Source: an uncultured Coriobacteriaceae bacterium
GTDB taxonomy: Bacteria > Actinomycetota > Coriobacteriia > Coriobacteriales > Atopobiaceae
Assembly (NCBI GenBank): GCA_948439405.1
Contig: CAOJNB010000001.1
Location: 62,001-126,000 of the forward strand
Direction of reading: 5' to 3'
DNA: 64,000 bases
A program made the translations under genes and the position numbers. A model generated the notes under the pieces. It searched no databases. It was not told the origin of the DNA and saw nothing but the letters and a program-made list of their open reading frames with translations. Of this stretch, positions 1 to 64,000 are shown piece by piece (positions within the stretch are counted from its first letter, which is position 1; each line of letters begins with the position of its first letter).

Positions 1-553
1 CGGTCTGGTACTTCTCGGAGTCGCCCCGGTACGAGGTGATGTAGGGCGGCAGCGGCACGTTGCCCGCCTCGTGGACGGCCTCGTCGAGCGAGCGCCCTCC
101 CGCCGGCTCGAAGCGCACGAGCCTGCCGCCGCGGCTGTCGTCGACGAAGTCGACCACCTCGGCGAGCAGCACCGGCTCGGCGTCCCCGTCGCGGGCCCCG
201 CCCGCGCAGAACTCCAGCCGCGCCCCCTGGCGCAGGCGGCGGCCGGGGTGGACGAGGCACTCCCACACCGCGCCCGTCGCGTCGACGTCCTCGCGGCGCC
301 GCAGCAGCAGGACCTCCGCGAGCCCGCCCGTGCCGCGCTTGCGCCCCAGCAGGCGGGCGGGCAGCACGCGCGTCTCGTTGGCGACGAGCAGGTCGCCGGG
401 GTCCAGGTAGTCGACGATGTCGGTGAACGCGCGGTGCTCGACCTCCCCGGTGTCGCGGTGCAGCACGAGCAGGCGGCACGAGTCGCGCGGCTCCGCGGGC
501 GCCTGGGCGATCAGCTCCTCGGGAAGGTCGTAGTCGAAGTCATCGGTTCGCAT
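1..553 (-). CDS. queA: tRNA preQ1(34) S-adenosylmethionine ribosyltransferase-isomerase, partial
   Basis: QueA transfers and isomerises the ribosyl part of S-adenosylmethionine onto preQ1 at tRNA position 34, giving epoxyqueuosine. About 184 codons are visible from an ATG at 553; the C-terminal half runs off the left edge. The start MRTDDFDYDLPEELIAQ, the motif VANETRVLPARLLGRK near residue 57 and LPPYI near residue 170 are typical of the family. The start codon lies inside the end of queH (14-base overlap), so the two are very likely translated together; QueH performs the next step of the pathway. Confidence 0.96.
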   Translation of the reverse strand, partial: MRTDDFDYDLPEELIAQAPAEPRDSCRLLVLHRDTGEVEHRAFTDIVDYLDPGDLLVANETRVLPARLLGRKRGTGGLAEVLLLRRREDVDATGAVWECLVHPGRRLRQGARLEFCAGGARDGDAEPVLLAEVVDFVDDSRGGRLVRFEPAGGRSLDEAVHEAGNVPLPPYITSYRGDSEKYQT

Positions 554-1130
554 GGGCTCGCTCCTCGCGGCGGGCGTCGCGCGCGGCCTGGCGCTGCAGC
601 GCGGCCTCGGCCGCCGAGAAGCGGCACCCGCAGTAGCTCTGTCGGTACATCCCCAGCTCGCGCGACCTCCGCGTGGCCTCGGGGTAGCGCGGGCGGAAGT
701 CGCGCCACACGGGCTCGAGGCCGTACGCCGCGCACAGCCGCCGCAGCTCGCGCCCGCAGGCGTCGAAGAGCTGCCAGGGCGAGACGGCGAGGGTGGTCGT
801 GAGGCAGTCGAACCCCAGCCCGCGCGCCACGCGGCACGACTCCTCGAGCCGCAGCGCGTAGCAGGCCGCGCAGCGCGCCTCGCGGCACGTCCCGTGCCGG
901 GCGACCCGGCGCTCCCAGGCCTCCCGGTCGCAGGCGCCCTCGACGACGGGAATCCCCTCCCCCGCCGCCCAGGCGCGCAGGGTCCGCAGGCGCAGGTCGT
1001 GCTCGGAGGCGGGCTGGACGTTGGGGTTCACCCAGCACAGCGTCGGCTCGAACCCCTCCTCGGCGAGCAGGCGGACCGGCTCGAGCGAGCAGGGCCCGCA
1101 GCACGCGTGTATGAGCAGGGGACGTCCCAC
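540..1130 (-). CDS. queH: Epoxyqueuosine reductase QueH
   Basis: QueH reduces epoxyqueuosine to queuosine in tRNA, the last step of the pathway, using an iron-sulfur cluster; it is unrelated to the cobalamin enzyme QueG. The 196-residue protein opens with HACCGPCS at residues 8-15, has the cysteine-rich stretch CREARCAAC near residue 82 and ends with RQSYCGC near residue 163, all family hallmarks (DUF208). It overlaps the start of queA by 14 bases, so the last two steps of queuosine synthesis sit in one transcript. Length is normal for the family. Confidence 0.93.
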   Translation of the reverse strand: MGRPLLIHACCGPCSLEPVRLLAEEGFEPTLCWVNPNVQPASEHDLRLRTLRAWAAGEGIPVVEGACDREAWERRVARHGTCREARCAACYALRLEESCRVARGLGFDCLTTTLAVSPWQLFDACGRELRRLCAAYGLEPVWRDFRPRYPEATRRSRELGMYRQSYCGCRFSAAEAALQRQAARDARREERAHANR

Positions 1131-1160
1131 GCGACCTCCAATCGCGTCCGGCCCACCATT

Positions 1161-3164
1161 CTAGCCGGCCGAGAAGAAGGCGGCGTCGGCGGGGCGCCAG
1201 GCCGTGAGGCGGGAGGGGTCGGCCTCCGTGTGCGCCATGGCTCCCGCCTCGTCCCAGGGCACCGGATGTCCCGCGCCGTGCGAGCAGAACACCGAGCCCG
1301 GCGGGGCGTCGAGGTCCGCGAGCGGGTCGTAGGCGGCGCGCGCGACGACGTCGTCCGCGTCGTGGCAGGCGTCGTAGCCCGCGGGCGCGAGCGAGAGGGT
1401 GCCGCGCCCTCCCGTGTAGCGCGCCACCTCGAGGGCGTACTCCCCCACCTCGGAGGCGGGGACCTCGCCGGAGACGACGGCGACCCCGCCGGCGACCTCC
1501 GGGGCCCCCAGGCGCGCCGACATGCGCCGCAGGTCCGACATCGCCCGGCCCACGCGCTCGGCCGGCACCGAGAGGCGCAGGCGGTACCAGGGCTCGAGCA
1601 GCTCGACGGCGCCCGCCGCGCGGGCCTGCATGAGGGCCTGGCGGATCGCGCGCCAGGCGGCCTGGCGGAAGTCGCCCCCCTCGGTGTGCTTGGGGTGGGC
1701 GCGGCCCGCGACGAGCGTGACGCGGACGTCGTCGAGCGGGAACCCCGCGAGCGTGCCGGGGTGCTCGCGCTCCATCGCGCAGGACAGGATCAGCCGCTGC
1801 CAGTTGCGCGCGAGGTCGTCCTCCGGGCAGCGCGAGCCGTAGACGACGCCGGAGCCGCGCGGGAGGGGCTCGACGAGCAGGCGCGCCTCGGCGTAGTGGC
1901 GCAGCGGCTCGAAGTGGCCCACGCCCTCGAAGGCCGCCGTGACCGTCTCGCGGTAGAGCACGCCGCCCGGCCCGAAGCCCACCTCGAGGCCGTGGCGCTC
2001 GCGCAGCAGGCGGGCGACGACGTCCTTCTGCACCTCGCCCATGAGGCGGACGTGGAGCTCGCCGAGCTGCGGGCGCCAGGCGACGCCGAGCGTCGGGTCC
2101 TCGTCGGCGAGCTCGCGCAGGGCGGCCACCACGGCGTGGCGGTCGCCCTCGTCGCACAGGACCTGGAAGGAGAGCACGGGGGCGAGCCGGGGCGCGGCGG
2201 CGGTCGGCTCGGCGCCCAGGGCGCTGCCTGGCACGACGCGGGTGAGCCCCGTCGCCGCGCACACCCTGCCTGCCGGGACCTCGCCCACGACCTTGTGGGA
2301 GGAGCCCTGGTAGACGCGGAGCTCGTTGACCTTCTCGGACCACGGCGCGCCGCCGTCGAAGCCCTCGAGGCGCTCCTTGGCGCGCAGCGTCCCTCCGGTG
2401 ACCTTGAGCCAGGCGAGCCGCTCGCCGCGGCCCGACCGGCCGACGCGCCACACCCGCGCCGCGAAGGGCTCCGGCCACGAGCGCTCCGCGACGAGCGCGC
2501 AGATCCCGTCGAGCAGCCCGCGCACGCCCTCGCCGCGCAGCGCCGAGCCCGAGAAGCACGGGAAGACGCGCCGCTCGGCGACGAGCCGCCGCAGCGTCCC
2601 GAGGGAGAGCGAGCCCGCCTCGAGGTACTCCTCGAGCGCGTCCTCGTCGGTGGCCGCGGCCTCCTCGAGCGCGGCGGGGTCGCCCGCGAGCAGCGCCGCG
2701 CCGTCGAGGCAGGCGTCGGAGAGGCGTGCGCGCAGCTCGGCCGTGAGCGCCTCGCAGCCGGGGTTGGGCAGGTCCGTCTTGCCCACGAACACGAAGGCGG
2801 GGACGGAGCGCTCGGCGAGCAGGTCCCACAGCGTCTCGGTGTGCGACTGCACCCCGTCGTTGGCGCCGACGACGAGCAGGGCGTAGTCCAGCGCGGCGAG
2901 CGTGCGCTCGGCCTCCGCCGAGAAGTCCACGTGCCCCGGCGCGTCGACCAGGTCGAGATGGACCCCCGCGTGGTCGAGCGACCCCTGCGCGGCGAAGATG
3001 GTAATGCCGCGCTCCCGCTCCATCGCGTCGAAGTCCAGGTGCGCCTCGCCGTCGTCGACGCGGCCGGCGCGGCGGATGGCGCCCGCCTCGAGCAGCATCG
3101 CCTCCGCGAGCGTCGTCTTGCCCGCGTCGACGTGGGCGAGCAGCCCCACGACCGCCTGCCTCAT
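1161..3164 (-). CDS. TetM/EF-G-like translational GTPase
   Basis: A 667-residue relative of EF-G and the TetM/TetO ribosomal protection proteins. G1 (AHVDAGKTT, residues 10-18), G2 (RERGITI, about 52-58) and G3 (DAPGH, about 74-78) are intact. The G4 box, normally NKxD, reads GKTD near residue 128, so guanine recognition is altered at its first residue. The C-terminal region contains FCSHGAGHPVPW, a motif also seen in chromosomal TetM-like GTPases of Firmicutes and Actinobacteria. Members of this group bind the ribosome; whether this one protects against tetracycline, rescues stalled ribosomes or does something else cannot be read from the sequence. It precedes queH on the same strand by 30 bases. 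Confidence 0.8.
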   Translation of the reverse strand: MRQAVVGLLAHVDAGKTTLAEAMLLEAGAIRRAGRVDDGEAHLDFDAMERERGITIFAAQGSLDHAGVHLDLVDAPGHVDFSAEAERTLAALDYALLVVGANDGVQSHTETLWDLLAERSVPAFVFVGKTDLPNPGCEALTAELRARLSDACLDGAALLAGDPAALEEAAATDEDALEEYLEAGSLSLGTLRRLVAERRVFPCFSGSALRGEGVRGLLDGICALVAERSWPEPFAARVWRVGRSGRGERLAWLKVTGGTLRAKERLEGFDGGAPWSEKVNELRVYQGSSHKVVGEVPAGRVCAATGLTRVVPGSALGAEPTAAAPRLAPVLSFQVLCDEGDRHAVVAALRELADEDPTLGVAWRPQLGELHVRLMGEVQKDVVARLLRERHGLEVGFGPGGVLYRETVTAAFEGVGHFEPLRHYAEARLLVEPLPRGSGVVYGSRCPEDDLARNWQRLILSCAMEREHPGTLAGFPLDDVRVTLVAGRAHPKHTEGGDFRQAAWRAIRQALMQARAAGAVELLEPWYRLRLSVPAERVGRAMSDLRRMSARLGAPEVAGGVAVVSGEVPASEVGEYALEVARYTGGRGTLSLAPAGYDACHDADDVVARAAYDPLADLDAPPGSVFCSHGAGHPVPWDEAGAMAHTEADPSRLTAWRPADAAFFSAG

Positions 3165-3255
3165 CGCCGCCTCCCCACGCCTCGCCCGCCGTCCCGCACG
3201 AGTCTAGGGCATGCGGCGCCCCCTGCCGGCACGACGCGTCGCGGACCGTCGCGCC

Positions 3256-3271
3256 GTGCTAGTGTTAGTAC
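3256..3271. promoter_or_regulatory. Candidate operator upstream of the alcohol dehydrogenase
   Basis: GTGCTA and TAGTAC form an imperfect inverted repeat around GTGT, about 30 bases before the dehydrogenase start. The short AT-rich stretch continuing to 3287 is the only promoter-like sequence here. A regulator site (for instance for the MarR protein encoded convergently) is an inference with weak support. Confidence 0.3.
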
Positions 3272-3301
3272 GATTTCGGACTTTATGTGGGGAGGACGAC
3301 C

Positions 3302-4477
3302 ATGCGCGACTTCGAGTACCAGAACCAGACCGAGCTCGTCTTCGGACGCGACGCCATCGGGAAGGTGGGCGGGAGGGCCGCCGCGGCGACCGGTTCCCGC
3401 CGTGCCATGCTGGTGCGCTCGGGCCGCTCCGCCTGGGAGCGCCCCATCCGCGACGAGGTCGTCGCCTCGCTCGAGGAGGCCGGCTTCTCCGTGTGCGAGC
3501 TCGAGGGCGTCGTGCCCAATCCCCGCCTCTCCAAGGTCCGCGAGGGCGTCGAGCTCGCGCGCGCCGAGGACGTCGGGATCGTGATCGGGCTCGGGGGCGG
3601 CTCGGCGATCGACACCGCCAAGGGCGTGGCGGCCGGCGCCTGCCACGACGGCGACGTGTGGGAGCTCTACGCCGGCGGCGAGGTCACGGGCAACCTGCCC
3701 GTGGGCGCCGTGCCCACGATCGCGGCGACGGGCTCGGAGGCCTCGGTGTTCTCCGTCGTCACCAACGACGACACCCTCGAGAAGCTCGGCTGCGGCGCGC
3801 CCTCGCTGCGCCCCGTCTTCGCCTGCATGAACCCGGAGACGACCTTCACCCTGCCCGCCTGGCAGACGGCCTGCGGTGCCGCCGACATCATGGCGCACGC
3901 GATGGACACCTACTTCGGCGACTCGAGGGACGTGGAGCTGCAGAACATGCTGCTCGAGTCCGTGATGCGCTGCGTCGTGCGCTTCGCCCCGCAGGCGCTC
4001 GCGACGCCCGACGACTACGAGGCCCGCGCCCAGCTCATGCTCGCGGGCACCTACGCGATGTCCCAGCAGCTCGGCGTCGGCCACTCCACGAACCTCGCCC
4101 CCCACGAGATCGGCGAGAACCTGGGAGGCCTCTACGACGTCACGCACGGCGCAATCCTCGCCGTGCTCGAGCCGGCGTGCGTCCGGGCGGTGATGGAGGG
4201 CGACCCCGAGCGCGTCGTGCGCTTCGCGAACCGGGTGTTCGACGTCCCCGTCGACACCGAGGACCCGCGTCGCACGGCCGAGGAGGGCATCGCCCGCCTG
4301 GGCGCCTTCTTCCGCTCGCTGGGGCTCCCCGCGACCCTGGCCGAGCTGGGCATCGACTTCGCGTCCGAGCGCGAGCGCCTCTTCGGGCGCGTCGCGGCAT
4401 GGGACGCGGACGGCGAGATCTACCAGCGCTACTCCCCCGAGGAGGTCGACCGCATCCTCGAGTCGGTCGCGGGCTAG
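3302..4477 (+). CDS. Iron-containing alcohol dehydrogenase (BdhA/YqhD type)
   Basis: A 391-residue group III alcohol dehydrogenase, likely NAD(P)H-dependent reduction of aldehydes such as butyraldehyde. The nucleotide-binding loop GLGGGSAIDTAKG lies near residues 97-109, and the metal ligands are visible as ADIMAHAMD (about residue 195) and the later histidines of GVGHSTNLAPHEIG and VTHGA. The ATG at 3302 is preferred to an in-frame ATG at 3287 because GGGGAGG sits 7-13 bases before it. The gene ends in a CTAG shared with the stop of the convergent MarR gene. The natural substrate is not evident. Confidence 0.92.
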   Translation: MRDFEYQNQTELVFGRDAIGKVGGRAAAATGSRRAMLVRSGRSAWERPIRDEVVASLEEAGFSVCELEGVVPNPRLSKVREGVELARAEDVGIVIGLGGGSAIDTAKGVAAGACHDGDVWELYAGGEVTGNLPVGAVPTIAATGSEASVFSVVTNDDTLEKLGCGAPSLRPVFACMNPETTFTLPAWQTACGAADIMAHAMDTYFGDSRDVELQNMLLESVMRCVVRFAPQALATPDDYEARAQLMLAGTYAMSQQLGVGHSTNLAPHEIGENLGGLYDVTHGAILAVLEPACVRAVMEGDPERVVRFANRVFDVPVDTEDPRRTAEEGIARLGAFFRSLGLPATLAELGIDFASERERLFGRVAAWDADGEIYQRYSPEEVDRILESVAG

Positions 4478-4926
4478 TCGGCCCCGACGGCGCCCTCGAG
4501 CGCGGCCACGTACTTGCGCATGAGGGCGCCGAGCTGCGCGCGTTCGTCCTCCCCGAGGGAGAGGTAGGCCGAGACCTCCTGCTCGTGGATGCGGCCGAGG
4601 TGGCGCTCCACGTAGGCGTGCCCCGCCTCCGAGAGCCGGAGCAGCTTGCGGCGCCCGTCGGCCGGGTCGGGCTCGACGGTGACGAGGCCGTCGCGGGAGA
4701 GCGACTCCACGATGCCCGTCATCGTCTGGCGGGGGATGAGGTAGTCGTCGGCGAGCTCGGAGGGCGAGGCGCCCGTCTCGTCGCGATGCGACAGGCGCGA
4801 GAGCACGTGGAACAGCGCGATGGACATCCCCTCGCGCCGCGTCCAGCGCCGGTAGACGGTCGAGCGCCGCTCGATCACGGAGTCGAAGTCGTCGAACTCG
4901 CGCTCGAGCGCGGGGTCGAGGGCCAC
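4474..4926 (-). CDS. MarR-family transcriptional regulator
   Basis: A 150-residue winged-helix regulator. SPSELADDYLIPRQTMTG is the recognition-helix region (about residues 66-83) and DPADGRRKLLRLS is the wing that follows; both are family hallmarks. I chose the GTG at 4926 because GGGGAGGA lies 7-14 bases upstream; a longer reading into the upstream gene would add a Pro/Arg/Ser-rich, out-of-frame-looking extension. The GTG is one base past the stop of the upstream membrane protein gene, so the two are translationally coupled. Its 3' end overlaps that of the alcohol dehydrogenase by four bases (CTAG). Target genes are unknown; the coupled membrane protein is the obvious candidate. Confidence 0.88.
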   Translation of the reverse strand: MALDPALEREFDDFDSVIERRSTVYRRWTRREGMSIALFHVLSRLSHRDETGASPSELADDYLIPRQTMTGIVESLSRDGLVTVEPDPADGRRKLLRLSEAGHAYVERHLGRIHEQEVSAYLSLGEDERAQLGALMRKYVAALEGAVGAD

Positions 4927-4927
4927 C

Positions 4928-5959
4928 TCAGCGGTCCTCCCCGGAATCCCCGTCCTCGGGCTCCGGCTCGGGCTCGTCCGCGGCCTCGGGCTCCTCGGCA
5001 TCCTCGGCGTCGGGTTCCTCGCCGTCCTTGGCCCCGGTCTCGGACTCGTCGGGGAGCTCATCATCCTCGGACTCAGACTCGTCGGGGCCCTCGTCCTCGG
5101 ACGCGGTCTCCGCCTCCTCGCTCCCGTCCCGGTCGGCGCCCGCCTCCTCTGCCCCCTCGGCCTCGTCGGCCTCCTCGGGCTCGGCGGGAGCGGGCATGCG
5201 GGCGGCGACGAGCGCGAGGACCGTCTCCGCGAGCACGGCGACGCCGATGCCCGCCAGGTGGAAGACGGCGAGCGCGATGGAGGCGGCTTCGATCGCGACC
5301 AGGGCGGCGGCCCAGGACCTGCCGCGCACGGGAGCCCAGGGACGCATGAGGACGATCGGGGTCAGGCCCGCGAGGAACCAGTCGCGGACGTCGACGTCGG
5401 GCATGCCGAGCGCGTAGTGGGACACGAGCGGGCCCGCCACGACGATCGCGACGGCGCAGGCGACCATCGCGACGGTGTTCGCGAGGACGGGACGGCCGGA
5501 GAGCACGGGCAGCGGCGCCTTGCCCTCCTCGTCCAGGGCGTCGGGGACGAGTCGCTCCATCGCCAGGCCGCCCGCGTGGAACGCGAACATGGCGACGGCC
5601 GCCTGCTCGTAGCCGCCGACGAGCACCGCGCACAGCGCCGTCGCCGGCACGACGGTGCTCGCGTCGAAGGTGCCGCGCTCGAACGTGAGCCATGCCGAGC
5701 GGAGCGAGAACGCGATGCCGCAGAGGGCGGACAACAGGTAGTTGCAGTCGCCGATGAACTCGTAGAGGCCGCGGCCGAGCACGTGCGCGCCCACGAAGCC
5801 CACCAGGAGCGGCAGGCCGCACGCGAACAGGAGCGCCGGGGTGCGGCGGACCTCCCACCAGCCGGGGGCCTCATCGTCCCGCTCGACGTCCTCCTCGAGG
5901 AGCTCGTCCTCGACCGGAGCAGCGTCCAGGCGCTCGTCCATCCTCCCCAGCCCCCTCAC
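4928..5959 (-). CDS. Membrane protein resembling a P1B-ATPase membrane domain without catalytic domains
   Basis: A 343-residue protein with a short acidic N-terminus, about six or more hydrophobic segments (residues about 37-255) and a very acidic Glu/Asp/Ser/Pro tail (about 258-343). By eye the hydrophobic part follows the order of the membrane segments of the neighbouring zinc ATPase: RGTFD aligns with RGDPFD, YEQAAVAMFAFH with MAEGCAVMLFYQ, RDWFLAGLTPIVLMRPWAPV with the segment ending GLTFLVVSCPCALV, and the last segment with the final VGVAMIAILNAMR helix. The actuator TGES, the phosphorylation motif DKTGT and the GDGxND hinge are all absent, and the metal-binding CPC is replaced by RPW. 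It therefore cannot be an ATPase. Start is GTG at 5959 or ATG at 5941. Role unknown; a metal-sensing or scaffold function is speculation. Confidence 0.7.
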   Translation of the reverse strand: MRGLGRMDERLDAAPVEDELLEEDVERDDEAPGWWEVRRTPALLFACGLPLLVGFVGAHVLGRGLYEFIGDCNYLLSALCGIAFSLRSAWLTFERGTFDASTVVPATALCAVLVGGYEQAAVAMFAFHAGGLAMERLVPDALDEEGKAPLPVLSGRPVLANTVAMVACAVAIVVAGPLVSHYALGMPDVDVRDWFLAGLTPIVLMRPWAPVRGRSWAAALVAIEAASIALAVFHLAGIGVAVLAETVLALVAARMPAPAEPEEADEAEGAEEAGADRDGSEEAETASEDEGPDESESEDDELPDESETGAKDGEEPDAEDAEEPEAADEPEPEPEDGDSGEDR

Positions 5960-6013
5960 GGTCTCGTCTCCCGATGGTGAACCTCCATCCTAGCGCTTGG
6001 GCCGGGAGGCGCG

Positions 6014-6074
6014 GGCGACGGCGACGAGGAGCGGGGCGCGGGCGGTCGCTCCGGCGCCCCGCGATGCCGTCGCC
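6014..6074 (-). terminator. Two-tier hairpin after the zinc ATPase
   Basis: An outer stem GGCGACGGC/GCCGTCGCC (6014-6022 with 6066-6074) encloses an inner stem GGGGCGC/GCGCCCC (6033-6039 with 6054-6060). It lies just past the ATPase stop. There is no clear U-run, so it may be a weak or Rho-assisted terminator separating the efflux operon from the membrane protein gene. Confidence 0.45.
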
Positions 6075-6084
6075 GGCGGGCGCG

Positions 6085-7992
<1,908 letters not shown>

Positions 7993-8022
7993 GGTCGCGT
8001 CCTCCCTCCCGCAGCCTGCCGC

Positions 8023-8241
8023 CTAGCGAATGACCTCGCAGTCGGGCTCCATGTCCGCGACGAGGGCGACGACGTCGTCGAGCACGGCGTCGAAGCGCTC
8101 TTCGGCGGCGGCGAGGGTGAGCTTCTGCGTCATGAAGTTGACGCGGGCCGCCTCGACGCCGTCGAGCCTGCAGATGGCGTCCTCGAGCTTCTGAGCGCAG
8201 TTGGCGCAGTCGATCTCGTCGAGCTTGTAGGTCTTGCGCAT
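8023..8241 (-). CDS. Free-standing heavy-metal-associated (HMA) domain protein
   Basis: A 72-residue single HMA domain with the metal site DCANCAQKLE at residues 10-19. It probably hands Zn/Cd to the adjacent ATPase, which has no HMA domain of its own; the split of chaperone and pump into two genes is visible here. An extra cysteine lies in the C-terminal EPDCEV. It sits 30 bases before the ATPase and about 70 bases after the repressor gene, in one operon. Confidence 0.9.
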   Translation of the reverse strand: MRKTYKLDEIDCANCAQKLEDAICRLDGVEAARVNFMTQKLTLAAAEERFDAVLDDVVALVADMEPDCEVIR

Positions 8242-8314
8242 GGTGCTTCCCTTCCCTCGCGGCCCGCCTCGGCGGACCGCATCCTTCCTGCGTGCGTTCG
8301 TCGGCGCGACGGGG

Positions 8315-8674
8315 CTAGACCCCCTCCACGTCGAAGGTGTGACCGGCGTGCTCGAGGCCCACGCGGATGAGCGTGATCACGTGGTCGTCGGCGAGCGAGT
8401 AGATGACGCGCTGGCCGTCGCGGCGCGCGGTCACGAGCCCGCGGTCGCGCAGCAGCCGCAGCTGGTGCGAGATGGCCGACTGCGAGACGTGGCACACCTC
8501 CTCGAGGTCGGTGACGCCGCGCTCGCCGGTGCTCAGCGCCCCGAGAATCTGGAAGCGCGTGAAGTCTGAGAGCGCGTCGAAGATCTGCGTCGCGGTGTAG
8601 ATGACGTCGTCGTCCGCGAGCAGGTGCTCGAAGCCCAGCGTCGCGTCGTCGTGCACGTGCGTCTCCTCTGCCAT
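8315..8674 (-). CDS. ArsR/SmtB-family metal-responsive repressor
   Basis: A 119-residue repressor of the CadC/SmtB kind. The helix-turn-helix reads EEVCHVSQSAISHQLRLL (about residues 58-75), followed by the wing REXRV-like DGQRVIYSL. An ELCVCDC-type alpha-3 cysteine site is reduced to EEVCH, while the C-terminal helix has DDHVITLIRVGLEHAGH, matching the alpha-5 Zn site DxH...HxxH. N-terminal His residues (THVHDD) may add ligands. I chose the ATG at 8674 because AGAGGGGAGAA precedes it and because the promoter -10 lies just upstream; an upstream ATG would lie inside the promoter. It is the first gene of the efflux operon and very likely autoregulates. Confidence 0.9.
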   Translation of the reverse strand: MAEETHVHDDATLGFEHLLADDDVIYTATQIFDALSDFTRFQILGALSTGERGVTDLEEVCHVSQSAISHQLRLLRDRGLVTARRDGQRVIYSLADDHVITLIRVGLEHAGHTFDVEGV

Positions 8675-8704
8675 CTGGCGTTCTCCCCTCTCTTCGCTGA
8701 CACA

Positions 8705-8733
8705 AATATATGAGCAATTGCTCATGTGTTCAA
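8705..8733 (-). promoter_or_regulatory. Zinc-efflux operon promoter with ArsR operator in the spacer
   Basis: On the minus strand a -35 box TTGAAC (8733-8728) and a -10 box TATATT (8710-8705) are 17 bases apart. The spacer is filled by a perfect 16-base palindrome, ATGAGCAATTGCTCAT (8710-8725), the form known for ArsR/SmtB operators. A repressor bound there would block RNA polymerase. The predicted transcript starts about 24 bases before the repressor ATG. Confidence 0.85.
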
Positions 8734-8965
8734 GAGGAAATTATAGGTAGGTCTCCGGGTTGCGCCGCACAAGTTGGTTGTCGATTCGGCACGGACTCGA
8801 CGGACGGCGTCTCGATCTCGTCACGAAACGACAACGAAGTCGGGCCGCCGCCCTCGCGAACCGGGCCCGCCGCCGCGTCCCTCCCCACGCCGACGCACCG
8901 CGCGCGGGAGGCCGCGCGGCTGCTATGGTGAGGCTGGGTTCCTGCGCGTGTGAGGGAGGTGCGCC

Positions 8966-9916
8966 ATGAGGGATGCCGCGGTTCACGGCAACCAGGACGT
9001 CTCCCTGCTGGACCGCGTCTCCCTGATCATGGAGACGCCGCTCGGCGACTCCGTGCGCCGCGTCCTGCGGACCGTCTTCATGCCGTCGCGCCCCGTCGTG
9101 GCGTTCTGCGCCCCGGCCCTGCTCGTCGCCGTCGCGGTCGCGCTGGGCATGGGTCCCGTCGTCGACCCCCTGCTCTGGCTCATCTACCTGCTCGCCGTCT
9201 GGGCGACGGCCGTCCTCGTCGTGGCCGTGCTCCACCAGCATCCCATGCGCCGCACGATCAGCTTCGCCTACCGCAGCGAAGTGCTGGCGCGCCTCATCTC
9301 CGACAGGAGCCACCGCGTGCTCACCTTCGCGCGCATGTCGCTCGTCATCGACATGATGTGGGCCTTCGTCAACCTCACCGAGGGGCTCGTCACCTCGTCG
9401 GGCTGGCTCATCACCTTCGGGATGTACTACCTGCTGCTCGCCGTGATGCGCACGCTGCTAGTCGGCAGCGCGCGGCTCGACGACCCCAAGACGGCCGACA
9501 TCCTGTGCGCGACCTCGGGCGTGCTGGCCGTGGGGTCGGCCTTCGTCGTCGTCGCGTTCGTGGTCCTCGCCGTCAACGGGGCGGGAGGTCCCCCCTACAA
9601 CGGCCCGACGCTGCTCGCCGCCGTCGGCTACACCTTCTTCGCGCTCGTCACGAGCACGCGCAACACCCTCACCTTCCACCGCCAGGAGGCGATCCTGGGC
9701 TTCAGCATCGCCGGCGTGAACCTGGTGAAGGCCCTCGTCTCCGCCTTCTTCCTCGAGCTCGCGATGGTCGCGGCGTTCGGCACGGCGGCGCTGCCGATGG
9801 GCGACGACGACCTCAACATCGGCTGCGGCGTCCTCGTCGCCGTCGCGGTGCTCGTCGTGGGGCTCGCGCTCGTCGCCCAGGGCAGCGAGGCGCGCCACGA
9901 GCAGGAGGGCGCGTAG
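8966..9916 (+). CDS. Hypothetical multi-pass membrane protein
   Basis: A 316-residue integral membrane protein that I do not recognise. It has about seven hydrophobic segments: two after residue 48, one or two around 130-165, and three in the second half, ending in a short charged tail. No catalytic or binding motif is visible. The ATG is preceded by GAGGGAGG with good spacing. It is monocistronic on the plus strand; its stop and that of the convergent MFS gene are 18 bases apart. Confidence 0.75.
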   Translation: MRDAAVHGNQDVSLLDRVSLIMETPLGDSVRRVLRTVFMPSRPVVAFCAPALLVAVAVALGMGPVVDPLLWLIYLLAVWATAVLVVAVLHQHPMRRTISFAYRSEVLARLISDRSHRVLTFARMSLVIDMMWAFVNLTEGLVTSSGWLITFGMYYLLLAVMRTLLVGSARLDDPKTADILCATSGVLAVGSAFVVVAFVVLAVNGAGGPPYNGPTLLAAVGYTFFALVTSTRNTLTFHRQEAILGFSIAGVNLVKALVSAFFLELAMVAAFGTAALPMGDDDLNIGCGVLVAVAVLVVGLALVAQGSEARHEQEGA

Positions 9917-9934
9917 CCGGGGAGGCCGGCCGGG

Positions 9935-11128
9935 CTAGCGCCTGACGCGCACCAGGCGCTCGTGCATCGCCACCATGACGCCCAGGATCGCGAGGAGCCA
10001 CACGGGAAGCAGCCACACGCCCACGTGGTTCGCCAGCAGGCCGAACACGGGCGGCATCAGGCAGGTGCCCACGTAGGCGGCGGCCATCTGCACGCCGATC
10101 ATCGCCTGCGAGCGGCGCGCGCCGAAGTGCTCCGGCGTCGAGTGGATGATCGAGGGGTACACCGGGGCGCAGCCCAGCCCCACGAGCACGACGCCGGCGA
10201 GCGCGACCCGCTCGCCGAGCGGCAGCAGCAGGCAGGCGGCGCCCGCGAGGATGACGGCCTGGCCCATGCGGATCATCTGGGCGTCGCGGAAGCGCATCGT
10301 GAGGAACCCGCTCAGCGCGCGGCCGACGGTGATCCCCACGTAGAAGAGGCTCGCGAAGCCGGCGGCCGTCTCCGCGGGGACGCCGCGCCCCAGGGCGAGG
10401 AAGCTGCTCGTCCACAGGCCGCACGTCTGCTCGATGGCGCTGTAGCAGAAGAAGGCGACCATGACCTCCTTGGCCCCGGGGATGCGCACGACCTCGCGCA
10501 GGGAGAGGGGGCGGTCCTCCTCCCGGTCGCCGGAGGCGCCCTCCGGGGCCTCGCCGGCCTCGGCCTCGGCCGCGGACCCGTCGCGCCCGCGCCACAGCGG
10601 CAGCGTGAGCATGAGGGTCGCGGCGAGCGCCACCTGCAGGACGCCGATGGCGCGGTAGCCCGCGGGCCAGCCCAGCCCGCCGGTGAGCGCCCACCCCATG
10701 ACGTAGGGGCCCGCCGCCGCGCCGACGCCCCACATGCAGTGGAGCCAGCTCATGTGCCGGCTCTCGTAGTGGAGGGCGACGTAGTTGTTGAGCGAGGCGT
10801 CGACGCTGCCCGCCCCCAGGCCGTACGGGACCGCCCACAGGCACAGCTCGACGTAGGAGCGGCTGAGGGAGAAGCCGAGCAGCGCCACGGCGGTCGTCGC
10901 GACGCTGAACGCCGTGACGCGCCCCGTGCCGAACCTCCTGGTGAGCCGGTCGCTCTGCAGGCTCGAGACGACCGTGCCGAAGGCGATGATCATCGAGACG
11001 CCGCCGGCGAACGAGACCGGGACCCCGAGCTCGGGATACATCGAGGGCCAGGCGGAGCCGAGGAGCGAGTCCGGCAGGCCGAGGCTCACGAAGGCAAGGT
11101 AGATGATCGCGAGCAGCAGGTTGGTCAT
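9935..11128 (-). CDS. MFS transporter
   Basis: A 397-residue major facilitator with twelve predicted hydrophobic segments and a charged central loop with Glu/Asp/Arg (about residues 195-220). SDRLTRRFGTGRV after segment 2 is the family's motif A equivalent. The sequence resembles the FucP/YfkF-like group that carries sugars or small solutes, but the substrate cannot be assigned. I chose the ATG at 11128, which follows GGGAGGG; a longer frame to 11194 would run through the tRNA-Thr terminator hairpin. Only about 30 bases separate that hairpin from this start, so the gene has no room for its own obvious promoter. Confidence 0.85.
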   Translation of the reverse strand: MTNLLLAIIYLAFVSLGLPDSLLGSAWPSMYPELGVPVSFAGGVSMIIAFGTVVSSLQSDRLTRRFGTGRVTAFSVATTAVALLGFSLSRSYVELCLWAVPYGLGAGSVDASLNNYVALHYESRHMSWLHCMWGVGAAAGPYVMGWALTGGLGWPAGYRAIGVLQVALAATLMLTLPLWRGRDGSAAEAEAGEAPEGASGDREEDRPLSLREVVRIPGAKEVMVAFFCYSAIEQTCGLWTSSFLALGRGVPAETAAGFASLFYVGITVGRALSGFLTMRFRDAQMIRMGQAVILAGAACLLLPLGERVALAGVVLVGLGCAPVYPSIIHSTPEHFGARRSQAMIGVQMAAAYVGTCLMPPVFGLLANHVGVWLLPVWLLAILGVMVAMHERLVRVRR

Positions 11129-11156
11129 GACGCACCCTCCCCCGTGCGGCACGGAA

Positions 11157-11190
11157 AGGGGCCGCCGGGCGCCAGCGCCCGACGGCCCCC
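11157..11190 (-). terminator. Terminator after tRNA-Thr
   Basis: On the minus strand GGGGCCG(T)CGGGCGC pairs with GCGCCCGGCGGCCCC around a two-base loop, followed by TTT. The stem is about 15 pairs long with one wobble. It lies between tRNA-Thr and the MFS gene. Confidence 0.75.
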
Positions 11191-11201
11191 TCATGCTCTG
11201 G

Positions 11202-11274
11202 AGCCAGCTACCAGACTCGAACTGGTGACCCCCGCTTTACGAGAGCGGTGCTCTACCAACTGAGCTAAGCTGGC
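11202..11274 (-). tRNA. tRNA-Thr (anticodon CGT)
   Basis: The minus strand folds as a complete cloverleaf: acceptor GCCAGCT with AGCTGGC, D-arm GCTCAGTTGGTAGAGC, anticodon stem CCGCT/AGCGG around the loop CTCGTAA, and TTCGAGT in the T-arm. The anticodon CGT reads ACG (Thr). CCA is not encoded. A promoter lies upstream and a hairpin terminator downstream. Confidence 0.95.
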
Positions 11275-11305
11275 GTTCGCGCGCGCCGAGCGCCCGCGGG
11301 GAACA

Positions 11306-11335
11306 ATCATACCCGCAGGGCGTGCCTTCCGGCAA
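11306..11335 (-). promoter_or_regulatory. tRNA-Thr promoter
   Basis: On the minus strand TTGCCG (11335-11330) and TATGAT (11311-11306) are separated by 18 bases, about 32 bases before the mature tRNA. It starts four bases past the stop of the upstream secreted-protein gene. Confidence 0.75.
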
Positions 11336-11338
11336 CCC

Positions 11339-12232
11339 CTAGGCCACGAGCGAGTAGATGTCGATCTCCGCGGTGGACAGCATCGTGTTCACGTAGTCGG
11401 TCCAGGCCTGCGACGAGGTCCCGCTCTCCTCCGAGTACTGCGCGTAGGCCACGTAGTAGGCCGTTGCGGCCTGGTTGTAGGTCGCCGAGGTCGAGCTGAA
11501 CTCCATGTCGCCCATCAGCTCGTAGTACGGCCCGTCGGTCCTGGCCCAGGTCTCGCCTTCGGCGTCCCACTCGTCGCCAAGCAGCCCGACGACGTAGGCG
11601 CCGTACTCAGCCGTCGCCACGTCCTCCTCGCCCTCGGCGCAGGCCGCGGGCTGGGCGGGCGGGTCCCCCGCCTCGTCGTCGCCGACGACCTGCTCGCGCA
11701 GCTTGTAGACGGCCGCGGACTCGCCGACGACGCGGCGCGCGGACTCCTCGTCGAGGCCCCACTGGGCCGCGATCTGCGCGTAGTCGCTCGTGCCGAGCAT
11801 GGACTCGGCGAAGGCGTCGACCTCCTCGTCGGAGACCTCGATGCCCTCGTCGGCGACGACCTCGTTGAGGATCTCGTTGCGGGCGTAGGCGAGCACGTCG
11901 TCGGCCGACGGCATCGCGTAGGTGCCGTCCTCCGCCTCGGCGGTCTCCAGGCTCGTGTTCGCCTCGATGACGTCGCGCGCCGTCACCTCGACGGTGCGTC
12001 CGTCGTAGGTGTAGGTGGCGACCACGGTGTCGAGCTCGCCCTCCTCGAGGGAGGTGACGCCGCTCACCGCGCCCGAGCCGCCGAGGCCGGCGAGCACGAA
12101 GCGCCCGAACAGCGCGCCGAGCACCAGGCACGCGACCGCGACGCCCGCCATGAGCGCCACGGGGACGCGCCGGCCCGAGCCCGCCGCCCCCCTCCCGGGG
12201 GTCCTGCCGTCGTCACGTGCGTGTCGTGCCAT
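11339..12232 (-). CDS. Membrane-anchored extracytoplasmic protein, SurA-N-like
   Basis: A 297-residue protein with a basic N-terminus (RRVP), one hydrophobic segment at about residues 25-48 and an acidic outer part. The outer part contains a SurA/trigger-factor-like helical stretch: a lysine-poor VTARDVIEAN, then EILNEVVADEGIEVSDEEVDAF and the sequence up to about residue 185. No PPIase or protease motif is visible. It may be a cell-surface folding helper, but this is only suggested by the weak resemblance. It is the last gene of the leftward run that begins with hpf, 36 bases after the HEAT-like gene. Confidence 0.65.
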   Translation of the reverse strand: MARHARDDGRTPGRGAAGSGRRVPVALMAGVAVACLVLGALFGRFVLAGLGGSGAVSGVTSLEEGELDTVVATYTYDGRTVEVTARDVIEANTSLETAEAEDGTYAMPSADDVLAYARNEILNEVVADEGIEVSDEEVDAFAESMLGTSDYAQIAAQWGLDEESARRVVGESAAVYKLREQVVGDDEAGDPPAQPAACAEGEEDVATAEYGAYVVGLLGDEWDAEGETWARTDGPYYELMGDMEFSSTSATYNQAATAYYVAYAQYSEESGTSSQAWTDYVNTMLSTAEIDIYSLVA

Positions 12233-12268
12233 GGTCCCGCCTTCCGTGTGGGCCGGCTCCCCCGCCGG

Positions 12269-12907
12269 CTACTTCGCCTTGGCCTCGAGGACCTCGAAGA
12301 TCTCCGCCGAGCAGGTCTTGATGTAGCCGTGGCCGCTCGTCGCGTCGAAGCGGATGCGCTCGGCGAGCGCCTCGCGGCTGGCCTTCGAGATCCTGCCGTG
12401 CGCGAACGTGAGCATGTGGCTCAGCATGTCGCGGTACTCGGAGTCCCCGTGGAAGCACTGGATGGCCTCGTCGAGCAGCGGCCACACCTCGTCGGAGCGC
12501 TTCTGCGAGGTGGCCCCGTAGCAGGACAGGAAGCGGAAGGCCGCGAGGCGCACCGTCGCGGAGGCCTCGTCGAAGAGCGCGGCCTCGGCGCCCTCGTAGG
12601 CCTTCGCGAGCTTGCGCGCGTTGGAGCGGGCGAGCTCGGAGAGGGCGTTGAGCACCTCCCAGCGCGTCTGGGCCTCGGGGCGGTACAGGGCGTCGATGAG
12701 CGCCGGGATGGCGTCGACGAGCTGGGAGGGGTCCTCGCGCGCCACGCTCGCGAGCTCGTGGGAGGCCTCCTGGCGCATCCTGCGGTTCGCGCCCGCCAGG
12801 TCATCCAGCAGCTCGGGCACCGGCCTGGTCGCGGTCGCGCCCTCGCGGGCACCCGCCTCGGCGGCCTCCGCGGGATCCGCGGCGGCGGTCTTCTTCTTCG
12901 TCGTCAT
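12269..12907 (-). CDS. HEAT-repeat-like helical protein
   Basis: A 212-residue protein with a Lys/Ala-rich start and then repeated helical pairs, such as RRMRQEASHELASVARE, TRWEVLNALSELARSN and ATVRLAAFRFLSCYGA, spaced about 40 residues apart as in HEAT or ARM repeats. Such proteins bind other proteins or nucleic acids. It follows the NYN-LOTUS gene by 16 bases on the same strand, so a shared role in RNA handling is possible but inferred from context only. Confidence 0.7.
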   Translation of the reverse strand: MTTKKKTAAADPAEAAEAGAREGATATRPVPELLDDLAGANRRMRQEASHELASVAREDPSQLVDAIPALIDALYRPEAQTRWEVLNALSELARSNARKLAKAYEGAEAALFDEASATVRLAAFRFLSCYGATSQKRSDEVWPLLDEAIQCFHGDSEYRDMLSHMLTFAHGRISKASREALAERIRFDATSGHGYIKTCSAEIFEVLEAKAK

Positions 12908-12923
12908 GCTGCCCCCTCCCGAG

Positions 12924-13715
12924 CTACTCGCAGAACCCGTCGACCATGACGGTCCCGGAGCGCTCGTCGTCGTGAACCTTGATCAGCCCGAGCTCGGCGG
13001 CCTCCTCGAGCAGGGCCGTGAACGAGCGGTACCCGTAGGTGCGCTCGGAGAACTGCGGGCGCTTGCGCCGCATCGTGTCCTTGACCAGCGACGCCTGCGC
13101 CGCGGGCCCGCCCTCGCGCTGCAGGGCGTCCACCGTCTCCAGCAGGAGCTGGTAGCAGGCGTGCTTCTCCTTGGGGACCTTCGCCACGAAGTCGGGGATG
13201 CCCGCCCCGTTGGCGATGTCCTCGTAGAAGATGAACTCGTCGCAGCAGTCCGCGAGCAGCGGGGAGGTCGCCTCCTGCATGCCCACGCCGATCACGCGGC
13301 GCCCGAACTCCTTGAGCTTGGAGACGAGCGGCGAGAAGTCGGAGTCGCCCGACAGGATCGCGAAGGTGTCGATGTGGTCCTTCGTCAGGCACATCTCCAC
13401 GGCGTCGACCGACAGGCGGATGTCGGCCGAGTTCTTGCCGGTGTAGGCGCGGTCGGGGATCTCGATGAGCTCGATGCCCAGCTCGTGCAGGGGCGTGATC
13501 GCGTTGGGGAAGCGCTGCCAGTCGCAGTAGGCGCGCTTGGCCACGATGCGGCCCTTGTCGACCAGGCGCTCGAGGATGCGCTGCACGTCGGGCGCGGGCC
13601 CGGGGTTCTGCCTGCCGTTGCGGCGGCGCTTGCCCGTGCCCAGCGCCAGGTTCTCGTAGTCGATCAGGACGGCCATCGAGCTCTGGCCGCCGACGCGCAT
13701 GTCCGTGATGCCCAC
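12924..13715 (-). CDS. NYN domain (PIN-like) protein with LOTUS/OST-HTH domain
   Basis: A 263-residue protein with an N-terminal NYN nuclease fold (about residues 14-160). Acidic metal-site residues are seen in VLIDYENL (about 17-24), in NSADIRLSVDA (about 92-102) and in SGDSDFSPL (about 119-127). The C-terminal part (about 180-258) resembles a winged OST-HTH/LOTUS domain, including YGYRSFTALLEEAAELGLI. Bacterial NYN proteins cleave RNA; the LOTUS domain is thought to bind RNA. A GTG start at 13715 follows GAGGGG and lies two bases past the preceding stop. Compared with LabA-like proteins the layout is normal. Confidence 0.87.
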   Translation of the reverse strand: MGITDMRVGGQSSMAVLIDYENLALGTGKRRRNGRQNPGPAPDVQRILERLVDKGRIVAKRAYCDWQRFPNAITPLHELGIELIEIPDRAYTGKNSADIRLSVDAVEMCLTKDHIDTFAILSGDSDFSPLVSKLKEFGRRVIGVGMQEATSPLLADCCDEFIFYEDIANGAGIPDFVAKVPKEKHACYQLLLETVDALQREGGPAAQASLVKDTMRRKRPQFSERTYGYRSFTALLEEAAELGLIKVHDDERSGTVMVDGFCE

Positions 13716-13717
13716 GC

Positions 13718-14725
13718 CTACCCCTCGTGATGGTGGTGGCAGCAGCCCTCACCGTGGTCGTGGTCGTGCCCGCAGTGGCACTCGTGCTCGTCCTCCTCCT
13801 CGAGGTGGTCGAGGACCGACCAGTCGAGCCCAGCCGCGGCGCCCTCTTCCTCCTCGGAGTACAGCAGCTCGATGGCCTGGGTGCCCAGGCGGGAGCCGCC
13901 CACCTGGCAGAGCAGGTCGTAGAGGGTGTAGGCCGTCTCGGCGCCCGGCAGGGTGAGCTCCTGGTCATCGGCCTCGGCGAGCGCCAGGCCCAGGTCCTTG
14001 CGCAGGTGCTCGACGAGGAAGCCCGGGGCCCAGTCGCCGGCGGCGGCCCTGGGCCCGAGGTCGGTCAGGGCGCGCGACGAGCCCATCCCGCTGCCGACCA
14101 TCTCGAGCATCTGGCCCTTGTCCAGCCCGCACACCTCGGCGAAGGTGAGGGCGTCGGCCATGCCCACCATGCAGGAGGCGAGGCTGATCTGGTTGCAGAG
14201 CTTGGCCGTCTGGCCGGCGCCGGCGCGCCCGAAGTAGCAGACCTTCGAGGAGAAGGTCTCGAGCACCGGCAGGACGGGCGCGGCGTAGGCCTCGTCGGCA
14301 CCCAGGATCAGCGTGAGGGTGCCCGCGACGGCGCCGGCCTCGCCGCCCGTGACCGGGCAGTCGAAGGCGTGCTTGTCCTCGACCTCGGCCGCGTCGTGCA
14401 GCTCGCGCGCGAGCGTGGGCGAGGAGGTGGTGAGGTCGACCAGGTAGGCGCCCTTCCTCGCGGCGGCGAGGATGCCGTTCTCGCCCAGGTAGACGTCCTC
14501 GACGTCGGAGGGGTAGCCCACCATCGTGAGGACGAGGTCGGCGCCCTCGGCCGCCTCGGCGGGGGTGGTCGCCAGGCGCGCTCCGCGCTCGACGAGCGGG
14601 GCGCACTTGGAGGCGGTGCGGTTGTAGACGGCGACCTCGTAGCCGGCGTCCAGGATGTGCCCCGCGATGGGGGCGCCCATGATCCCGGTGCCGACGAAGC
14701 CGACCTTCTTGACGACGTTGTCCAT
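13718..14725 (-). CDS. 3-hydroxyisobutyrate/tartronate-semialdehyde-type dehydrogenase with His/Cys-rich tail
   Basis: A 335-residue beta-hydroxyacid dehydrogenase. VGFVGTGIMGAPIAGHIL (about residues 8-25) is the NAD(P)-binding site, DCPVTGGEAGAVAGTLT (about 118-134) the substrate-binding signature, and KLCNQI (about 170) carries the catalytic Lys. The normal fold ends near residue 290; after an acidic linker the last 22 or so residues are almost all His, Cys, Asp, Glu and Gly, including HECHCGHDHDHGEGCCHHHH. This tail looks like a metal-binding extension and is unusual for the family. The ATG at 14725 follows AAGGAGAAGGAA. Substrate unknown. Confidence 0.88.
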   Translation of the reverse strand: MDNVVKKVGFVGTGIMGAPIAGHILDAGYEVAVYNRTASKCAPLVERGARLATTPAEAAEGADLVLTMVGYPSDVEDVYLGENGILAAARKGAYLVDLTTSSPTLARELHDAAEVEDKHAFDCPVTGGEAGAVAGTLTLILGADEAYAAPVLPVLETFSSKVCYFGRAGAGQTAKLCNQISLASCMVGMADALTFAEVCGLDKGQMLEMVGSGMGSSRALTDLGPRAAAGDWAPGFLVEHLRKDLGLALAEADDQELTLPGAETAYTLYDLLCQVGGSRLGTQAIELLYSEEEEGAAAGLDWSVLDHLEEEDEHECHCGHDHDHGEGCCHHHHEG

Positions 14726-14749
14726 CGGTTCCTTCTCCTTCGTTCTCAT

Positions 14750-14787
14750 GCCCAGGCTCCGCCCCCGGACGGGGGCGGAGCCTGGGC
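14750..14787. terminator. Perfect 17-bp hairpin between degV and the dehydrogenase
   Basis: GCCCAGGCTCCGCCCCC (14750-14766) pairs perfectly with 14771-14787 around a four-base loop. No U-run follows on the minus strand, so it may be an intergenic attenuator or RNA-stability element rather than a full terminator. Confidence 0.55.
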
Positions 14788-14799
14788 GGGTTCTCGTGC

Positions 14800-15786
14800 C
14801 TACCTCTCCTGCCTGCCGGAGCGCACGCGGCGCGCGAGGCGGTCGGTGAGCGAGAGCTGCTCGCGGCGGTCGTCGCCCCAGAACACGAGCGCGACCATGC
14901 CCGGGCCCACGTGCCCGCCGATCACCGGCGAGACGGAGCTGCGGATGATGAGCAGGTCCTGGCAGCCGGGCTCCTTGCGGATCGCGGCCTCGAGCCAGTC
15001 GCCGTCCTTCTCCGCGTCGGCCGTCACGATGCCCAGCGGCAGGGAGGCGTCGTGGGCGTAGTGCTCCTTGAACTCGTTGAGAATCGCGCGCAGGGCCTTC
15101 TTGCGGCCGCGGCACATCCCCTTGAGGGTGAGCGAGCCGTTCAGGTCGTAGCTGAGCTCCGGCTTCACGTCGAGCTTGCCGCCCACCTGCGCGGCGATCG
15201 GCGGGATGCGCCCGCCGGCGGCGAGGGCGTCGAAGTTGTCGAGCGTGAAGAAGCCCGGCAGGAAGTAGCGGGCGTCCTTGGCCCAGGCGCAGAGCTCCTC
15301 GGCCGTGAAGCCGTTGCCGGCGAGGTGCACCGTCTCGATGGCCAGCAGCTCGGCGGCCGCCGAGGGGCACAGGTTGTCGAGCACGTAGAGCTCGAAGCCC
15401 GGGTGCCTGTCGCGCACGACCTCGGCCGCCTGCTCGGCGGCGTAGATGCTCGAGGACAGCCCGCCCGTGAAGCCGAGGTAGAGCGTCGGGGTGCCGTCCT
15501 TGGCGGCGCGCTCGAAGACCTCCTCGTAGCGCCCGGGGGGCACCGCGCTCGTCTGCACGGTCATGCCCTCGCGCATCAGGCCGTAGAACTCCTGCGGCGT
15601 CATGGACTGCCAGAGGTCGTCGTAGTGGGCCTCCCCGCCGATGATGTAGGGGAAGCTGATGATCTCCACGCCCAGGGCGCGTGCCACGCTCGGCTCGAAG
15701 TCGCCGCACGAGTCCACGATGATGTGGACGTTGCTGCGCGCGCGGTACGCCTTCGGGATCGCCGGATGGTCGCCGATGCTAGTCAT
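14800..15786 (-). CDS. DegV-family fatty-acid-binding protein
   Basis: A 328-residue DegV protein. These bind a fatty acid and pass it to fatty acid kinase (FakA) for phospholipid synthesis. VDSCGDFEP at about residues 24-32, QTSAVPPGRYEEVFE (about 77-91), the FTGGLSSSIYAA stretch and a C-terminal SVSPVIGGHVGPG are family motifs; the Thr/Ser and His of the last one contact the lipid carboxylate. The length is slightly greater than usual. The ATG overlaps the end of hpf by eight bases. No fakA is in the window. Confidence 0.92.
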   Translation of the reverse strand: MTSIGDHPAIPKAYRARSNVHIIVDSCGDFEPSVARALGVEIISFPYIIGGEAHYDDLWQSMTPQEFYGLMREGMTVQTSAVPPGRYEEVFERAAKDGTPTLYLGFTGGLSSSIYAAEQAAEVVRDRHPGFELYVLDNLCPSAAAELLAIETVHLAGNGFTAEELCAWAKDARYFLPGFFTLDNFDALAAGGRIPPIAAQVGGKLDVKPELSYDLNGSLTLKGMCRGRKKALRAILNEFKEHYAHDASLPLGIVTADAEKDGDWLEAAIRKEPGCQDLLIIRSSVSPVIGGHVGPGMVALVFWGDDRREQLSLTDRLARRVRSGRQER

Positions 15787-16381
15787 CCATCTCCTCGATC
15801 TTGGGCTTGATGATGCCGTAGCCGCCGTTCTCGCGACGGTAGATGACGTTGACGAGGCCGGTGGCGGCGTTCTCGAACACGTAGAAGTCGTGGCCGAGCA
15901 GGTCCGTCTGGACGAGCGCCTCCTCCTCGGTCATCGGGGTGAGCTCGATGAGCTTCTCGCGCACGAGCTCCTCGTCGTCGTCCTCGTCGCCCTCGATGAG
16001 CCCGCCGAGGTCCTCGGCGGCGCTGGCGGCCGCCTGGGCGGCCTCGGCCTCGGCGGCGGCGCGGCCGCGGCGCTGGCGGCGGTCGATGACCTTCGTCTTG
16101 TACTTGCGCAGTTGGCGGCTCACCTTGTCGGCAGCCTCGTCGATGGCTGCGTTCATGTTGGCGTCGGAGGTGACCACGCGCACGACGGAGTCGCGCACGA
16201 ACACGGTGACCTCGACGTACTTGCGGTCGGGGTTGGAGGGGTTCTTGTCCACCCGCAGCACCACGTCGCAGGTCATGGGCTGGACGTCGAACACCTTGAG
16301 CGCGTTTCCGATCTTCTCCTCGACGTAGCCCCTCAGGGAGTCGTTGAGCGCGACCTTGCGTCCAGAGACCTTGATGTCCAC
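15779..16381 (-). CDS. hpf: Long-form ribosome hibernation promoting factor
   Basis: A 200-residue long HPF. It binds the decoding centre and promotes 100S ribosome dimers in stationary phase. The N-terminal domain (about residues 1-98) begins VDIKVSGRKV; after an Ala/Glu-rich linker the C-terminal dimerisation domain holds ELTPMTEEEALVQTDLLGHDFYVF (in two parts) and NVIYRRENGGYGII. I chose the GTG at 16381, preceded by GGGAGG four bases away, because most relatives begin at this residue; an ATG four codons upstream (16393) is the alternative and has no clear ribosome site. It leads the hpf-degV-dehydrogenase run. Confidence 0.92.
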   Translation of the reverse strand: MDIKVSGRKVALNDSLRGYVEEKIGNALKVFDVQPMTCDVVLRVDKNPSNPDRKYVEVTVFVRDSVVRVVTSDANMNAAIDEAADKVSRQLRKYKTKVIDRRQRRGRAAAEAEAAQAAASAAEDLGGLIEGDEDDDEELVREKLIELTPMTEEEALVQTDLLGHDFYVFENAATGLVNVIYRRENGGYGIIKPKIEEMDD

Positions 16382-16509
16382 TTTGCCTCCCATCAACGCA
16401 CCGTTAGGACGCGGGGCGCCCGGACGTGCGGACGCCCTCGCTACAAGGTGTACCCGATTCCGGGGCGCGCCCCGCCCGGGGGCGCCGCGCAATCGCCGAA
16501 CCCGCGCGC

Positions 16510-17439
16510 CTAGGCCGCGGGCTGCTCCTCGCCCTCGGCCGCCTCGTCGGCCGGGTTCTCCTCGGCGGCCTCGCCGACGTCGGAGAGCTGGTCCTCGCTC
16601 GTGAGCGGCAGCATGTCGCCGACCCAGCGGGAGCGCAGCAGGTCGAGGACGCCGTTGGAGGTGAGGGCGTCGAGCGAGGTCTGGACGGCGGACTGGAGCT
16701 CGGCGTTGTCGCCCGCGACGCCGACGCCGACGGCCACCGGCGCGTCGAGCGTGCCGGCGACGCAGACGTCGTCGTACTGGGCCGCCAGGTAGCCGCCCGC
16801 GTAGGCCTCGCACAGCACGTAGTCGACCGAGCCGGAGTTGAGGGCGTCGAAGGCCTCGTTGAGGTTGGGGAAGTCGCGCTGCGTCATGACCACGTCGGTG
16901 GCCTCGAGCGCCTGCTCGGAGGCGGAGGCGGACTGCAGGCCGACCGTCATCGAGGTGAGCTCGTTGGCAGAGGCGGGCCTGGTCTCGCCCTTCTGGAAGA
17001 AGGTGACGGCGTGCTCGGCGTAGCTGCCGACCACCGTCAGGTCGCCGGCGGAGCCGGTGCTCACGCCCATGACGACGTCGCAGTCCTCGACCTTCGCGTC
17101 GTCGACGCCGTCGAGGGTCACGAAGCGGACCTCGAGGCCCATCTCGTCGGCGAGCGCGGAGGCCACGTCGACGTCGAGCCCGGAGACGGAGCCGTCGTCG
17201 CCCACGATCACGAACGGGGCGTTCTGGGAGGCGTCGATGCCCACGGTGAGGAAGCCGTCCTCCACGATGGTGGGGCTGGAGAGCTGCGCGGAGCGGTCCT
17301 CGTCCCGCGCCCGCTCCGCCTCCTCCACGCTCGGCGTCCCGGCGCCGAGGAAGCTGCAGCCCGTCGTGAGCGCGACCAGCGCGAGGGCCGCGAGAAGGCC
17401 GGTGAGTGCGCGCGCGAGGCGCCGTGCCTGAGTGAGCAT
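16510..17439 (-). CDS. Amino-acid-type ABC transporter substrate-binding lipoprotein
   Basis: A 309-residue solute-binding protein of the SBP_bac_3 family. The N-terminus has a basic start, a hydrophobic core and the lipobox LTTGC (Cys at about residue 28), so it is a lipoprotein on the outer face of the membrane. Later features are TVGIDASQNAPFVI, SGLDVDVASALADEMG and the C-terminal DLLRSRWVGD; the tail is Glu/Ala-rich. No permease or ATPase gene is next to it, so it is an orphan binding protein here. The ATG at 17439 follows AGGGGGA. A leader of roughly 290 bases precedes it. Confidence 0.87.
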   Translation of the reverse strand: MLTQARRLARALTGLLAALALVALTTGCSFLGAGTPSVEEAERARDEDRSAQLSSPTIVEDGFLTVGIDASQNAPFVIVGDDGSVSGLDVDVASALADEMGLEVRFVTLDGVDDAKVEDCDVVMGVSTGSAGDLTVVGSYAEHAVTFFQKGETRPASANELTSMTVGLQSASASEQALEATDVVMTQRDFPNLNEAFDALNSGSVDYVLCEAYAGGYLAAQYDDVCVAGTLDAPVAVGVGVAGDNAELQSAVQTSLDALTSNGVLDLLRSRWVGDMLPLTSEDQLSDVGEAAEENPADEAAEGEEQPAA

Positions 17440-17776
17440 TGATTCATCCCCCTGTCGTGCCGAACCGACGTCCCCTGCCAGCTGACCTGGTCTTTGACCC
17501 CACACTCGCGCACCGGGGCTCTCGCTCGGGACGCCGCGGCGCCCCTCACTACCCGCCCTCTCGCCCGCGGGACCCCATGTCCCATGCCTGTACGGGCGGT
17601 GCGACTTACTCCTAGGACGAGCCATGATCGCCGGGCCACGCGTGGACCGGCTTACGTGGGTCCCTTCGTCCTCGTCTGACATGGACTGGGGCGGCTGGCG
17701 CCCGCAACCACAGACCTGGCGGAGACGGAGCCGATTATACCAAGGACGCCTGGTCCCGCCCGTGACCCGGCTCCCC
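17440..17776 (-). promoter_or_regulatory. Long untranslated leader region of the binding-protein gene
   Basis: This 337-base gap has no gene that I can support. On the minus strand an extended -10 element TGGTATAAT (17742-17734) would start transcription near 17727 and give a leader of about 290 bases. The leader contains small hairpins, for example GGTC-AAA-GACC and GGGAC-ATGG-GTCCC. I tested it by eye for SRP RNA, 6S RNA, tmRNA, T-box and common riboswitch cores and found no match. It may be a structured leader of unknown kind. Confidence 0.4.
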
Positions 17777-18472
17777 TCACCACACCCTCGCCATCGCGCA
17801 GCCCACGACCTCGGCGGCCCCGCGCCCGCGCAGCACCTCGGCGCAGGCCCGCATGGACGCCCCGGTCGTCACCACGTCGTCGGCGAGCAGCAGCCGCAGC
17901 CCTGAGACGTCCTCGAGCGCCCGGACCGTCCCCGCGAGGTTCGCGCTCCGGCCCTCCCTGCCGAGCGCGCGCTGGTCCGCCGCCGGGCCGCGTGCCAGGA
18001 CGTCGGCGACGGGCAGGCCCAGCATGCGGGCCAGGGGACGCGCCACGAGCTCCATGTGGTCGAAGCCGCGCCGCACGTAGGCGACGGCGGTCGCCGGCAC
18101 GAAGCACACCCCGTCGCAGCCCTCGGCGCAGCCCGCCTCGTCGAGGGCCGTGGCGATCGCGGCGGCCATGACCGGGGCGAGCCTGAGCTCGTGCTCGTCC
18201 TTGAGCAGGGACGGGACGCGGCGGCCGACGCCCTCGAAGGAGCAGGCGCACACCACGCGCATCCCCCAGTCGCGCTCGCAGGCCGTGCAGGTGAGCCAGC
18301 CGAAGGGCGCGCCGCACACCGGGCACGCCCAGCGCTGGGCGACCCACGGCATCCGCTCCCGGCAGGCCGCGCACAGCAGCTCGCCGGGCTCGTCGCAGCC
18401 CACGCACCGCGTCGGCCACATCGCCTCGCGCAGCGCCTCGAGCGCGCGCCGGGCGGCCCCGTCCGCGAGCAT
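17777..18472 (-). CDS. comF: ComF-family phosphoribosyltransferase-like protein
   Basis: A 231-residue ComF-type protein, associated with DNA uptake and single-strand DNA handling. An N-terminal zinc ribbon is visible as CVGCDEPGELLCAAC and CPVCG...CTAC (about residues 23-66). The C-terminal phosphoribosyltransferase part includes the PRPP loop LLLADDVVTTGASM (about 193-206). The ATG at 18472 follows GGGAGGGGAGG. Other competence genes are not in the window, so a role in transformation is inferred from the family alone. Confidence 0.88.
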   Translation of the reverse strand: MLADGAARRALEALREAMWPTRCVGCDEPGELLCAACRERMPWVAQRWACPVCGAPFGWLTCTACERDWGMRVVCACSFEGVGRRVPSLLKDEHELRLAPVMAAAIATALDEAGCAEGCDGVCFVPATAVAYVRRGFDHMELVARPLARMLGLPVADVLARGPAADQRALGREGRSANLAGTVRALEDVSGLRLLLADDVVTTGASMRACAEVLRGRGAAEVVGCAMARVW

Positions 18473-18606
18473 GCCGGCCTCCCCTCCCCGTCCCGTGGGC
18501 GGGTGATACCCGGGGAGGCGCCCGGCGAGGCGCGCAGCGCGCTCCGGAGGGGCCGTACGGGGCTTCGGGATCCGGTCAGGCCCGGTCGGGGGGATGCGGC
18601 GCCCGG

Positions 18607-19590
18607 CTAGCGGAGCGGGAACAGGCGGTTCGCGTTCTCCCACAGCGCGCGGTAGGTCGCCTCGGCGGGCTCGCCGAGAACCTCCTCGCGCACGGACGCC
18701 ACGCAGGCGACGCTCCAGGCGACCATGGCGGGCTCGCAGCCGAGGCCGCGCAGCGGCTCGGGCGCCATGTAGGGCGAGTCCGTCTCGGAGAGCAGCAGCC
18801 CCGCCGGGCAGGCGGCGGCCGCCTCGCGGATGTCGTCGGAGCGCTTGAAGGTGGCCGCCCCGCCGAAGGCGACGTGGCAGCCCGCCTCGACGAAGGGCGC
18901 GAGCACCTCAGGGCCGCAGGTGAAGCAGTGCAGGTCGCAGCCGGCCTCGGGGACGCCCTCCTCCTCGAGCACGCGGAGCGCGAGCTCGTGGGCGCGGGCG
19001 TCCGGGTCGTCGGCGGCGTCGCGCACGTGGAGCTGGACGGGCAGGCCCCTCTCGCGGGCGACGCGCAGCTGGGCGCGGAAGGCGCGCAGCTGGACCTCGG
19101 GGTCCACGTCGTTGTGGGGACCGAGGTCCAGGCCGAACTCGCCCACGCCGACGCAGCGCGGGTCGTCGAGCAGGACGTCGAGGGAGCGGCGCATCTCCCC
19201 GTCGTCCATGCAGGCGGCGTCGTAGGGGTGGAAGCCCGCGACGATGCGGACGTCCTCGGGGAGCCCCAGGCTCGGCGTCGCGCCGCCGACCTCGGGAGGG
19301 CGCGCGCCCTCCGCCGCGGCCGCGTCCAGCAGGCGACGCGCCTCCTCCTGCCAGCGGGAGAGGTCGTCGAGGGCGCGGCGGGCGAGGCGACCCTCGTGCT
19401 CGGCGGGGCTCATCGGCACCACGAGCAGCGCGACGCCGGCGAGGGCCGCCCGCGCGACGCAGGCGGCCGGGTCCGGGTCCATGTCGACGAAGAGGTGGCC
19501 GTGGGTGTCCGCGAGGGGAGCGAGGGGGAGGGGCGCCTCGCGCACCCTCCCCCGCTTGTCGTGGAACAGGCGGCCGTCGGCCGCAATCAC
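18607..19590 (-). CDS. tatD: TatD-family metal-dependent hydrolase
   Basis: A 327-residue TatD-like DNase/hydrolase. The metal residues appear in ADTHGHL (about residues 25-31; the usual xDxHxHL is DTHGH), GEFGLDLG (about 151-158), LHVRDA (about 190), HCFTCG (about 222) and SETDSPY (about 271-277). TatD enzymes have 3'-5' exonuclease activity and are used in DNA repair. The GTG at 19590 lies one base after the PTS gene's stop but has a poor ribosome site; a later start in the first 20 residues cannot be excluded. Confidence 0.85.
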   Translation of the reverse strand: MIAADGRLFHDKRGRVREAPLPLAPLADTHGHLFVDMDPDPAACVARAALAGVALLVVPMSPAEHEGRLARRALDDLSRWQEEARRLLDAAAAEGARPPEVGGATPSLGLPEDVRIVAGFHPYDAACMDDGEMRRSLDVLLDDPRCVGVGEFGLDLGPHNDVDPEVQLRAFRAQLRVARERGLPVQLHVRDAADDPDARAHELALRVLEEEGVPEAGCDLHCFTCGPEVLAPFVEAGCHVAFGGAATFKRSDDIREAAAACPAGLLLSETDSPYMAPEPLRGLGCEPAMVAWSVACVASVREEVLGEPAEATYRALWENANRLFPLR

Positions 19591-19591
19591 G

Positions 19592-21208
19592 CTACAGCAG
19601 CCCGATGGCGGCAAGCACGATCGAGACGACCAGGATGCCCAGGGTGATCCACTGCATCTGCTGGGTAACCCGCGACAGCAGGAAGTAGATGAGGAAGATC
19701 AGCAGCAGCGGCAGCAGACCGGGGACGATCGAGTCGAGCGTCGCCTGCGCCTCCTCGTTGGCGAGCGAGAGGGACACGTAGGTGCTGCCCAGCGCGCCCA
19801 TCATCATCATGCCGATCATCGACGCGCACTCGATGAGGCGGTCGATCATGCCGGAGGCGAACAGGTTGCCGAGGGCCGCGCGGCCCAGGCGGTAGCCGAG
19901 GTTCGTGAAGAACAGGCCCTCGACGATGGTGAACAGCGGGAAGCCCAGGAAGAACGGGATGGCGCCCATGGGGTTGCCCTCCATGGCCCAGGGCAGGCCG
20001 ATGCCGATCAGCATGTACTGGATGATGGCCCAGTCGATGGTGTCGCCGACGCCGGCGAAGGGCCCCATGAAGCCGACCTTGAAGCCGTTGATGGAGGCAG
20101 TGGCCTCCTCGTGGCTCATCGCGCGGGTGATTGCCTGCTCCTCCTCCATGGCGAGCGCGACGCCCAGGACCGAGGAGCCCCAGATGCCCTCGCTGTTGAA
20201 GTACATGAGCTCGCGGTGCAGCGCGGTGGCGAGCTCCTCCTTGTTCTCCTCGCCCGGGTACATCTTCTTGAGGGCGGGGGCCATGGAGGCGCACACCGCG
20301 ATGGCCTGCATACGCTGGTAGTTGTGCGAGACCTCGCAGAGGAACCACCAACGCATGAAGAACTTGTTCACGTCGCCGTTGGACAGGATGCGCGCGTTCT
20401 CGGCGGACTCGGACTCCTCGTCCTCCTCGTCGTCATCCCAGTCGTCAGAGTCGCCCTTGACCTGCTCGACCACGTCCATGCGGAAGAAGGTCACGAACAG
20501 GCAGACGCAGATCGCGAAGATGGCGCAGGCCATCGTCGAGAGCGCGCCGTACTGGACCATGAAGTAGCCGATCAGGAACAGCGGGATGTACTTCGCCTGG
20601 CCGATGACCATGATCGTCAGACCGAAGCCCAGGGCCGGCAGCATGCCGCCCGTGACCTCGAGGCCGTGCGACAGCCACGCGGGGATCGCGTCGAGGACGG
20701 CGGTGACGAAGTCGTTGCCGAGGTAGATCGAGATGAAGATGAGCGGCCAGGTGAGCAGGGCCTTGCAGAGCACGGGGTACACGAAGGCGCAGCGGAAGAC
20801 GCCCGCGGTGTCCGCGCGGCCGGCGTGGCGCTCGGCCGGCTCGACGAAGAGGCCGTCGATCAGGTACTTGACGATCGAGAGCATGGAGAACAGGAGGCTG
20901 AGCGGCACCGCGAGGGCCATGGCCGTGTTCGTGTCCATGCCGGTGATCAGCGCGATGGGGATGACGATGGTGCCCGCGGCGCCCTTGTCGGCGGGAAGGT
21001 TGCCGCCCGCGGCGAGCTGGCCCATGTAGATGGCCTGGATGTAGGCACCCAGAATCATGGCGCCCTCCATGTCGCCCAGGAAGATTCCGTAGATGAGGGC
21101 CATGACGATCGGGTCGCCCCAGATACCGCCTGCCGTATAGCCGGGATACCCGACTCCGTAGTTGATCGTGTACCATGTGGCGCCCACGATCGCTGCCGTC
21201 AGCAACAT
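19592..21208 (-). CDS. Fused PTS EIIC-EIID, mannose/fructose/sorbose family (copy 2)
   Basis: A 538-residue membrane protein joining two PTS subunits that are normally separate. The EIIC half (about residues 1-245) has eight or so hydrophobic segments; the EIID half (about 270-538) contains the family features FLCEVSHNYQRMQ, APALKKMYPG, GIWGSSVLGVALAMEEEQ and VGFMGPFAGVGDTIDW. A strongly acidic linker with DDWDDDEEDEESES joins them. Such systems import and phosphorylate a hexose or a related sugar. No EIIA or EIIB gene is nearby. The ATG at 21208 follows GGGAGGA. It is a tandem paralogue of the gene at 21363. Confidence 0.9.
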   Translation of the reverse strand: MLLTAAIVGATWYTINYGVGYPGYTAGGIWGDPIVMALIYGIFLGDMEGAMILGAYIQAIYMGQLAAGGNLPADKGAAGTIVIPIALITGMDTNTAMALAVPLSLLFSMLSIVKYLIDGLFVEPAERHAGRADTAGVFRCAFVYPVLCKALLTWPLIFISIYLGNDFVTAVLDAIPAWLSHGLEVTGGMLPALGFGLTIMVIGQAKYIPLFLIGYFMVQYGALSTMACAIFAICVCLFVTFFRMDVVEQVKGDSDDWDDDEEDEESESAENARILSNGDVNKFFMRWWFLCEVSHNYQRMQAIAVCASMAPALKKMYPGEENKEELATALHRELMYFNSEGIWGSSVLGVALAMEEEQAITRAMSHEEATASINGFKVGFMGPFAGVGDTIDWAIIQYMLIGIGLPWAMEGNPMGAIPFFLGFPLFTIVEGLFFTNLGYRLGRAALGNLFASGMIDRLIECASMIGMMMMGALGSTYVSLSLANEEAQATLDSIVPGLLPLLLIFLIYFLLSRVTQQMQWITLGILVVSIVLAAIGLL

Positions 21209-21362
21209 GTCGTCCTCCCAACGATCTCTGCCTTCGGATGCATGCGGCATCCATCCTCGCACGAGACGGCGCCGAGGTCGCCGTGAATCTCCATGCAATA
21301 TCCAAATCGGTTACATGCGGCGGGCATGCGGCCCGGACGCGCCGACGCGGACACGGCGCCCC

Positions 21363-22961
21363 CTAGAGGATCCCGAGCAGCGAGAGCACGATCGAGACGA
21401 CCAGGACGCCCAGGGTGATCCACTGCACCTTCTGCGTGACGCTCCGCATGACGAGGAACACCGCGAGAATCAGCAGCAGCGGCAGCAGGCCCGGGACGAT
21501 CGAGTCGAGCGTCGCCTGCGCCTCCTCGTTGGCGAGCGTCAGCGAGACGTACGAGGACCCGAGCGCGCCCATCATCATGCCGATCATCGAGGCGCACTCG
21601 ATGAGGCGGTCGATCGCGCCGGATGCGAAGAGGCTCCCGAGCGCGGCGCGGCCCAGGCGGTAGCCGAGGTTCGTGAAGAACAGGCCCTCGAGCACGGTGA
21701 TGAGCGGGAAGACGAGCAGGAAGGGCAGGACGCCGAGGGGGTTGCCCTCCATGGCCCAGGGCAGGCCGATGCCGATCAGCAGGTAGAACATGATCGACCA
21801 GTCGATCGTGTCGCCGACGCCGGCGAAGGGCCCCATGAAGCCGACCTTGAGGCCGTTGATCGAGGCCGTGGCGTCCTCCTCGCTCATCGCGCGCGTCGTG
21901 GCCTGCTCCTCCTCCATGGCCAGCGCCACGCCCAGCACCGAGGAGCCCCAGATGCCCTCGCTGTTGAAGTACATGAGCTCGCGGTTGAGCGCACTCGCCA
22001 GCGCCTCCCGGTTCTCCTCGCCCGGGTAGAGCTTCTCGAGGGCCGGCGCCATCGCGGAGGCCAGGGCCAGCGCCTGCATCTTCTGGTAGTTGTGTGACAG
22101 CTCGCAGAGGAACCACCAGCGCAGGAAGAAGCGGTTCACGTCGCCGGCGGCGAGGACGCGGGCGGGACGCTCCGCCTCGTCCTCCTCCACGTCGAAGTCG
22201 TCGTCGCCCGCGACCTGCTCGACGACGTCCATGCGGAAGAAGGTGACGAACAGGCACGTGCAGATCGCGAAGATGGCGCAGGCCATCGTCGAGAGGCCGC
22301 CGTACTGCACCATGAAGTAGCCGATGAGGAACAGCGGGATGAACTTCGTCTGCCCGATGATGAGGATCGTCAGCCCGAAGCCAAGCGCCGGCAGCATGCC
22401 GCCCGCCACCTCGAGGCCATGGGAGAGCCAGGCGGGGATCGTCTCGAGGATGACGTTGACGAAGTCGACGCCGAAGTAGACGGCGCAGAACACGATCGGC
22501 CAGGTGAGAACCGCCTTGCAGAGCACGGGATACACGCAGGCGCAGCGCCACAGCCGTCTCGTGTCGCACGCGTCGCACGCCCGCTCGGCGGGGTTGCAGA
22601 ACAGGCCGTCGATCAGGTACTTCACGATCGAGAGCATGGAGAACAGCAGGCCGATGGGCACCGCGAGCGCCATGGCGGTGTTGGTGTCCATGCCGGTGAG
22701 CAGCGCGATGGGGATCGCGATCGCCGAGGCGGCGCCGGGGTCCGCCGGGACGTTGCCGCCCGGGTTGATGAGGCCGAGGTAGAGGGACTCGATGTAGGCG
22801 CCGAGGATGACGGCGCCCTCCATGTCGCCGAGGAACAGGCCGTAGACGAGGCCCATCACGAGCGGCTCGCCCCACGCGCCCCCGATCGTGTAGAACGGGT
22901 AGCCCACCCCGTACGTGATCGTGTACCAGGTGGCACCGACGATTGCGGCAGTCAGAGTCAT
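21363..22961 (-). CDS. Fused PTS EIIC-EIID, mannose/fructose/sorbose family (copy 1)
   Basis: A 532-residue fusion of EIIC (about 1-245) and EIID (about 265-532), very similar along its whole length to the following gene. The linker here is shorter and acidic (GDDDFDVEEDEAE). A cysteine-rich loop, FCNPAERACDACD (about residues 117-129), replaces the sequence FVEPAERHAGRAD of the other copy. The ATG at 22961 follows GGGAGG. The two copies are 154 bases apart and probably arose by tandem duplication; the sugar is unknown. EIIA and EIIB must be supplied from elsewhere. Confidence 0.9.
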   Translation of the reverse strand: MTLTAAIVGATWYTITYGVGYPFYTIGGAWGEPLVMGLVYGLFLGDMEGAVILGAYIESLYLGLINPGGNVPADPGAASAIAIPIALLTGMDTNTAMALAVPIGLLFSMLSIVKYLIDGLFCNPAERACDACDTRRLWRCACVYPVLCKAVLTWPIVFCAVYFGVDFVNVILETIPAWLSHGLEVAGGMLPALGFGLTILIIGQTKFIPLFLIGYFMVQYGGLSTMACAIFAICTCLFVTFFRMDVVEQVAGDDDFDVEEDEAERPARVLAAGDVNRFFLRWWFLCELSHNYQKMQALALASAMAPALEKLYPGEENREALASALNRELMYFNSEGIWGSSVLGVALAMEEEQATTRAMSEEDATASINGLKVGFMGPFAGVGDTIDWSIMFYLLIGIGLPWAMEGNPLGVLPFLLVFPLITVLEGLFFTNLGYRLGRAALGSLFASGAIDRLIECASMIGMMMGALGSSYVSLTLANEEAQATLDSIVPGLLPLLLILAVFLVMRSVTQKVQWITLGVLVVSIVLSLLGIL

Positions 22962-23120
22962 CGAAACCTCCCAACCCTCGTCGAACGGATGCGGAGCGCA
23001 GGGACCTCGCCGTGAGAGGGAGGCTGTGCGCCTCGCCCGCATCGTCGCCCGGGGAGGCGGGAGGCCCGCGGGGGAGTTCCGCCGGCGGTCGGGAACGGGC
23101 ATCGAGCGCCCGGCGGGCGC

Positions 23121-24014
23121 CTACAGCCTGGCCGCGAGCCGGACGAAGTCGGCGGGCTCGAGCGCCTCGGCGCGCGTGCGCGGGTCGATGCCGCACGCGG
23201 CGAGGGCGGCGTCGAGGGCGGCGGCGTCGTAGCCGGAGGCCCGCATGGAGTTGCGGATCGTCTTGCGACGCTGCGCGAAGGCGGCGTCGACGGCGGCGCG
23301 GCAGCGCGCGAGCTCGTCCTCGCCCAGGACGCGGCCCGTCTCCGGGTCCCGCATGGGGCGGCGCTCGATGCGCACGACCGCCGAGTCCACGTGCGGGGCG
23401 GGCATGAAGTTGTTCGGGGAGACCTCGAAGCGGCCGGTCACCTCGCCCACCAGGGCGAGCTTGGCCGTGTAGGCCCCGTAGGCCTTGGTGCCGGGGCGGG
23501 CGGCCATGCGGTCGGCGACCTCGGCCTGGACCATCACCACGGCCCGCCGCACCGAGGGGACGGAGGCGAGCACGCCGAGCACGAGGGTGGCCGCGACCTG
23601 GTAGGGCAGGTTGGAGACGAACGCCGTTGGCTCGGGGGCCACGCCCTCCGGCACCACGCCGGCGAGCGCCTCGCGGACGCGCTCCGGCGGGACCCTCGTC
23701 GCGTCGCCCTCCACGAGCGCCATGCGGCCCAGCCCCTGGCAGGTCGCGGCGAGCACGGGCGGCAGCTCGCGGTCGGCCTCGATCGCGACGAGGGCGGCGA
23801 CGCGCGACAGCAGCGCGCAGGTGAGCGTCCCGATGCCGGGACCCACCTCCAGGACCACGTCGTCGGGGGCGAGCTCGGCCAGCCCGAGGATGCGGCCGAT
23901 CACCGCATCGGATACCAGGAAGTTCTGGCCGAGGCGGTGCTTGGTCGCGAGCCCGAACGCCTCGAGCACCTCGCGGGTCGCGGCGGGCGTCGCGAGCCTG
24001 GAGTGGGTCGCCAT
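23121..24014 (-). CDS. rsmA: 16S rRNA dimethyladenosine transferase
   Basis: RsmA/KsgA dimethylates two adjacent adenosines near the 3' end of 16S rRNA using S-adenosylmethionine. HRLGQNFLV (about residues 26-34), LEVGPGIGTLT (about 54-64), EGDATRV (about 100) and SNLPYQVA (about 124) are SAM and target-base motifs. The 297-residue length is normal. It ends with the usual helical C-terminal domain containing FAQRRKTIRNSM. The gene follows metG by seven bases in one operon. Confidence 0.96.
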   Translation of the reverse strand: MATHSRLATPAATREVLEAFGLATKHRLGQNFLVSDAVIGRILGLAELAPDDVVLEVGPGIGTLTCALLSRVAALVAIEADRELPPVLAATCQGLGRMALVEGDATRVPPERVREALAGVVPEGVAPEPTAFVSNLPYQVAATLVLGVLASVPSVRRAVVMVQAEVADRMAARPGTKAYGAYTAKLALVGEVTGRFEVSPNNFMPAPHVDSAVVRIERRPMRDPETGRVLGEDELARCRAAVDAAFAQRRKTIRNSMRASGYDAAALDAALAACGIDPRTRAEALEPADFVRLAARL

Positions 24015-24021
24015 GCGCCGC

Positions 24022-25641
24022 CTACTGCCCCAGGCGCGGGAAGAGCGGGTCCCCCTTGGCCACGGGGACGCCCTGGGCGAGCCGACCCCAGGCGCACGCG
24101 GCGGCGAGGTCGTCGCAGCCGGCCTCCCCCTCCATGGACATGCGGCGCCACACCTCGGCCGACGTCTCCGGCATCACCGGCTCGAACAGGTGCGCCGCGA
24201 CGCGGATGGCCTCGAGCAGGGTGCCGATCACGAAGGCGAGCTCGTCGGCCTTGGCGGGGTCCTTCGCGAGCGACCAGGGCTCGGAGTCCTCGATGAAGTG
24301 GTTCGCGGCGTGCACGAGCTCGAGGACCTCGCCGAGGCCTCCCTGGTAGTCGAAGACCTCCATCCTCTCCGCGTAGCGCGCGCAGATACCCTTCGCCGCG
24401 GAGCGGACCGCGCTCTCGCGCGCCTCCCAGCCGTCGGGCAGCTCCGGGGTCCTGCCGTCGAAGTACTTGGCGCTCATGTTGAGGGTGCGGCTCACCAGGT
24501 TGCCCCACGAGTTCGCGAGGTCCGTGTTGTAGACCTGCTCCATGCGGGCGAAGCTGATCGCGGAGTCCTGGCCGTGCGCGACGTCGCGCATGAAGTAGTA
24601 GCGGTAGCCCTCGACGCCGAGCAGGTCGAGAACCTCGCGCGGCGCGATCGCGTTGCCGCGGGACTTGCTCATCTTCTCGCCCTGGCCCGTCTCCTCGTTG
24701 CGCACCATGAGGAAGCCGTGGCTGAAGACGCCGGTGGGCACCTCGATGCCGGCTGCCATGAGCATGGCCGGCCAGATCACGCAGTGGAAGCGGATGATGT
24801 CCTTGCCCACGATGTGCTGGGCCGGCCAGCGGCGCGCCACCTCGCGGGCCGCCTCGTCGCCGTCGGCGCCGTAGCCGATCGCGGTGAGGTAGTTGATCAG
24901 CGCGTCGAACCACACGTAGGCCACGTGGTCGGGGTCGAAGGGCAGCGGCACGCCCCAGTCGAAGCTCGTGCGCGACACGGAGAGGTCGCGCAGCCCGCCC
25001 TCGACGAAGGAGACGACCTCGTTGCGACGGATCTCCGGCTCGACGAAGTGCGGGTTCTCGCGGTAGAGCTCGAGCAGGGGCTCCTGGAACTCGGAGAGCT
25101 TGAAGAACCAGCTGTCCTCCTGGACGCGCTCGAGCGGGCGCCCGCAGTCCGGGCACAGGTGCTGGCCCTGGGTGCCGCGCTCCTCGTCGGCGTGGCGGAC
25201 CTGGGTGTCGGTGAAGTAGGTCTCCTCGGGGATGCAGTACCAGCCGTCGTAGGAGCCCTTGTACAGGTAGCCGTTGTCCTTGACGACCTGGAACAGGCGC
25301 TGGACGGCGCGCGTCTGGCGGTCCTCGGTGGTGCGGATGAAGTCGTCGTTGGAGACCTCGAGCTCCTCCCAGAGGTCGCGGAAGGCGGGCACGAGGCTGT
25401 CGCACCAGGCCTGCGGCGTCATGTCGTGCTCGGCCGCCGCCTGCGCCACCTTCTCGCCGTGCTCGTCGAGGCCGGTGAGGAACTTCACGTCGTAGCCCAT
25501 CGCGCGGCGGAAGCGGGCCTGGACGTCGGCCAGGATCGTGCAGTAGGCCGTTCCCAGGTGCGGGGCCGCGTTGACGTAGTAGATGGGGGTGGTGACGTAG
25601 TAGCTGGGCTTCTCCTGCCCGCTGGCGGTGGCTTCGCTCAT
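24022..25641 (-). CDS. metG: Methionyl-tRNA synthetase
   Basis: MetRS charges initiator and elongator tRNA-Met. TTPIYYVNAAPHLGTAY holds the HIGH-type motif HLGT (about residues 28-31), and KMSKSRGN (about 323-330) is the KMSKS loop. LCPDCGRPL (about 141-149) is a single partial zinc knuckle. At 539 residues it lacks the C-terminal EMAP-type tRNA-binding domain found in longer versions, as is normal for many actinobacteria. The ATG at 25641 follows AGGAGGAG. Confidence 0.97.
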   Translation of the reverse strand: MSEATASGQEKPSYYVTTPIYYVNAAPHLGTAYCTILADVQARFRRAMGYDVKFLTGLDEHGEKVAQAAAEHDMTPQAWCDSLVPAFRDLWEELEVSNDDFIRTTEDRQTRAVQRLFQVVKDNGYLYKGSYDGWYCIPEETYFTDTQVRHADEERGTQGQHLCPDCGRPLERVQEDSWFFKLSEFQEPLLELYRENPHFVEPEIRRNEVVSFVEGGLRDLSVSRTSFDWGVPLPFDPDHVAYVWFDALINYLTAIGYGADGDEAAREVARRWPAQHIVGKDIIRFHCVIWPAMLMAAGIEVPTGVFSHGFLMVRNEETGQGEKMSKSRGNAIAPREVLDLLGVEGYRYYFMRDVAHGQDSAISFARMEQVYNTDLANSWGNLVSRTLNMSAKYFDGRTPELPDGWEARESAVRSAAKGICARYAERMEVFDYQGGLGEVLELVHAANHFIEDSEPWSLAKDPAKADELAFVIGTLLEAIRVAAHLFEPVMPETSAEVWRRMSMEGEAGCDDLAAACAWGRLAQGVPVAKGDPLFPRLGQ

Positions 25642-25700
25642 GCGCTCTCCTCCTGATGACGAAGGCTGCGCGCCGGGCGGCGCGCAAGGGCCATTCTAGC

Positions 25701-26597
25701 CTACGGGCGACCCGGGCCGCCCTCGCCCTCGTCCCCCGCCGCGCGGACCACGAGGTCGTAGACGTCGCGACGGGAGAGCCCGCGCTCGCGGGCGAGGCGC
25801 CGCGCGAGCCTCGAGGGGGCCTCGCCGGCCGCGAGGCCGCGGGCGACGGCGTCCTCCAGCGGCTCCTCCTCCCCCGCGCGGGCGAGCTCGGCGAGCTCGC
25901 CGGGGGCGGGCTGCTCGACGACGACCACGCACTCCCCCTGGACGCGCTCGCGGGACGCGACCTCGCGCGCGACCTCCTCGGCCGTCCCGCGGACGACCTC
26001 CTCGTGGACCTTCGTGAGCTCGCGGCACAGCGCGCCGCGCCGGCCCGGGACGAGCGCGGCGACCGCGGCGAGGGTGCGCGCCGCCCGGTGCGGGCTCTCG
26101 TAGGCGACGAGCGCCGCGGGCACGCGGAGCAGCTCGCGCAGCTGGGAGTCGAGCGCCGCCGGGCGGCGCTCGAGGAAGCCGCAGAACAGGAACCTGTCAC
26201 AGCGCAGGCCCGCGGCGGCGACCGCGCAGGTCACGGCGGAGGGGCCGGGCAGGACCTCGACGGGCAGGCCGGCGTCGAGCACGGCGTCGACGAGGCGCTG
26301 GCCGGGGTCCGACACGCACGGCATCCCGGCGTCCGAGGCGAAGGCGACGCGCTCGCCGGAGCGCAGGCGCCCCAGCACCTCGGGGACGCGGCGCGCCAGC
26401 ACGTTCTCGTCGGCGCGCTCGAGCGGGGCCTCGATGCCGAAGCGGGCGAGCAGGCGACCGGTGACGCGCGTGTCCTCCGCCAAGACGACGTCGGCCGAGC
26501 GCAGCGCGTCGAGGCTGCGCGGCGAGGCGTCGGAGAGGTTGCCGATGGGGGTGCCGACGACGAGGAGGGCCCCCGTCCCGGCCTCCGCTGCGTCCAT
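25701..26597 (-). CDS. rsmI: 16S rRNA (cytidine-2'-O)-methyltransferase
   Basis: RsmI methylates the 2'-OH of C1402 in 16S rRNA with S-adenosylmethionine. VVGTPIGNLSD (about residues 13-23), VVLAEDTRVTGRLL (about 37-50), the SDAGMPCVSDPG loop (about 88-99) and PGPSAVT (about 117) are family marks. The 298-residue length is normal. The ATG follows AGGAGG. The run rsmI-metG-rsmA groups translation-related genes. Confidence 0.96.
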   Translation of the reverse strand: MDAAEAGTGALLVVGTPIGNLSDASPRSLDALRSADVVLAEDTRVTGRLLARFGIEAPLERADENVLARRVPEVLGRLRSGERVAFASDAGMPCVSDPGQRLVDAVLDAGLPVEVLPGPSAVTCAVAAAGLRCDRFLFCGFLERRPAALDSQLRELLRVPAALVAYESPHRAARTLAAVAALVPGRRGALCRELTKVHEEVVRGTAEEVAREVASRERVQGECVVVVEQPAPGELAELARAGEEEPLEDAVARGLAAGEAPSRLARRLARERGLSRRDVYDLVVRAAGDEGEGGPGRP

Positions 26598-26606
26598 GGG
26601 GTCCTC

Positions 26607-27644
26607 CTAGCTCAGCATGTCGCGGTCGAAGCTCGAGAGCGCGACGCGGGCGTCCCAGAAGGGGTCGCGCCAGGAGGTCTTCCAGGTGCGGAAGAACCAC
26701 GCGGGCGCGCCCTCGAAGGCGTCGATCTGGGCGGAGACGTACACGCGCGTGAACGCGAGCTGGCCCTCCGGGGTGAGGGTGGAGCCGCCCATGGGCATCG
26801 CCGCGGACCACTCCCCCACCATCACCGGCAGACGGCTCGCGCGGGCGCGCTCGAGCGTGCGGCGGCTGAGCGAGGCCAGGTAGCGCCCGCCCGTCGGTCC
26901 CACGCCGGGAAGCTCGTCGGTGTGGTGGTAGAGGTGGACGTCGAGCCACACGTTCTCGTAGCGCGCGTGCCCCATGAAGCCGCGCCAGGCGTCGAGCCGG
27001 CCCGAGGCCGCCAGCACGAGCGTGGGCTGGGCCCCGGCGATCTCGCGGACGACGTCGTGGGCCTCGCGGTAGTAGTTGCGCAGGAAGGACGCGTCGCTGC
27101 CCGCGGTCCAGCGCGGCGGGAACCCGGAGAGGCGACGCAGCAGGATCCGGTCGAGCGGCTCGATGCCGAGCAGCGCGGTCCTGCCGCCCCAGCGCTCGGC
27201 GACGGTGCCCACCACCTCGAGGGCGAGGCGGCGCAGGTCCGGGCTGTCCTCCACGACGAGGCTCAGGCCGTCCGGCGTGTGCGAGCAGCCCGGCAGGCTC
27301 GCGAGGTCCACGACGACGGAGATGCCGTGCGCGGCGGCCCAGCCCAGGGCGCGCTCGAGGTCCTCGGCGCAGCCGGGGGGCTCCTCGCCGCCCTCGGAGA
27401 AGAGGTACCAGGGGACCTGGATGCGCACGGCGTCGAAGCCGCGCGCCTCCATGGCCGCGAAGTCCTCCTCGGTGACGAAGGTCCGGCGGTGCGGCAGGAC
27501 GCGGGCCTCGTAGGCCTCCCGCCCCAGGGCGGCGAACAGCTCGCCGTCGTCGCCGGCGCCGGTGCCGGCGAACAGCTCCGGCGTCACCCACGGCTCGGGG
27601 ACGAGCCAGCCGGACAGGTTCACGCCATGCAGCGCGGGGTCCAC
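26607..27644 (-). CDS. GH5-type glycoside hydrolase relative lacking the canonical acid/base Glu
   Basis: A 345-residue cytoplasmic (no signal peptide) relative of exo-beta-1,3-glucanases of GH5_9. HGVNLSGWLVPEPWVTPELF (about residues 6-25), RTFVTEEDFAAM (about 54) and FDAVRIQVPW (about 70) follow that group. The nucleophile motif is kept as GEWSAA (about 280). The acid/base motif, normally LNEP, reads GIEPLDRI near residue 160, so the expected catalytic Glu is replaced by Arg if the alignment holds. The enzyme may be inactive, altered or use another residue. A GTG start follows GAGGTG. Confidence 0.75.
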   Translation of the reverse strand: MDPALHGVNLSGWLVPEPWVTPELFAGTGAGDDGELFAALGREAYEARVLPHRRTFVTEEDFAAMEARGFDAVRIQVPWYLFSEGGEEPPGCAEDLERALGWAAAHGISVVVDLASLPGCSHTPDGLSLVVEDSPDLRRLALEVVGTVAERWGGRTALLGIEPLDRILLRRLSGFPPRWTAGSDASFLRNYYREAHDVVREIAGAQPTLVLAASGRLDAWRGFMGHARYENVWLDVHLYHHTDELPGVGPTGGRYLASLSRRTLERARASRLPVMVGEWSAAMPMGGSTLTPEGQLAFTRVYVSAQIDAFEGAPAWFFRTWKTSWRDPFWDARVALSSFDRDMLS

Positions 27645-27706
27645 GCGATCACCTCAGACTTCCCTGATACTCGCCTGGACACCACTGTACCCCGCCGGGC
27701 GGACGG

Positions 27707-28750
27707 CTATCCCGAGATGACGCCCGAGCACGCGACCTCCTCGCCGACGTAGGCGACGGCGTACTGCCCCGGCGCGGGCGCGCGCACGCCGCCGGGCACC
27801 TCCGCGCGGAAGGAGTACCTCCCCGTCGGGACCACGCGGGCCGCGTGCGGCGTCCCGCGGCTGCAGACGACCAGCGTCGCGTCGAAGGCGCCGCCCTCGG
27901 GCAGGCGCGCGCCCCATGCGGCCTCGCGCGCCTCGACCCCGTCCGAGACGAGGTCCCCGTCCGATCCCACCACGAGGGCGTTGCGCGCGGCGTCCTTCGC
28001 GAGCACGTAGCGCCGCGGACCGCCGGGAAGCCCCAGGCCCCTGCGCTGGCCGACGGTGTGGCACGCGAGCCCCGCGTGCCGCCCGAGCTCGCGGCCGTCC
28101 GCGTCGAGGACGGGCCCGGGGTCGAGCGCGCCGGGCGCGCGCGAGCCCACGAAGGCCGCGTGGTCGCCGTCGGGCACGAAGCAGATGTCCTGGCTCTCCC
28201 TGCGCCCGGCGCAGGGCAGCCCGCGCTCCGCGGCGAGGGCGCGGACCTCCTCCTTCGAGAGGTCGCCGAGCGGCAGGACGAGGCGGCGCAGCTCCCGCTG
28301 GGAGGCCTGGCACAGGAAGTAGCTCTGGTCCTTGGCCGCGCAGGCGGCGCGCGAGACGACCGCCCGGCCGTCGTCGCGCACGCGGACGCGGGCGTAGTGG
28401 CCCGTGGCGACGAGGGGGCAGCCGAGGTCGTCGGCCGCGGCCAGCAGCTGGGCGAGCTTGGCGCGGCGGTTGCACGCCACGCAGGGGCTCGGCGTGAGGC
28501 CGCGGGCGTAGGCGCGCACGAAGGGCCCGACGACCAGGTCCTCGAAGTCCCCACGGCAGTCGAGCACGCGGTGCGGGACGCCCAGGGCCCCGCAGACGCG
28601 GGCGGCGGAGCGCGCGTCCGCGTCGTCCGGGCGGCTCGTCGGGGAGAGCAGCAGCGTCACCCCCATGACCTCGCGCCCCGCCTCGGCGAGCAGCAGGGCG
28701 GCGACCGACGAGTCGACCCCGCCGCTCATCCCCACCAGGACGCGCGTCAA
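27707..28750 (-). CDS. mnmA: tRNA-specific 2-thiouridylase
   Basis: MnmA thiolates U34 of tRNA for Lys, Glu and Gln. The PP-loop GMSGGVDSSVA is at about residues 7-17, the first catalytic Cys in TPSPCVACNRRAKL (about 89-102), and the second near QDICFVPDG (about 190-198). The 347-residue length is normal. A TTG start at 28750 follows GGAGG and overlaps the stop of the DMT transporter gene by four bases (TTGA). Active-site motifs are intact. Confidence 0.95.
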   Translation of the reverse strand: MTRVLVGMSGGVDSSVAALLLAEAGREVMGVTLLLSPTSRPDDADARSAARVCGALGVPHRVLDCRGDFEDLVVGPFVRAYARGLTPSPCVACNRRAKLAQLLAAADDLGCPLVATGHYARVRVRDDGRAVVSRAACAAKDQSYFLCQASQRELRRLVLPLGDLSKEEVRALAAERGLPCAGRRESQDICFVPDGDHAAFVGSRAPGALDPGPVLDADGRELGRHAGLACHTVGQRRGLGLPGGPRRYVLAKDAARNALVVGSDGDLVSDGVEAREAAWGARLPEGGAFDATLVVCSRGTPHAARVVPTGRYSFRAEVPGGVRAPAPGQYAVAYVGEEVACSGVISG

Positions 28751-29679
28751 CGCCCGCCTCCCGCGTCCCCGCGGGCGCGCGCGCCCGCGCGCCCGACGAG
28801 GGCGGGGCCCACCTGCGACCACAGGACCGCGGCGAAGATGAGGACGAAGCCGGCGAGCGAGCGTCCCGTGAGCACCTCGGCGCCCACGAGGACCGAGGTG
28901 ATCGCGCCGATCGGCGACTCGAGCGAGGAGAGCAGCGCGCCCTCGGCGGGGTCGACCTTCGTGAACGCGTGGTTCACGCCCGCGAAGGCGAGGGCGCTGC
29001 AGAGGACGGACAGCATCGCGACGCCGGCGACGACCTGCGGCGTGAAGTCCGCGGGCGCGGGCGCGGGCTCGAGCGCGAGGGTGGCGCCGAGCGAGAGGGC
29101 ACCGCTCACGGCGAGCTCCCACACGGTCACGGCCATCGCGTCCCTGCCCGGCCCCCACTTGGCGATGCCTGCGTACATGCCCGCGTAGCAGACGGCCCCG
29201 CCCAGGGTGAGGACGTCGCCGGCGTTGAGGGGCAGCCCGCCGTCGAGGCCGACGAGGCCGAGGCCCACCATGCAGACGAGGGCGGCGGCCACGTGGTTGC
29301 GCTGCGGCCTGCCCATGCCGAGCAGCCAGGCGCAGAAGGGCACGAGCACGCAGTACGAGCTCGTGATGAACGCGTTCTTGCCCGGCGTCGTCATCGTGAG
29401 GCCCACCGTCTGCAGGGCGTAGGCCACGAAGTTCGCGACGCCCAGCAGGACGCCGTAGCGCACCGTCGCGGCGTCGAGGTTCGCGAGGAAGCGGCGGCGG
29501 AAGGCGACGAACAGGATGAGGGCGGCGGGCACGAAGCGCACGAACAGCGTGAAGTAGGTGGGCAGCACCTCGGTCACGCCCTTGAGCACGACGAAGGAGA
29601 CGCCCCACACGAGCGCCGCGGCACCGATCATCGCCTTGCACGCGCCCTGCGACCCGAGCGCACCCGACAGCCTGGACAT
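28747..29679 (-). CDS. DMT-superfamily (EamA) exporter-like transporter
   Basis: A 310-residue protein with ten hydrophobic segments and the internal two-fold EamA repeat. ALVWGVSFVVLKG (about residues 22-34) opens the first repeat, and LESPIGAITSVLVGAEVL (about 256-273) closes the second. Family members export metabolites or drugs; the cargo here cannot be assigned. It is coupled to mnmA by a four-base overlap, but no shared role is evident. Confidence 0.9.
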   Translation of the reverse strand: MSRLSGALGSQGACKAMIGAAALVWGVSFVVLKGVTEVLPTYFTLFVRFVPAALILFVAFRRRFLANLDAATVRYGVLLGVANFVAYALQTVGLTMTTPGKNAFITSSYCVLVPFCAWLLGMGRPQRNHVAAALVCMVGLGLVGLDGGLPLNAGDVLTLGGAVCYAGMYAGIAKWGPGRDAMAVTVWELAVSGALSLGATLALEPAPAPADFTPQVVAGVAMLSVLCSALAFAGVNHAFTKVDPAEGALLSSLESPIGAITSVLVGAEVLTGRSLAGFVLIFAAVLWSQVGPALVGRAGARARGDAGGGR

Positions 29680-29770
29680 GGGACCCCCTCCCCTGACGTC
29701 GACACGAGGGCGAAGCCTAGCGCAGGGAGCCCGCGCGCCGCGCGGGAACGGGCGAGGCTAAACGCGCCGT

Positions 29771-31114
29771 TTACACGTAGCGGGCGACGACCTCCCCGTC
29801 GTCGAGGTCCATGACGTCGACGCGCATGCCCATGCTCCCGACGTCGTTGCCGTTCTCGGTGACGACGGCGTGCCCGTTGACCACGGCGAGGCTCGGGTTG
29901 TAGTACCCGAGGCCCTCGGCCACGACGTCGGCCTCGCCGCCCGCGGCGGGCAGGCGCAGCAGGTCCCACTCGGAGACGTCGTACTCGTCCGTCTCGTAGC
30001 TCTCGAGGTAGAGGTCGTCGCCCGACACCGCGACGAGCCGCGTCCCGTGCCCGGCCGGGGAATCGTAGAGGACCTCTGCGTCGCGTCCCGGAGCCACCGA
30101 GACGATCCGGGAGGCGCCGCCCGAGGAGTCCGCCTCGCTGAAGACGAGGGCGTCGCCGTGCAGCCCGAACGCGTAGACGGAGCACCCGTCGACCTGGTAC
30201 AGGCGCTCGGCGCCGCTCCCGTCGATGTTGCGGACGTAGACGGACACGTGGCTGTCGTAGTTCGCGTCGTAGACGTACTCGGCGTAGTAGACGCGCTCCG
30301 GGGTGACGACGACGTTGCCCGGGGCGTCGTCGAGCACGCACTCCGTGCGGACGTCCGAGCCGTCGGCGGAGACGCTCACGACCTCGACGGAGCCGGACCC
30401 GCCGTCGCCCGTCAGGCTGACCGGCAGGTAGGCGCGGCCGTCGTAGGCGAAGAGCGTCCCGACGGAGGCGTAGACGTCCTCGGAGCTCTCGACCTCGTAG
30501 ACGGCGACGTCCCCCTCGCCGTCCGTGCGCACGCTGCGCACCTGCGAGATCGTGTCGTAGGTGACCGGGTCGTAGAGGGAGCAGGAGTAGAACAGCACGT
30601 CGCCCGTCACGGCGATGCCGTGGACGTAGAAGGAGGGCTCCTCGAAGCCGTAGGAGGTCTCCCTCGTGGGGACCTCCACGACGACCTCGGGGGCGGAGCC
30701 GGGGCGCGCCCGCATGATCGCGAGCTCTGCGGAGCTGTAGAAGTAGTCGTAGCCGTCCTCGCCCGCGGCGACGCTGCCGTAGGAGAGCGACGCGGTGCTC
30801 GCCACCTCGCTCACGCCCATACCGCCCGGGGAGAGGACGAGGCGGAAGACGAGGAAGGCCGCGAGCGCGAGGACGGCGATGCCGCCCACGACGGCGGCCG
30901 CGACGGCGGGCGCCCTGCCGCGACGGCGTCGCGGGGCGGGCGCCTCCGGCACGGGCCGCGGCGCGGGGGCCGGGGCGGGACGCTCCTGGGGCGCCGGCTC
31001 CGGGACCTGCCCACCGCCGGACGCGGCCGCGGGCGCCGCGGGCAGCTCCGCGCCGCACGAGCGGCAGAACCGCGCCCCGTCCCTGTTGTCCGTGCCACAC
31101 CTCGTGCAGAACAT
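29771..31114 (-). CDS. Zinc-ribbon, single-pass membrane protein with beta-propeller-like outer domain
   Basis: A 447-residue protein. Residues 1-25 hold a zinc ribbon (FCTRCG and FCRSCG). A Pro/Ala-rich linker and a basic RRRRGR stretch are followed by one membrane segment (about 75-97). The outer part has repeated Tyr/Asp/Val-rich blades with patterns such as GDDLYLES and GRAYLP, resembling DUF5050-type beta-propellers. The layout suggests an inner zinc ribbon and an outer propeller that binds a ligand. The ATG at 31114 follows GGGGGAGG. Function not known. Confidence 0.75.
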   Translation of the reverse strand: MFCTRCGTDNRDGARFCRSCGAELPAAPAAASGGGQVPEPAPQERPAPAPAPRPVPEAPAPRRRRGRAPAVAAAVVGGIAVLALAAFLVFRLVLSPGGMGVSEVASTASLSYGSVAAGEDGYDYFYSSAELAIMRARPGSAPEVVVEVPTRETSYGFEEPSFYVHGIAVTGDVLFYSCSLYDPVTYDTISQVRSVRTDGEGDVAVYEVESSEDVYASVGTLFAYDGRAYLPVSLTGDGGSGSVEVVSVSADGSDVRTECVLDDAPGNVVVTPERVYYAEYVYDANYDSHVSVYVRNIDGSGAERLYQVDGCSVYAFGLHGDALVFSEADSSGGASRIVSVAPGRDAEVLYDSPAGHGTRLVAVSGDDLYLESYETDEYDVSEWDLLRLPAAGGEADVVAEGLGYYNPSLAVVNGHAVVTENGNDVGSMGMRVDVMDLDDGEVVARYV

Positions 31115-31203
31115 GCGCGCCTCCCCCGCTCGACGTCCCCGGACACGAACGATGCTAGCAGGCCGGGCGGACGCGTCGGGGCGGCGCCGGGGGGGACAGG
31201 GCG

Positions 31204-32298
31204 TCAGGCGCGGCGGGAGGCCTCGGCGAGCTCCGCCATGAGGTCGGGGACGGGGATGGACTGCGGGCAGCGCGACGAGCAGGCGCCGCAGCCGACGCAG
31301 TCCGCGAAGCCGGACGCCGGGGTCCCGGGCGCGGGCAGCGAGCCCGTGGCGCGCCACTCGTTGTAGGCGTCCATCACCTGGGGGACGGCGATCGCGCGCG
31401 GACAGGCCTCCGTGCAGTAGCCGCACCCGGTGCACGGGGCGGCCAGGTAGGCGTGCGAGGCCCCGCACGACTCCTCGAGGGCGGCGAGCTCGCGGGCGTC
31501 GAGCGCGCGCTCGTCGGAGAAGGCGGCGACGTTGGCGGAGACCTGTCCCGGCGTCGACATGCCCGAGAGCACGACCTTGACGTTGGGGAGGCCCTTCACC
31601 CAGCGCAGCGCCCACTCGGCCGGCTCCCAGTCGGGGTGCACCGCGCGCAGCGGGGCCTCCGCCTCGGGCCTGAGGCGGGCGAGCCTGCCGCCGCGCAGCG
31701 GCTCCATCACCACGATCGGGATCCCGCGCGCGGAGAGGACCTCGTACTCGCGGCGGGCGGTGCCGAAGTGCCAGTCGTAGTAGTTCAGCTGGATCTGGGC
31801 GAAGTCCCAGTCGCGCATCGAGGCGACCCGCTCGAGGTTGCCCGGGCTCAGGTGGCTCGAGAAGCCGAGGTGGGAGATCTGGCCGGCCCGCTGGCGGCCG
31901 AGCAGGTACTCGAGGCGCCCCCGCTCGAAGTAGCGCTCGAAGTAGGGGTCGCGCAGCGAGTGGAGCAGGTAGAAGTCGACGCGCTCGACCCCAAGGCGGG
32001 AGAGCTGGGCCTCGAACACCTTCCGCGGGTCGGGAAACCCGGGGTAGTAGTACTTCGTCGCGACCCGCCACGAGCCGCGGGGATGGCGGGCGAGCGAGGA
32101 GCCGAGGAAGCCCTCCGAGCGGCCCAGGTGGTAGAACCAGGCGGTGTCGAAGTAGCGAACCCCGCCCTCGAGGGCGAGGTCGACCATGCGGTCAGCGACC
32201 TCGCGGTCGATCGAGCGAAGCAGCCCGCGCACCGGCAGGCGCATGGCGCCCAGCCCCAGCCGCCCGACGCGCTCGCCGCACAGCTCGCGCTCGATCAC
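31204..32298 (-). CDS. Aldo/keto reductase with C-terminal 4Fe-4S ferredoxin domain
   Basis: A 364-residue NAD(P)-dependent oxidoreductase. The catalytic tetrad is visible: Asp and Tyr in FDTAWFYHLG (about residues 51-60), Lys in ATKYYY, and His in LLHSL. The C-terminal part (about 290-360) carries CTGCGYCTEACP and CVGCGACSSRCPQ, two sets of cluster cysteines. The fusion is common in anaerobes and suggests electron exchange with ferredoxin. The GTG start at 32298 follows GGAGGG and overlaps the upstream GNAT stop by four bases. Confidence 0.92.
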   Translation of the reverse strand: MIERELCGERVGRLGLGAMRLPVRGLLRSIDREVADRMVDLALEGGVRYFDTAWFYHLGRSEGFLGSSLARHPRGSWRVATKYYYPGFPDPRKVFEAQLSRLGVERVDFYLLHSLRDPYFERYFERGRLEYLLGRQRAGQISHLGFSSHLSPGNLERVASMRDWDFAQIQLNYYDWHFGTARREYEVLSARGIPIVVMEPLRGGRLARLRPEAEAPLRAVHPDWEPAEWALRWVKGLPNVKVVLSGMSTPGQVSANVAAFSDERALDARELAALEESCGASHAYLAAPCTGCGYCTEACPRAIAVPQVMDAYNEWRATGSLPAPGTPASGFADCVGCGACSSRCPQSIPVPDLMAELAEASRRA

Positions 32299-32945
32299 CG
32301 CGACGCCCTCCGGGAGGTCTCGCGCGCGAGGTGCTCGCGGTCGTCCTCGTACACGTAGATGCTGAAGTCGCCGTCGGCCGTGCTCGGGACCTCGAGCGCC
32401 CGCCTCATGCCGAGGTGCTCGTAGGCGCGCCAGTCGCAGCCGTCGTCGGTCACGAGGCGCACGCGCGCGGCGCCGCGGTCGGCGAACCACGAGGTCCCGT
32501 AGGAGAGCAGCGCGGAGCCCACGCCCATGCCGCGGGCCTGGGGCGCCACGGCGAGGAGCTGGAACACCCCGACGCCATCGATGCCGTGACGCTCGGCCAT
32601 CTCGTCCATGACGCGCGTGTCGTCGTCGAGGATCGGCCATCCGCGGGAGACGTCCACGCCGTCGGCCTCGCGGGCGCGACGCGCGATGTCGTCGCGAGCG
32701 GCCGCCCAGCGCTCGGAGCGCTCCGGCGCCCCGTCGCACAGCATGATCACCCCGCGCCGCTCGCCGGCGGCCTCGCACAGGGTCGCCTGGGTGCTGCGCT
32801 CCAGGTGGTAGGCGAGCTCGTCGCGGGCGAGCCAGAGGTTCTCCACGGGGTCCGGCCCCGGGTACCACGTGCTTGCGAGCATGCCCGCGACCCACTCGAA
32901 GTCGTCGTCGACGAAGTCCCTGAAGGCGAGCCCCGCCATCCCCAC
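32295..32945 (-). CDS. GNAT-family N-acetyltransferase
   Basis: A 216-residue acetyltransferase. LLAVAPQARGMGVGSALL (about residues 130-147) is the acetyl-CoA binding motif A, and the C-terminal DWRAYEHLGMRR supplies motif B. The long N-terminal half is less typical. The GTG at 32945 or the ATG two codons later may be the start. It is coupled to the aldo/keto reductase gene and is divergent to the GntR gene. Substrate unknown. Confidence 0.85.
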   Translation of the reverse strand: MGMAGLAFRDFVDDDFEWVAGMLASTWYPGPDPVENLWLARDELAYHLERSTQATLCEAAGERRGVIMLCDGAPERSERWAAARDDIARRAREADGVDVSRGWPILDDDTRVMDEMAERHGIDGVGVFQLLAVAPQARGMGVGSALLSYGTSWFADRGAARVRLVTDDGCDWRAYEHLGMRRALEVPSTADGDFSIYVYEDDREHLARETSRRASR

Positions 32946-33030
32946 ATCACGCTCCCGGCAAACAGGTCTGGTTAGTAATATTATGTCTTATGAACTGACG
33001 TCCGGCCGACCACGACGAGCGAGGTGAAGC
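32946..33030. promoter_or_regulatory. Divergent promoter region between GNAT and GntR genes
   Basis: An 85-base gap with the only AT-rich stretch in the neighbourhood (32971-32994), centred on the palindrome TAATATTA (32976-32983). It probably holds promoters for both directions and a GntR-type operator, but no box pair is convincing. Confidence 0.4.
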
Positions 33031-33801
33031 ATGACCGGCGACCCCCAAGGGGAGCTCCTATACTCCCATATCGAGAACGACCTCCGACAGAAGATCATCT
33101 CCGGCGAGTACGGCCCGGGCGAGAAGCTCCCCACCGAGGTCGAGCTGTGCCGCCAGTACGGCGTGAGCCGCATCACCGTGCGCCGCGCCATCCAGAACCT
33201 CGCCGACGACGACATGCTGCGCCGCTACCGCGGCAAGGGCACCTTCGTGCGCCCGCAGGCCCATGACCTTGACCGCAACCTCCAGAACGGCCTGGGCTTC
33301 TCCGGCCTGAGCAGCCTGGGCGGGCACGCCCGGCGCCACATCGTCGAGAAGCGCCGCATGGCCGCCACGGCCTCGCTCGCCGACAAGCTCGGCATCCCCC
33401 AGGGCAACGAGGTCCAGTACGTCAAGCGCCTCGGCATCGTCAACGGCGTGCCGCTCACCCTGGACAACGTCTACGTCTCCACCGAGCTGCTCCCCCACTT
33501 CATCGACGACCTCAAGGAGGGCTGCTCGCTGTACGAGCTGTTCGAGGTGGACTACCGGCTCGACCTCGCCTACGCGGACCTCTCCTTCTCGGCCTCGCTC
33601 GCCACCCCCGAGGAGGCCGAGCTCCTGGAGTGCTTCACGGGCGCGCCCGTGCTGGTGTTCGACAAGATCTGCTACAACACCGACGGCAAGGTCGTCCACT
33701 ACTCCAAGACGCTGCTCTCCGGCAACCGCACCTCCGAGCACCTCGTGATCTCCCGCGAGGGCCGCCTCATCACCGACGACGGCGAGTCGGGGCTCGGCTA
33801 G
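33031..33801 (+). CDS. GntR/HutC-family transcriptional regulator (UTRA effector domain)
   Basis: A 256-residue regulator. The winged helix (about residues 10-78) includes LPTEVELCRQYGVSRITVRR and GKGTFV. The UTRA domain (about 98-245) contains NEVQYVKRLGIVNGVP and ends with the typical strand RTSEHL. UTRA proteins bind sugars or their phosphates, so control of the following mannitol-phosphate-dehydrogenase-like gene and ribokinase is likely. The ATG follows GAGGTG. Confidence 0.92.
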   Translation: MTGDPQGELLYSHIENDLRQKIISGEYGPGEKLPTEVELCRQYGVSRITVRRAIQNLADDDMLRRYRGKGTFVRPQAHDLDRNLQNGLGFSGLSSLGGHARRHIVEKRRMAATASLADKLGIPQGNEVQYVKRLGIVNGVPLTLDNVYVSTELLPHFIDDLKEGCSLYELFEVDYRLDLAYADLSFSASLATPEEAELLECFTGAPVLVFDKICYNTDGKVVHYSKTLLSGNRTSEHLVISREGRLITDDGESGLG

Positions 33802-33864
33802 CGGATCACCTGGCGACAGGACCTGGCGCGCGTCCCTCATTTGTTATACGTTGTCATGCGGAAA

Positions 33865-33878
33865 CCGGACCGGTCCGG
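33865..33878. promoter_or_regulatory. Palindromic site before the polyol-dehydrogenase gene
   Basis: CCGGACCGGTCCGG is a perfect 14-base palindrome. A smaller one, CCGGATCCGG, lies at 33889-33898. Both sit in the 122-base gap just after an AT-rich promoter-like stretch (33838-33852). They may be operators or hairpins in the leader; the choice is open. Confidence 0.35.
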
Positions 33879-33923
33879 CAGCGAGGCTCCGGATCCGGCC
33901 GACGACGTCACAAGGGAGGGCGC

Positions 33924-35090
33924 ATGCGCAAGGAGATCGTTGTTCTGGGAGCCGGCAAGATCGGCCGCGGGTCGGTCGCGCTGTTCTTCGGCCAGTCGGG
34001 CTGGAAGGTCGACCTGTACGGTCACAACCCCGAGAAGATGGCGCGCCTCGCCGAGCAGGGCTACTACGACACCCGCAACGAGAGCGGCGTCGTGACGCGC
34101 GTCGAGGGCTTCGACGTGCTCGACTGCGCCACCGACGACGAGTGCGTCGAGCGCCTCGCCCGGGTGAACGTGTGCGCCATCGCCGCCTACGAGGGGGCCT
34201 TCCCCTCGATGGCCGCCACGATCGGGCGCGCCGTGCAGCGCCGCGCCGACGCCGGCAGCGACGAGCCGCTCAACGTGATGCTGTGCGTCAACGACGTCCA
34301 CTGCGCCGAGACGGTGGACGCCGGCATCCGCGCGCAGCTCGACGAGGCCGGCCTGGCCTGCTACGAGAGCAACGTCGGCCTCTGCTACACGATGGTGCAG
34401 TCGCTCGGCTCCAACCCGCCGGAGGGCGAGAACCCCTGGCTCGTGCTCACGAGCGACAACCCGTCCCTGATCGTCGACGGCGACCCCTGGAAGGGCGAGC
34501 GCGTCGATGTCGTGCACGTGTCCTACACCACCCACGGCACCGCCCAGATCTTCCGCAAGGTCTTCTCGGGCAACATGAGCCACGCGATGAAGGCGTTCGT
34601 GGGGCACGCGAAGGGCATGGCCTTCATGGACGAGGGCATCCTCGACGACGAGTGGTCCGAGTGGGTCAACTTCAAGGCCTTCGAGGAGGCCATCTTCGCC
34701 CTCTCGAACGAGTTCGAGTACGACCCGGAGGAGATGGCCGAGTTCGTCGCGCACCAGAAGGTGCCCTCGAACCCGAGCCACGACCCGTTCACCCGCGTCG
34801 GCAACTCCCCCGCCAAGAAGCTCTCCTACGACAACCGCTTCGTCTGGCCCATGCGCAAGTGCTACGAGCACGGCAGGCTCCCCTGGTTCCTCGCCCTCGG
34901 CACCGCCTACGGCCTGCTGTTCCTCTGCGACCTCGAGGGCCGCGAGCGCCCCGCCGACCGCGAGCAGGTCGTCGCGCTCGTCGAGGAGGTCTGCGGGCTC
35001 ACCCACGAGGGCGAGTGGGTCCTGCGCGACCTCGTCGTAGACTCGTACCTGGCAATCCCCGAGACGGGGATGATGAGCGACTGGCGATAG
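33924..35090 (+). CDS. Mannitol-1-phosphate 5-dehydrogenase-like oxidoreductase
   Basis: A 388-residue member of the polyol-specific long-chain dehydrogenases. VVLGAGKIGRG (about residues 6-16) binds NAD. The C-terminal catalytic region has AHQKVPSNPSHDPFTRVG and SPAKKLSYDNRFV, matching the Asn, His and Lys pattern of MtlD. MtlD oxidises mannitol-1-phosphate to fructose-6-phosphate; the substrate here may be a different sugar or polyol phosphate. The ATG follows GGGAGGG. Ribokinase is seven bases downstream. Confidence 0.85.
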   Translation: MRKEIVVLGAGKIGRGSVALFFGQSGWKVDLYGHNPEKMARLAEQGYYDTRNESGVVTRVEGFDVLDCATDDECVERLARVNVCAIAAYEGAFPSMAATIGRAVQRRADAGSDEPLNVMLCVNDVHCAETVDAGIRAQLDEAGLACYESNVGLCYTMVQSLGSNPPEGENPWLVLTSDNPSLIVDGDPWKGERVDVVHVSYTTHGTAQIFRKVFSGNMSHAMKAFVGHAKGMAFMDEGILDDEWSEWVNFKAFEEAIFALSNEFEYDPEEMAEFVAHQKVPSNPSHDPFTRVGNSPAKKLSYDNRFVWPMRKCYEHGRLPWFLALGTAYGLLFLCDLEGRERPADREQVVALVEEVCGLTHEGEWVLRDLVVDSYLAIPETGMMSDWR

Positions 35091-35097
35091 GAGTCCC

Positions 35098-36021
35098 ATG
35101 GGCACGGCAGCGGTCTTCGGCAGCACGATCGTCGACATGATGGCGAGGGGCCCGCACCTGCCGACCCACGGCGAGACGGTCAAGGGCAGCTACTTCCGGA
35201 TGGGCCCCGGCGGCAAGGGGTTCAACCAGTGCGTCGCCGCCCACAAGGCCGGCTGCGACGTCACGATGGTCGGCAAGGTGGGGCGCGACGCGCTCTCCGC
35301 CGTCCACCTCGGGCTCATGGAGGAGCTCGGGATGGACCGGAGCCACATGATCCAGACGGACGACGCGCCGACGGGCACCGCGCTCGTCGCCGTCGACGAG
35401 AACACGGGGCAGAACCAGATCCTGATCGCCGCCGGCGCGAACTCCACCTTCACCCGCGAGGAGGTCGAGGGCTGCCGTCCCCTGCTCGAGCGCTCGAGCC
35501 ACGTCCTGCTCCAGCTCGAGGTCAACCAGGACGCCAACGAGGCCGTGTGCGACCTCGCGCGCGCGTGCGGCTGCCGCGTCATCCTCAACCCGGCGCCGAG
35601 CATGCCGCTCGACGAGGGCTTCGTCTCCAAGCTGTGGATGGTCACACCCAACGAGGTGGAGGCCCGCGACCTGTGCGGCGTCGAGGTCCGCGACCTGGAG
35701 AGCGGCAGGCGCGCCGCCGCCTGGTTCCACGACCGCGGCGTCGAGGTCGTCGTCGTGACGCTCGGCTCGACGGGCGTCTTCGCCTCGTGCGGAGGCCGGG
35801 CCGAGATCGTGCCCGCGAACCGGGTCGAGGCCGTCGACACCACCGGCGCGGGCGACGCCTTCAACGGCGGGCTGCTCGCCGCCCTCTCCGAGGGCGCGGA
35901 CGTGTGGGAGGCCCTGCGCTTCGCCAACGCCCTCGCGGCCCTGTCCGTCCAGCGCATGGGCGCCGCGGTCGCCATGCCGACGCGCGCCGAGGTGGACGCC
36001 TTCCTGGCCGAGGTCGGGTAG
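35098..36021 (+). CDS. rbsK: Ribokinase (PfkB family)
   Basis: A 307-residue sugar kinase. GPGGKGFNQ (about residues 38-46) is the sugar-binding glycine motif, in which ribokinase usually has GGKGANQ. TLGSTGVF (about 220) and DTTGAGDAFNGG (about 245-256) are the ATP and catalytic base signatures. It probably phosphorylates ribose, or another pentose given the arabinose/xylose genes that face it. It closes the gntR-dehydrogenase-kinase unit. Confidence 0.88.
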   Translation: MGTAAVFGSTIVDMMARGPHLPTHGETVKGSYFRMGPGGKGFNQCVAAHKAGCDVTMVGKVGRDALSAVHLGLMEELGMDRSHMIQTDDAPTGTALVAVDENTGQNQILIAAGANSTFTREEVEGCRPLLERSSHVLLQLEVNQDANEAVCDLARACGCRVILNPAPSMPLDEGFVSKLWMVTPNEVEARDLCGVEVRDLESGRRAAAWFHDRGVEVVVVTLGSTGVFASCGGRAEIVPANRVEAVDTTGAGDAFNGGLLAALSEGADVWEALRFANALAALSVQRMGAAVAMPTRAEVDAFLAEVG

Positions 36022-36053
36022 GCAGGCCGCGACGCGCATCCCCCGAGCACCGC

Positions 36054-36089
36054 AGGACGCCCGGGCGCCGCGAGGCGCCCGGGCGTCCT
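36054..36089. terminator. Bidirectional hairpin terminator
   Basis: AGGACGCCCGGGCGCC (36054-36069) pairs perfectly with 36074-36089 around the loop GCGA. It sits between the convergent ribokinase and GH51 genes and can end transcription in both directions; a short pyrimidine run (CTTCCCC) follows on the plus strand. Confidence 0.8.
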
Positions 36090-36123
36090 CTTCCCCAGCC
36101 CGCCTCGGTGGCGGTCCGGCTCG

Positions 36124-37668
36124 CTAGCCCACCTCGATGGCGGTCCAGCTCGCCCTCGGCAGCGTCACGCGCACCGTGCCGGACTCGGCGTCGAGCGCGG
36201 CGGTGCCGTTGTCGTGCGGGACGACGCGCTCCTGGTCCTCGAGGGTGTTCTTGGCCCAGACGTCGTCCTCGTGCATCGTCCGCGCGGTGACGGAGGAGGC
36301 GGCGAGGCCGGCGGGGAGCTCGACCTCGAAGTCGACGTCCTCGTCGAGCAGGCGGTTCGTGACGAACACCGCGAGCGAGCCCCTGGCCGTGCGCACCGGG
36401 ACGGCGTAGACGGCCTCGGTGACGCCGTGGCGGTAGGTGTCGATCTCGGGGGCGGAGAGGTTCGGCTGCAGGACCGTGCCGCCCTTGGCGAGCTGGGCGG
36501 TGATGGCGAACGGGTAGAACGTCGACTGGCGCCACGCCGGCCCGCCCGGCTCGGTCATGATCGGGCCGATCACGTTGATCAGCTGGGCGAGGCTCGCCGC
36601 GCGCACGACGTCGCAGTTGCGCAGCAGGGCGATCATCAGGTCGCCGAACACCACGGAGTCGAGCGCGCTGTAGACGTCCTCGAGCAGGCGCGGGGCGACC
36701 GGCCAGTTGCCGATGCCCTCCGGCTCGCCGCTCTCGCCGAGCTTCTCGTACCACACGTTCCACTCGTCGAACGAGATGCTGACCTTGTGCTGGCTCTTGA
36801 GGGTCGAGCGCGTGGCCTCGATGAGGGCCGCGACCTCCTTGATGAAGCGCTCGAGCTCGGTGCCCGAGGCCATGAAGCTCTCCCAGTCGAGCTCGCCGTC
36901 GGGCAGCGGGCGCGGGCGGACGTAGAGGTGGCTGGAGACGAAGTCCACGGCCTCGTAGGTCCTCTCGAGCACGACGCGCTCCCACTCGCCGAAGGTCTTG
37001 ATGCTGTGGGACGACGAGCCGCACACCGCGAGCTCGAGGTCGGGGTCGATGCGCCGCATGCCCGCGGCCACCTGCGCGGCGAGCCGGCCGTACTCGTCGG
37101 CGGACTTGGCGCCCACCTGCCAGTAGCCGTCCATCTCGTTGCCCAGGCACCACATGCGGATGTCGAAGGGCTCCTCGGCGCCGTTCTCGCGGCGCCAGTC
37201 GGACAGCGCGGTGCCGCCGGGGACGTTGGCGTACTCGAGCAGGTCGAGGGCCTCCTGCAGCCCGCGGGTGCCGAGGTTCACGGCCTCCATGAGCTCGCGG
37301 TTCCCCACCTTCTCGAGCCAGCGCACCATCTCGTGCAGCCCGAACTCGTTGGTCTCGGTGACGTGCCAGGCGAGGTCGAGCCTGCGCGGGCGCTCCTCCT
37401 TGGGGCCGACGCCGTCCTCCCAGCGGTAGCCCGAGACGAAGTTGCCGCCCGGGTAGCGCACCGTGGTGACGCCGAGCTCGCGCACGAGCTCGATGACGTC
37501 CTCGCGGAAGCCGTCCTCGTCGGCCGTGGGGTGGCCGGGCTCGTAGATGCCGGTGTAGATGCTGCGGCCGAGATGCTCGACGAAGGCGCCGAACAGACGG
37601 TCGTCGATGGGCGCCACCTGGAAGTCGTCGTCGACGACGAGGCGGGCGGCCTTCCTGTCCTCGCTCAT
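36124..37668 (-). CDS. abfA: Alpha-L-arabinofuranosidase, GH51
   Basis: A 514-residue GH51 enzyme that removes arabinofuranosyl side groups from arabinoxylan or arabinan fragments. The acid/base Glu is in CLGNEMDG (about residues 174-181) and the nucleophile Glu in SFDEWNVWY (about 296-304). VRYPGGNFVSGYRWEDG (about 70-86) is a strong family mark. No signal peptide is visible, so it acts on imported oligosaccharides. It follows the GH120 gene by 60 bases on the same strand. Confidence 0.95.
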   Translation of the reverse strand: MSEDRKAARLVVDDDFQVAPIDDRLFGAFVEHLGRSIYTGIYEPGHPTADEDGFREDVIELVRELGVTTVRYPGGNFVSGYRWEDGVGPKEERPRRLDLAWHVTETNEFGLHEMVRWLEKVGNRELMEAVNLGTRGLQEALDLLEYANVPGGTALSDWRRENGAEEPFDIRMWCLGNEMDGYWQVGAKSADEYGRLAAQVAAGMRRIDPDLELAVCGSSSHSIKTFGEWERVVLERTYEAVDFVSSHLYVRPRPLPDGELDWESFMASGTELERFIKEVAALIEATRSTLKSQHKVSISFDEWNVWYEKLGESGEPEGIGNWPVAPRLLEDVYSALDSVVFGDLMIALLRNCDVVRAASLAQLINVIGPIMTEPGGPAWRQSTFYPFAITAQLAKGGTVLQPNLSAPEIDTYRHGVTEAVYAVPVRTARGSLAVFVTNRLLDEDVDFEVELPAGLAASSVTARTMHEDDVWAKNTLEDQERVVPHDNGTAALDAESGTVRVTLPRASWTAIEVG

Positions 37669-37728
37669 GCACGCTCCTCTCGCGAGGGGCCGGCGGAGGC
37701 ACCGCCGGCCCCGGGTTCCCAGCCTCTC

Positions 37729-39678
37729 CTACCAGACGCGCACGCGGTTGCGGCCCGCGACGAGCCCGGCGATCGGGCCCACCTCGGGGCGCTCGCGCAC
37801 CTCGCCGCGCAGGTCGCAGTCGATGGCCAGCGGGGTGCCGTCCGGGTTCTCGAACGGGCCGTCGCCGGCGCGCGTGGTGCCGAGCAGCTCCGTGTCGACG
37901 AGCACGGCCTCCTGGGCGAGGGCGGCCGCCGGCATGTCGATCTCCAGCCAGGTCCCCTCGTCGTCGACGGTCACCGCCATGTGGGGGTCGTCGGGCAGCA
38001 CGGTGTTGGACTTCTCGCCCTCGTAGGGCTCGGCCCCGTTGAGGTAGACGTTGCGGTCGATGTAGACGGCCTGGTCGACCTTGAAGTAGATGTCGTGGTC
38101 GTGGTCGCCGGGGAAGAAGGACTCGATGCGCTCCATGTACTCCTCGTAGGAGCCCGGGTGCCCGTCGTAGAACACGGTGCCGCACCTCTGCTCGTCCGGG
38201 TTCGTGATCTCGATGCCGCCCACCCAGACGTTGTCGTACCAGCGGTCGTCGCCGCCGAACATGAGGGCCGAGCCCATCATCTGCGTCGAGTGCGGCACGT
38301 GGTACGGGGTGGAGCGGTTCACGGCGCGGTGCAGGCGCATGTTGCCGAGGATGAGGTTGTTCGCGTAGGCGGTGCCCTCGGCGATGTTGTCGAGCGCGTA
38401 GCCGGAGGCGAGGATGTTGTTGTCGACCAGGCACGGGCCGTGGGTGACCTCGATCATGAGGTCGCGGTCGTTGTGGTGGAGCACGTTGGAGCTGATCCTC
38501 GTCCCGCACACCTGCCAGTCGAGCCAGATGCCGAGCGTGCAGTCGTGGATGTCGTTGTGCACGATCTGGGTGTCGATCGGCGCGTGGAACTTGATGCCGC
38601 CGATCTCGTAGCCGTAGAACTCGTGGTTCGTCGCGATGTTGTAGATCTCGTTGTCGCTGACCTCGCAGAAGGCGCAGCCCATGTGGCCGACGACGCCGTT
38701 CTGGCCGCAGTCGTGGATCGTGTTGCGGCGCACGACGTGGCCGCCCACCGTGTCGCGCGACCAGCCCGCGTTCAGCGCGCGGCACACGACCTCGAACTGG
38801 TAGTTGTAGCCGGGGCGGCGGTGCGAGCGGGCGAACTCGTTGTCGCCGGTCGAGCCGTCCTTGCCCAGGCTCACGGCCGAGCAGCGCGCGTCATGGATGT
38901 CGCAGTCCTCGATGACCCACCCGCGCGACCAGTGCGGCCCGATGATGCCCACCTGGTCGCCCGTCGGCGGCGCCCACGGCGTCGCGGCCTGGCAGATCTC
39001 GAAGCCGGACACGGTGATCCAGCCCTTGCCCGCCGTGCGCGGGTAGAAGCAGGACTCGCGCACGTTGATCTCGACGAGGTGGCCGGCGGGCGCCTCGCCG
39101 CCGAAGTTCGCCCAGATCGTGGTCGCCTCGTCGTCGACCTCCGCGTACCACACGGAGAGCGAGCGCTCGGGCTCGGGGATGGGCTCGGCCTTGCGCGTCC
39201 ACTTGGGCGAGAAGCCCTCGCGGCGGATCTCGGGGGTGCGCACCTCGTCGAGCGAGGCCGCCTCGAACAGCATCCTGCCGTCGAGGTAGACGGCGCCCAG
39301 ATGGCGCGTCGGCACCGGCGGGTCGATCATCCAGTCGCCCCACACGTAGGTGTCGAAGGGGTTGAAGGGGCCGAAGAGGGCGTTGGGCACCTGCGCGCGC
39401 CACACGCCACCGCCCTGGTCCTCCCAGTCCTCGACGACCTCGGAGCCCTTGATGCAGGCGTGCTCGCCCTCGGCGACGCGGTAGGTGATGCGCTCCTGCG
39501 GGCTCACGCCGCCGCAGGCCGGGTCGACCCACTCGCGGTAGGTGCCCTCGTGGACGACGACCACGTCGCCCGGAAGCGCCTCCCTGGCCGCCTTCGAGAT
39601 CGTGCGGAACGGCGCCTCGGCGCTGCCCGCGGACGTGTCGCTGCCGGTGACGGCGACGTGGAGCTCTCGGTTGCCCAT
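37729..39678 (-). CDS. Beta-xylosidase, GH120 (right-handed beta-helix)
   Basis: A 649-residue parallel beta-helix enzyme. It matches the GH120 beta-xylosidase XylC layout in my memory of that family: VVVHEGTYREWVDP early, ATPWAPPTGDQVG (about residue 232), GWVIEDCDIHDA, and the catalytic pair in GIWLDWQVCGTR (Asp) and MIEVTHGPCL (Glu). No signal peptide is visible. It would split xylose from xylo-oligosaccharides next to the arabinofuranosidase, so the two form a small arabinoxylo-oligosaccharide unit. The ATG follows GGGAGG. Confidence 0.9.
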   Translation of the reverse strand: MGNRELHVAVTGSDTSAGSAEAPFRTISKAAREALPGDVVVVHEGTYREWVDPACGGVSPQERITYRVAEGEHACIKGSEVVEDWEDQGGGVWRAQVPNALFGPFNPFDTYVWGDWMIDPPVPTRHLGAVYLDGRMLFEAASLDEVRTPEIRREGFSPKWTRKAEPIPEPERSLSVWYAEVDDEATTIWANFGGEAPAGHLVEINVRESCFYPRTAGKGWITVSGFEICQAATPWAPPTGDQVGIIGPHWSRGWVIEDCDIHDARCSAVSLGKDGSTGDNEFARSHRRPGYNYQFEVVCRALNAGWSRDTVGGHVVRRNTIHDCGQNGVVGHMGCAFCEVSDNEIYNIATNHEFYGYEIGGIKFHAPIDTQIVHNDIHDCTLGIWLDWQVCGTRISSNVLHHNDRDLMIEVTHGPCLVDNNILASGYALDNIAEGTAYANNLILGNMRLHRAVNRSTPYHVPHSTQMMGSALMFGGDDRWYDNVWVGGIEITNPDEQRCGTVFYDGHPGSYEEYMERIESFFPGDHDHDIYFKVDQAVYIDRNVYLNGAEPYEGEKSNTVLPDDPHMAVTVDDEGTWLEIDMPAAALAQEAVLVDTELLGTTRAGDGPFENPDGTPLAIDCDLRGEVRERPEVGPIAGLVAGRNRVRVW

Positions 39679-39808
39679 GATGGTCCCTCCCGAATCATCG
39701 TCGCATGCGCGTACGGCGCAATTGTGGCACTCGCGGGCGGCGCCGAAGCCGCCGTCCCGCTGCGCTACGATGGATGACCGTCATTTCCGCCGCGACCGAG
39801 GGGGAATC

Positions 39809-41908
39809 TTGGACGAGACCTTCGCCATGGAGCAGGCCCACCTCGCCGAGACCTACCGCACGCTCGAGGAGCTGCGCGACGGGCTCGTCGAGGAGATCGA
39901 GGTCCACCAGCGGGCCGCGGCCGCCGACCTCAAGGACCTCAGCGACGAGGTGCGCCCCGACTTCGTCGGCGTCGACGAGACGATGGAGACGCTCGCCGCG
40001 ATCGAGACGCTCAACTCCGTCATCGACGCCTTCAACCAGAGCCACGACTACGCCCTGGACAAGTACCGCCGCGTCCTGATGCTGCTCCTGCAGCCCTACT
40101 TCGCCAAGGTCCGCCTGCGGATGCGCCCCGGGCGCCCGCCGCGCGACATCTACATCGGGGCCTGCGGCGTCACCGACAGCCGCCGCAACCCGATCGTGGT
40201 GGACTGGCGCAGCCCCGTCGCCGAGACCTACTACAACCAGGAGAACGGCCCCACCCACTACTTCGTGGACGGCCGGCGCCGCGACGTGGTGCTCGAGCTG
40301 CGCCGCCAGTTCGACGTCGTCCGCGACGAGCTGCGCTCCTACTTCGACACGACCGTCGCGATCCAGGACTCGCTGCTGCTCCAGGTCCTCAAGGGCCACC
40401 ACAGCGAGCACCTCAAGGCGATCACGGCGACCATCCAGCGCGAGCAGAACGAGGTCATCCGCCACGAGGACGTCCCCGTGCTGCTCGTGGACGGCATCGC
40501 GGGATCGGGCAAGACGAGCGTGATGCTGCAGCGCATCGCCTACCTCTTCTACCACCAGCGCGACTCGCTGTCCCCCGAGCAGGTGCACCTGCTCACGCCG
40601 AGCCCCACCTTCCGTTCCTACATCGGGACCGTGCTCCCGTCGATGGGCGAGTCGAACCCCGACATCTCCACCTGGGACGACCTCATGGCGGGCCTCGGCC
40701 TCGCCGACCGCGACCCGGGCGCCGACACCCCGCTCGGGCGCCTGCGCGAGATCGAGCGCGTCGTCGCCGACGTCGAGATCGAGGCCGACGACCTGCGAGG
40801 CGTCTCCGTCGACGGCACGCAGGTGCTCACGGCGGCCCAGGTGAAGGCCTCCTTCGACAAGTTCTCCCGCGTCCCCGTGGGCCCGCGCCGCGCGGCGCTC
40901 GTGCGCGAGGACCTCCACGACAAGGTCGAGCGCCGCCTGAGGCAGCTCTCGCGCGACGCCGACGTCCAGGACGAGATGCTCTCGCTCGACCTCGACGACC
41001 AGGTGCGCGTCTTCGGCAACCCCGTCGCGCCCGACACCGAGCAGGAGGCCGCCGAGCTCGCCCTCGCCTACGTGACGCACCGCTACGGCTCTGCCCACGA
41101 CCGCGTCGACGCCGACGCCTGGCTGCGCGTGGACCGCGTGGGCATGCGCACGCTGGGCGCCGCGAACCTGAACGCCTGCGAGTGGCTCTACCTGCGCCTG
41201 CTGCTGGCCGGCGGCGGCGACCGCCAGGCCCGCTACGTGATGGTGGACGAGGTCCAGGACTACACGGCGGCCCAGCTGCTCGTGCTCGCCACCTACTTCC
41301 CCGCCGCCCACTTCCTGCTGCTCGGCGACGAGCGCCAGGCCATCCGCCCCGGGACGGCGGGCTTCGACGAGCTGCGCGCGGTGTTCGGCGAGGCCGTCGG
41401 GCCGGTCGAGACCTGCCTGCTGCGCACGAGCTACCGCTCCTCCCCCGAGATCACCGAGCTGTTCCTCGGCCTCGTCGGCGGGGTGGACGGCGCGCGCCCC
41501 ACCTCGGTGCGCACCCAGGGGACCCCGGTCGGCCGCGTGGAGTGCGCCGGCGAGCGGGACTACCTCGAGGCCCTGGCCGCGCTGTGCCGCGAGGCGGCCG
41601 GGCGCGAGGGCGAGCTCTGCGCCCTGATCGTCGACAACGCGGACCGCGCCCGCTGGCTCTCCCGCAGGCTCGGCGACGGGGTCGTCGCCGTCAGGGACGG
41701 CGACGAGCTGCCCGCCTCCGGCGTCGTCCTCATGGAGCTGCGCCTGGCGAAGGGGCTCGAGTTCGACCACGTCGTGGTTGCCGACGCGCAGGCCGAGGTC
41801 TACCCCGACGAGCCGCTGGCGAGGCGCCGCCTCTACACCGCCGTCTCCCGCGCGATGCACGAGGTGACGCTCGTCTCCGAGGGGGCCATGACGCCGCTCG
41901 TCGACTAG
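39809..41908 (+). CDS. helD: HelD-like UvrD/Rep-family helicase
   Basis: A 699-residue helicase-like ATPase. HelD binds RNA polymerase and frees stalled or dormant enzyme. The N-terminal coiled coil spans about residues 1-70; Walker A is DGIAGSGKTSVML (about 230-242), and motif II reads MVDEVQDY (about 479-486). RTSYRSSPEI and KGLEFDHVVVADAQ are motifs IV/V. I chose TTG at 39809, preceded by GAGGGGGA; an in-frame ATG at 39770 has no ribosome site. Confidence 0.88.
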   Translation: MDETFAMEQAHLAETYRTLEELRDGLVEEIEVHQRAAAADLKDLSDEVRPDFVGVDETMETLAAIETLNSVIDAFNQSHDYALDKYRRVLMLLLQPYFAKVRLRMRPGRPPRDIYIGACGVTDSRRNPIVVDWRSPVAETYYNQENGPTHYFVDGRRRDVVLELRRQFDVVRDELRSYFDTTVAIQDSLLLQVLKGHHSEHLKAITATIQREQNEVIRHEDVPVLLVDGIAGSGKTSVMLQRIAYLFYHQRDSLSPEQVHLLTPSPTFRSYIGTVLPSMGESNPDISTWDDLMAGLGLADRDPGADTPLGRLREIERVVADVEIEADDLRGVSVDGTQVLTAAQVKASFDKFSRVPVGPRRAALVREDLHDKVERRLRQLSRDADVQDEMLSLDLDDQVRVFGNPVAPDTEQEAAELALAYVTHRYGSAHDRVDADAWLRVDRVGMRTLGAANLNACEWLYLRLLLAGGGDRQARYVMVDEVQDYTAAQLLVLATYFPAAHFLLLGDERQAIRPGTAGFDELRAVFGEAVGPVETCLLRTSYRSSPEITELFLGLVGGVDGARPTSVRTQGTPVGRVECAGERDYLEALAALCREAAGREGELCALIVDNADRARWLSRRLGDGVVAVRDGDELPASGVVLMELRLAKGLEFDHVVVADAQAEVYPDEPLARRRLYTAVSRAMHEVTLVSEGAMTPLVD

Positions 41909-42217
41909 GCCGCGGCATCGGAGCGCCGGGGCGCTCGGCGGGCAGGACGATCGTCAGCGCGGGCGATCGCCCGCCCGACCACATGTTTCTTCTCTTGCGA
42001 CGCGTGCGCGCGACCTGGGCGTTCTCGGGCCCAATCAGTTCGTACGCATAAGCTCGCGGCGCGTCGGCGGCCGGAGTCCTCGGTCGGCGGGCGGGACGAC
42101 TCGTGCGTACGCACGGATTCGGGTGACAAAACCGCAGGTCGCATGCAAGGGAGCGAAGAGGAACACGATCCCCCTCCCCGCGGAGCCGTCGGTGGCGCAG
42201 GGGCGTCGCCGCCGGCC
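41909..42217. other. 309-base convergent intergenic region
   Basis: I see no gene here. It contains a small hairpin GCGGGC-GATC-GCCCGC (41959-41974) followed by a pyrimidine-rich stretch, probably a weak helD terminator, and a 14-base palindrome CGTGCGTACGCACG (42102-42115) of unknown role. Confidence 0.5.
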
Positions 42218-43765
42218 CTACTCCTGGCGGTAGCCGGCGAGGAAGTCCCCAAGCAGGCCCATGGCCTCGCGCAGCACGCCGACGCGCGGCAGGTACACGA
42301 TGCGGAAGTGGTCCGGCCTGCCCCAGTTGAAGCCCGTGCCGCAGGTCACGAGCAGGCGCTTCTCGTGCAGCAGGTCGAGGGCGAAGCGCTCGTCGTCGCG
42401 GATGTTGAACCGCTTCGCGTCGATCCTCGGGAAGGCGTAGAAGGCCGCCTTGGGCTTCACGCAGCTCACGCCGTCGATCTGGTTGAGGGCATCCCACACG
42501 TAGTCGCGCTGCTCGCGAACGCGCCCTCCCGGCTCGATGTAGCCGCGGACGCTCTGGTTGCCGCCGAGCGCCGTCTGCACGACGGACTGGGCGGGCACGT
42601 TCGAGCACAGGCGCATGTTCGACAGCATGTTGACGCCGAGGATGAAGTCGCTCGCGATCCTCAGGTTGCCCGACATCACCATCCAGCCGATGCGGTAGCC
42701 GGCGATCATGTGGGACTTCGAGAGGCCCGAGAAGGTCACGCAGAACAGGTCGGGAGCCATGCTCGCGATCGAGACGTGCTCCTCGCCGTCCATCACGAGC
42801 CGGTCGTAGATCTCGTCGGAGAAGATCGCGAGGCCGTGCCGACGCGCGAGCGCGACGATGTCCTCGAGCACCTCGCGCGGGTAGACGGCGCCGGTGGGGT
42901 TGTTGGGGTTGATGATGACGACGGCCTTTGTGCGCGGCGTCACCTTGCGCTCCATGTCCGCGATGTCGGGCATCCACTCGGCCGACTCGTCGCACACGTA
43001 GTGGACCGGCGTGCCGCCGGCCAGCGTCGCGCAGGCCGTCCACAGCGGGTAGTCCGGCGCGGGGATGAGGATCTCGTCGCCGTTGTCGAGCAGGGCGTTC
43101 ATGCACATCTGGATGAGCTCGGAGACGCCGTTGCCGGTGTAGATGCCGTCCATCCGCACGTTGGGAAGGCCCTTGAGCTGCGCATACTGCATGATCGCCT
43201 TGCGGGCGGAGAACATGCCGCGCGAGTCGGAGTAGCCCTCGCAGTCCGGCAGCTGCGCGCGCATGTCCTCGACGACCTCGTCGGGGGTGCGGAAGCCGAA
43301 CGGGGCGGGGTTGCCGATGTTGAGCTTGAGGATGTGCTTGCCCGCCGCCTCCATGCGGTTCGCCTCGTCCACGACGGGGCCGCGCACGTCGTAGAGCACG
43401 TGCTCGAGCTTGGAGGACTTGCGGATCGTGCGCAGGGGGTGCTCGTCGGAGGCCTCGCCGGACGCGGGCCCGCTCGCGGGAGGCTCGTCCGCCCCGCGGC
43501 CGGAGAGCCACTCCGCGTCCACGCCGAGCACCTCGGCGAGCGTCGCCATGACGCGGCGGCGCGGCATCGTCTTGCCGCCCACGTACTGGCTCATCTGGCT
43601 CTTGCCCAGGCGGGAGCCCAGCCCCTCGGCGGCGCGGATCACGTCCGCCTGCCGCATCCCGCGCTCCCTCATGGCGACGGCGAGGCGGCGCGCGAAGGCC
43701 GCCGTGGGTGCCGCCTCCTCGACGACGGACGTGGTTCGGACGGTTCCCATATCGCGAGCGGTCAT
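42218..43765 (-). CDS. HTH(XRE)-aminotransferase fusion (AlaA-like)
   Basis: A 515-residue fusion. Residues about 25-88 form a Cro/CI-type HTH (ERGMRQADVIRAAEG and KSQMSQYVGGKTMPRRR). Residues about 118-515 are a class I/II pyridoxal-phosphate aminotransferase related to alanine transaminase AlaA: INPNNPTGAVYP, SDEIYDRLV and the PLP lysine in SGLSKSHMIAGYRIGW. The enzyme is likely to make alanine from pyruvate while the HTH senses or controls the gene. An inverted repeat lies upstream (43834-43851). The ATG at 43765 follows AGGAGCAG. Confidence 0.9.
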   Translation of the reverse strand: MTARDMGTVRTTSVVEEAAPTAAFARRLAVAMRERGMRQADVIRAAEGLGSRLGKSQMSQYVGGKTMPRRRVMATLAEVLGVDAEWLSGRGADEPPASGPASGEASDEHPLRTIRKSSKLEHVLYDVRGPVVDEANRMEAAGKHILKLNIGNPAPFGFRTPDEVVEDMRAQLPDCEGYSDSRGMFSARKAIMQYAQLKGLPNVRMDGIYTGNGVSELIQMCMNALLDNGDEILIPAPDYPLWTACATLAGGTPVHYVCDESAEWMPDIADMERKVTPRTKAVVIINPNNPTGAVYPREVLEDIVALARRHGLAIFSDEIYDRLVMDGEEHVSIASMAPDLFCVTFSGLSKSHMIAGYRIGWMVMSGNLRIASDFILGVNMLSNMRLCSNVPAQSVVQTALGGNQSVRGYIEPGGRVREQRDYVWDALNQIDGVSCVKPKAAFYAFPRIDAKRFNIRDDERFALDLLHEKRLLVTCGTGFNWGRPDHFRIVYLPRVGVLREAMGLLGDFLAGYRQE

Positions 43766-43833
43766 GTCTGCTCCTGGAATTGAACTCCGATGTTTCTCAT
43801 GTGCGACAGGTTGCAGACTATCACCGCCCTGCA

Positions 43834-43851
43834 TTGAACACAACGGTTCAA
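43834..43851. promoter_or_regulatory. TTGAAC-N6-GTTCAA inverted repeat
   Basis: A perfect 6-base inverted repeat with a 6-base spacer, about 70 bases before the HTH-aminotransferase start. A third half-site TTGAAC is at 43780-43785. The region also serves the divergent TPR gene. Autoregulation by the HTH domain is an inference. Confidence 0.5.
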
Positions 43852-43995
43852 TTTTAACGAGGAACCCTCACCTCCCGTGGAGGCGACGTGGTCGGAGGGC
43901 CCGCAGGGCCCGCGCGTGAGGGGACGCTGGCGGGAGTGGGTACGATAGGCACAGACGGGAGACGGACGCGGAGCCGACGAGGGGAGGTCGACGGG

Positions 43996-46356
43996 ATGAG
44001 GACGCTCATGCGCCTGCTCGCGGGACTCGCCCGCATGCTCGCCGGCCTCGTGTCCGGCGCGATCGCCGCCGCGGCGCGCCTCGCCGCAGGGCGCCTGGGA
44101 GGGCGCGCGGCCCCCGAGCCCGAGGCCGAGCCGCGCGGCTCCGACGGACCCTCCTGCGGGGAGGCGGGGCCGGCCTCGGACGAGGTCCGCGCCGAGGCCG
44201 CGGACGAGGGGGAGCGAGCCGGGCTCGGCCCGGAGGACGTCGAGACCACCCCCGACGGCCGCTCCGTGCTCGACTTCGACAAGTTCGAGCGGGCTCTGCG
44301 CGCGGCGGCCGACCCCGCCGCCGAGCTCCGCCTGTTCGTCGACGACGTGCGGCGCCGCGAGGAGTCGGGCGTCGACGTCCTCGGCCAGGACCGCCTGCGC
44401 CCGGGCGACCTCGAGCTCTTCGCGGCGCGCGCCCTCGAGGAGTCGGGAGCGCTGGGACCCGGGGCGCTGCCGGCCGTCAGGGTGATCCGCCCCCTCAGGA
44501 GCAGGACCTTCTACGTCCGCGTGGAGCAGCCGCGCGTCACCCGCCGGCAGCGAACGAACGTCCTGAGGCTGGAGAACGCGCTCAACAGGGTCTACTTCGC
44601 GTCGCAGTACTTCGAGGACCTCTCCGAGGTCTCGACCGCCGACGCCTACCTGCTCAACCAGCGCCTCGAGGAGGTCTTCTGCTCCCAGGTCCCCCAGATG
44701 CTGCGCGGGGTGGAGACGGGCGGCGCCGGCGAGTGGGACGCCCGCCTCATGCTCGGCGTCGGCGTCGAGGCCTTCCAGCTCCCCCACCGCCTCACCTGCT
44801 CCTACCGCATGAACCTGCGGGAGCGCGTCGTCGCGGTCCGCGTCGACCTGCCCGAGCCCGACCAGTTCGCCTCCTCGTGCTACCTGCCCCACCTCGGCAG
44901 GGTGGTCCCCACCACGCGCGAGATGCGCGAGCGGGCGGCGTCGGACTACGCGATGCGCCTGGGGATCCTCCTGGCGGCCTTCGCGTTCGCCTGCTCGACC
45001 TCGGTCAACGAGGTCTACGTGCGCGGCGACGCCGACGACGGCAGGCACCACCGCTGCCTCTACTCGGTGTGCTTCGACCGCACGCGCTTCTCCGCCGTCG
45101 ACCTGTCGCGCCTCGACTCCCTCCCCTGGCACTACCGCTGCTTCGGCGCGCGCATGCGCCTGGACGACGGCGTCCTGCGCCCCGTCGAGGCGACCTTCTC
45201 CCTCGAGGAGGAGCGCTTCTGCCCGAGCTCGCGCTTCGACAGCCTCGAGACCTCGCACCGCATGATCGCGGGCGGCGCGCGCGACGTCCTCGGCACCTGG
45301 CGCGCGTCCGACTTCGGAATCAACGAGGAGGCCCGGCGCGCGGGGCTCGCCGAGGCGATCGCGCGCGAGCTGGGCGACGACGTCGAGGACGGCGTCCGCG
45401 CGATCCTGGCGGGGGCGGGCGACGACCCCGCCCCCGACGTCCGCGACGCCGTCGAGCGCACGGTCCGCAAGCTCATCGAGGGCACCCTGCCCGCCGGCGA
45501 CCCCTACGCCTTCGCGGAGGAGTTCGTGGACGGCGGGGAGCTGGGGACCGGCGTCGAGCGGGCCGCCGAGCTGCTGGCCGGGGGCGACGCTGCGGCCGCC
45601 GCGCGCCTGCTCGACCGCGTGATCGCCGAGGCCGACGCCTCCGGCGCCTACCGGGACGACGAGCGGCGCGTGTGGCGGTGCTTCCGCAGCTACGCCGAGC
45701 GGACGCTCTACAACCTCGAGCACGGCACGGAGCGCGAGGTGCTGCTCGCCCCCGACGCCTACCAGGCCGCGCACCTCGTCGCGGGCGCCGCGCGCCTCGG
45801 GATGGGCCAGACGGAGCGCGCCCTCTCCCACGCCCGACGTGCGCTCGAGCTGGGGCCCTACGACACCCGCCCTCGCCTGCTGGCGGCCCGCTGCCTCGAG
45901 GAGCTCGACGACTTCGCCGGCGCGGCCGCCGAGCTCGAGGCGATGCTGGACCGCGCCTACGAGCCGCAGGGGGCGGGCGTCGGCTACTACCGCATGGCCT
46001 ACATGCAGCTGCGCCTCGACCGACCCGACCTCGCCGAGGCCTGCTACCGCAAGTCCCTCGAGTTCCCCTCCGTCGCCCGGCCCGTCGCCGGCCTCGAGCT
46101 CGCGGCTCTGATGGGCGAGCGCGGCGGGGCGCGGGCGATGGGGCCCGACGAGGTTGACGACGCGCTGCGCGCGGGCGGCGTGGGGCTCGTCGACGTGGAG
46201 GGCATCTGCCGGCGCGCCTACGAGTGCGGCCGGGCCGCGATGGACGCGGAGCTGTTCCCGGTCGCGCGCAGCCTCGCCAACGTCCTCGCGACCTTCACGG
46301 GCGACGACGCCGTCTACGACCTCGTCCGCTCGATAGAGGACGGGCCCGACCGCTAG
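43996..46356 (+). CDS. Large TPR protein of unknown function
   Basis: A 786-residue protein I do not recognise. The first 32 residues are hydrophobic/basic and could be a membrane anchor. A central part (about 120-560) has no motif I can name. The C-terminal part (about 610-740) holds TPR repeats with patterns such as ALSHARRALELGP, LRLDRPDLAEACYRKSLE and FAGAAAELEAMLD. TPRs bind other proteins. The ATG at 43996 follows GGGGAGG. The stop codon sits in the loop of a terminator hairpin. Confidence 0.72.
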   Translation: MRTLMRLLAGLARMLAGLVSGAIAAAARLAAGRLGGRAAPEPEAEPRGSDGPSCGEAGPASDEVRAEAADEGERAGLGPEDVETTPDGRSVLDFDKFERALRAAADPAAELRLFVDDVRRREESGVDVLGQDRLRPGDLELFAARALEESGALGPGALPAVRVIRPLRSRTFYVRVEQPRVTRRQRTNVLRLENALNRVYFASQYFEDLSEVSTADAYLLNQRLEEVFCSQVPQMLRGVETGGAGEWDARLMLGVGVEAFQLPHRLTCSYRMNLRERVVAVRVDLPEPDQFASSCYLPHLGRVVPTTREMRERAASDYAMRLGILLAAFAFACSTSVNEVYVRGDADDGRHHRCLYSVCFDRTRFSAVDLSRLDSLPWHYRCFGARMRLDDGVLRPVEATFSLEEERFCPSSRFDSLETSHRMIAGGARDVLGTWRASDFGINEEARRAGLAEAIARELGDDVEDGVRAILAGAGDDPAPDVRDAVERTVRKLIEGTLPAGDPYAFAEEFVDGGELGTGVERAAELLAGGDAAAAARLLDRVIAEADASGAYRDDERRVWRCFRSYAERTLYNLEHGTEREVLLAPDAYQAAHLVAGAARLGMGQTERALSHARRALELGPYDTRPRLLAARCLEELDDFAGAAAELEAMLDRAYEPQGAGVGYYRMAYMQLRLDRPDLAEACYRKSLEFPSVARPVAGLELAALMGERGGARAMGPDEVDDALRAGGVGLVDVEGICRRAYECGRAAMDAELFPVARSLANVLATFTGDDAVYDLVRSIEDGPDR

Positions 46357-46371
46357 GCGGCCGGGCCCGTC
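46339..46371. terminator. Hairpin terminator overlapping the TPR stop codon
   Basis: GACGGGCCCG and CCGC pair with GCGG and CGGGCCCGTC with a single A/C mismatch; the loop is the TAG stop. It lies between the convergent TPR and dipeptidase genes. Confidence 0.65.
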
Positions 46372-46399
46372 GCGGGTCCCGTCCCTTTTCGGGCGGCGA

Positions 46400-47806
46400 T
46401 CAGAACTCCAGGCGCATCAGGCGGGCGATGCCCAGGATGTAGGCCTTCATGGCGCGGCGGAGCGCCTCCTCCATGATGCCCTCGTTGGGGCTGTGCTCGC
46501 TGTTCACCCAGTCCGGCTTCTTGAGGCCCTGGCGGCCCGGGCCGAACCCGACGCCGTGCGCGAAGCGGCGGGCGTAGGTGGCCCCGCCCATCGTGAACGG
46601 CTTGCCGTCGAGGCCCGTCACGTCGTTGTAGGCGGAGACGAGCGCCTGGACGGGCGCGGACTGCGGGTCGATCACGAACGGCGCCATGGTCGAGCCGAGC
46701 TCGAAGGTCGCCTGGCAGCCGGCGGCGAGCCGGGAGAGGGCGGCCGAGATCTCCTCGGCGTCGGTCGTGGTCGGGAAGCGGCAGTCGACCGACTGCACGA
46801 GGCGGTCGCCGTCCTGGCGCAGGGTGCCGCCGACGATCGTGAGCGGCCCGAGCTCCTCGTCAGAGCAGGAGATGCCGGCTCCGGAGCCGTCGGTCGCCGA
46901 CAGCAGCGCGCGCTCCATCTCGAGGAAGGGGCGCTCGCCCTCGGAGCACAGGTCGTGGTCGAGCAGGTAGGAGACGAGCGTCGCGATCGCGCTCTCGCCC
47001 ACCTCCGGCTTGGAGGCGTGCGCGCTCCTGCCGCTCGCGGAGACCTCGCAGCACCCGTCGCCGAGGTCACGCACGGAGATGCCGTGGGCCTCGGGCAGGG
47101 AGGAGGCGTCCGCCTGGACGACGGCGCGGGCGGCGTCGGGCACGGCGTTGCTCACCGCGCCGCCCTCGAGCGAGCGGAGCTTCGAGCCCACGGCGCCCGC
47201 GGCGGACGTGATCTCGCCGAAGAAGGTGCCCTTCTCGCCGTAGACGAGCGGGAAGCAGGCGTCGGGGGTGAACAGGAAGTCGGGCTCGGGCTGGCGGGCG
47301 AGGTAGTAGTCGACGTCGCCCATGCCCGTCTCCTCGTTGGCGCCGAGGATGCAGCGCAGGGTGTAGGGCAGCCGCTCGCCGCGGTCGCGGAAGAAGCGGA
47401 ACGCGTACATCGCCGTCATCGTGGGGCCCTTGTCGTCCTCGACGCCGCGCGCGACCAGGCAGCCGTCCTCGCGCACGAGCTTGAACGGCTCGTTGCGCCA
47501 GCCGGTGCCCACCGGGACGACGTCGACGTGGCCGATCGTGGCGATCTGCTTGTCGGACTCGCCCGGGAGGTCCGCGTAGCCGACGTAGCCCTCCATGTTG
47601 TGCGGCTCGAGGCCGATGCGCCCGGCGATGTCGAGCGCGCACTCCAGCGCGCGGGCCGGTCCCTCGCCCCACGGGGCGCCCTCACGGGCCGTGTCGGGGT
47701 CGGCCGTCGAGTCGATCGCCACGAGGCGCTCGACGTCGGCGATGAACTCCTCCCACACCTCGTCGACGTAGGCGTCGATCTCCTGCCTGAGCTGCTCGTC
47801 TGCCAT
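46400..47806 (-). CDS. M20-family dipeptidase, PepV/Sapep-like
   Basis: A 468-residue zinc dipeptidase. GHVDVVPVG (about residues 90-98), VEDDKGPT (about 118-125) and NEETGMGD (about 151-158) supply metal ligands and the catalytic Glu; a final His is in NSEHSPNEG. PepV-like enzymes cleave dipeptides in peptide use. The ATG at 47806 (AGGGGTGG upstream) is preferred to the GTG three codons earlier. The gene is monocistronic. Confidence 0.93.
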   Translation of the reverse strand: MADEQLRQEIDAYVDEVWEEFIADVERLVAIDSTADPDTAREGAPWGEGPARALECALDIAGRIGLEPHNMEGYVGYADLPGESDKQIATIGHVDVVPVGTGWRNEPFKLVREDGCLVARGVEDDKGPTMTAMYAFRFFRDRGERLPYTLRCILGANEETGMGDVDYYLARQPEPDFLFTPDACFPLVYGEKGTFFGEITSAAGAVGSKLRSLEGGAVSNAVPDAARAVVQADASSLPEAHGISVRDLGDGCCEVSASGRSAHASKPEVGESAIATLVSYLLDHDLCSEGERPFLEMERALLSATDGSGAGISCSDEELGPLTIVGGTLRQDGDRLVQSVDCRFPTTTDAEEISAALSRLAAGCQATFELGSTMAPFVIDPQSAPVQALVSAYNDVTGLDGKPFTMGGATYARRFAHGVGFGPGRQGLKKPDWVNSEHSPNEGIMEEALRRAMKAYILGIARLMRLEF

Positions 47807-47870
47807 TGTCTCCACCCCTTCTGAGATACGGAGATACTCTGCAAAATCGCGCCCCTGAGTGTAGCGCTTC

Positions 47871-47876
47871 TATACT
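47871..47876 (+). promoter_or_regulatory. Putative -10 box for the sulfatase gene
   Basis: TATACT lies in an AT-rich spot, within an imperfect repeat TGAGTGTAG/CTATACTCA. No good -35 is visible; the leader to the ATG at 47945 would be about 60 bases. Confidence 0.4.
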
Positions 47877-47944
47877 CACGGTTCTGAAGGTCGGTCCGCC
47901 GTCCGTGCGGGCCATCCCGTCGGACGAGGGGAGCGTCCTCGAAC

Positions 47945-50140
47945 ATGAGCCTTACCATCGGCACCGTCGCCATCCTCGTGACCGGTCTGCTCGCCCTGGC
48001 CTACCTCGCCCTGCTCCTCCTCCACGAGCTCGGGCGCGTCGATCTGCGCCGCGCGGCGGCGCTGCACGTCGTCGAGGAGCCGGGGCTCGCCCGCCGCGGC
48101 AGGGTCGCCCGCCTCGCGGCGCTGTGCGTCGTCGTCGGCGCGAGCGCGCTGCTCGCCCCGCTCGGCCTCATCAAGGACGAGCCCATCTCCTACCTCGTCT
48201 TCCTGGTGCTCATATGCCTGCTCGCGCGCTCGGGCCGCGTGCGCTCCGCGCTGCGCGAGAGGATCGCGCGGGCGCCGCTGCCCCTCGCCCAGGCTGTCGT
48301 GGTCGCGCTGACCGTCGTGCTCTCGCTGCTCGCGCTCGAGGTCACGGGCAACGAGCGCATCTACATGCTGGTGACGCGCCCGCTCTCCCTCGCGATCGAG
48401 GTGCTCGTCATCGCCCTCGTCGTGCTGGGGCTGTGGCTGCTGCTCCAGCGCCGCGGCTTCGCCCTCGTCGCCGCCTGCGCGCTCTTCTACCTGGTCGGCG
48501 TCGCGGAGTACTTCGTCGCCTCGTTCAAGGAGATGCCCATCCTGCCCTCCGACCTGCTCGCGCTGAGCACGGCGGCGGCGGTGAGCTCGAACTACGTCTA
48601 CGTGATCTCGGGCGGGGTCCTGCTGGGGCTCGCCTGCGTCGTGTGCGTCTGGTGGCTCACCTCGTGCGTCTCCTGGGGCAACGGGGGCAGGCTCTGGCTC
48701 ATCCCGCTCAACGTCGTGCTCTCCGCCGCGTGCGCCGCCGCCATGGCGGCGGGCTTCCTGAACGTCGACTTCGTCGACGACCTCGGCATCACCGTCAAGG
48801 CCTGGCAGCCGCTCGAGGACTACCAGGCGAACGGGTTCCTGACCTCCTTCCTCACCAACGCCCAGGGGATCATGACCTCCGAGCCCGACGACTACACCGC
48901 CGCCGCGGCCGAGCAGCTCGTCGCCTCCTACGCGACCGAGTACGACCAGACGACGGGCTCCAGCGCGCGGCGCGCCGAGGCCGCCTCCCAGTTCGACGAG
49001 CGGCACCCCAACGTCATCGTCGTGATGAACGAGACCTTCTCCGACCTCTCGGACTTCGACGGCCTGGGCGTGGGCTACGAGGGGCCGCAGAACTTCAAGT
49101 CCGCCGACGCGCTCATGCGCGGCACCCTGTACGTGTCCGCCTATGGCGGCGGGACCTGCAACTCCGAGTTCGAGCTGCTGACCGGCCTGTCGATGAACTA
49201 CTTCGGGCAGGGCGTCTACCCCTACACCATGTACAACATGGAGGGCGTCGAGAACCTCGCCAGCCACTTCTCCGGCCTCGGGTACGACACGACGGCCATC
49301 CACCCCAACCTGGCGACCAACTGGAGCCGCGACATCGTCTACGACGCCATGGGCTTCGACGAGTTCCTGACGCTCGACGACTTCGACGGCGCCGAGCGCC
49401 TGCGCACCTTCGTGACCGACGCGGCGTGCTACGACACGGCCCTCGACGTCATCGACTCCTCCGACGACCCGCAGTTCGTCTTCCTCGTGACCATGCAGAA
49501 CCACTCGGGCTACAAGACCGGCGACCTCGACCCCGAGACCATGACCGACTACGAGCCCGAGTACCTGAGCCAGAGCCGCACCGACGAGCTCAACGAGTAC
49601 CTCACGCTGATCCAGGAGTCCGACGACGACCTCGGCGAGCTTCTCGCCGAGCTCGAGGAGTCCGACGAGCCCACCGTGGTGCTGTTCTTCGGCGACCACC
49701 AGCCCTACCTGACCGGCCGCGTCAACAACGCCCTCTTCGAGGGCGAGGACGACCTCACCCACACGATGCGCCTGTGGCAGACGGACTACCTGATCTGGGC
49801 CAACTACGACGTCGCCGGCGCCGACCAGCTCGACTCCGGCCAGGACCTCTCCACGAACTACCTCGGCGCCGTCCTCTGCGACGCGATCGGGGCCCCGCTG
49901 ACGAACTACATGAAGACGAACATGACCATGCACGAGTACCTCCAGGCGATCAACGTGATCGGCTACGAGGGCGCCGACGGGCAGTTCTACTGGGGCGAGG
50001 AGGGCGACACCTACGCGAGCCGCTACCACGACCTCGAGCGCATCCAGTACCGCTTCTTCTTCGACTTCGACCGTCCCGGCGGGCTCTGGATCGTCTCCCG
50101 CGAGCCCGGCGTCACGGACCCGGAGGGAGAACTCGGCTGA
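47945..50140 (+). CDS. LTA-synthase-like sulfatase/phosphoglycerol transferase
   Basis: A 731-residue membrane enzyme. About seven hydrophobic segments occupy residues 1-285; the rest is an outer alkaline-phosphatase-type domain. NVIVVMNETFSDL (about residues 356-368) holds the first metal Glu, and the catalytic Thr is likely in GGGTCNSEFE (about 400-409). FFGDHQPY (about 581-588) supplies further metal ligands. It may polymerise or transfer glycerol phosphate in lipoteichoic-acid-like polymers or modify another surface glycan. It stands alone upstream of tRNA-Phe. Confidence 0.9.
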   Translation: MSLTIGTVAILVTGLLALAYLALLLLHELGRVDLRRAAALHVVEEPGLARRGRVARLAALCVVVGASALLAPLGLIKDEPISYLVFLVLICLLARSGRVRSALRERIARAPLPLAQAVVVALTVVLSLLALEVTGNERIYMLVTRPLSLAIEVLVIALVVLGLWLLLQRRGFALVAACALFYLVGVAEYFVASFKEMPILPSDLLALSTAAAVSSNYVYVISGGVLLGLACVVCVWWLTSCVSWGNGGRLWLIPLNVVLSAACAAAMAAGFLNVDFVDDLGITVKAWQPLEDYQANGFLTSFLTNAQGIMTSEPDDYTAAAAEQLVASYATEYDQTTGSSARRAEAASQFDERHPNVIVVMNETFSDLSDFDGLGVGYEGPQNFKSADALMRGTLYVSAYGGGTCNSEFELLTGLSMNYFGQGVYPYTMYNMEGVENLASHFSGLGYDTTAIHPNLATNWSRDIVYDAMGFDEFLTLDDFDGAERLRTFVTDAACYDTALDVIDSSDDPQFVFLVTMQNHSGYKTGDLDPETMTDYEPEYLSQSRTDELNEYLTLIQESDDDLGELLAELEESDEPTVVLFFGDHQPYLTGRVNNALFEGEDDLTHTMRLWQTDYLIWANYDVAGADQLDSGQDLSTNYLGAVLCDAIGAPLTNYMKTNMTMHEYLQAINVIGYEGADGQFYWGEEGDTYASRYHDLERIQYRFFFDFDRPGGLWIVSREPGVTDPEGELG

Positions 50141-50144
50141 GGGC

Positions 50145-50172
50145 TTGCGCCGCGTCGGGCTTTTGGTATAGT
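50145..50172 (+). promoter_or_regulatory. tRNA-Phe promoter
   Basis: TTGCGC (50145-50150) and TATAGT (50167-50172) are 16 bases apart. The mature tRNA starts 16 bases after the -10. Confidence 0.75.
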
Positions 50173-50188
50173 TCTTACTCGCACGCCC

Positions 50189-50264
50189 GGTTGGGTAGCT
50201 CAGTTGGTAGAGCAGGGGACTGAAAATCCCCGTGTCGGGGGTTCGATTCCCTCCCCAACCACCA
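50189..50264 (+). tRNA. tRNA-Phe (anticodon GAA)
   Basis: A complete 76-base cloverleaf: acceptor GGTTGGG/CCCAACC, anticodon stem GGGGA/TCCCC around CTGAAAA, T-arm GTTCGATT. CCA is encoded. A promoter precedes and a hairpin terminator follows. Confidence 0.97.
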
Positions 50265-50273
50265 CGACCGATC

Positions 50274-50305
50274 GCAGGCCGGACGCCGGAAGGCGCCCGG
50301 CCTGC
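50274..50305 (+). terminator. tRNA-Phe terminator hairpin
   Basis: GCAGGCCGG pairs with CCGGCCTGC, and an inner CGCC/GGCG stem closes on a GGAA tetraloop. TTGCGTAT follows. It also lies just past the end of the Tad operon on the other strand. Confidence 0.7.
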
Positions 50306-50320
50306 TTGCGTATCCGGGCG

Positions 50321-50620
50321 TCACGGACGCACGACGACCACCACGTGCGCCCCGCGCACCTCGACGACCTGGGGGGCCGCCTCCCGCGGACGGGAGGCGC
50401 CGTCGGCGGGCGCCTCCCTCCCCGGCGGCGCCGAGGCCCCCTCCGGGACCGCGGGCTCCGGCGCGGGGGCGGGCTCCCCCTCCTCCCCGAGCGTCGGCAG
50501 GCGCGGCGGGGCGGGCGTGCGCGTGAAGTCGTAGAGGCACGCGTAGCACACCTCCATGTCCGCGAACATCGTCGCGCCGCAGCGCGGGCACCGCTTCGTC
50601 CCCAACGTCTCTCCGCTCAT
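50321..50620 (-). CDS. Small zinc-ribbon protein, last gene of the Tad operon
   Basis: A 99-residue protein with a zinc ribbon at residues 11-28 (CPRCGATMFADMEVCYAC). The middle is Pro/Ala/Glu-rich and low in complexity; a short hydrophobic VVVVV stretch ends it. The gene overlaps the DUF192 stop by four bases. Its function is not known; it may be a truncated relative of zinc-ribbon/FHA proteins. Confidence 0.7.
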   Translation of the reverse strand: MSGETLGTKRCPRCGATMFADMEVCYACLYDFTRTPAPPRLPTLGEEGEPAPAPEPAVPEGASAPPGREAPADGASRPREAAPQVVEVRGAHVVVVVRP

Positions 50621-50949
50621 GGGTCCTCCCTCGTCTCGACCACCTGTCCGACCTCGGGCCAGGGAAGCGCGCTCGCGGGGCGCTCGACGACGCGGACCGC
50701 GCCGGGCGAGCGGGCCGACCCGCCGGGGGGAAGGCCCCTGACCGAGGCCAGGACCCTGCCGCCGGCGTCCAGGAACGCGACGTCGATGGCGTAGCGCATC
50801 CCGTGCGTGTGGATGGCGCCGCAGCGCTCGATCACCACCGCTCCGGCGTCCGCCCCCGTGCCGAGCAGGCCCCGCAGGCGCTCGCGGAACCCGGCGAGGA
50901 CGCGCGCGCCCTCGATGCAGCCGGAACCGAACAGCAGGCGAGCCCTCAT
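50617..50949 (-). CDS. DUF192-family protein
   Basis: A 110-residue DUF192 protein. GAIHTHGMRYAIDVAFLD (about residues 44-61) is the family core. In other bacteria such proteins are secreted or follow secretion operons; their role is not known. It lies between a TadE gene and the zinc-ribbon gene inside the Tad operon, one base after the TadE stop. Confidence 0.88.
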   Translation of the reverse strand: MRARLLFGSGCIEGARVLAGFRERLRGLLGTGADAGAVVIERCGAIHTHGMRYAIDVAFLDAGGRVLASVRGLPPGGSARSPGAVRVVERPASALPWPEVGQVVETREDP

Positions 50950-50950
50950 C

Positions 50951-51430
50951 TCACACCACCACCCCGGGCCGGAAGCGGTCCACCGTGAGCTCCCTCACGT
51001 GCGTGAGCTCGACGGGCGGGGAGAACGAGGCCCCCGCGACCGAGAACCCCGACCCCCAGGGGCGGAAGGTGAGGGTGCACTCGTAGGTCGTGAGGGTCGG
51101 CGCGACGCTGAAGGTCGCCTCCCCTCCCCCGACCCTCCCGACGTCGCGCGCCGACACCTCGACCTCGCAGGTGCCCTCCCGCCCGAGCGCGTCGGCGATG
51201 CAGGACTCGACCGCGCCCTCGGCCGACTCGACCGTCTGCTCGCCCGCGGGCGACACCCCCTGGGTCACCACCGCGTCGTAGGCGATGCGGTCGAAGGCGA
51301 CGCAGGCCTCGACGAACAGCATCAGGTTCGCCATCACGAAGGCGAGGACGACCAGGACGGGGAGCATGATCGCGGCCTCCACGCTCATCTGCCCGGACTC
51401 GCGGCCCGCCCGCCGCGCGGCCCCGCTCAC
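50951..51430 (-). CDS. TadE-like pseudopilin
   Basis: A 159-residue TadE-type protein. After a basic start the sequence GQMSVEAAIMLPVLVVLA (about residues 13-30) gives a class III prepilin cleavage/hydrophobic segment. The rest is a small secreted domain with two cysteines. A GTG start at 51430 overlaps the previous stop (GTGA). It is likely a minor pilin of the Flp system. Confidence 0.82.
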   Translation of the reverse strand: MSGAARRAGRESGQMSVEAAIMLPVLVVLAFVMANLMLFVEACVAFDRIAYDAVVTQGVSPAGEQTVESAEGAVESCIADALGREGTCEVEVSARDVGRVGGGEATFSVAPTLTTYECTLTFRPWGSGFSVAGASFSPPVELTHVRELTVDRFRPGVVV

Positions 51431-53448
51431 GGCGCCTCCTCCCCGCCGAGCTCGACGGTGAGCGGCACGGAGAGGCCGGTCCCCGGGATCGGCAGCTCCG
51501 CCACGGTGAGCGTCCCCTCCGACGCGCCCGAGGAGAGCTGCGCCCCGAGCGCGCGGGCGAGGTCCTCGGGGGACCCCGAGGAGGGGAGCCCCTCCACGAG
51601 CTCGCGCACCGAGGCGACGCCGCCGAGGCCCGCCTGGTCGAGGACGTTCTGCGTGTTCGTGAGGACGGGCTTCCTGAGGCGCATGTCGGCAGGCTCGAGG
51701 CCGAGCCCGTCGACGACGTCGAGGAGCAGGCCCGAGAGCCACGAGGCGACGGGGCCCGACGCGCCCTCGCCGGACGGCTCGAGCGCGCCGGCCGCGAGCT
51801 CCTCGAGGTCCCCGTAGCCCGCACCGTACGACACCAGGAGGTCGCCCCACAGGCCGAGCACCGAGTCCGCGACGCCCGCGGCGAGGGAGTCCGAGCCCGC
51901 CACGCCGTCGAGGAAGCTCGAGAGGACGTCGCCCCCGTCCGTGTCCGAGTCCGGGGCGAGGACGGCGCCCGACACCGCCGCGCCGGCGGGCAGCTCCGCT
52001 CCCCCGACCCAGGGGCCGAGCGCCGCGGAGGGGACCTGCGTCCCGCCCGCGCGCCCGACGACGGCGACGCAGCCGTAGGCCCCGGGCGGGAGCAGGCGGG
52101 GACGCTCGGCGGCGAGCAGGTCCAGGGCCTCGCCGAAGCCCTCGGCCCCCTCCTCGCCCGCGTCGCGCATCGCCCCCTGGGCGCGCGCCAGCTCGCGCGA
52201 CGCCCGCTCGTAGTCCTCCGACGCCTCGACGACCCGGTCCCAGTAGTGCTCGAACCCGTTGTCGATGGAGGTGGAGGCGGCGGCCACGCGTCCCATGTCG
52301 ACGACGTCGAACTGGCAGACGCGGCAGCGTCGCACGCGGCCCACGTCGATCGCCTGCAGCGAGTCGACGCCCGAGGCGAGCCCGCTCGCGCCGGGACAGT
52401 CCGCGACAGCGTGGAGCACGCGACCTCCCTCCCCCTCGCTGCAGGGCCACACCCGCTCCGTGTAGAGCTCGCACGCCCTCGTCTCCTCCGTGTTGCGGGG
52501 AAGCTCCGGCAGCTCCAGGTCCACCGAGCCGTCCGCCTCCTGCCGGCACCAGCCCGCCCGCACCTCGTCGAGGGCGTGGCGGTAGTAGCGCGAGCGCGCG
52601 GCCGAGTCCACCCGCGCCTCGATGCCCGGACCCTCGGGCGCCTCCGCCTCCAGCCTCCTGGCGTAGTAGGCGCGCGCACGCTCGAGGGCCGCCCCGAATG
52701 ACCACTCCTCGGGCGAGGCGTAGTCCGGGTTCTCCGAGCCGGACAGCCCGGCGAGGGCGGCCGCGCGCTCCCGCATGCAGCGCGGTTCGTCGCCGCAGTC
52801 CGCGAGCCAGCCCTCCCTGAGCGCGGCGTCGGCGGCCTCCTGGGCCTCCTTCGCCTCGTCGGAGGCCTCCGCCATCTCGCGGGCCGCCTCCTCCATCCCC
52901 GCGTCGTCGAGCTCGCCGGCCATGTCGAACGAGGAGCCCGACTCGAGCGGGTAGGGGATCGCGCAGCCCGCGTACGACACGTCACCGCCCTCGTTGGCCT
53001 CGACGACGGCGTAGGAGTTCGCGACGACGAGCGCCGGCACCGCGAGCTCGAGGCGCTCGAGGCCCTCTGAGACGCTTGAGGCGAAGTCCCGCCGGGCGTC
53101 GAGCACCTCGAGGGCCGCGTCCACGATCCGGAGCCCCGCCGCGCCGAGGCCGGGGACGGCACAGGTGACGAGGCCCGTCCCCAGCGTCAGCACGCCGGCG
53201 AGCCCCATGCTCAGCACGCAGGCGTCGCACACCTGCGCGATCGTCGAGTAGGCCCCCACGACGTTCGACCCCGCGAGCGCCGCCGCGTCCGCGACCTCCT
53301 GGACGTCCGCGGAGCGCGACAGGACCCATCCCGCACCGACGGCGCTGAAGACGAGCGCGAGGCTCAGCAGCAGCGCGAGGGCGACGGAGACCGAGGTGTA
53401 GCCTCCCTCGTCGTCGCGGAACGTCGAGAACGGCCGCGTGCCGCGCAT
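51427..53448 (-). CDS. TadG-like large pseudopilin with Ada-type cysteine motif
   Basis: A 673-residue protein. A TadG-type hydrophobic N-terminus (about residues 15-50, GGYTSVSVALALLLSLALV) is followed by a long outer domain. The middle (about residues 345-395) has VLHAVADCP and, after a spacer of about 23 residues, RRCRVCQFD, resembling the His/Cys zinc site of Ada-type metal-binding domains. The ATG at 53448 follows AGGGGA. It lies between two TadE genes. No von Willebrand domain, common in TadG, is evident. Confidence 0.75.
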   Translation of the reverse strand: MRGTRPFSTFRDDEGGYTSVSVALALLLSLALVFSAVGAGWVLSRSADVQEVADAAALAGSNVVGAYSTIAQVCDACVLSMGLAGVLTLGTGLVTCAVPGLGAAGLRIVDAALEVLDARRDFASSVSEGLERLELAVPALVVANSYAVVEANEGGDVSYAGCAIPYPLESGSSFDMAGELDDAGMEEAAREMAEASDEAKEAQEAADAALREGWLADCGDEPRCMRERAAALAGLSGSENPDYASPEEWSFGAALERARAYYARRLEAEAPEGPGIEARVDSAARSRYYRHALDEVRAGWCRQEADGSVDLELPELPRNTEETRACELYTERVWPCSEGEGGRVLHAVADCPGASGLASGVDSLQAIDVGRVRRCRVCQFDVVDMGRVAAASTSIDNGFEHYWDRVVEASEDYERASRELARAQGAMRDAGEEGAEGFGEALDLLAAERPRLLPPGAYGCVAVVGRAGGTQVPSAALGPWVGGAELPAGAAVSGAVLAPDSDTDGGDVLSSFLDGVAGSDSLAAGVADSVLGLWGDLLVSYGAGYGDLEELAAGALEPSGEGASGPVASWLSGLLLDVVDGLGLEPADMRLRKPVLTNTQNVLDQAGLGGVASVRELVEGLPSSGSPEDLARALGAQLSSGASEGTLTVAELPIPGTGLSVPLTVELGGEEAP

Positions 53449-53455
53449 GTGTCCC

Positions 53456-53941
53456 CTAGCCATCCCACACCCCGATCCAGTCCCGGTACCCGCCCTCGAG
53501 CCACGACGGCCTCACCCGCTCGGAGACGGACGCCTCGACCACGACGAGGCCTCCCTCGACGGGCCCGAACGCCCGCGCCATGACGCCGAGCAGGGGGATG
53601 GGGCGGACCCTGCCGACCACCTCCACCCCGACCACGTCCCCTCCCGCGCCCGTGACGTCCACCTCCCAGCCGTCCCGGCCTCCCTCGTGGAAGACCGAGA
53701 CGTCGGGGACGGCGGCGAGGCGGCGGAGCGCGAGCTCCTCGTAGTGCTCCCCGTCCGCCCCCTCGGGCGCGGTGGCGGCGGCGCGCGCCGCCTCCGTCGC
53801 CGCCGCGTGCATCACGGAGCGCGTGTAGAGCAGGCACATGGGCTGGAGCAGGAAGGCGAGCGCGAACATGACCGTGGGGAGCAGGAGGGCGGCCTCCACC
53901 GTCGACTGCCCGGCCTCTCCCCGCTCAGTACAGGAGCGCAT
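53456..53941 (-). CDS. TadE-like pseudopilin
   Basis: A 161-residue protein. GQSTVEAALLLPTVMFALAF (about residues 11-30) is the TadE signature with the Glu at the fifth position of the hydrophobic part. The outer domain is about 120 residues. Its start overlaps the end of the preceding small pilin gene by 17 bases. It is probably a minor pilin. Confidence 0.85.
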   Translation of the reverse strand: MRSCTERGEAGQSTVEAALLLPTVMFALAFLLQPMCLLYTRSVMHAAATEAARAAATAPEGADGEHYEELALRRLAAVPDVSVFHEGGRDGWEVDVTGAGGDVVGVEVVGRVRPIPLLGVMARAFGPVEGGLVVVEASVSERVRPSWLEGGYRDWIGVWDG

Positions 53942-54131
53942 CCTGCATCCCTCCCACGGACGTCGCGTGCGATGCGGACTCCGCCGCCGCCTCCACGAAC
54001 CCGCCCGACTCGGCGAACCTCCAGAGCGCTGCGACGCCGAGGACGACCGCGAGCAGGGCCGCCAGCACGATCGCGTACTCGACGGTCGCCTGGCCGGACT
54101 CGTCGTCCCGCGTACCCCTCACGCGCCCCAC
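53925..54131 (-). CDS. Second small Flp-like pilin
   Basis: A 68-residue protein with GQATVEYAIVLAALLAVVLG (about residues 13-32), the Flp/TadE-type segment. It lacks the typical Flp ending but has the same size. It overlaps the stop of the previous gene by 13 bases. Confidence 0.78.
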   Translation of the reverse strand: MGRVRGTRDDESGQATVEYAIVLAALLAVVLGVAALWRFAESGGFVEAAAESASHATSVGGMQDALLY

Positions 54132-54640
54132 CTACCCTCGCGCGCCAGCCCCTCGACGAGGTCGCGCTCCATCCGGACGACCCTCACCTCGCACGACCCG
54201 TCGCCCTCGCTGACGACGCAGGTGTCCACCCACCCGTCCCCGAGGACCGTGCACGACCACGTGCGCCCGAGCAGGTCCAGGTACCCGGAGCGGACAAGCG
54301 AGCAGCCTCCGTCCCGCTCGTATCCCTCGAGGAGGCGCGCGGCGACGTCGGCGAGCTCGCCGGGTGCGGCCTGGGAGCGGACCTCGCCGAACTCCCGCGC
54401 GTCGACCCGCGCGGCCTCAGGGTCGGAGGCGGCGCCCTCCCCCGGGGCCTCCCCCGCGGACGCGACGTCCGCGGGGGAGGCCGATCCCGGGGCGTCGCGG
54501 ACGCCCCCGCCGACCCACTCCCCTCCCGGCGGGACGGCGAGACGCGCCGTCGCGACGAGGAGCAGCGCGACGAGCGCCGCCGGGAGCGCGGCGCGCGCGG
54601 CCCGGCGGCGGGAGGCCCGCCTAGAGCGAGTTGATCCCAT
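54119..54640 (-). CDS. Hypothetical secreted protein in the Tad operon
   Basis: A 173-residue protein. A very basic start (RSRRASRRR) and a hydrophobic stretch (about residues 17-33) look like a signal peptide or anchor. The rest has two or three Cys residues (SCTVLG, DTCVVS, SCEVRV) and no known motif. It overlaps the flp stop by 20 bases, so it is translated with the pilin. Not recognised. Confidence 0.7.
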   Translation of the reverse strand: MGSTRSRRASRRRAARAALPAALVALLLVATARLAVPPGGEWVGGGVRDAPGSASPADVASAGEAPGEGAASDPEAARVDAREFGEVRSQAAPGELADVAARLLEGYERDGGCSLVRSGYLDLLGRTWSCTVLGDGWVDTCVVSEGDGSCEVRVVRMERDLVEGLAREGRWGA

Positions 54641-54827
54641 TGGCGATCGCGTCCCACAGCTCGGAGATCTTGTCCCTGAAGGCGATGATCGCGACGATCG
54701 CGATGACGACGAGCACGCCCACGAGGATCGCGTACTCCGTCGTGCCCTGCCCCCGCTCGTCGGACGCGAGCGCGCGGACGCGCGCGACGAGGGCGCTCCC
54801 CACGGTGCCGATGGTCGAGAGAAACAT
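54621..54827 (-). CDS. flp: Flp pilin
   Basis: A 68-residue Flp-type prepilin, the main subunit of the pilus. RGQGTTEYAILVGVLVVIAI (about residues 25-44) contains the Glu and Tyr of the processing motif. The leader has the basic/Arg-rich stretch expected before cleavage. It is the first and shortest pilin of the operon. Confidence 0.9.
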   Translation of the reverse strand: MFLSTIGTVGSALVARVRALASDERGQGTTEYAILVGVLVVIAIVAIIAFRDKISELWDAIANGINSL

Positions 54828-54873
54828 GCGACTCCCCTTTCCTCCGTGCCTGCCCCGCCTGCGCGGGGCGTCC

Positions 54874-55503
54874 TCAGAACGTGAGCGAGGCGGCCGCGAC
54901 CAGGGGGCCGAGCACCGCCAGGAGCATCGCGGGGACGATGAGGGTCCCCAGGGGGACGAGCATCTTCACCGGGGCCCGCTCGATCTCCTCCTCGACGCGG
55001 GAGCGGGCCTCGTCGCGCACCGAGGCGGCCTGGCGCTCGAGGGTCGCCGCGAGCGGCGAGCCGAAGCGCAGGGCCTCGGCGACCGAGGCTGCGAAGCGCC
55101 GTGCCGCGGGGGTGCCCCACTCCTCCGCGAGCCGGGAGAGCGCCTCCTCGCGCGTCCCCGTCCCCAGGCGCCACCCCAGCATCGCCGCCTCCAGCGAGCG
55201 GGAGGTCCCGTTGTCGAAGTGGTCGCAGTACAGCCGCAGCGACATGTCGAACGAGAGGCCCGCCCCGAGCCCCAGGGCCAGCACGTCGAGGAGCTCGGGC
55301 AGCTCCTCGCCCGCGGCCGCGGAGGCGTCCTCCCTCCCGAGGCGGACGGCGGCGCGGCGGAGGCCGTCGGTCGCGCGCCGGAGCGCGGCCGAGCGCCGCG
55401 AGGCGAGCCCCCTCCAGCCCGCCGGCGAGAGGAGGGCGAGGTAGGTGCCCGCGAACGTCGCGGCGCAGGCGACGCACGCCCAGACAGCGCCGGACGCAGG
55501 CAT
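54874..55503 (-). CDS. tadC: Tad secretion inner-membrane protein TadC
   Basis: A 209-residue T2SSF-domain protein. ELPELLDVLALGLGAGLSFD (about residues 67-86) and the later APVKMLVPLGTLIVPAMLL (about 176-194) are typical of TadB/TadC. The start ATG overlaps the tadB stop by one base (TGATG). Confidence 0.9.
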   Translation of the reverse strand: MPASGAVWACVACAATFAGTYLALLSPAGWRGLASRRSAALRRATDGLRRAAVRLGREDASAAAGEELPELLDVLALGLGAGLSFDMSLRLYCDHFDNGTSRSLEAAMLGWRLGTGTREEALSRLAEEWGTPAARRFAASVAEALRFGSPLAATLERQAASVRDEARSRVEEEIERAPVKMLVPLGTLIVPAMLLAVLGPLVAAASLTF

Positions 55504-56435
55504 CACATCACCCCTCTCAGGAGCCGCCTGACGACGAGGAGCGCGAGGGCGTCCATCGCCAGGGCGCAGGCCACGCACGCCGTGCCGGCAGGCGTCGCGA
55601 GGCCCCTCTGGAAGTCGACCGAGAACAGCGAGAGCAGGCCCAGCATGACGACGGGCATGAGGCACACGATCCGGATCGAGAGGCGCGCCTGGGCCGTCTT
55701 GACCTCGAGGGAGCGCCTCAGCTCCTCCCGGGCCTCCACCATCCGGGCCGTGCGCCCCAGCATCGCGTCGAGCGGGCTGCCCGTGCGCTGCGAGATGGCG
55801 AGGGAGGTGACGAGCATGAGCACGCCCGGGGCCTCGAGGCGGCGGGCGAGGCCCTCGAGCGCGGAGCGCACGGGCTCGCCGAAGCGGAGCTCGAGGCCCA
55901 TGCGGGCGAACTCGTCCCCCGCCGCCCCGCGCGCGTTGGCCCCGACGTACTCCACGGCCTGCGCGAGGGTCTTGCCCGAGCCGAGGGCCGAGGCGAGCAT
56001 GCGGAGCACGCCGGGCATCTCGTCCGCGAGCTCCCTCGACGCGCGCCTCGAGAGCGCCGAGGCGCACGAGCGCAGCAGGACGGCCCAGCATGCGGCGAGC
56101 ACGGGCGCCACCGCGGGCGACCCCGCCCAGAGGCTCCCCGCGAGCGCGGCCGCGGGGACCGACGCGACGACGGCCATCCCGCACGCCGCCTCCGAAGGCG
56201 CAACCCCGCGCCCCGCCAGGCGCCTCCAGAGCGCCGCGGCGAGGACGCGGACGGTCCCCGAGCGGAGAAGGGCGTCGAGCGGCGGCGTCGACGCGCAGCG
56301 CTCGCACGCCCGCGCCAGGCGCGCGCGGGCCTCCCCCGCGCTCCTCGGGAGGCGCGCGTGCGCGAGGCCCCCGGAGGCGACGAACGTCCCCGCGGCGGCC
56401 GCGGCCATGGCGAGGGCCGGCAGGACGGGCGTCAC
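55503..56435 (-). CDS. tadB: Tad secretion inner-membrane protein TadB
   Basis: A 310-residue T2SSF-domain protein. ELADEMPGVLRMLASALGSG (about residues 132-151) and the SQRTGSPLDAMLGRTARMV stretch (about 215-233) are family marks. Hydrophobic segments flank the domain. It overlaps tadA by four bases. Confidence 0.91.
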   Translation of the reverse strand: MTPVLPALAMAAAAAGTFVASGGLAHARLPRSAGEARARLARACERCASTPPLDALLRSGTVRVLAAALWRRLAGRGVAPSEAACGMAVVASVPAAALAGSLWAGSPAVAPVLAACWAVLLRSCASALSRRASRELADEMPGVLRMLASALGSGKTLAQAVEYVGANARGAAGDEFARMGLELRFGEPVRSALEGLARRLEAPGVLMLVTSLAISQRTGSPLDAMLGRTARMVEAREELRRSLEVKTAQARLSIRIVCLMPVVMLGLLSLFSVDFQRGLATPAGTACVACALAMDALALLVVRRLLRGVM

Positions 56436-57739
56436 GGCCGCTCACCCCTCGCCTGCTCGAGCACGTCTCCGTCGACCTCGAAGAAGGGCTCGGACTCGAG
56501 CCGCCACGAGCGCGCGGCCGCGTCGAACGCGACGATCCGCGTCAGCTCGACGCCGCCCGCCTCGCCCCTCGACACCCGCGACATCGACCCGATCATGCGC
56601 GAGCCGTCCGAGAGGCGGTGCGACATCACGAGCAGGTCGAGCCCGGAGGCGATCTGCTCCTCGACGATGTCGACCGGCAGGTCCATCCCGAAGCGCGCCA
56701 TCAGCACGAGGCGCAGCACGGCCTCGCGCTCGGTGCCCGCGTGCAGCGTGGTGAGCGACCCGTCGTGCCCCGTGTTCATCGCCTGCAGCATGTCGATGCA
56801 CTCCGAGCCGCGGACCTCGCCCACGACGATCCTGTCGGGGCGCATGCGCAGCGCGTTCTTGACGAGGTCGCGGATCGTGACCTCGCCGACCCCCTCGATC
56901 GAGGCGTCGCGCGACTCGAGGCGCACCACGTGCGGGTGGCTCTCGAAGCGCAGCTCCGCGGAGTCCTCGATCGTCACGATGCGCTCGGAGTGCGGGATCT
57001 CGCTCGAGAGCGCGTTGAGCAGGGTCGTCTTGCCCGAGCCCGTGCCACCCGCGACCGCGACGTCGCAGCGCTGCGCCACGGCGGCCGCGAGCAGCCGCGC
57101 GTACCACGCGGGAAGCGAGCCCAGCGCGACGAGCTCCGAGAGCGTCGTGATGCGGTCCGAGAACTTCCTGATCGTCACGACCGGGCCGTCGATCGCGACG
57201 GGGCTGATCACCGCGTTGACGCGGTCGCCGTTCGCGAGGCGGGCGTTGACGATCGGGTTGCGCTCGTCGAGGCGCCGGCCCAGCGGGGCGATGATCCGGT
57301 CGACGACGGTGAGGATCTGCTCGGGCGTGTCGAACGCGCGCGGCGCCTGCAGGAGCTCCCCGGCGCGCTCGTAGAACAGCGACGCGCAGCCGTTGACCAT
57401 GACCTCCGAGACCCCGTCGTCGTCGAGCAGCGGCTGGATGGGTCCCAGCCCCGTCACCTCGTCGAGGACCTCGCCCACGAGCCGGGAGCGCTCCTCCGGC
57501 GCCAGCTCGGCGCCCTGCGTGGCGTTGAGGATCGCCTCGCAGCTCACCGCCAGCTCCTGGCGGGCGCGGACGACGTCCTCGGAGTCCAGCATGGCTGCGA
57601 CCGTCGCCAGGCCGAGCCGCTCGACGAGCTGGCGGCGCAGGGCCGTCCTCAGGCCGGCCATGCGCTCGGCCGCCTCCTCGCCCGCCTGTCGCGCGGCGGC
57701 GCCGCCCTCCTGCTCCCTCACGCGCTCGAGAAGGGACAC
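56432..57739 (-). CDS. tadA: Tad secretion ATPase TadA/CpaF
   Basis: A 435-residue CpaF-type ATPase that powers pilus assembly. Walker A GGTGSGKTTLLNAL is at about residues 226-239, the Asp box VTIEDSAELR at about 252, and IVVGEVRGSECIDMLQAMN (about 288-306) is Walker B and its following helix. The length is normal. It follows tadZ without a gap. Confidence 0.96.
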   Translation of the reverse strand: MSLLERVREQEGGAAARQAGEEAAERMAGLRTALRRQLVERLGLATVAAMLDSEDVVRARQELAVSCEAILNATQGAELAPEERSRLVGEVLDEVTGLGPIQPLLDDDGVSEVMVNGCASLFYERAGELLQAPRAFDTPEQILTVVDRIIAPLGRRLDERNPIVNARLANGDRVNAVISPVAIDGPVVTIRKFSDRITTLSELVALGSLPAWYARLLAAAVAQRCDVAVAGGTGSGKTTLLNALSSEIPHSERIVTIEDSAELRFESHPHVVRLESRDASIEGVGEVTIRDLVKNALRMRPDRIVVGEVRGSECIDMLQAMNTGHDGSLTTLHAGTEREAVLRLVLMARFGMDLPVDIVEEQIASGLDLLVMSHRLSDGSRMIGSMSRVSRGEAGGVELTRIVAFDAAARSWRLESEPFFEVDGDVLEQARGERP

Positions 57740-59005
57740 CTACCTCACCTCCAGAAGACGTCTGATCAGGCCGCGACGCGGGCTCCGCTCGGCGTCCCCG
57801 AGGGCTCGCCCGGCCTCCTCCGCGTCAGGAAGCCGACCCATCTCGCTCAGGATCGCGGCAAGCATCGAGGCCGCCGAGCGCACGAGGTCGTCGTCGGTCC
57901 CCGCGAGCTCGGCGAGCCCGCCGGGTCCGGGCGGCGAGGAGAGGTCGGCCGCGCTCGCGAGCATGCGGAAGGAGCGGGCGGTCTCGAGCCCCGAGGCGCC
58001 TCTGAACAGGCTCTCGTCCTCGGCGTCCCGCCAGTCGCAGAAGCTCATCACCCGCGAGATCCTCGTCCGCTCGACTCCCAGGCGCACCGCGAGCGAGGCG
58101 GTCCGCGCCATCGGCGCCACGCTCCCGCGCCCGTCGCGCGCGACGACCAGGAGGCGGTCGCAGGCCTGGACCGCCTGGGCCACGGCGTCCGTGAAGGTCG
58201 TCGAGGCGTCCGCCACCACGAGGTCGTGGTGGCGCGCGAGGACGTCGACGACGCGGCCGACGCGCCACCCGAGCGTCTCGGCGAGCTCGGGACGCGCGCA
58301 GGGCCCCCACAGCCCGAGCCCCTCGTCGACGCGCACGCCCGCGCCGAGCACGTCCCCGTCCGAGAGCACCCGCGACTCCGCGAGGCGGGCGAGGTCCGAG
58401 CCGCCCGGCAGCCCGAGCCAGGCGAAGGCGTTGCCCGAGCACAGGTCCAGGTCGCAGACGGCGACGCTGAGGCCCCACCTCCTCGCGACGAGCGCGAGCA
58501 GGCACGACAGGCACGTCTTGCCGACGCCTCCCCTCCCCGAGACGAGGCACAGCACGACACCCCTCCCCCTCGCCGGGCGCGCGGGACGCGGGGCCGGCAG
58601 GGCCGCGACCGCCGCGGCGACCTCGTCCGGCTCCTCGATGTCGGCGACCTCGCCGAAAGGCGGGACGGCAGGGGGCTCGACGAGCTGGTCGGGCGTGAGG
58701 ACGCGGGACACGCCAGCGCGCTCGGCGCGCGAGCGCAGCGAGCCCGACGCCGCCTCGCTCACGAGGACGACCTCGGCGGCGTGTCCGTCACGTGCGAGCG
58801 CTGCGGCCAGGTTCACGGCCTCCATCCCCCCGACGGGCGCCCACACGAGCGCCGCAGCCTCGCCCGGGGGCTCCGCGAGCATGAGGCGGCGCATCTCGCG
58901 GGCGTCCGCGACGCACCTCTCCCCGCCGTCGGCGCCGAGGACGCGGAGCGCCTCCCCGACCCGGTCCCCCGCACCCTCCGGGGCGCACGCGAGCCATCTC
59001 GTCAC
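57740..59005 (-). CDS. tadZ: TadZ/CpaE-like P-loop protein
   Basis: A 421-residue protein with a receiver-like N-terminal half and a MinD-type P-loop half. VSGRGGVGKTCLS (about residues 156-168) is the deviant Walker A, and DLDLCSGN (about 184-191) and DLVVADAS follow. TadZ proteins place the Tad machine at the cell pole. The GTG at 59005 overlaps the cpaB stop by four bases. Confidence 0.9.
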   Translation of the reverse strand: MTRWLACAPEGAGDRVGEALRVLGADGGERCVADAREMRRLMLAEPPGEAAALVWAPVGGMEAVNLAAALARDGHAAEVVLVSEAASGSLRSRAERAGVSRVLTPDQLVEPPAVPPFGEVADIEEPDEVAAAVAALPAPRPARPARGRGVVLCLVSGRGGVGKTCLSCLLALVARRWGLSVAVCDLDLCSGNAFAWLGLPGGSDLARLAESRVLSDGDVLGAGVRVDEGLGLWGPCARPELAETLGWRVGRVVDVLARHHDLVVADASTTFTDAVAQAVQACDRLLVVARDGRGSVAPMARTASLAVRLGVERTRISRVMSFCDWRDAEDESLFRGASGLETARSFRMLASAADLSSPPGPGGLAELAGTDDDLVRSAASMLAAILSEMGRLPDAEEAGRALGDAERSPRRGLIRRLLEVR

Positions 59006-59712
59006 CGCTCTCCCTCCTCCGTGTCGACGGGCTCCACCTCGTCCGGCGCGGCCCCCTCCCGCGGGTCCGGGACTGACTCGACGTCCTCGGCGGGAATCAC
59101 CACCCGCAGCTCGCCGGCGTCGCTCGCCGCGAGCACGTCCGCCACCTCCTCGGGCCTCACGGCGACGGAGACCGTCCGCCCGCCCGCCGCGAGCCCCGTC
59201 TGCGCGACGGGCACGGAGAGGACGACCATGTCGGCCGAGACCACCCGCGAGTCGCCGTCGCCGACCCGGTAGGCCACCACGTGGGCCCCGATCGTCACGT
59301 TCGAGGGGACGCCGAGCTCCTCGGTCATGGGGACGACGAGGGCGACGCACCCCGAGGGGACGTCGGCGGACTCGCTCGCGTCGCGGAAGTTCACCTGCGT
59401 GAGCGGCGCGCCCTGCGCGGCCGGCTCGGTCACGGTCGCGCCGACGACCTCGTCGCGATCCGTCACCGCGCCGACGGGCGCCAGGTCCGCGAGCCACTCG
59501 CGCACCTCGACGTCCTCGGCGGCGACGACCTCGCCCGCCTCGAGGGTCCGCTCCGCCACGACGAGGTCCACCACCTCGCCCCCGTAGCGGGCGAGCATCT
59601 CCGAGCGCTCCCGCTCGGCCTCGGAGCGGACGCCGCGGGCGTACAGGAGGAACGCCACGCCCACGACGAGGGCGGCGAGTGCCGCTGCCACGATGCGCAG
59701 CCTCCGTCCCAT
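59002..59712 (-). CDS. cpaB: CpaB/RcpC-like SAF-domain protein
   Basis: A 236-residue protein with one N-terminal membrane segment (about residues 5-25) and a SAF domain (about 48-115; LVVAERTLEAGEVVAAEDV). It is the first gene of the Tad operon. In Gram-negative bacteria CpaB works with the secretin; here a monoderm role is likely. The ATG follows GGAGGGGGG. The C-terminal tail is acidic. Confidence 0.88.
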   Translation of the reverse strand: MGRRLRIVAAALAALVVGVAFLLYARGVRSEAERERSEMLARYGGEVVDLVVAERTLEAGEVVAAEDVEVREWLADLAPVGAVTDRDEVVGATVTEPAAQGAPLTQVNFRDASESADVPSGCVALVVPMTEELGVPSNVTIGAHVVAYRVGDGDSRVVSADMVVLSVPVAQTGLAAGGRTVSVAVRPEEVADVLAASDAGELRVVIPAEDVESVPDPREGAAPDEVEPVDTEEGER

Positions 59713-59848
59713 GCGACCCCCCTCCCGCGGCCGGACCCTCCCTCGGGAACGATTCTGCGGAGGCGGGGTGCCGCGCGCAGCGTGGCCGCCGAAGTCGCGA
59801 GGCGCGCGCCGACGGGTCGCCGACGGGGCGCCGACGCCGCACGGGAAA

Positions 59849-59880
59849 GCCCCCGCCGGCGCGCTCGCGCGGGCGGGGGC
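59849..59880 (-). terminator. Terminator after rsgA
   Basis: GCCCCCGCC pairs with GGCGGGGGC around a GC-rich inner stem-loop; TTTCCC follows on the minus strand. It lies between rsgA and the start of the Tad operon. Confidence 0.65.
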
Positions 59881-59918
59881 GGAATCGGACGTGGGACGGG
59901 ACGGATCTCCCGGCTCCG

Positions 59919-61088
59919 CTAGATCACCACATCGGGGGCGAGGCCCTCGGAGCTCTCGCGCATCTCGCGGGCAAGGGAGAGGTAGGCATCGAGCCGGGCC
60001 TCGGGGAACGCCCCCGCGGCGAGAGCCGCGCGCACGCCGCAGCCCGGCTCGCCCGTGTGCGTGCAGTCGCGGAACCGGCACGCGCGCGCCGCCTCGGCGA
60101 CGTCCGGGAACGCCTTGGCGAGGCCTCGCTCGTGGCCCACGAGCGGCAGGCTGCGCAGGCCCGGCTCGTCGACGACCACGCCGGCGCCGGCGAGCCTCAC
60201 CATCCGGCGCGACACGGTCGTGTGCCTGCCGGCGTCGTCGGAGGCGCGCACCCCGCCGACCTCGAGCACGTCCTCGCCGAACAAGGCGTTGAGCAGGGTG
60301 GACTTGCCGGCGCCGGACTCGCCGAGCATGATGGCCACGCGACCCTCGGGCACGAGGGCGCGCACCTCGGCGACGCCCCAGCCCGCGCCGGCCCCCCGGG
60401 CGGCCCCGGCATAGCCCTCCCGCTCCTCCGCCGCCGTGCACGTGACCGGCACGGAGCCTCCCAGCACCTCGCGGACGAGGGCGACCTGGCCGGCCAGCCA
60501 GGCGGCGTCGGGGCAGCGGTCGGCCTTCGTGAGCACCACGGCGGCCTCGGCCCCGCAGTCGAGGGCGACCACGACTGAGCGCGCGATGCGGTCCACGAGG
60601 ACCTCACGGCGCGAGAGGGGCTGCGCGACGAGGACGACGTCCACGTTGGCGGCGAGCGTCTGGTGCTCTCCGCGCGGGCCGCCGCGCCAGCGGGCGATGT
60701 CGCTCCTGCGCGGGAGGACCCCCTCGAGCAGCAGGCCGGCGTCGTGGCCCTCCGTGGCCCGGCACACGACCCAGTCCCCCACCGCGGCGCGGGCGTCCGT
60801 CTTGAGCGATGAGAGCCCCTGCCCGTACTCGCAGCGCAGCGTCGCGCGCTCGGTTGCCACGACGGGGTAGCCGCGGTCGAGCCTCACCACGCAGCCGAGC
60901 ACGGGCTCGCCGGGCAGCGAGGCGTCGCCCTCGAGGCGCGCCGCCTGGCGGGCGAAGGCGTCGAGCTGCTCGGGCGAGGGGGAGAGGTCGGAGAAGGACG
61001 GGAGGCCTGCCAGGCGCAACGGCCCGAGGGCCGCCCCCCGGTCGGGGACGGCCCTCGGCTTGCGGTTCCTGGTGCGGGAGCGCGCCAC
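59919..61088 (-). CDS. rsgA: Ribosome small-subunit-dependent GTPase RsgA
   Basis: A 389-residue circularly permuted GTPase that helps 30S maturation. Order G4-G1-G3 is visible: VVLTKADRC (about residues 188-196), GESGAGKST (about 258-266) and VVDEPGLR (about 306-313). The C-terminal zinc knuckle is CRFRDCTHTGEPGC (about 338-351). An OB-fold precedes the GTPase. A GTG start lies just past the calcium ATPase stop, so the two are probably cotranscribed. Confidence 0.95.
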   Translation of the reverse strand: MARSRTRNRKPRAVPDRGAALGPLRLAGLPSFSDLSPSPEQLDAFARQAARLEGDASLPGEPVLGCVVRLDRGYPVVATERATLRCEYGQGLSSLKTDARAAVGDWVVCRATEGHDAGLLLEGVLPRRSDIARWRGGPRGEHQTLAANVDVVLVAQPLSRREVLVDRIARSVVVALDCGAEAAVVLTKADRCPDAAWLAGQVALVREVLGGSVPVTCTAAEEREGYAGAARGAGAGWGVAEVRALVPEGRVAIMLGESGAGKSTLLNALFGEDVLEVGGVRASDDAGRHTTVSRRMVRLAGAGVVVDEPGLRSLPLVGHERGLAKAFPDVAEAARACRFRDCTHTGEPGCGVRAALAAGAFPEARLDAYLSLAREMRESSEGLAPDVVI

Positions 61089-61091
61089 GTG

Positions 61092-63767
<2,676 letters not shown>

Positions 63768-64000
63768 GTGGGTTGTTTCCCTCCCCTGGGAATGCGTGAC
63801 CGACGCATGGTTGATGCCCGATCGTAATTCCTCGAGAAGCGAGGCAAGGGCTCATCAAGTCTGGCCGTCGGACCCCTTGATGGCTAGAAGCACCAATCAT
63901 ACTACCCGAGGCAGGCGACGCCCGGGGTCGAGGCCCGCGAGGAAGGCATTCCGAACGCCTCTTACAAATGTTTGTGGGGGCTGTGGTTCCGGTTTCGGAA
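63768..64000 (-). promoter_or_regulatory. Upstream region of the calcium ATPase, window edge
   Basis: A 233-base stretch without a gene. It holds AT-richer spots near 63820-63900 that likely include the promoter. I see no convincing -35/-10 pair. An inverted ACAAA/TTTGT lies near 63964. Confidence 0.35.

Follow-up and report, generated by a model that had tools for sequence, protein, structure and literature searches.

The question raised by this locus is whether an aminotransferase can act as the repressor of its own gene. In the stretch of DNA analysed here (the window; 64,000 nucleotides from an uncultured Coriobacteriaceae bacterium), an earlier note had recognized an XRE-type helix-turn-helix (HTH) domain joined to an AlaA-like aminotransferase, and the reading frame bears this out: the gene occupies positions 42218-43765 of the reverse strand and encodes a protein of 515 amino acids that matches Pfam HTH_31 at residues 23-85 (29.6 bits, cut-off 27) and Aminotran_1_2 at residues 144-491, as well as the solved structure of Escherichia coli AlaA (4cvq). 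The ATG start codon was chosen by its Shine-Dalgarno sequence, CAGGAG, and the scripted start rule selects the same codon; a TTG at 43843 was less favoured. Along the reverse strand, the gene encodes an XRE/Cro-CI type HTH domain (residues 23-87; 43505-43699), assigned from HTH_31 and from a match to the CI repressor of phage TP901-1 (3zhm), including a recognition-helix region LGKSQMSQYVGGKTMPR (residues 53-69; 43559-43609) most positions of which are nearly invariant across the family; a linker (residues 88-108; 43442-43504); and an AlaA-type aminotransferase domain (residues 109-514; 42224-43441), assigned from 4cvq and from its active-site residues, in which the codon of the pyridoxal phosphate (PLP) lysine (K350, equivalent to AlaA Lys240 by alignment) lies at 42716-42718. 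In the predicted structure of the window protein the enzyme domain is good, and the HTH appears as five helices of moderate to low confidence, because none of the 18 other sequence rows carries an HTH; the linker is predicted to be disordered (pLDDT below 50 at residues 95-111). Among homologues the linker varies from 7 to 97 residues by the script's measure (for example, L126 and L115 compared with L131), and the HTH and the enzyme stay conserved on either side of it. The intergenic region upstream of the gene is shared with a divergent open reading frame of 822 amino acids on the forward strand (43888-46356).

Among solved proteins, E. coli AlaA is closest to the enzyme part, with a gap-free alignment over residues 109-514 (E = 1.8e-164) in which residue numbers of the window protein equal those of AlaA plus 110. 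The best of 84 matching NCBIfam models, NF006230 (PRK08363 alanine aminotransferase), scored 339.9 bits, below its cut-off of 534, and the domain is therefore called AlaA-like. In AlaA numbering, Tyr15, Arg18, Gly19, Pro20, Ile40, Gly41, Tyr68, Ser105, Tyr129, Asn179, Asp207, Tyr210, Ser239, Lys240, Arg248, Tyr333, Arg378 and Leu382 are identical in all 104 aligned fused proteins; Asp207 is counted here as an active-site residue of this fold. The variable positions among those checked were Ile17 (Val or Ile), Val104 (Val or Ala), Ile276 (Leu or Met) and Leu332 (Phe). The active-site set whose roles are described in the structural account of AlaA (PMC4094517), namely Lys240, Asn179, Tyr210, Arg248, Arg378, Tyr68 and Ser105, is identical in the window protein and in 104/104 family members, so that the fused protein should be an active aminotransferase; a dead enzyme was rejected on the same grounds. 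The pairing of an HTH with an aminotransferase fold resembles the architecture of MocR regulators, and the aminotransferase domain might accordingly be imagined as a sensor that is no longer an enzyme. We give this reading very little credence: the enzyme part is 54-72% identical to unfused AlaA-type proteins outside the order Coriobacteriales, its active-site residues are kept in 104/104 fused proteins, and the HTH belongs to a different family from GntR. Membership of the MocR family itself was rejected, since GntR is absent from the 11 Pfam families listed for the window protein.

With the start codon at 43765, three copies of a short motif lie upstream of the gene. The earlier note had placed TTGAAC-N6-GTTCAA and a third half-site in the promoter, and both are there: the forward strand reads ATTGAAC-ACAACG-GTTCAAT, with the core of the inverted repeat at 43834-43851, and ATTGAAC at 43779-43785. 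Read along the gene, on the reverse strand, these are three putative operator half-sites: a distal TTGAAC (half-site 1; 43846-43851), a GTTCAA (half-site 2; 43834-43839) that forms an everted TTGAAC-N6-GTTCAA with the first, and a second GTTCAA (half-site 3; 43780-43785) just 5' of the Shine-Dalgarno sequence. They are the only exact half-sites in the window promoter, two of them lack the A before GTTCA, and their spacings of 12, 54 and 66 nucleotides correspond to 1.1, 5.1 and 6.3 helical turns. With up to two mismatches, the paired arrangement occurs once in the 64 kb (0.10 expected by shuffling; at least one match in 10 of 100 shuffles) and at one place, where it is exact, in the 1.54-Mb genome (86.7% complete), in which the backwards control pattern also has one match. 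When exact cores separated by gaps of 0-30 were sought, this promoter was the only match in the genome and the backwards control had none; pair searches of this genome gave no pair in any other arrangement. The window contains three ATTGAAC, each within this promoter (0.52 expected).

In a sample of 197 genomes of the order, a strong homologue is present in 113 (E < 1e-148; the next best match is at 1.8e-43). Among the other 84 genomes are incomplete ones as well as near-complete ones of the same family; none of the 84 has a homologue of the AlaA-fusion type better than 1e-43. From the 113, 110 homologues were taken (those of G011, G020 and G030, which are fragments or have an in-frame stop, were left out), and the HTH motif is found in 107; L135 and L147 are without it, and L156, cut at a contig end before the HTH, is unclassable. 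L114 is cut by a contig end inside the HTH and is without upstream DNA; L084 and L121, which have a gap of N within the gene, were kept in the promoter counts, and these three were left out of the protein alignment, which therefore holds 104 of the 107 fused proteins. All fused homologues belong to Coriobacteriales, and strong homologues occur in seven of the ten sampled families of the order (f1, f2, f3, f4, f6, f9 and f10). In a phylum sample of 396 genomes, 58 match at E <= 1e-100, 36 of them outside the order, and none of these 36, judged by alignment starts, aligns before query residue 63; alignments of relatives sought by name outside the order, in this and other phyla, start at residue 70 or later, apart from L045 (weak, 84-168), which was dropped and is without a match. 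A profile of the HTH, which found both positive controls, detected no HTH in 40 AlaA loci (39 outside the order and L005) or in L135; L005, from Atopobium deltae, is the same gene as L147, and the two count once. In a tree of the enzyme domain, built without L084, L121, L114, L156, L013 and L020, the genes of the order group together, without outsiders, in a single clade of 107 tips (L005 and L147 represent one gene). Since the fused genes fall in one clade, the 106 promoters described below are not 106 independent events; the removal of similar promoters reduces them to 84 or 70.

Whether the repeat is conserved ahead of homologous fusions had been proposed as a check, and the answer divides the proposal in two: the palindrome itself is not conserved, its orientation and spacing varying among homologues, but the half-site is. 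When TTGAAC and GTTCAA are counted over the 290 bases that precede the HTH anchor, every one of the 106 fused homologues whose upstream DNA is readable has two half-sites or more, and three or more are present in 104 (mean 4.4; typically three to five); none of 41 distinct unfused AlaA loci has two within up to 400 bases upstream, where two sites were found in all. The conserved unit is an array of extended half-sites AAGTTCAATTT, of which the commonest form, AGTTCAATTT, accounts for 147 of 371. The palindrome was set aside as the conserved unit; half-site, multiplicity and helical phase are what homologues retain. Half-site density is about 0.00-0.09 per 60 bases over the 1.4 kb upstream of -360, and reaches 1.5 and 2.5 at the promoter. 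A weaker rise inside the gene reaches as much as 0.40 per 60 bases some 1.2 kb downstream. That the repeat arose by chance, the promoter DNA being AT-rich, was considered and rejected: GTTCAA or TTGAAC occurs 371 times in 84 promoters, the median for 102 hexamers of the same composition is 4, and the only others above 30, AGTTCA and AAGTTC, both overlap GTTCAA. AGTTCA, GTTCAA and ATTGAA are each present in all 81 deduplicated promoters with control DNA, compared with 3-6 of 81 control stretches taken 900-1100 bases before the anchor. Distances between half-sites fall preferentially on multiples of about 10.5 bp (716 pairs in the 84 deduplicated promoters, R = 0.33; none of 2000 randomisations was as strong, the maximum being 0.138), and R is again 0.33 in the stricter set of 70 promoters. 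The sites therefore tend to share one face of the DNA, as would be expected for a cooperatively binding protein.

The HTH domain points to a known reader of similar half-sites. A profile of 36 family HTHs matches the N-terminal domain of TP901-1 CI (3zhm) at 4.5e-17, and also 5a7l, 6tri and 3zhi, the next solved relative being the 434 repressor at 2.4e-4; the window HTH alone matches 3zhm at 3.1e-7. At E <= 0.01, Pfam HTH_3 matches 36 of these 36 domains and HTH_31 matches 35. BurrH, which had the top E-value with both the profile and the single domain, was discarded: its score adds up many weak repeats of the domain's first part, none of which passes the threshold by itself. Phage TP901-1 CI is thus credibly the nearest solved relative of the fused HTH. 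Q60 of the window protein aligns with CI Gln45 and is kept in 103/104 fused proteins, and the position of CI Asn48 is mostly Ser (92/104); structure 3ZHI is described as CI Q45A/N48A, impaired in DNA binding (PMC11149083). The CI half-site consensus reported from phi13 is AGTTCAYR, and TTGA mutants of this half-site are reported there to be bound with low affinity (PMC8516035). Alteration of the TP901-1 OR half-site AGTTCACG is reported to lower the fold repression of PR from 40 to 4 (PMC7250872). The match to CI, whose half-site core AGTTCA is present in every one of the 81 promoters, came after the discovery of the array and is therefore an independent check of the half-site core.

Within the enzyme tree, the unfused genes L135 (genome G099) and L147 (genome G188) nest among fused genes, with local supports of 0.48-0.93 that leave their exact places uncertain. 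L135 has neither the HTH nor any upstream half-site, and L147, also without the HTH, has one half-site at -319; they are apparent separate secondary losses of both HTH and array, and such lineages serve as a natural control. Since the array is present with the HTH and missing without it, the array follows the domain. The HTH profile finds exactly one copy in each of ten fusion genomes and none in seven genomes without the fusion, G188 and G099 included; in those genomes, then, no second member of the HTH family was detected to which the sites could belong. These findings bear on the proposition that the half-sites belong to another regulator and that the fused HTH has other binding sites or none, which we regard as highly improbable: arrays accompany the HTH and are missing without it, the nearest credible solved relative of the HTH is reported to bind AGTTCAYR (PMC8516035), and no second HTH of the same family is found in 10/10 fusion genomes. 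What speaks for another regulator is that similar pairs stand close to licC-like genes of four genomes, including two without the fusion.

These pairs, of the form GTTCAA...TTGAAC, precede NTP-transferase genes, named by eye as licC-like or related, in four genomes of the order, G028, G132, G140 and G128 (L199:1230-1264, L200:1168-1202, L204:1112-1182 and L201:1170-1203). In G028 and G132, which are without the AlaA fusion, the licC-like open reading frame seems by eye to begin with an HTH-like stretch. The pairs might be further targets or might be due to chance. Pair searches for a wider regulon in 14 genomes gave scattered matches elsewhere, in most genomes little more numerous than those of the backwards controls, and in the 11 stretches that were inspected nothing beyond the licC-like lead made a convincing second target.

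The position of the array suggests what its occupancy would do. Between half-sites 2 and 3, on the reverse strand, lies a candidate extended -10 element, TGATAGTCT (43815-43823), recognized by eye; it is the only TGnTAnnnT in the window promoter, and the script's scoring preferred another TA...T. A candidate -35 element, TTGTGT (43838-43843), likewise recognized by eye on that strand, stands 17 nucleotides from the -10 and overlaps the inverted repeat; its match to the consensus is weak. TGnTAnnnT is present in 59 of 82 homologous promoters (23 are without it), compared with a mean of 12.5 and a largest value of 21 in mononucleotide shuffles and with 0/80 control stretches. Relative to the chosen start codons, which in homologues follow a scripted Shine-Dalgarno rule and make these distances approximate, the first half-site begins the array 69-139 nucleotides upstream in 87/104 homologues and the last lies 17-30 nucleotides upstream in 82/104. 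Occupancy of such an array would block RNA polymerase, so that repression is the natural reading of the site positions. Activation of the promoter by the protein, or activation and repression in turn depending on ligand, as MocR-type regulators are capable of, is by comparison unlikely, although the nearest upstream half-site starts 16-19 nucleotides before the best-scored TA...T in 31 of 68 promoters and GabR, of the MocR family, is described as an activator (PMC6917764): the array reaches to within 17-30 nucleotides of the chosen start codon in 82/104 homologues, and in 46 of 76 promoters a half-site lies 13-16 nucleotides downstream of the best-scored -10, which fits repression.

The proposed mechanism of repression is that the phage-CI-type HTH, carried on a flexible N-terminal linker, would bind AGTTCAATT half-sites; the aminotransferase dimer would supply two tethered HTHs; several dimers would bind the array on the same face of the DNA; and the occupied array would cover the region from the -35 element to the ribosome-binding site, so that transcription would be blocked with growing amounts of the enzyme. 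What the sequences themselves show is that the fusion exists and is conserved across the order, that an array is linked to the HTH and helically phased, and that the active site is intact. The idea that a metabolic enzyme binds its own promoter, put forward in the earlier note in connection with the palindrome, survives without the palindrome: binding of the fused protein to DNA at its own promoter is strongly supported by the contrast in half-sites between fused and unfused loci and by the CI-type HTH. Actual binding, repression rather than activation, and cooperativity of dimers on the array are what we infer from these features. Taken together, a catalytically competent AlaA-type aminotransferase is probably also the repressor of its own gene.

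Whether such a repressor would also sense a metabolite is a separate matter. In its narrower form, self-repression would be simple feedback by concentration, in which the aminotransferase domain only dimerises and catalyses and no metabolite is sensed; this form, which we rate at slightly under an even chance, explains the array, the link to the HTH, the phasing and the intact enzyme without a ligand, and the variable length of the linker and its predicted disorder in the window protein argue against rigid allosteric coupling. Set against it is the place at which the linker ends, just before the AlaA-type N-terminal arm. In AlaA this arm is described as part of the dimer interface and as a plug over the active site, where Tyr15 and Arg18 become ordered (PMC4094517), and both residues are kept in 104/104 fused proteins; unfused AlaA keeps them too (invariant in 19/19 rows), and their conservation is for that reason only suggestive of sensing. 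A controlling role for alanine, pyruvate or PLP, such as the direct coupling of alanine and pyruvate levels to expression suggested in the earlier note, is plausible, and gating by the substrate or PLP state through the arm joined to the linker is possible: closure of the plug on substrate would alter the linked HTH. A fuller and more tentative version, which we hold to be rather less likely than feedback by concentration, is that a CI-type domain was captured early in Coriobacteriales and became a sensor of alanine and pyruvate (or of PLP and its amino form, PMP), with two to nine phased, freely rearranging half-sites that would read both the amount of enzyme and the state of its substrate at one dedicated promoter.

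If self-repression is confirmed, an enzyme of central metabolism controls itself in seven of the ten sampled families of the order, with an apparent one-promoter regulon in the genome of the window. Many Coriobacteriales are gut bacteria, and the proposal gives the order a concrete and testable regulatory circuit. It would also illustrate how a metabolic enzyme can take over a DNA-binding domain of the phage-repressor type, and its operator, in which half-site and helical phase persist through shifts of position and orientation, is well suited to the study of cooperativity through flexible linkers.

Full-text searches of an open-access library brought up no paper with a title or abstract opening on an XRE-AlaA fusion or on the array, and the fusion may well be named already in genome annotations. 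Active metabolic enzymes that carry a DNA-binding domain and with it repress their own genes are exemplified by PutA and BirA, the domains and chemistry of which are unrelated to those of this fusion; as expected of such an enzyme, matching candidate binding sites are present in the promoter. Compared with E. coli AlaA (4cvq; PMC4094517), the PLP lysine and the Asp, Tyr, Asn and Arg residues of the active site are kept together with the Tyr/Arg plug, but AlaA is without an HTH, whereas here about 110 residues including an HTH precede the enzyme and the promoter has a matching array. MocR, GabR and PdxR likewise combine an N-terminal HTH with a fold-type-I aminotransferase domain, and MocR-type operators are described as mixed direct and inverted repeats (PMC5320631), as in the arrays here; MocR proteins, however, join a GntR winged HTH to an aminotransferase-like sensory domain, in contrast to the Cro/CI HTH and near-ordinary AlaA with an intact active site found in this family. 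The likeness to the CI repressors of TP901-1 and phi13 extends to the sequence of the HTH, the LxKSxLSQYV recognition helix with its Gln, the AGTTCA half-site core, a flexible linker to an oligomerising domain, and the presence of several operators. The C-terminal part is nevertheless an aminotransferase rather than the helical oligomerisation domain of TP901-1 CI; the half-site is AGTTCAAT rather than AGTTCAYR, with A at position 7 where CI has Y; and many spacings and orientations replace the AGTTCA-N7-TGAACT of OL, given as AGTTCATGAAACGTGAACT (PMC4941734). The OL spacing (11 in the count used here) is rare in the arrays, occurring in 1 of 233 inward-facing pairs with 5 more at 12, and wider inward-facing pairs that share a face of the helix are common in the arrays of fused homologues.
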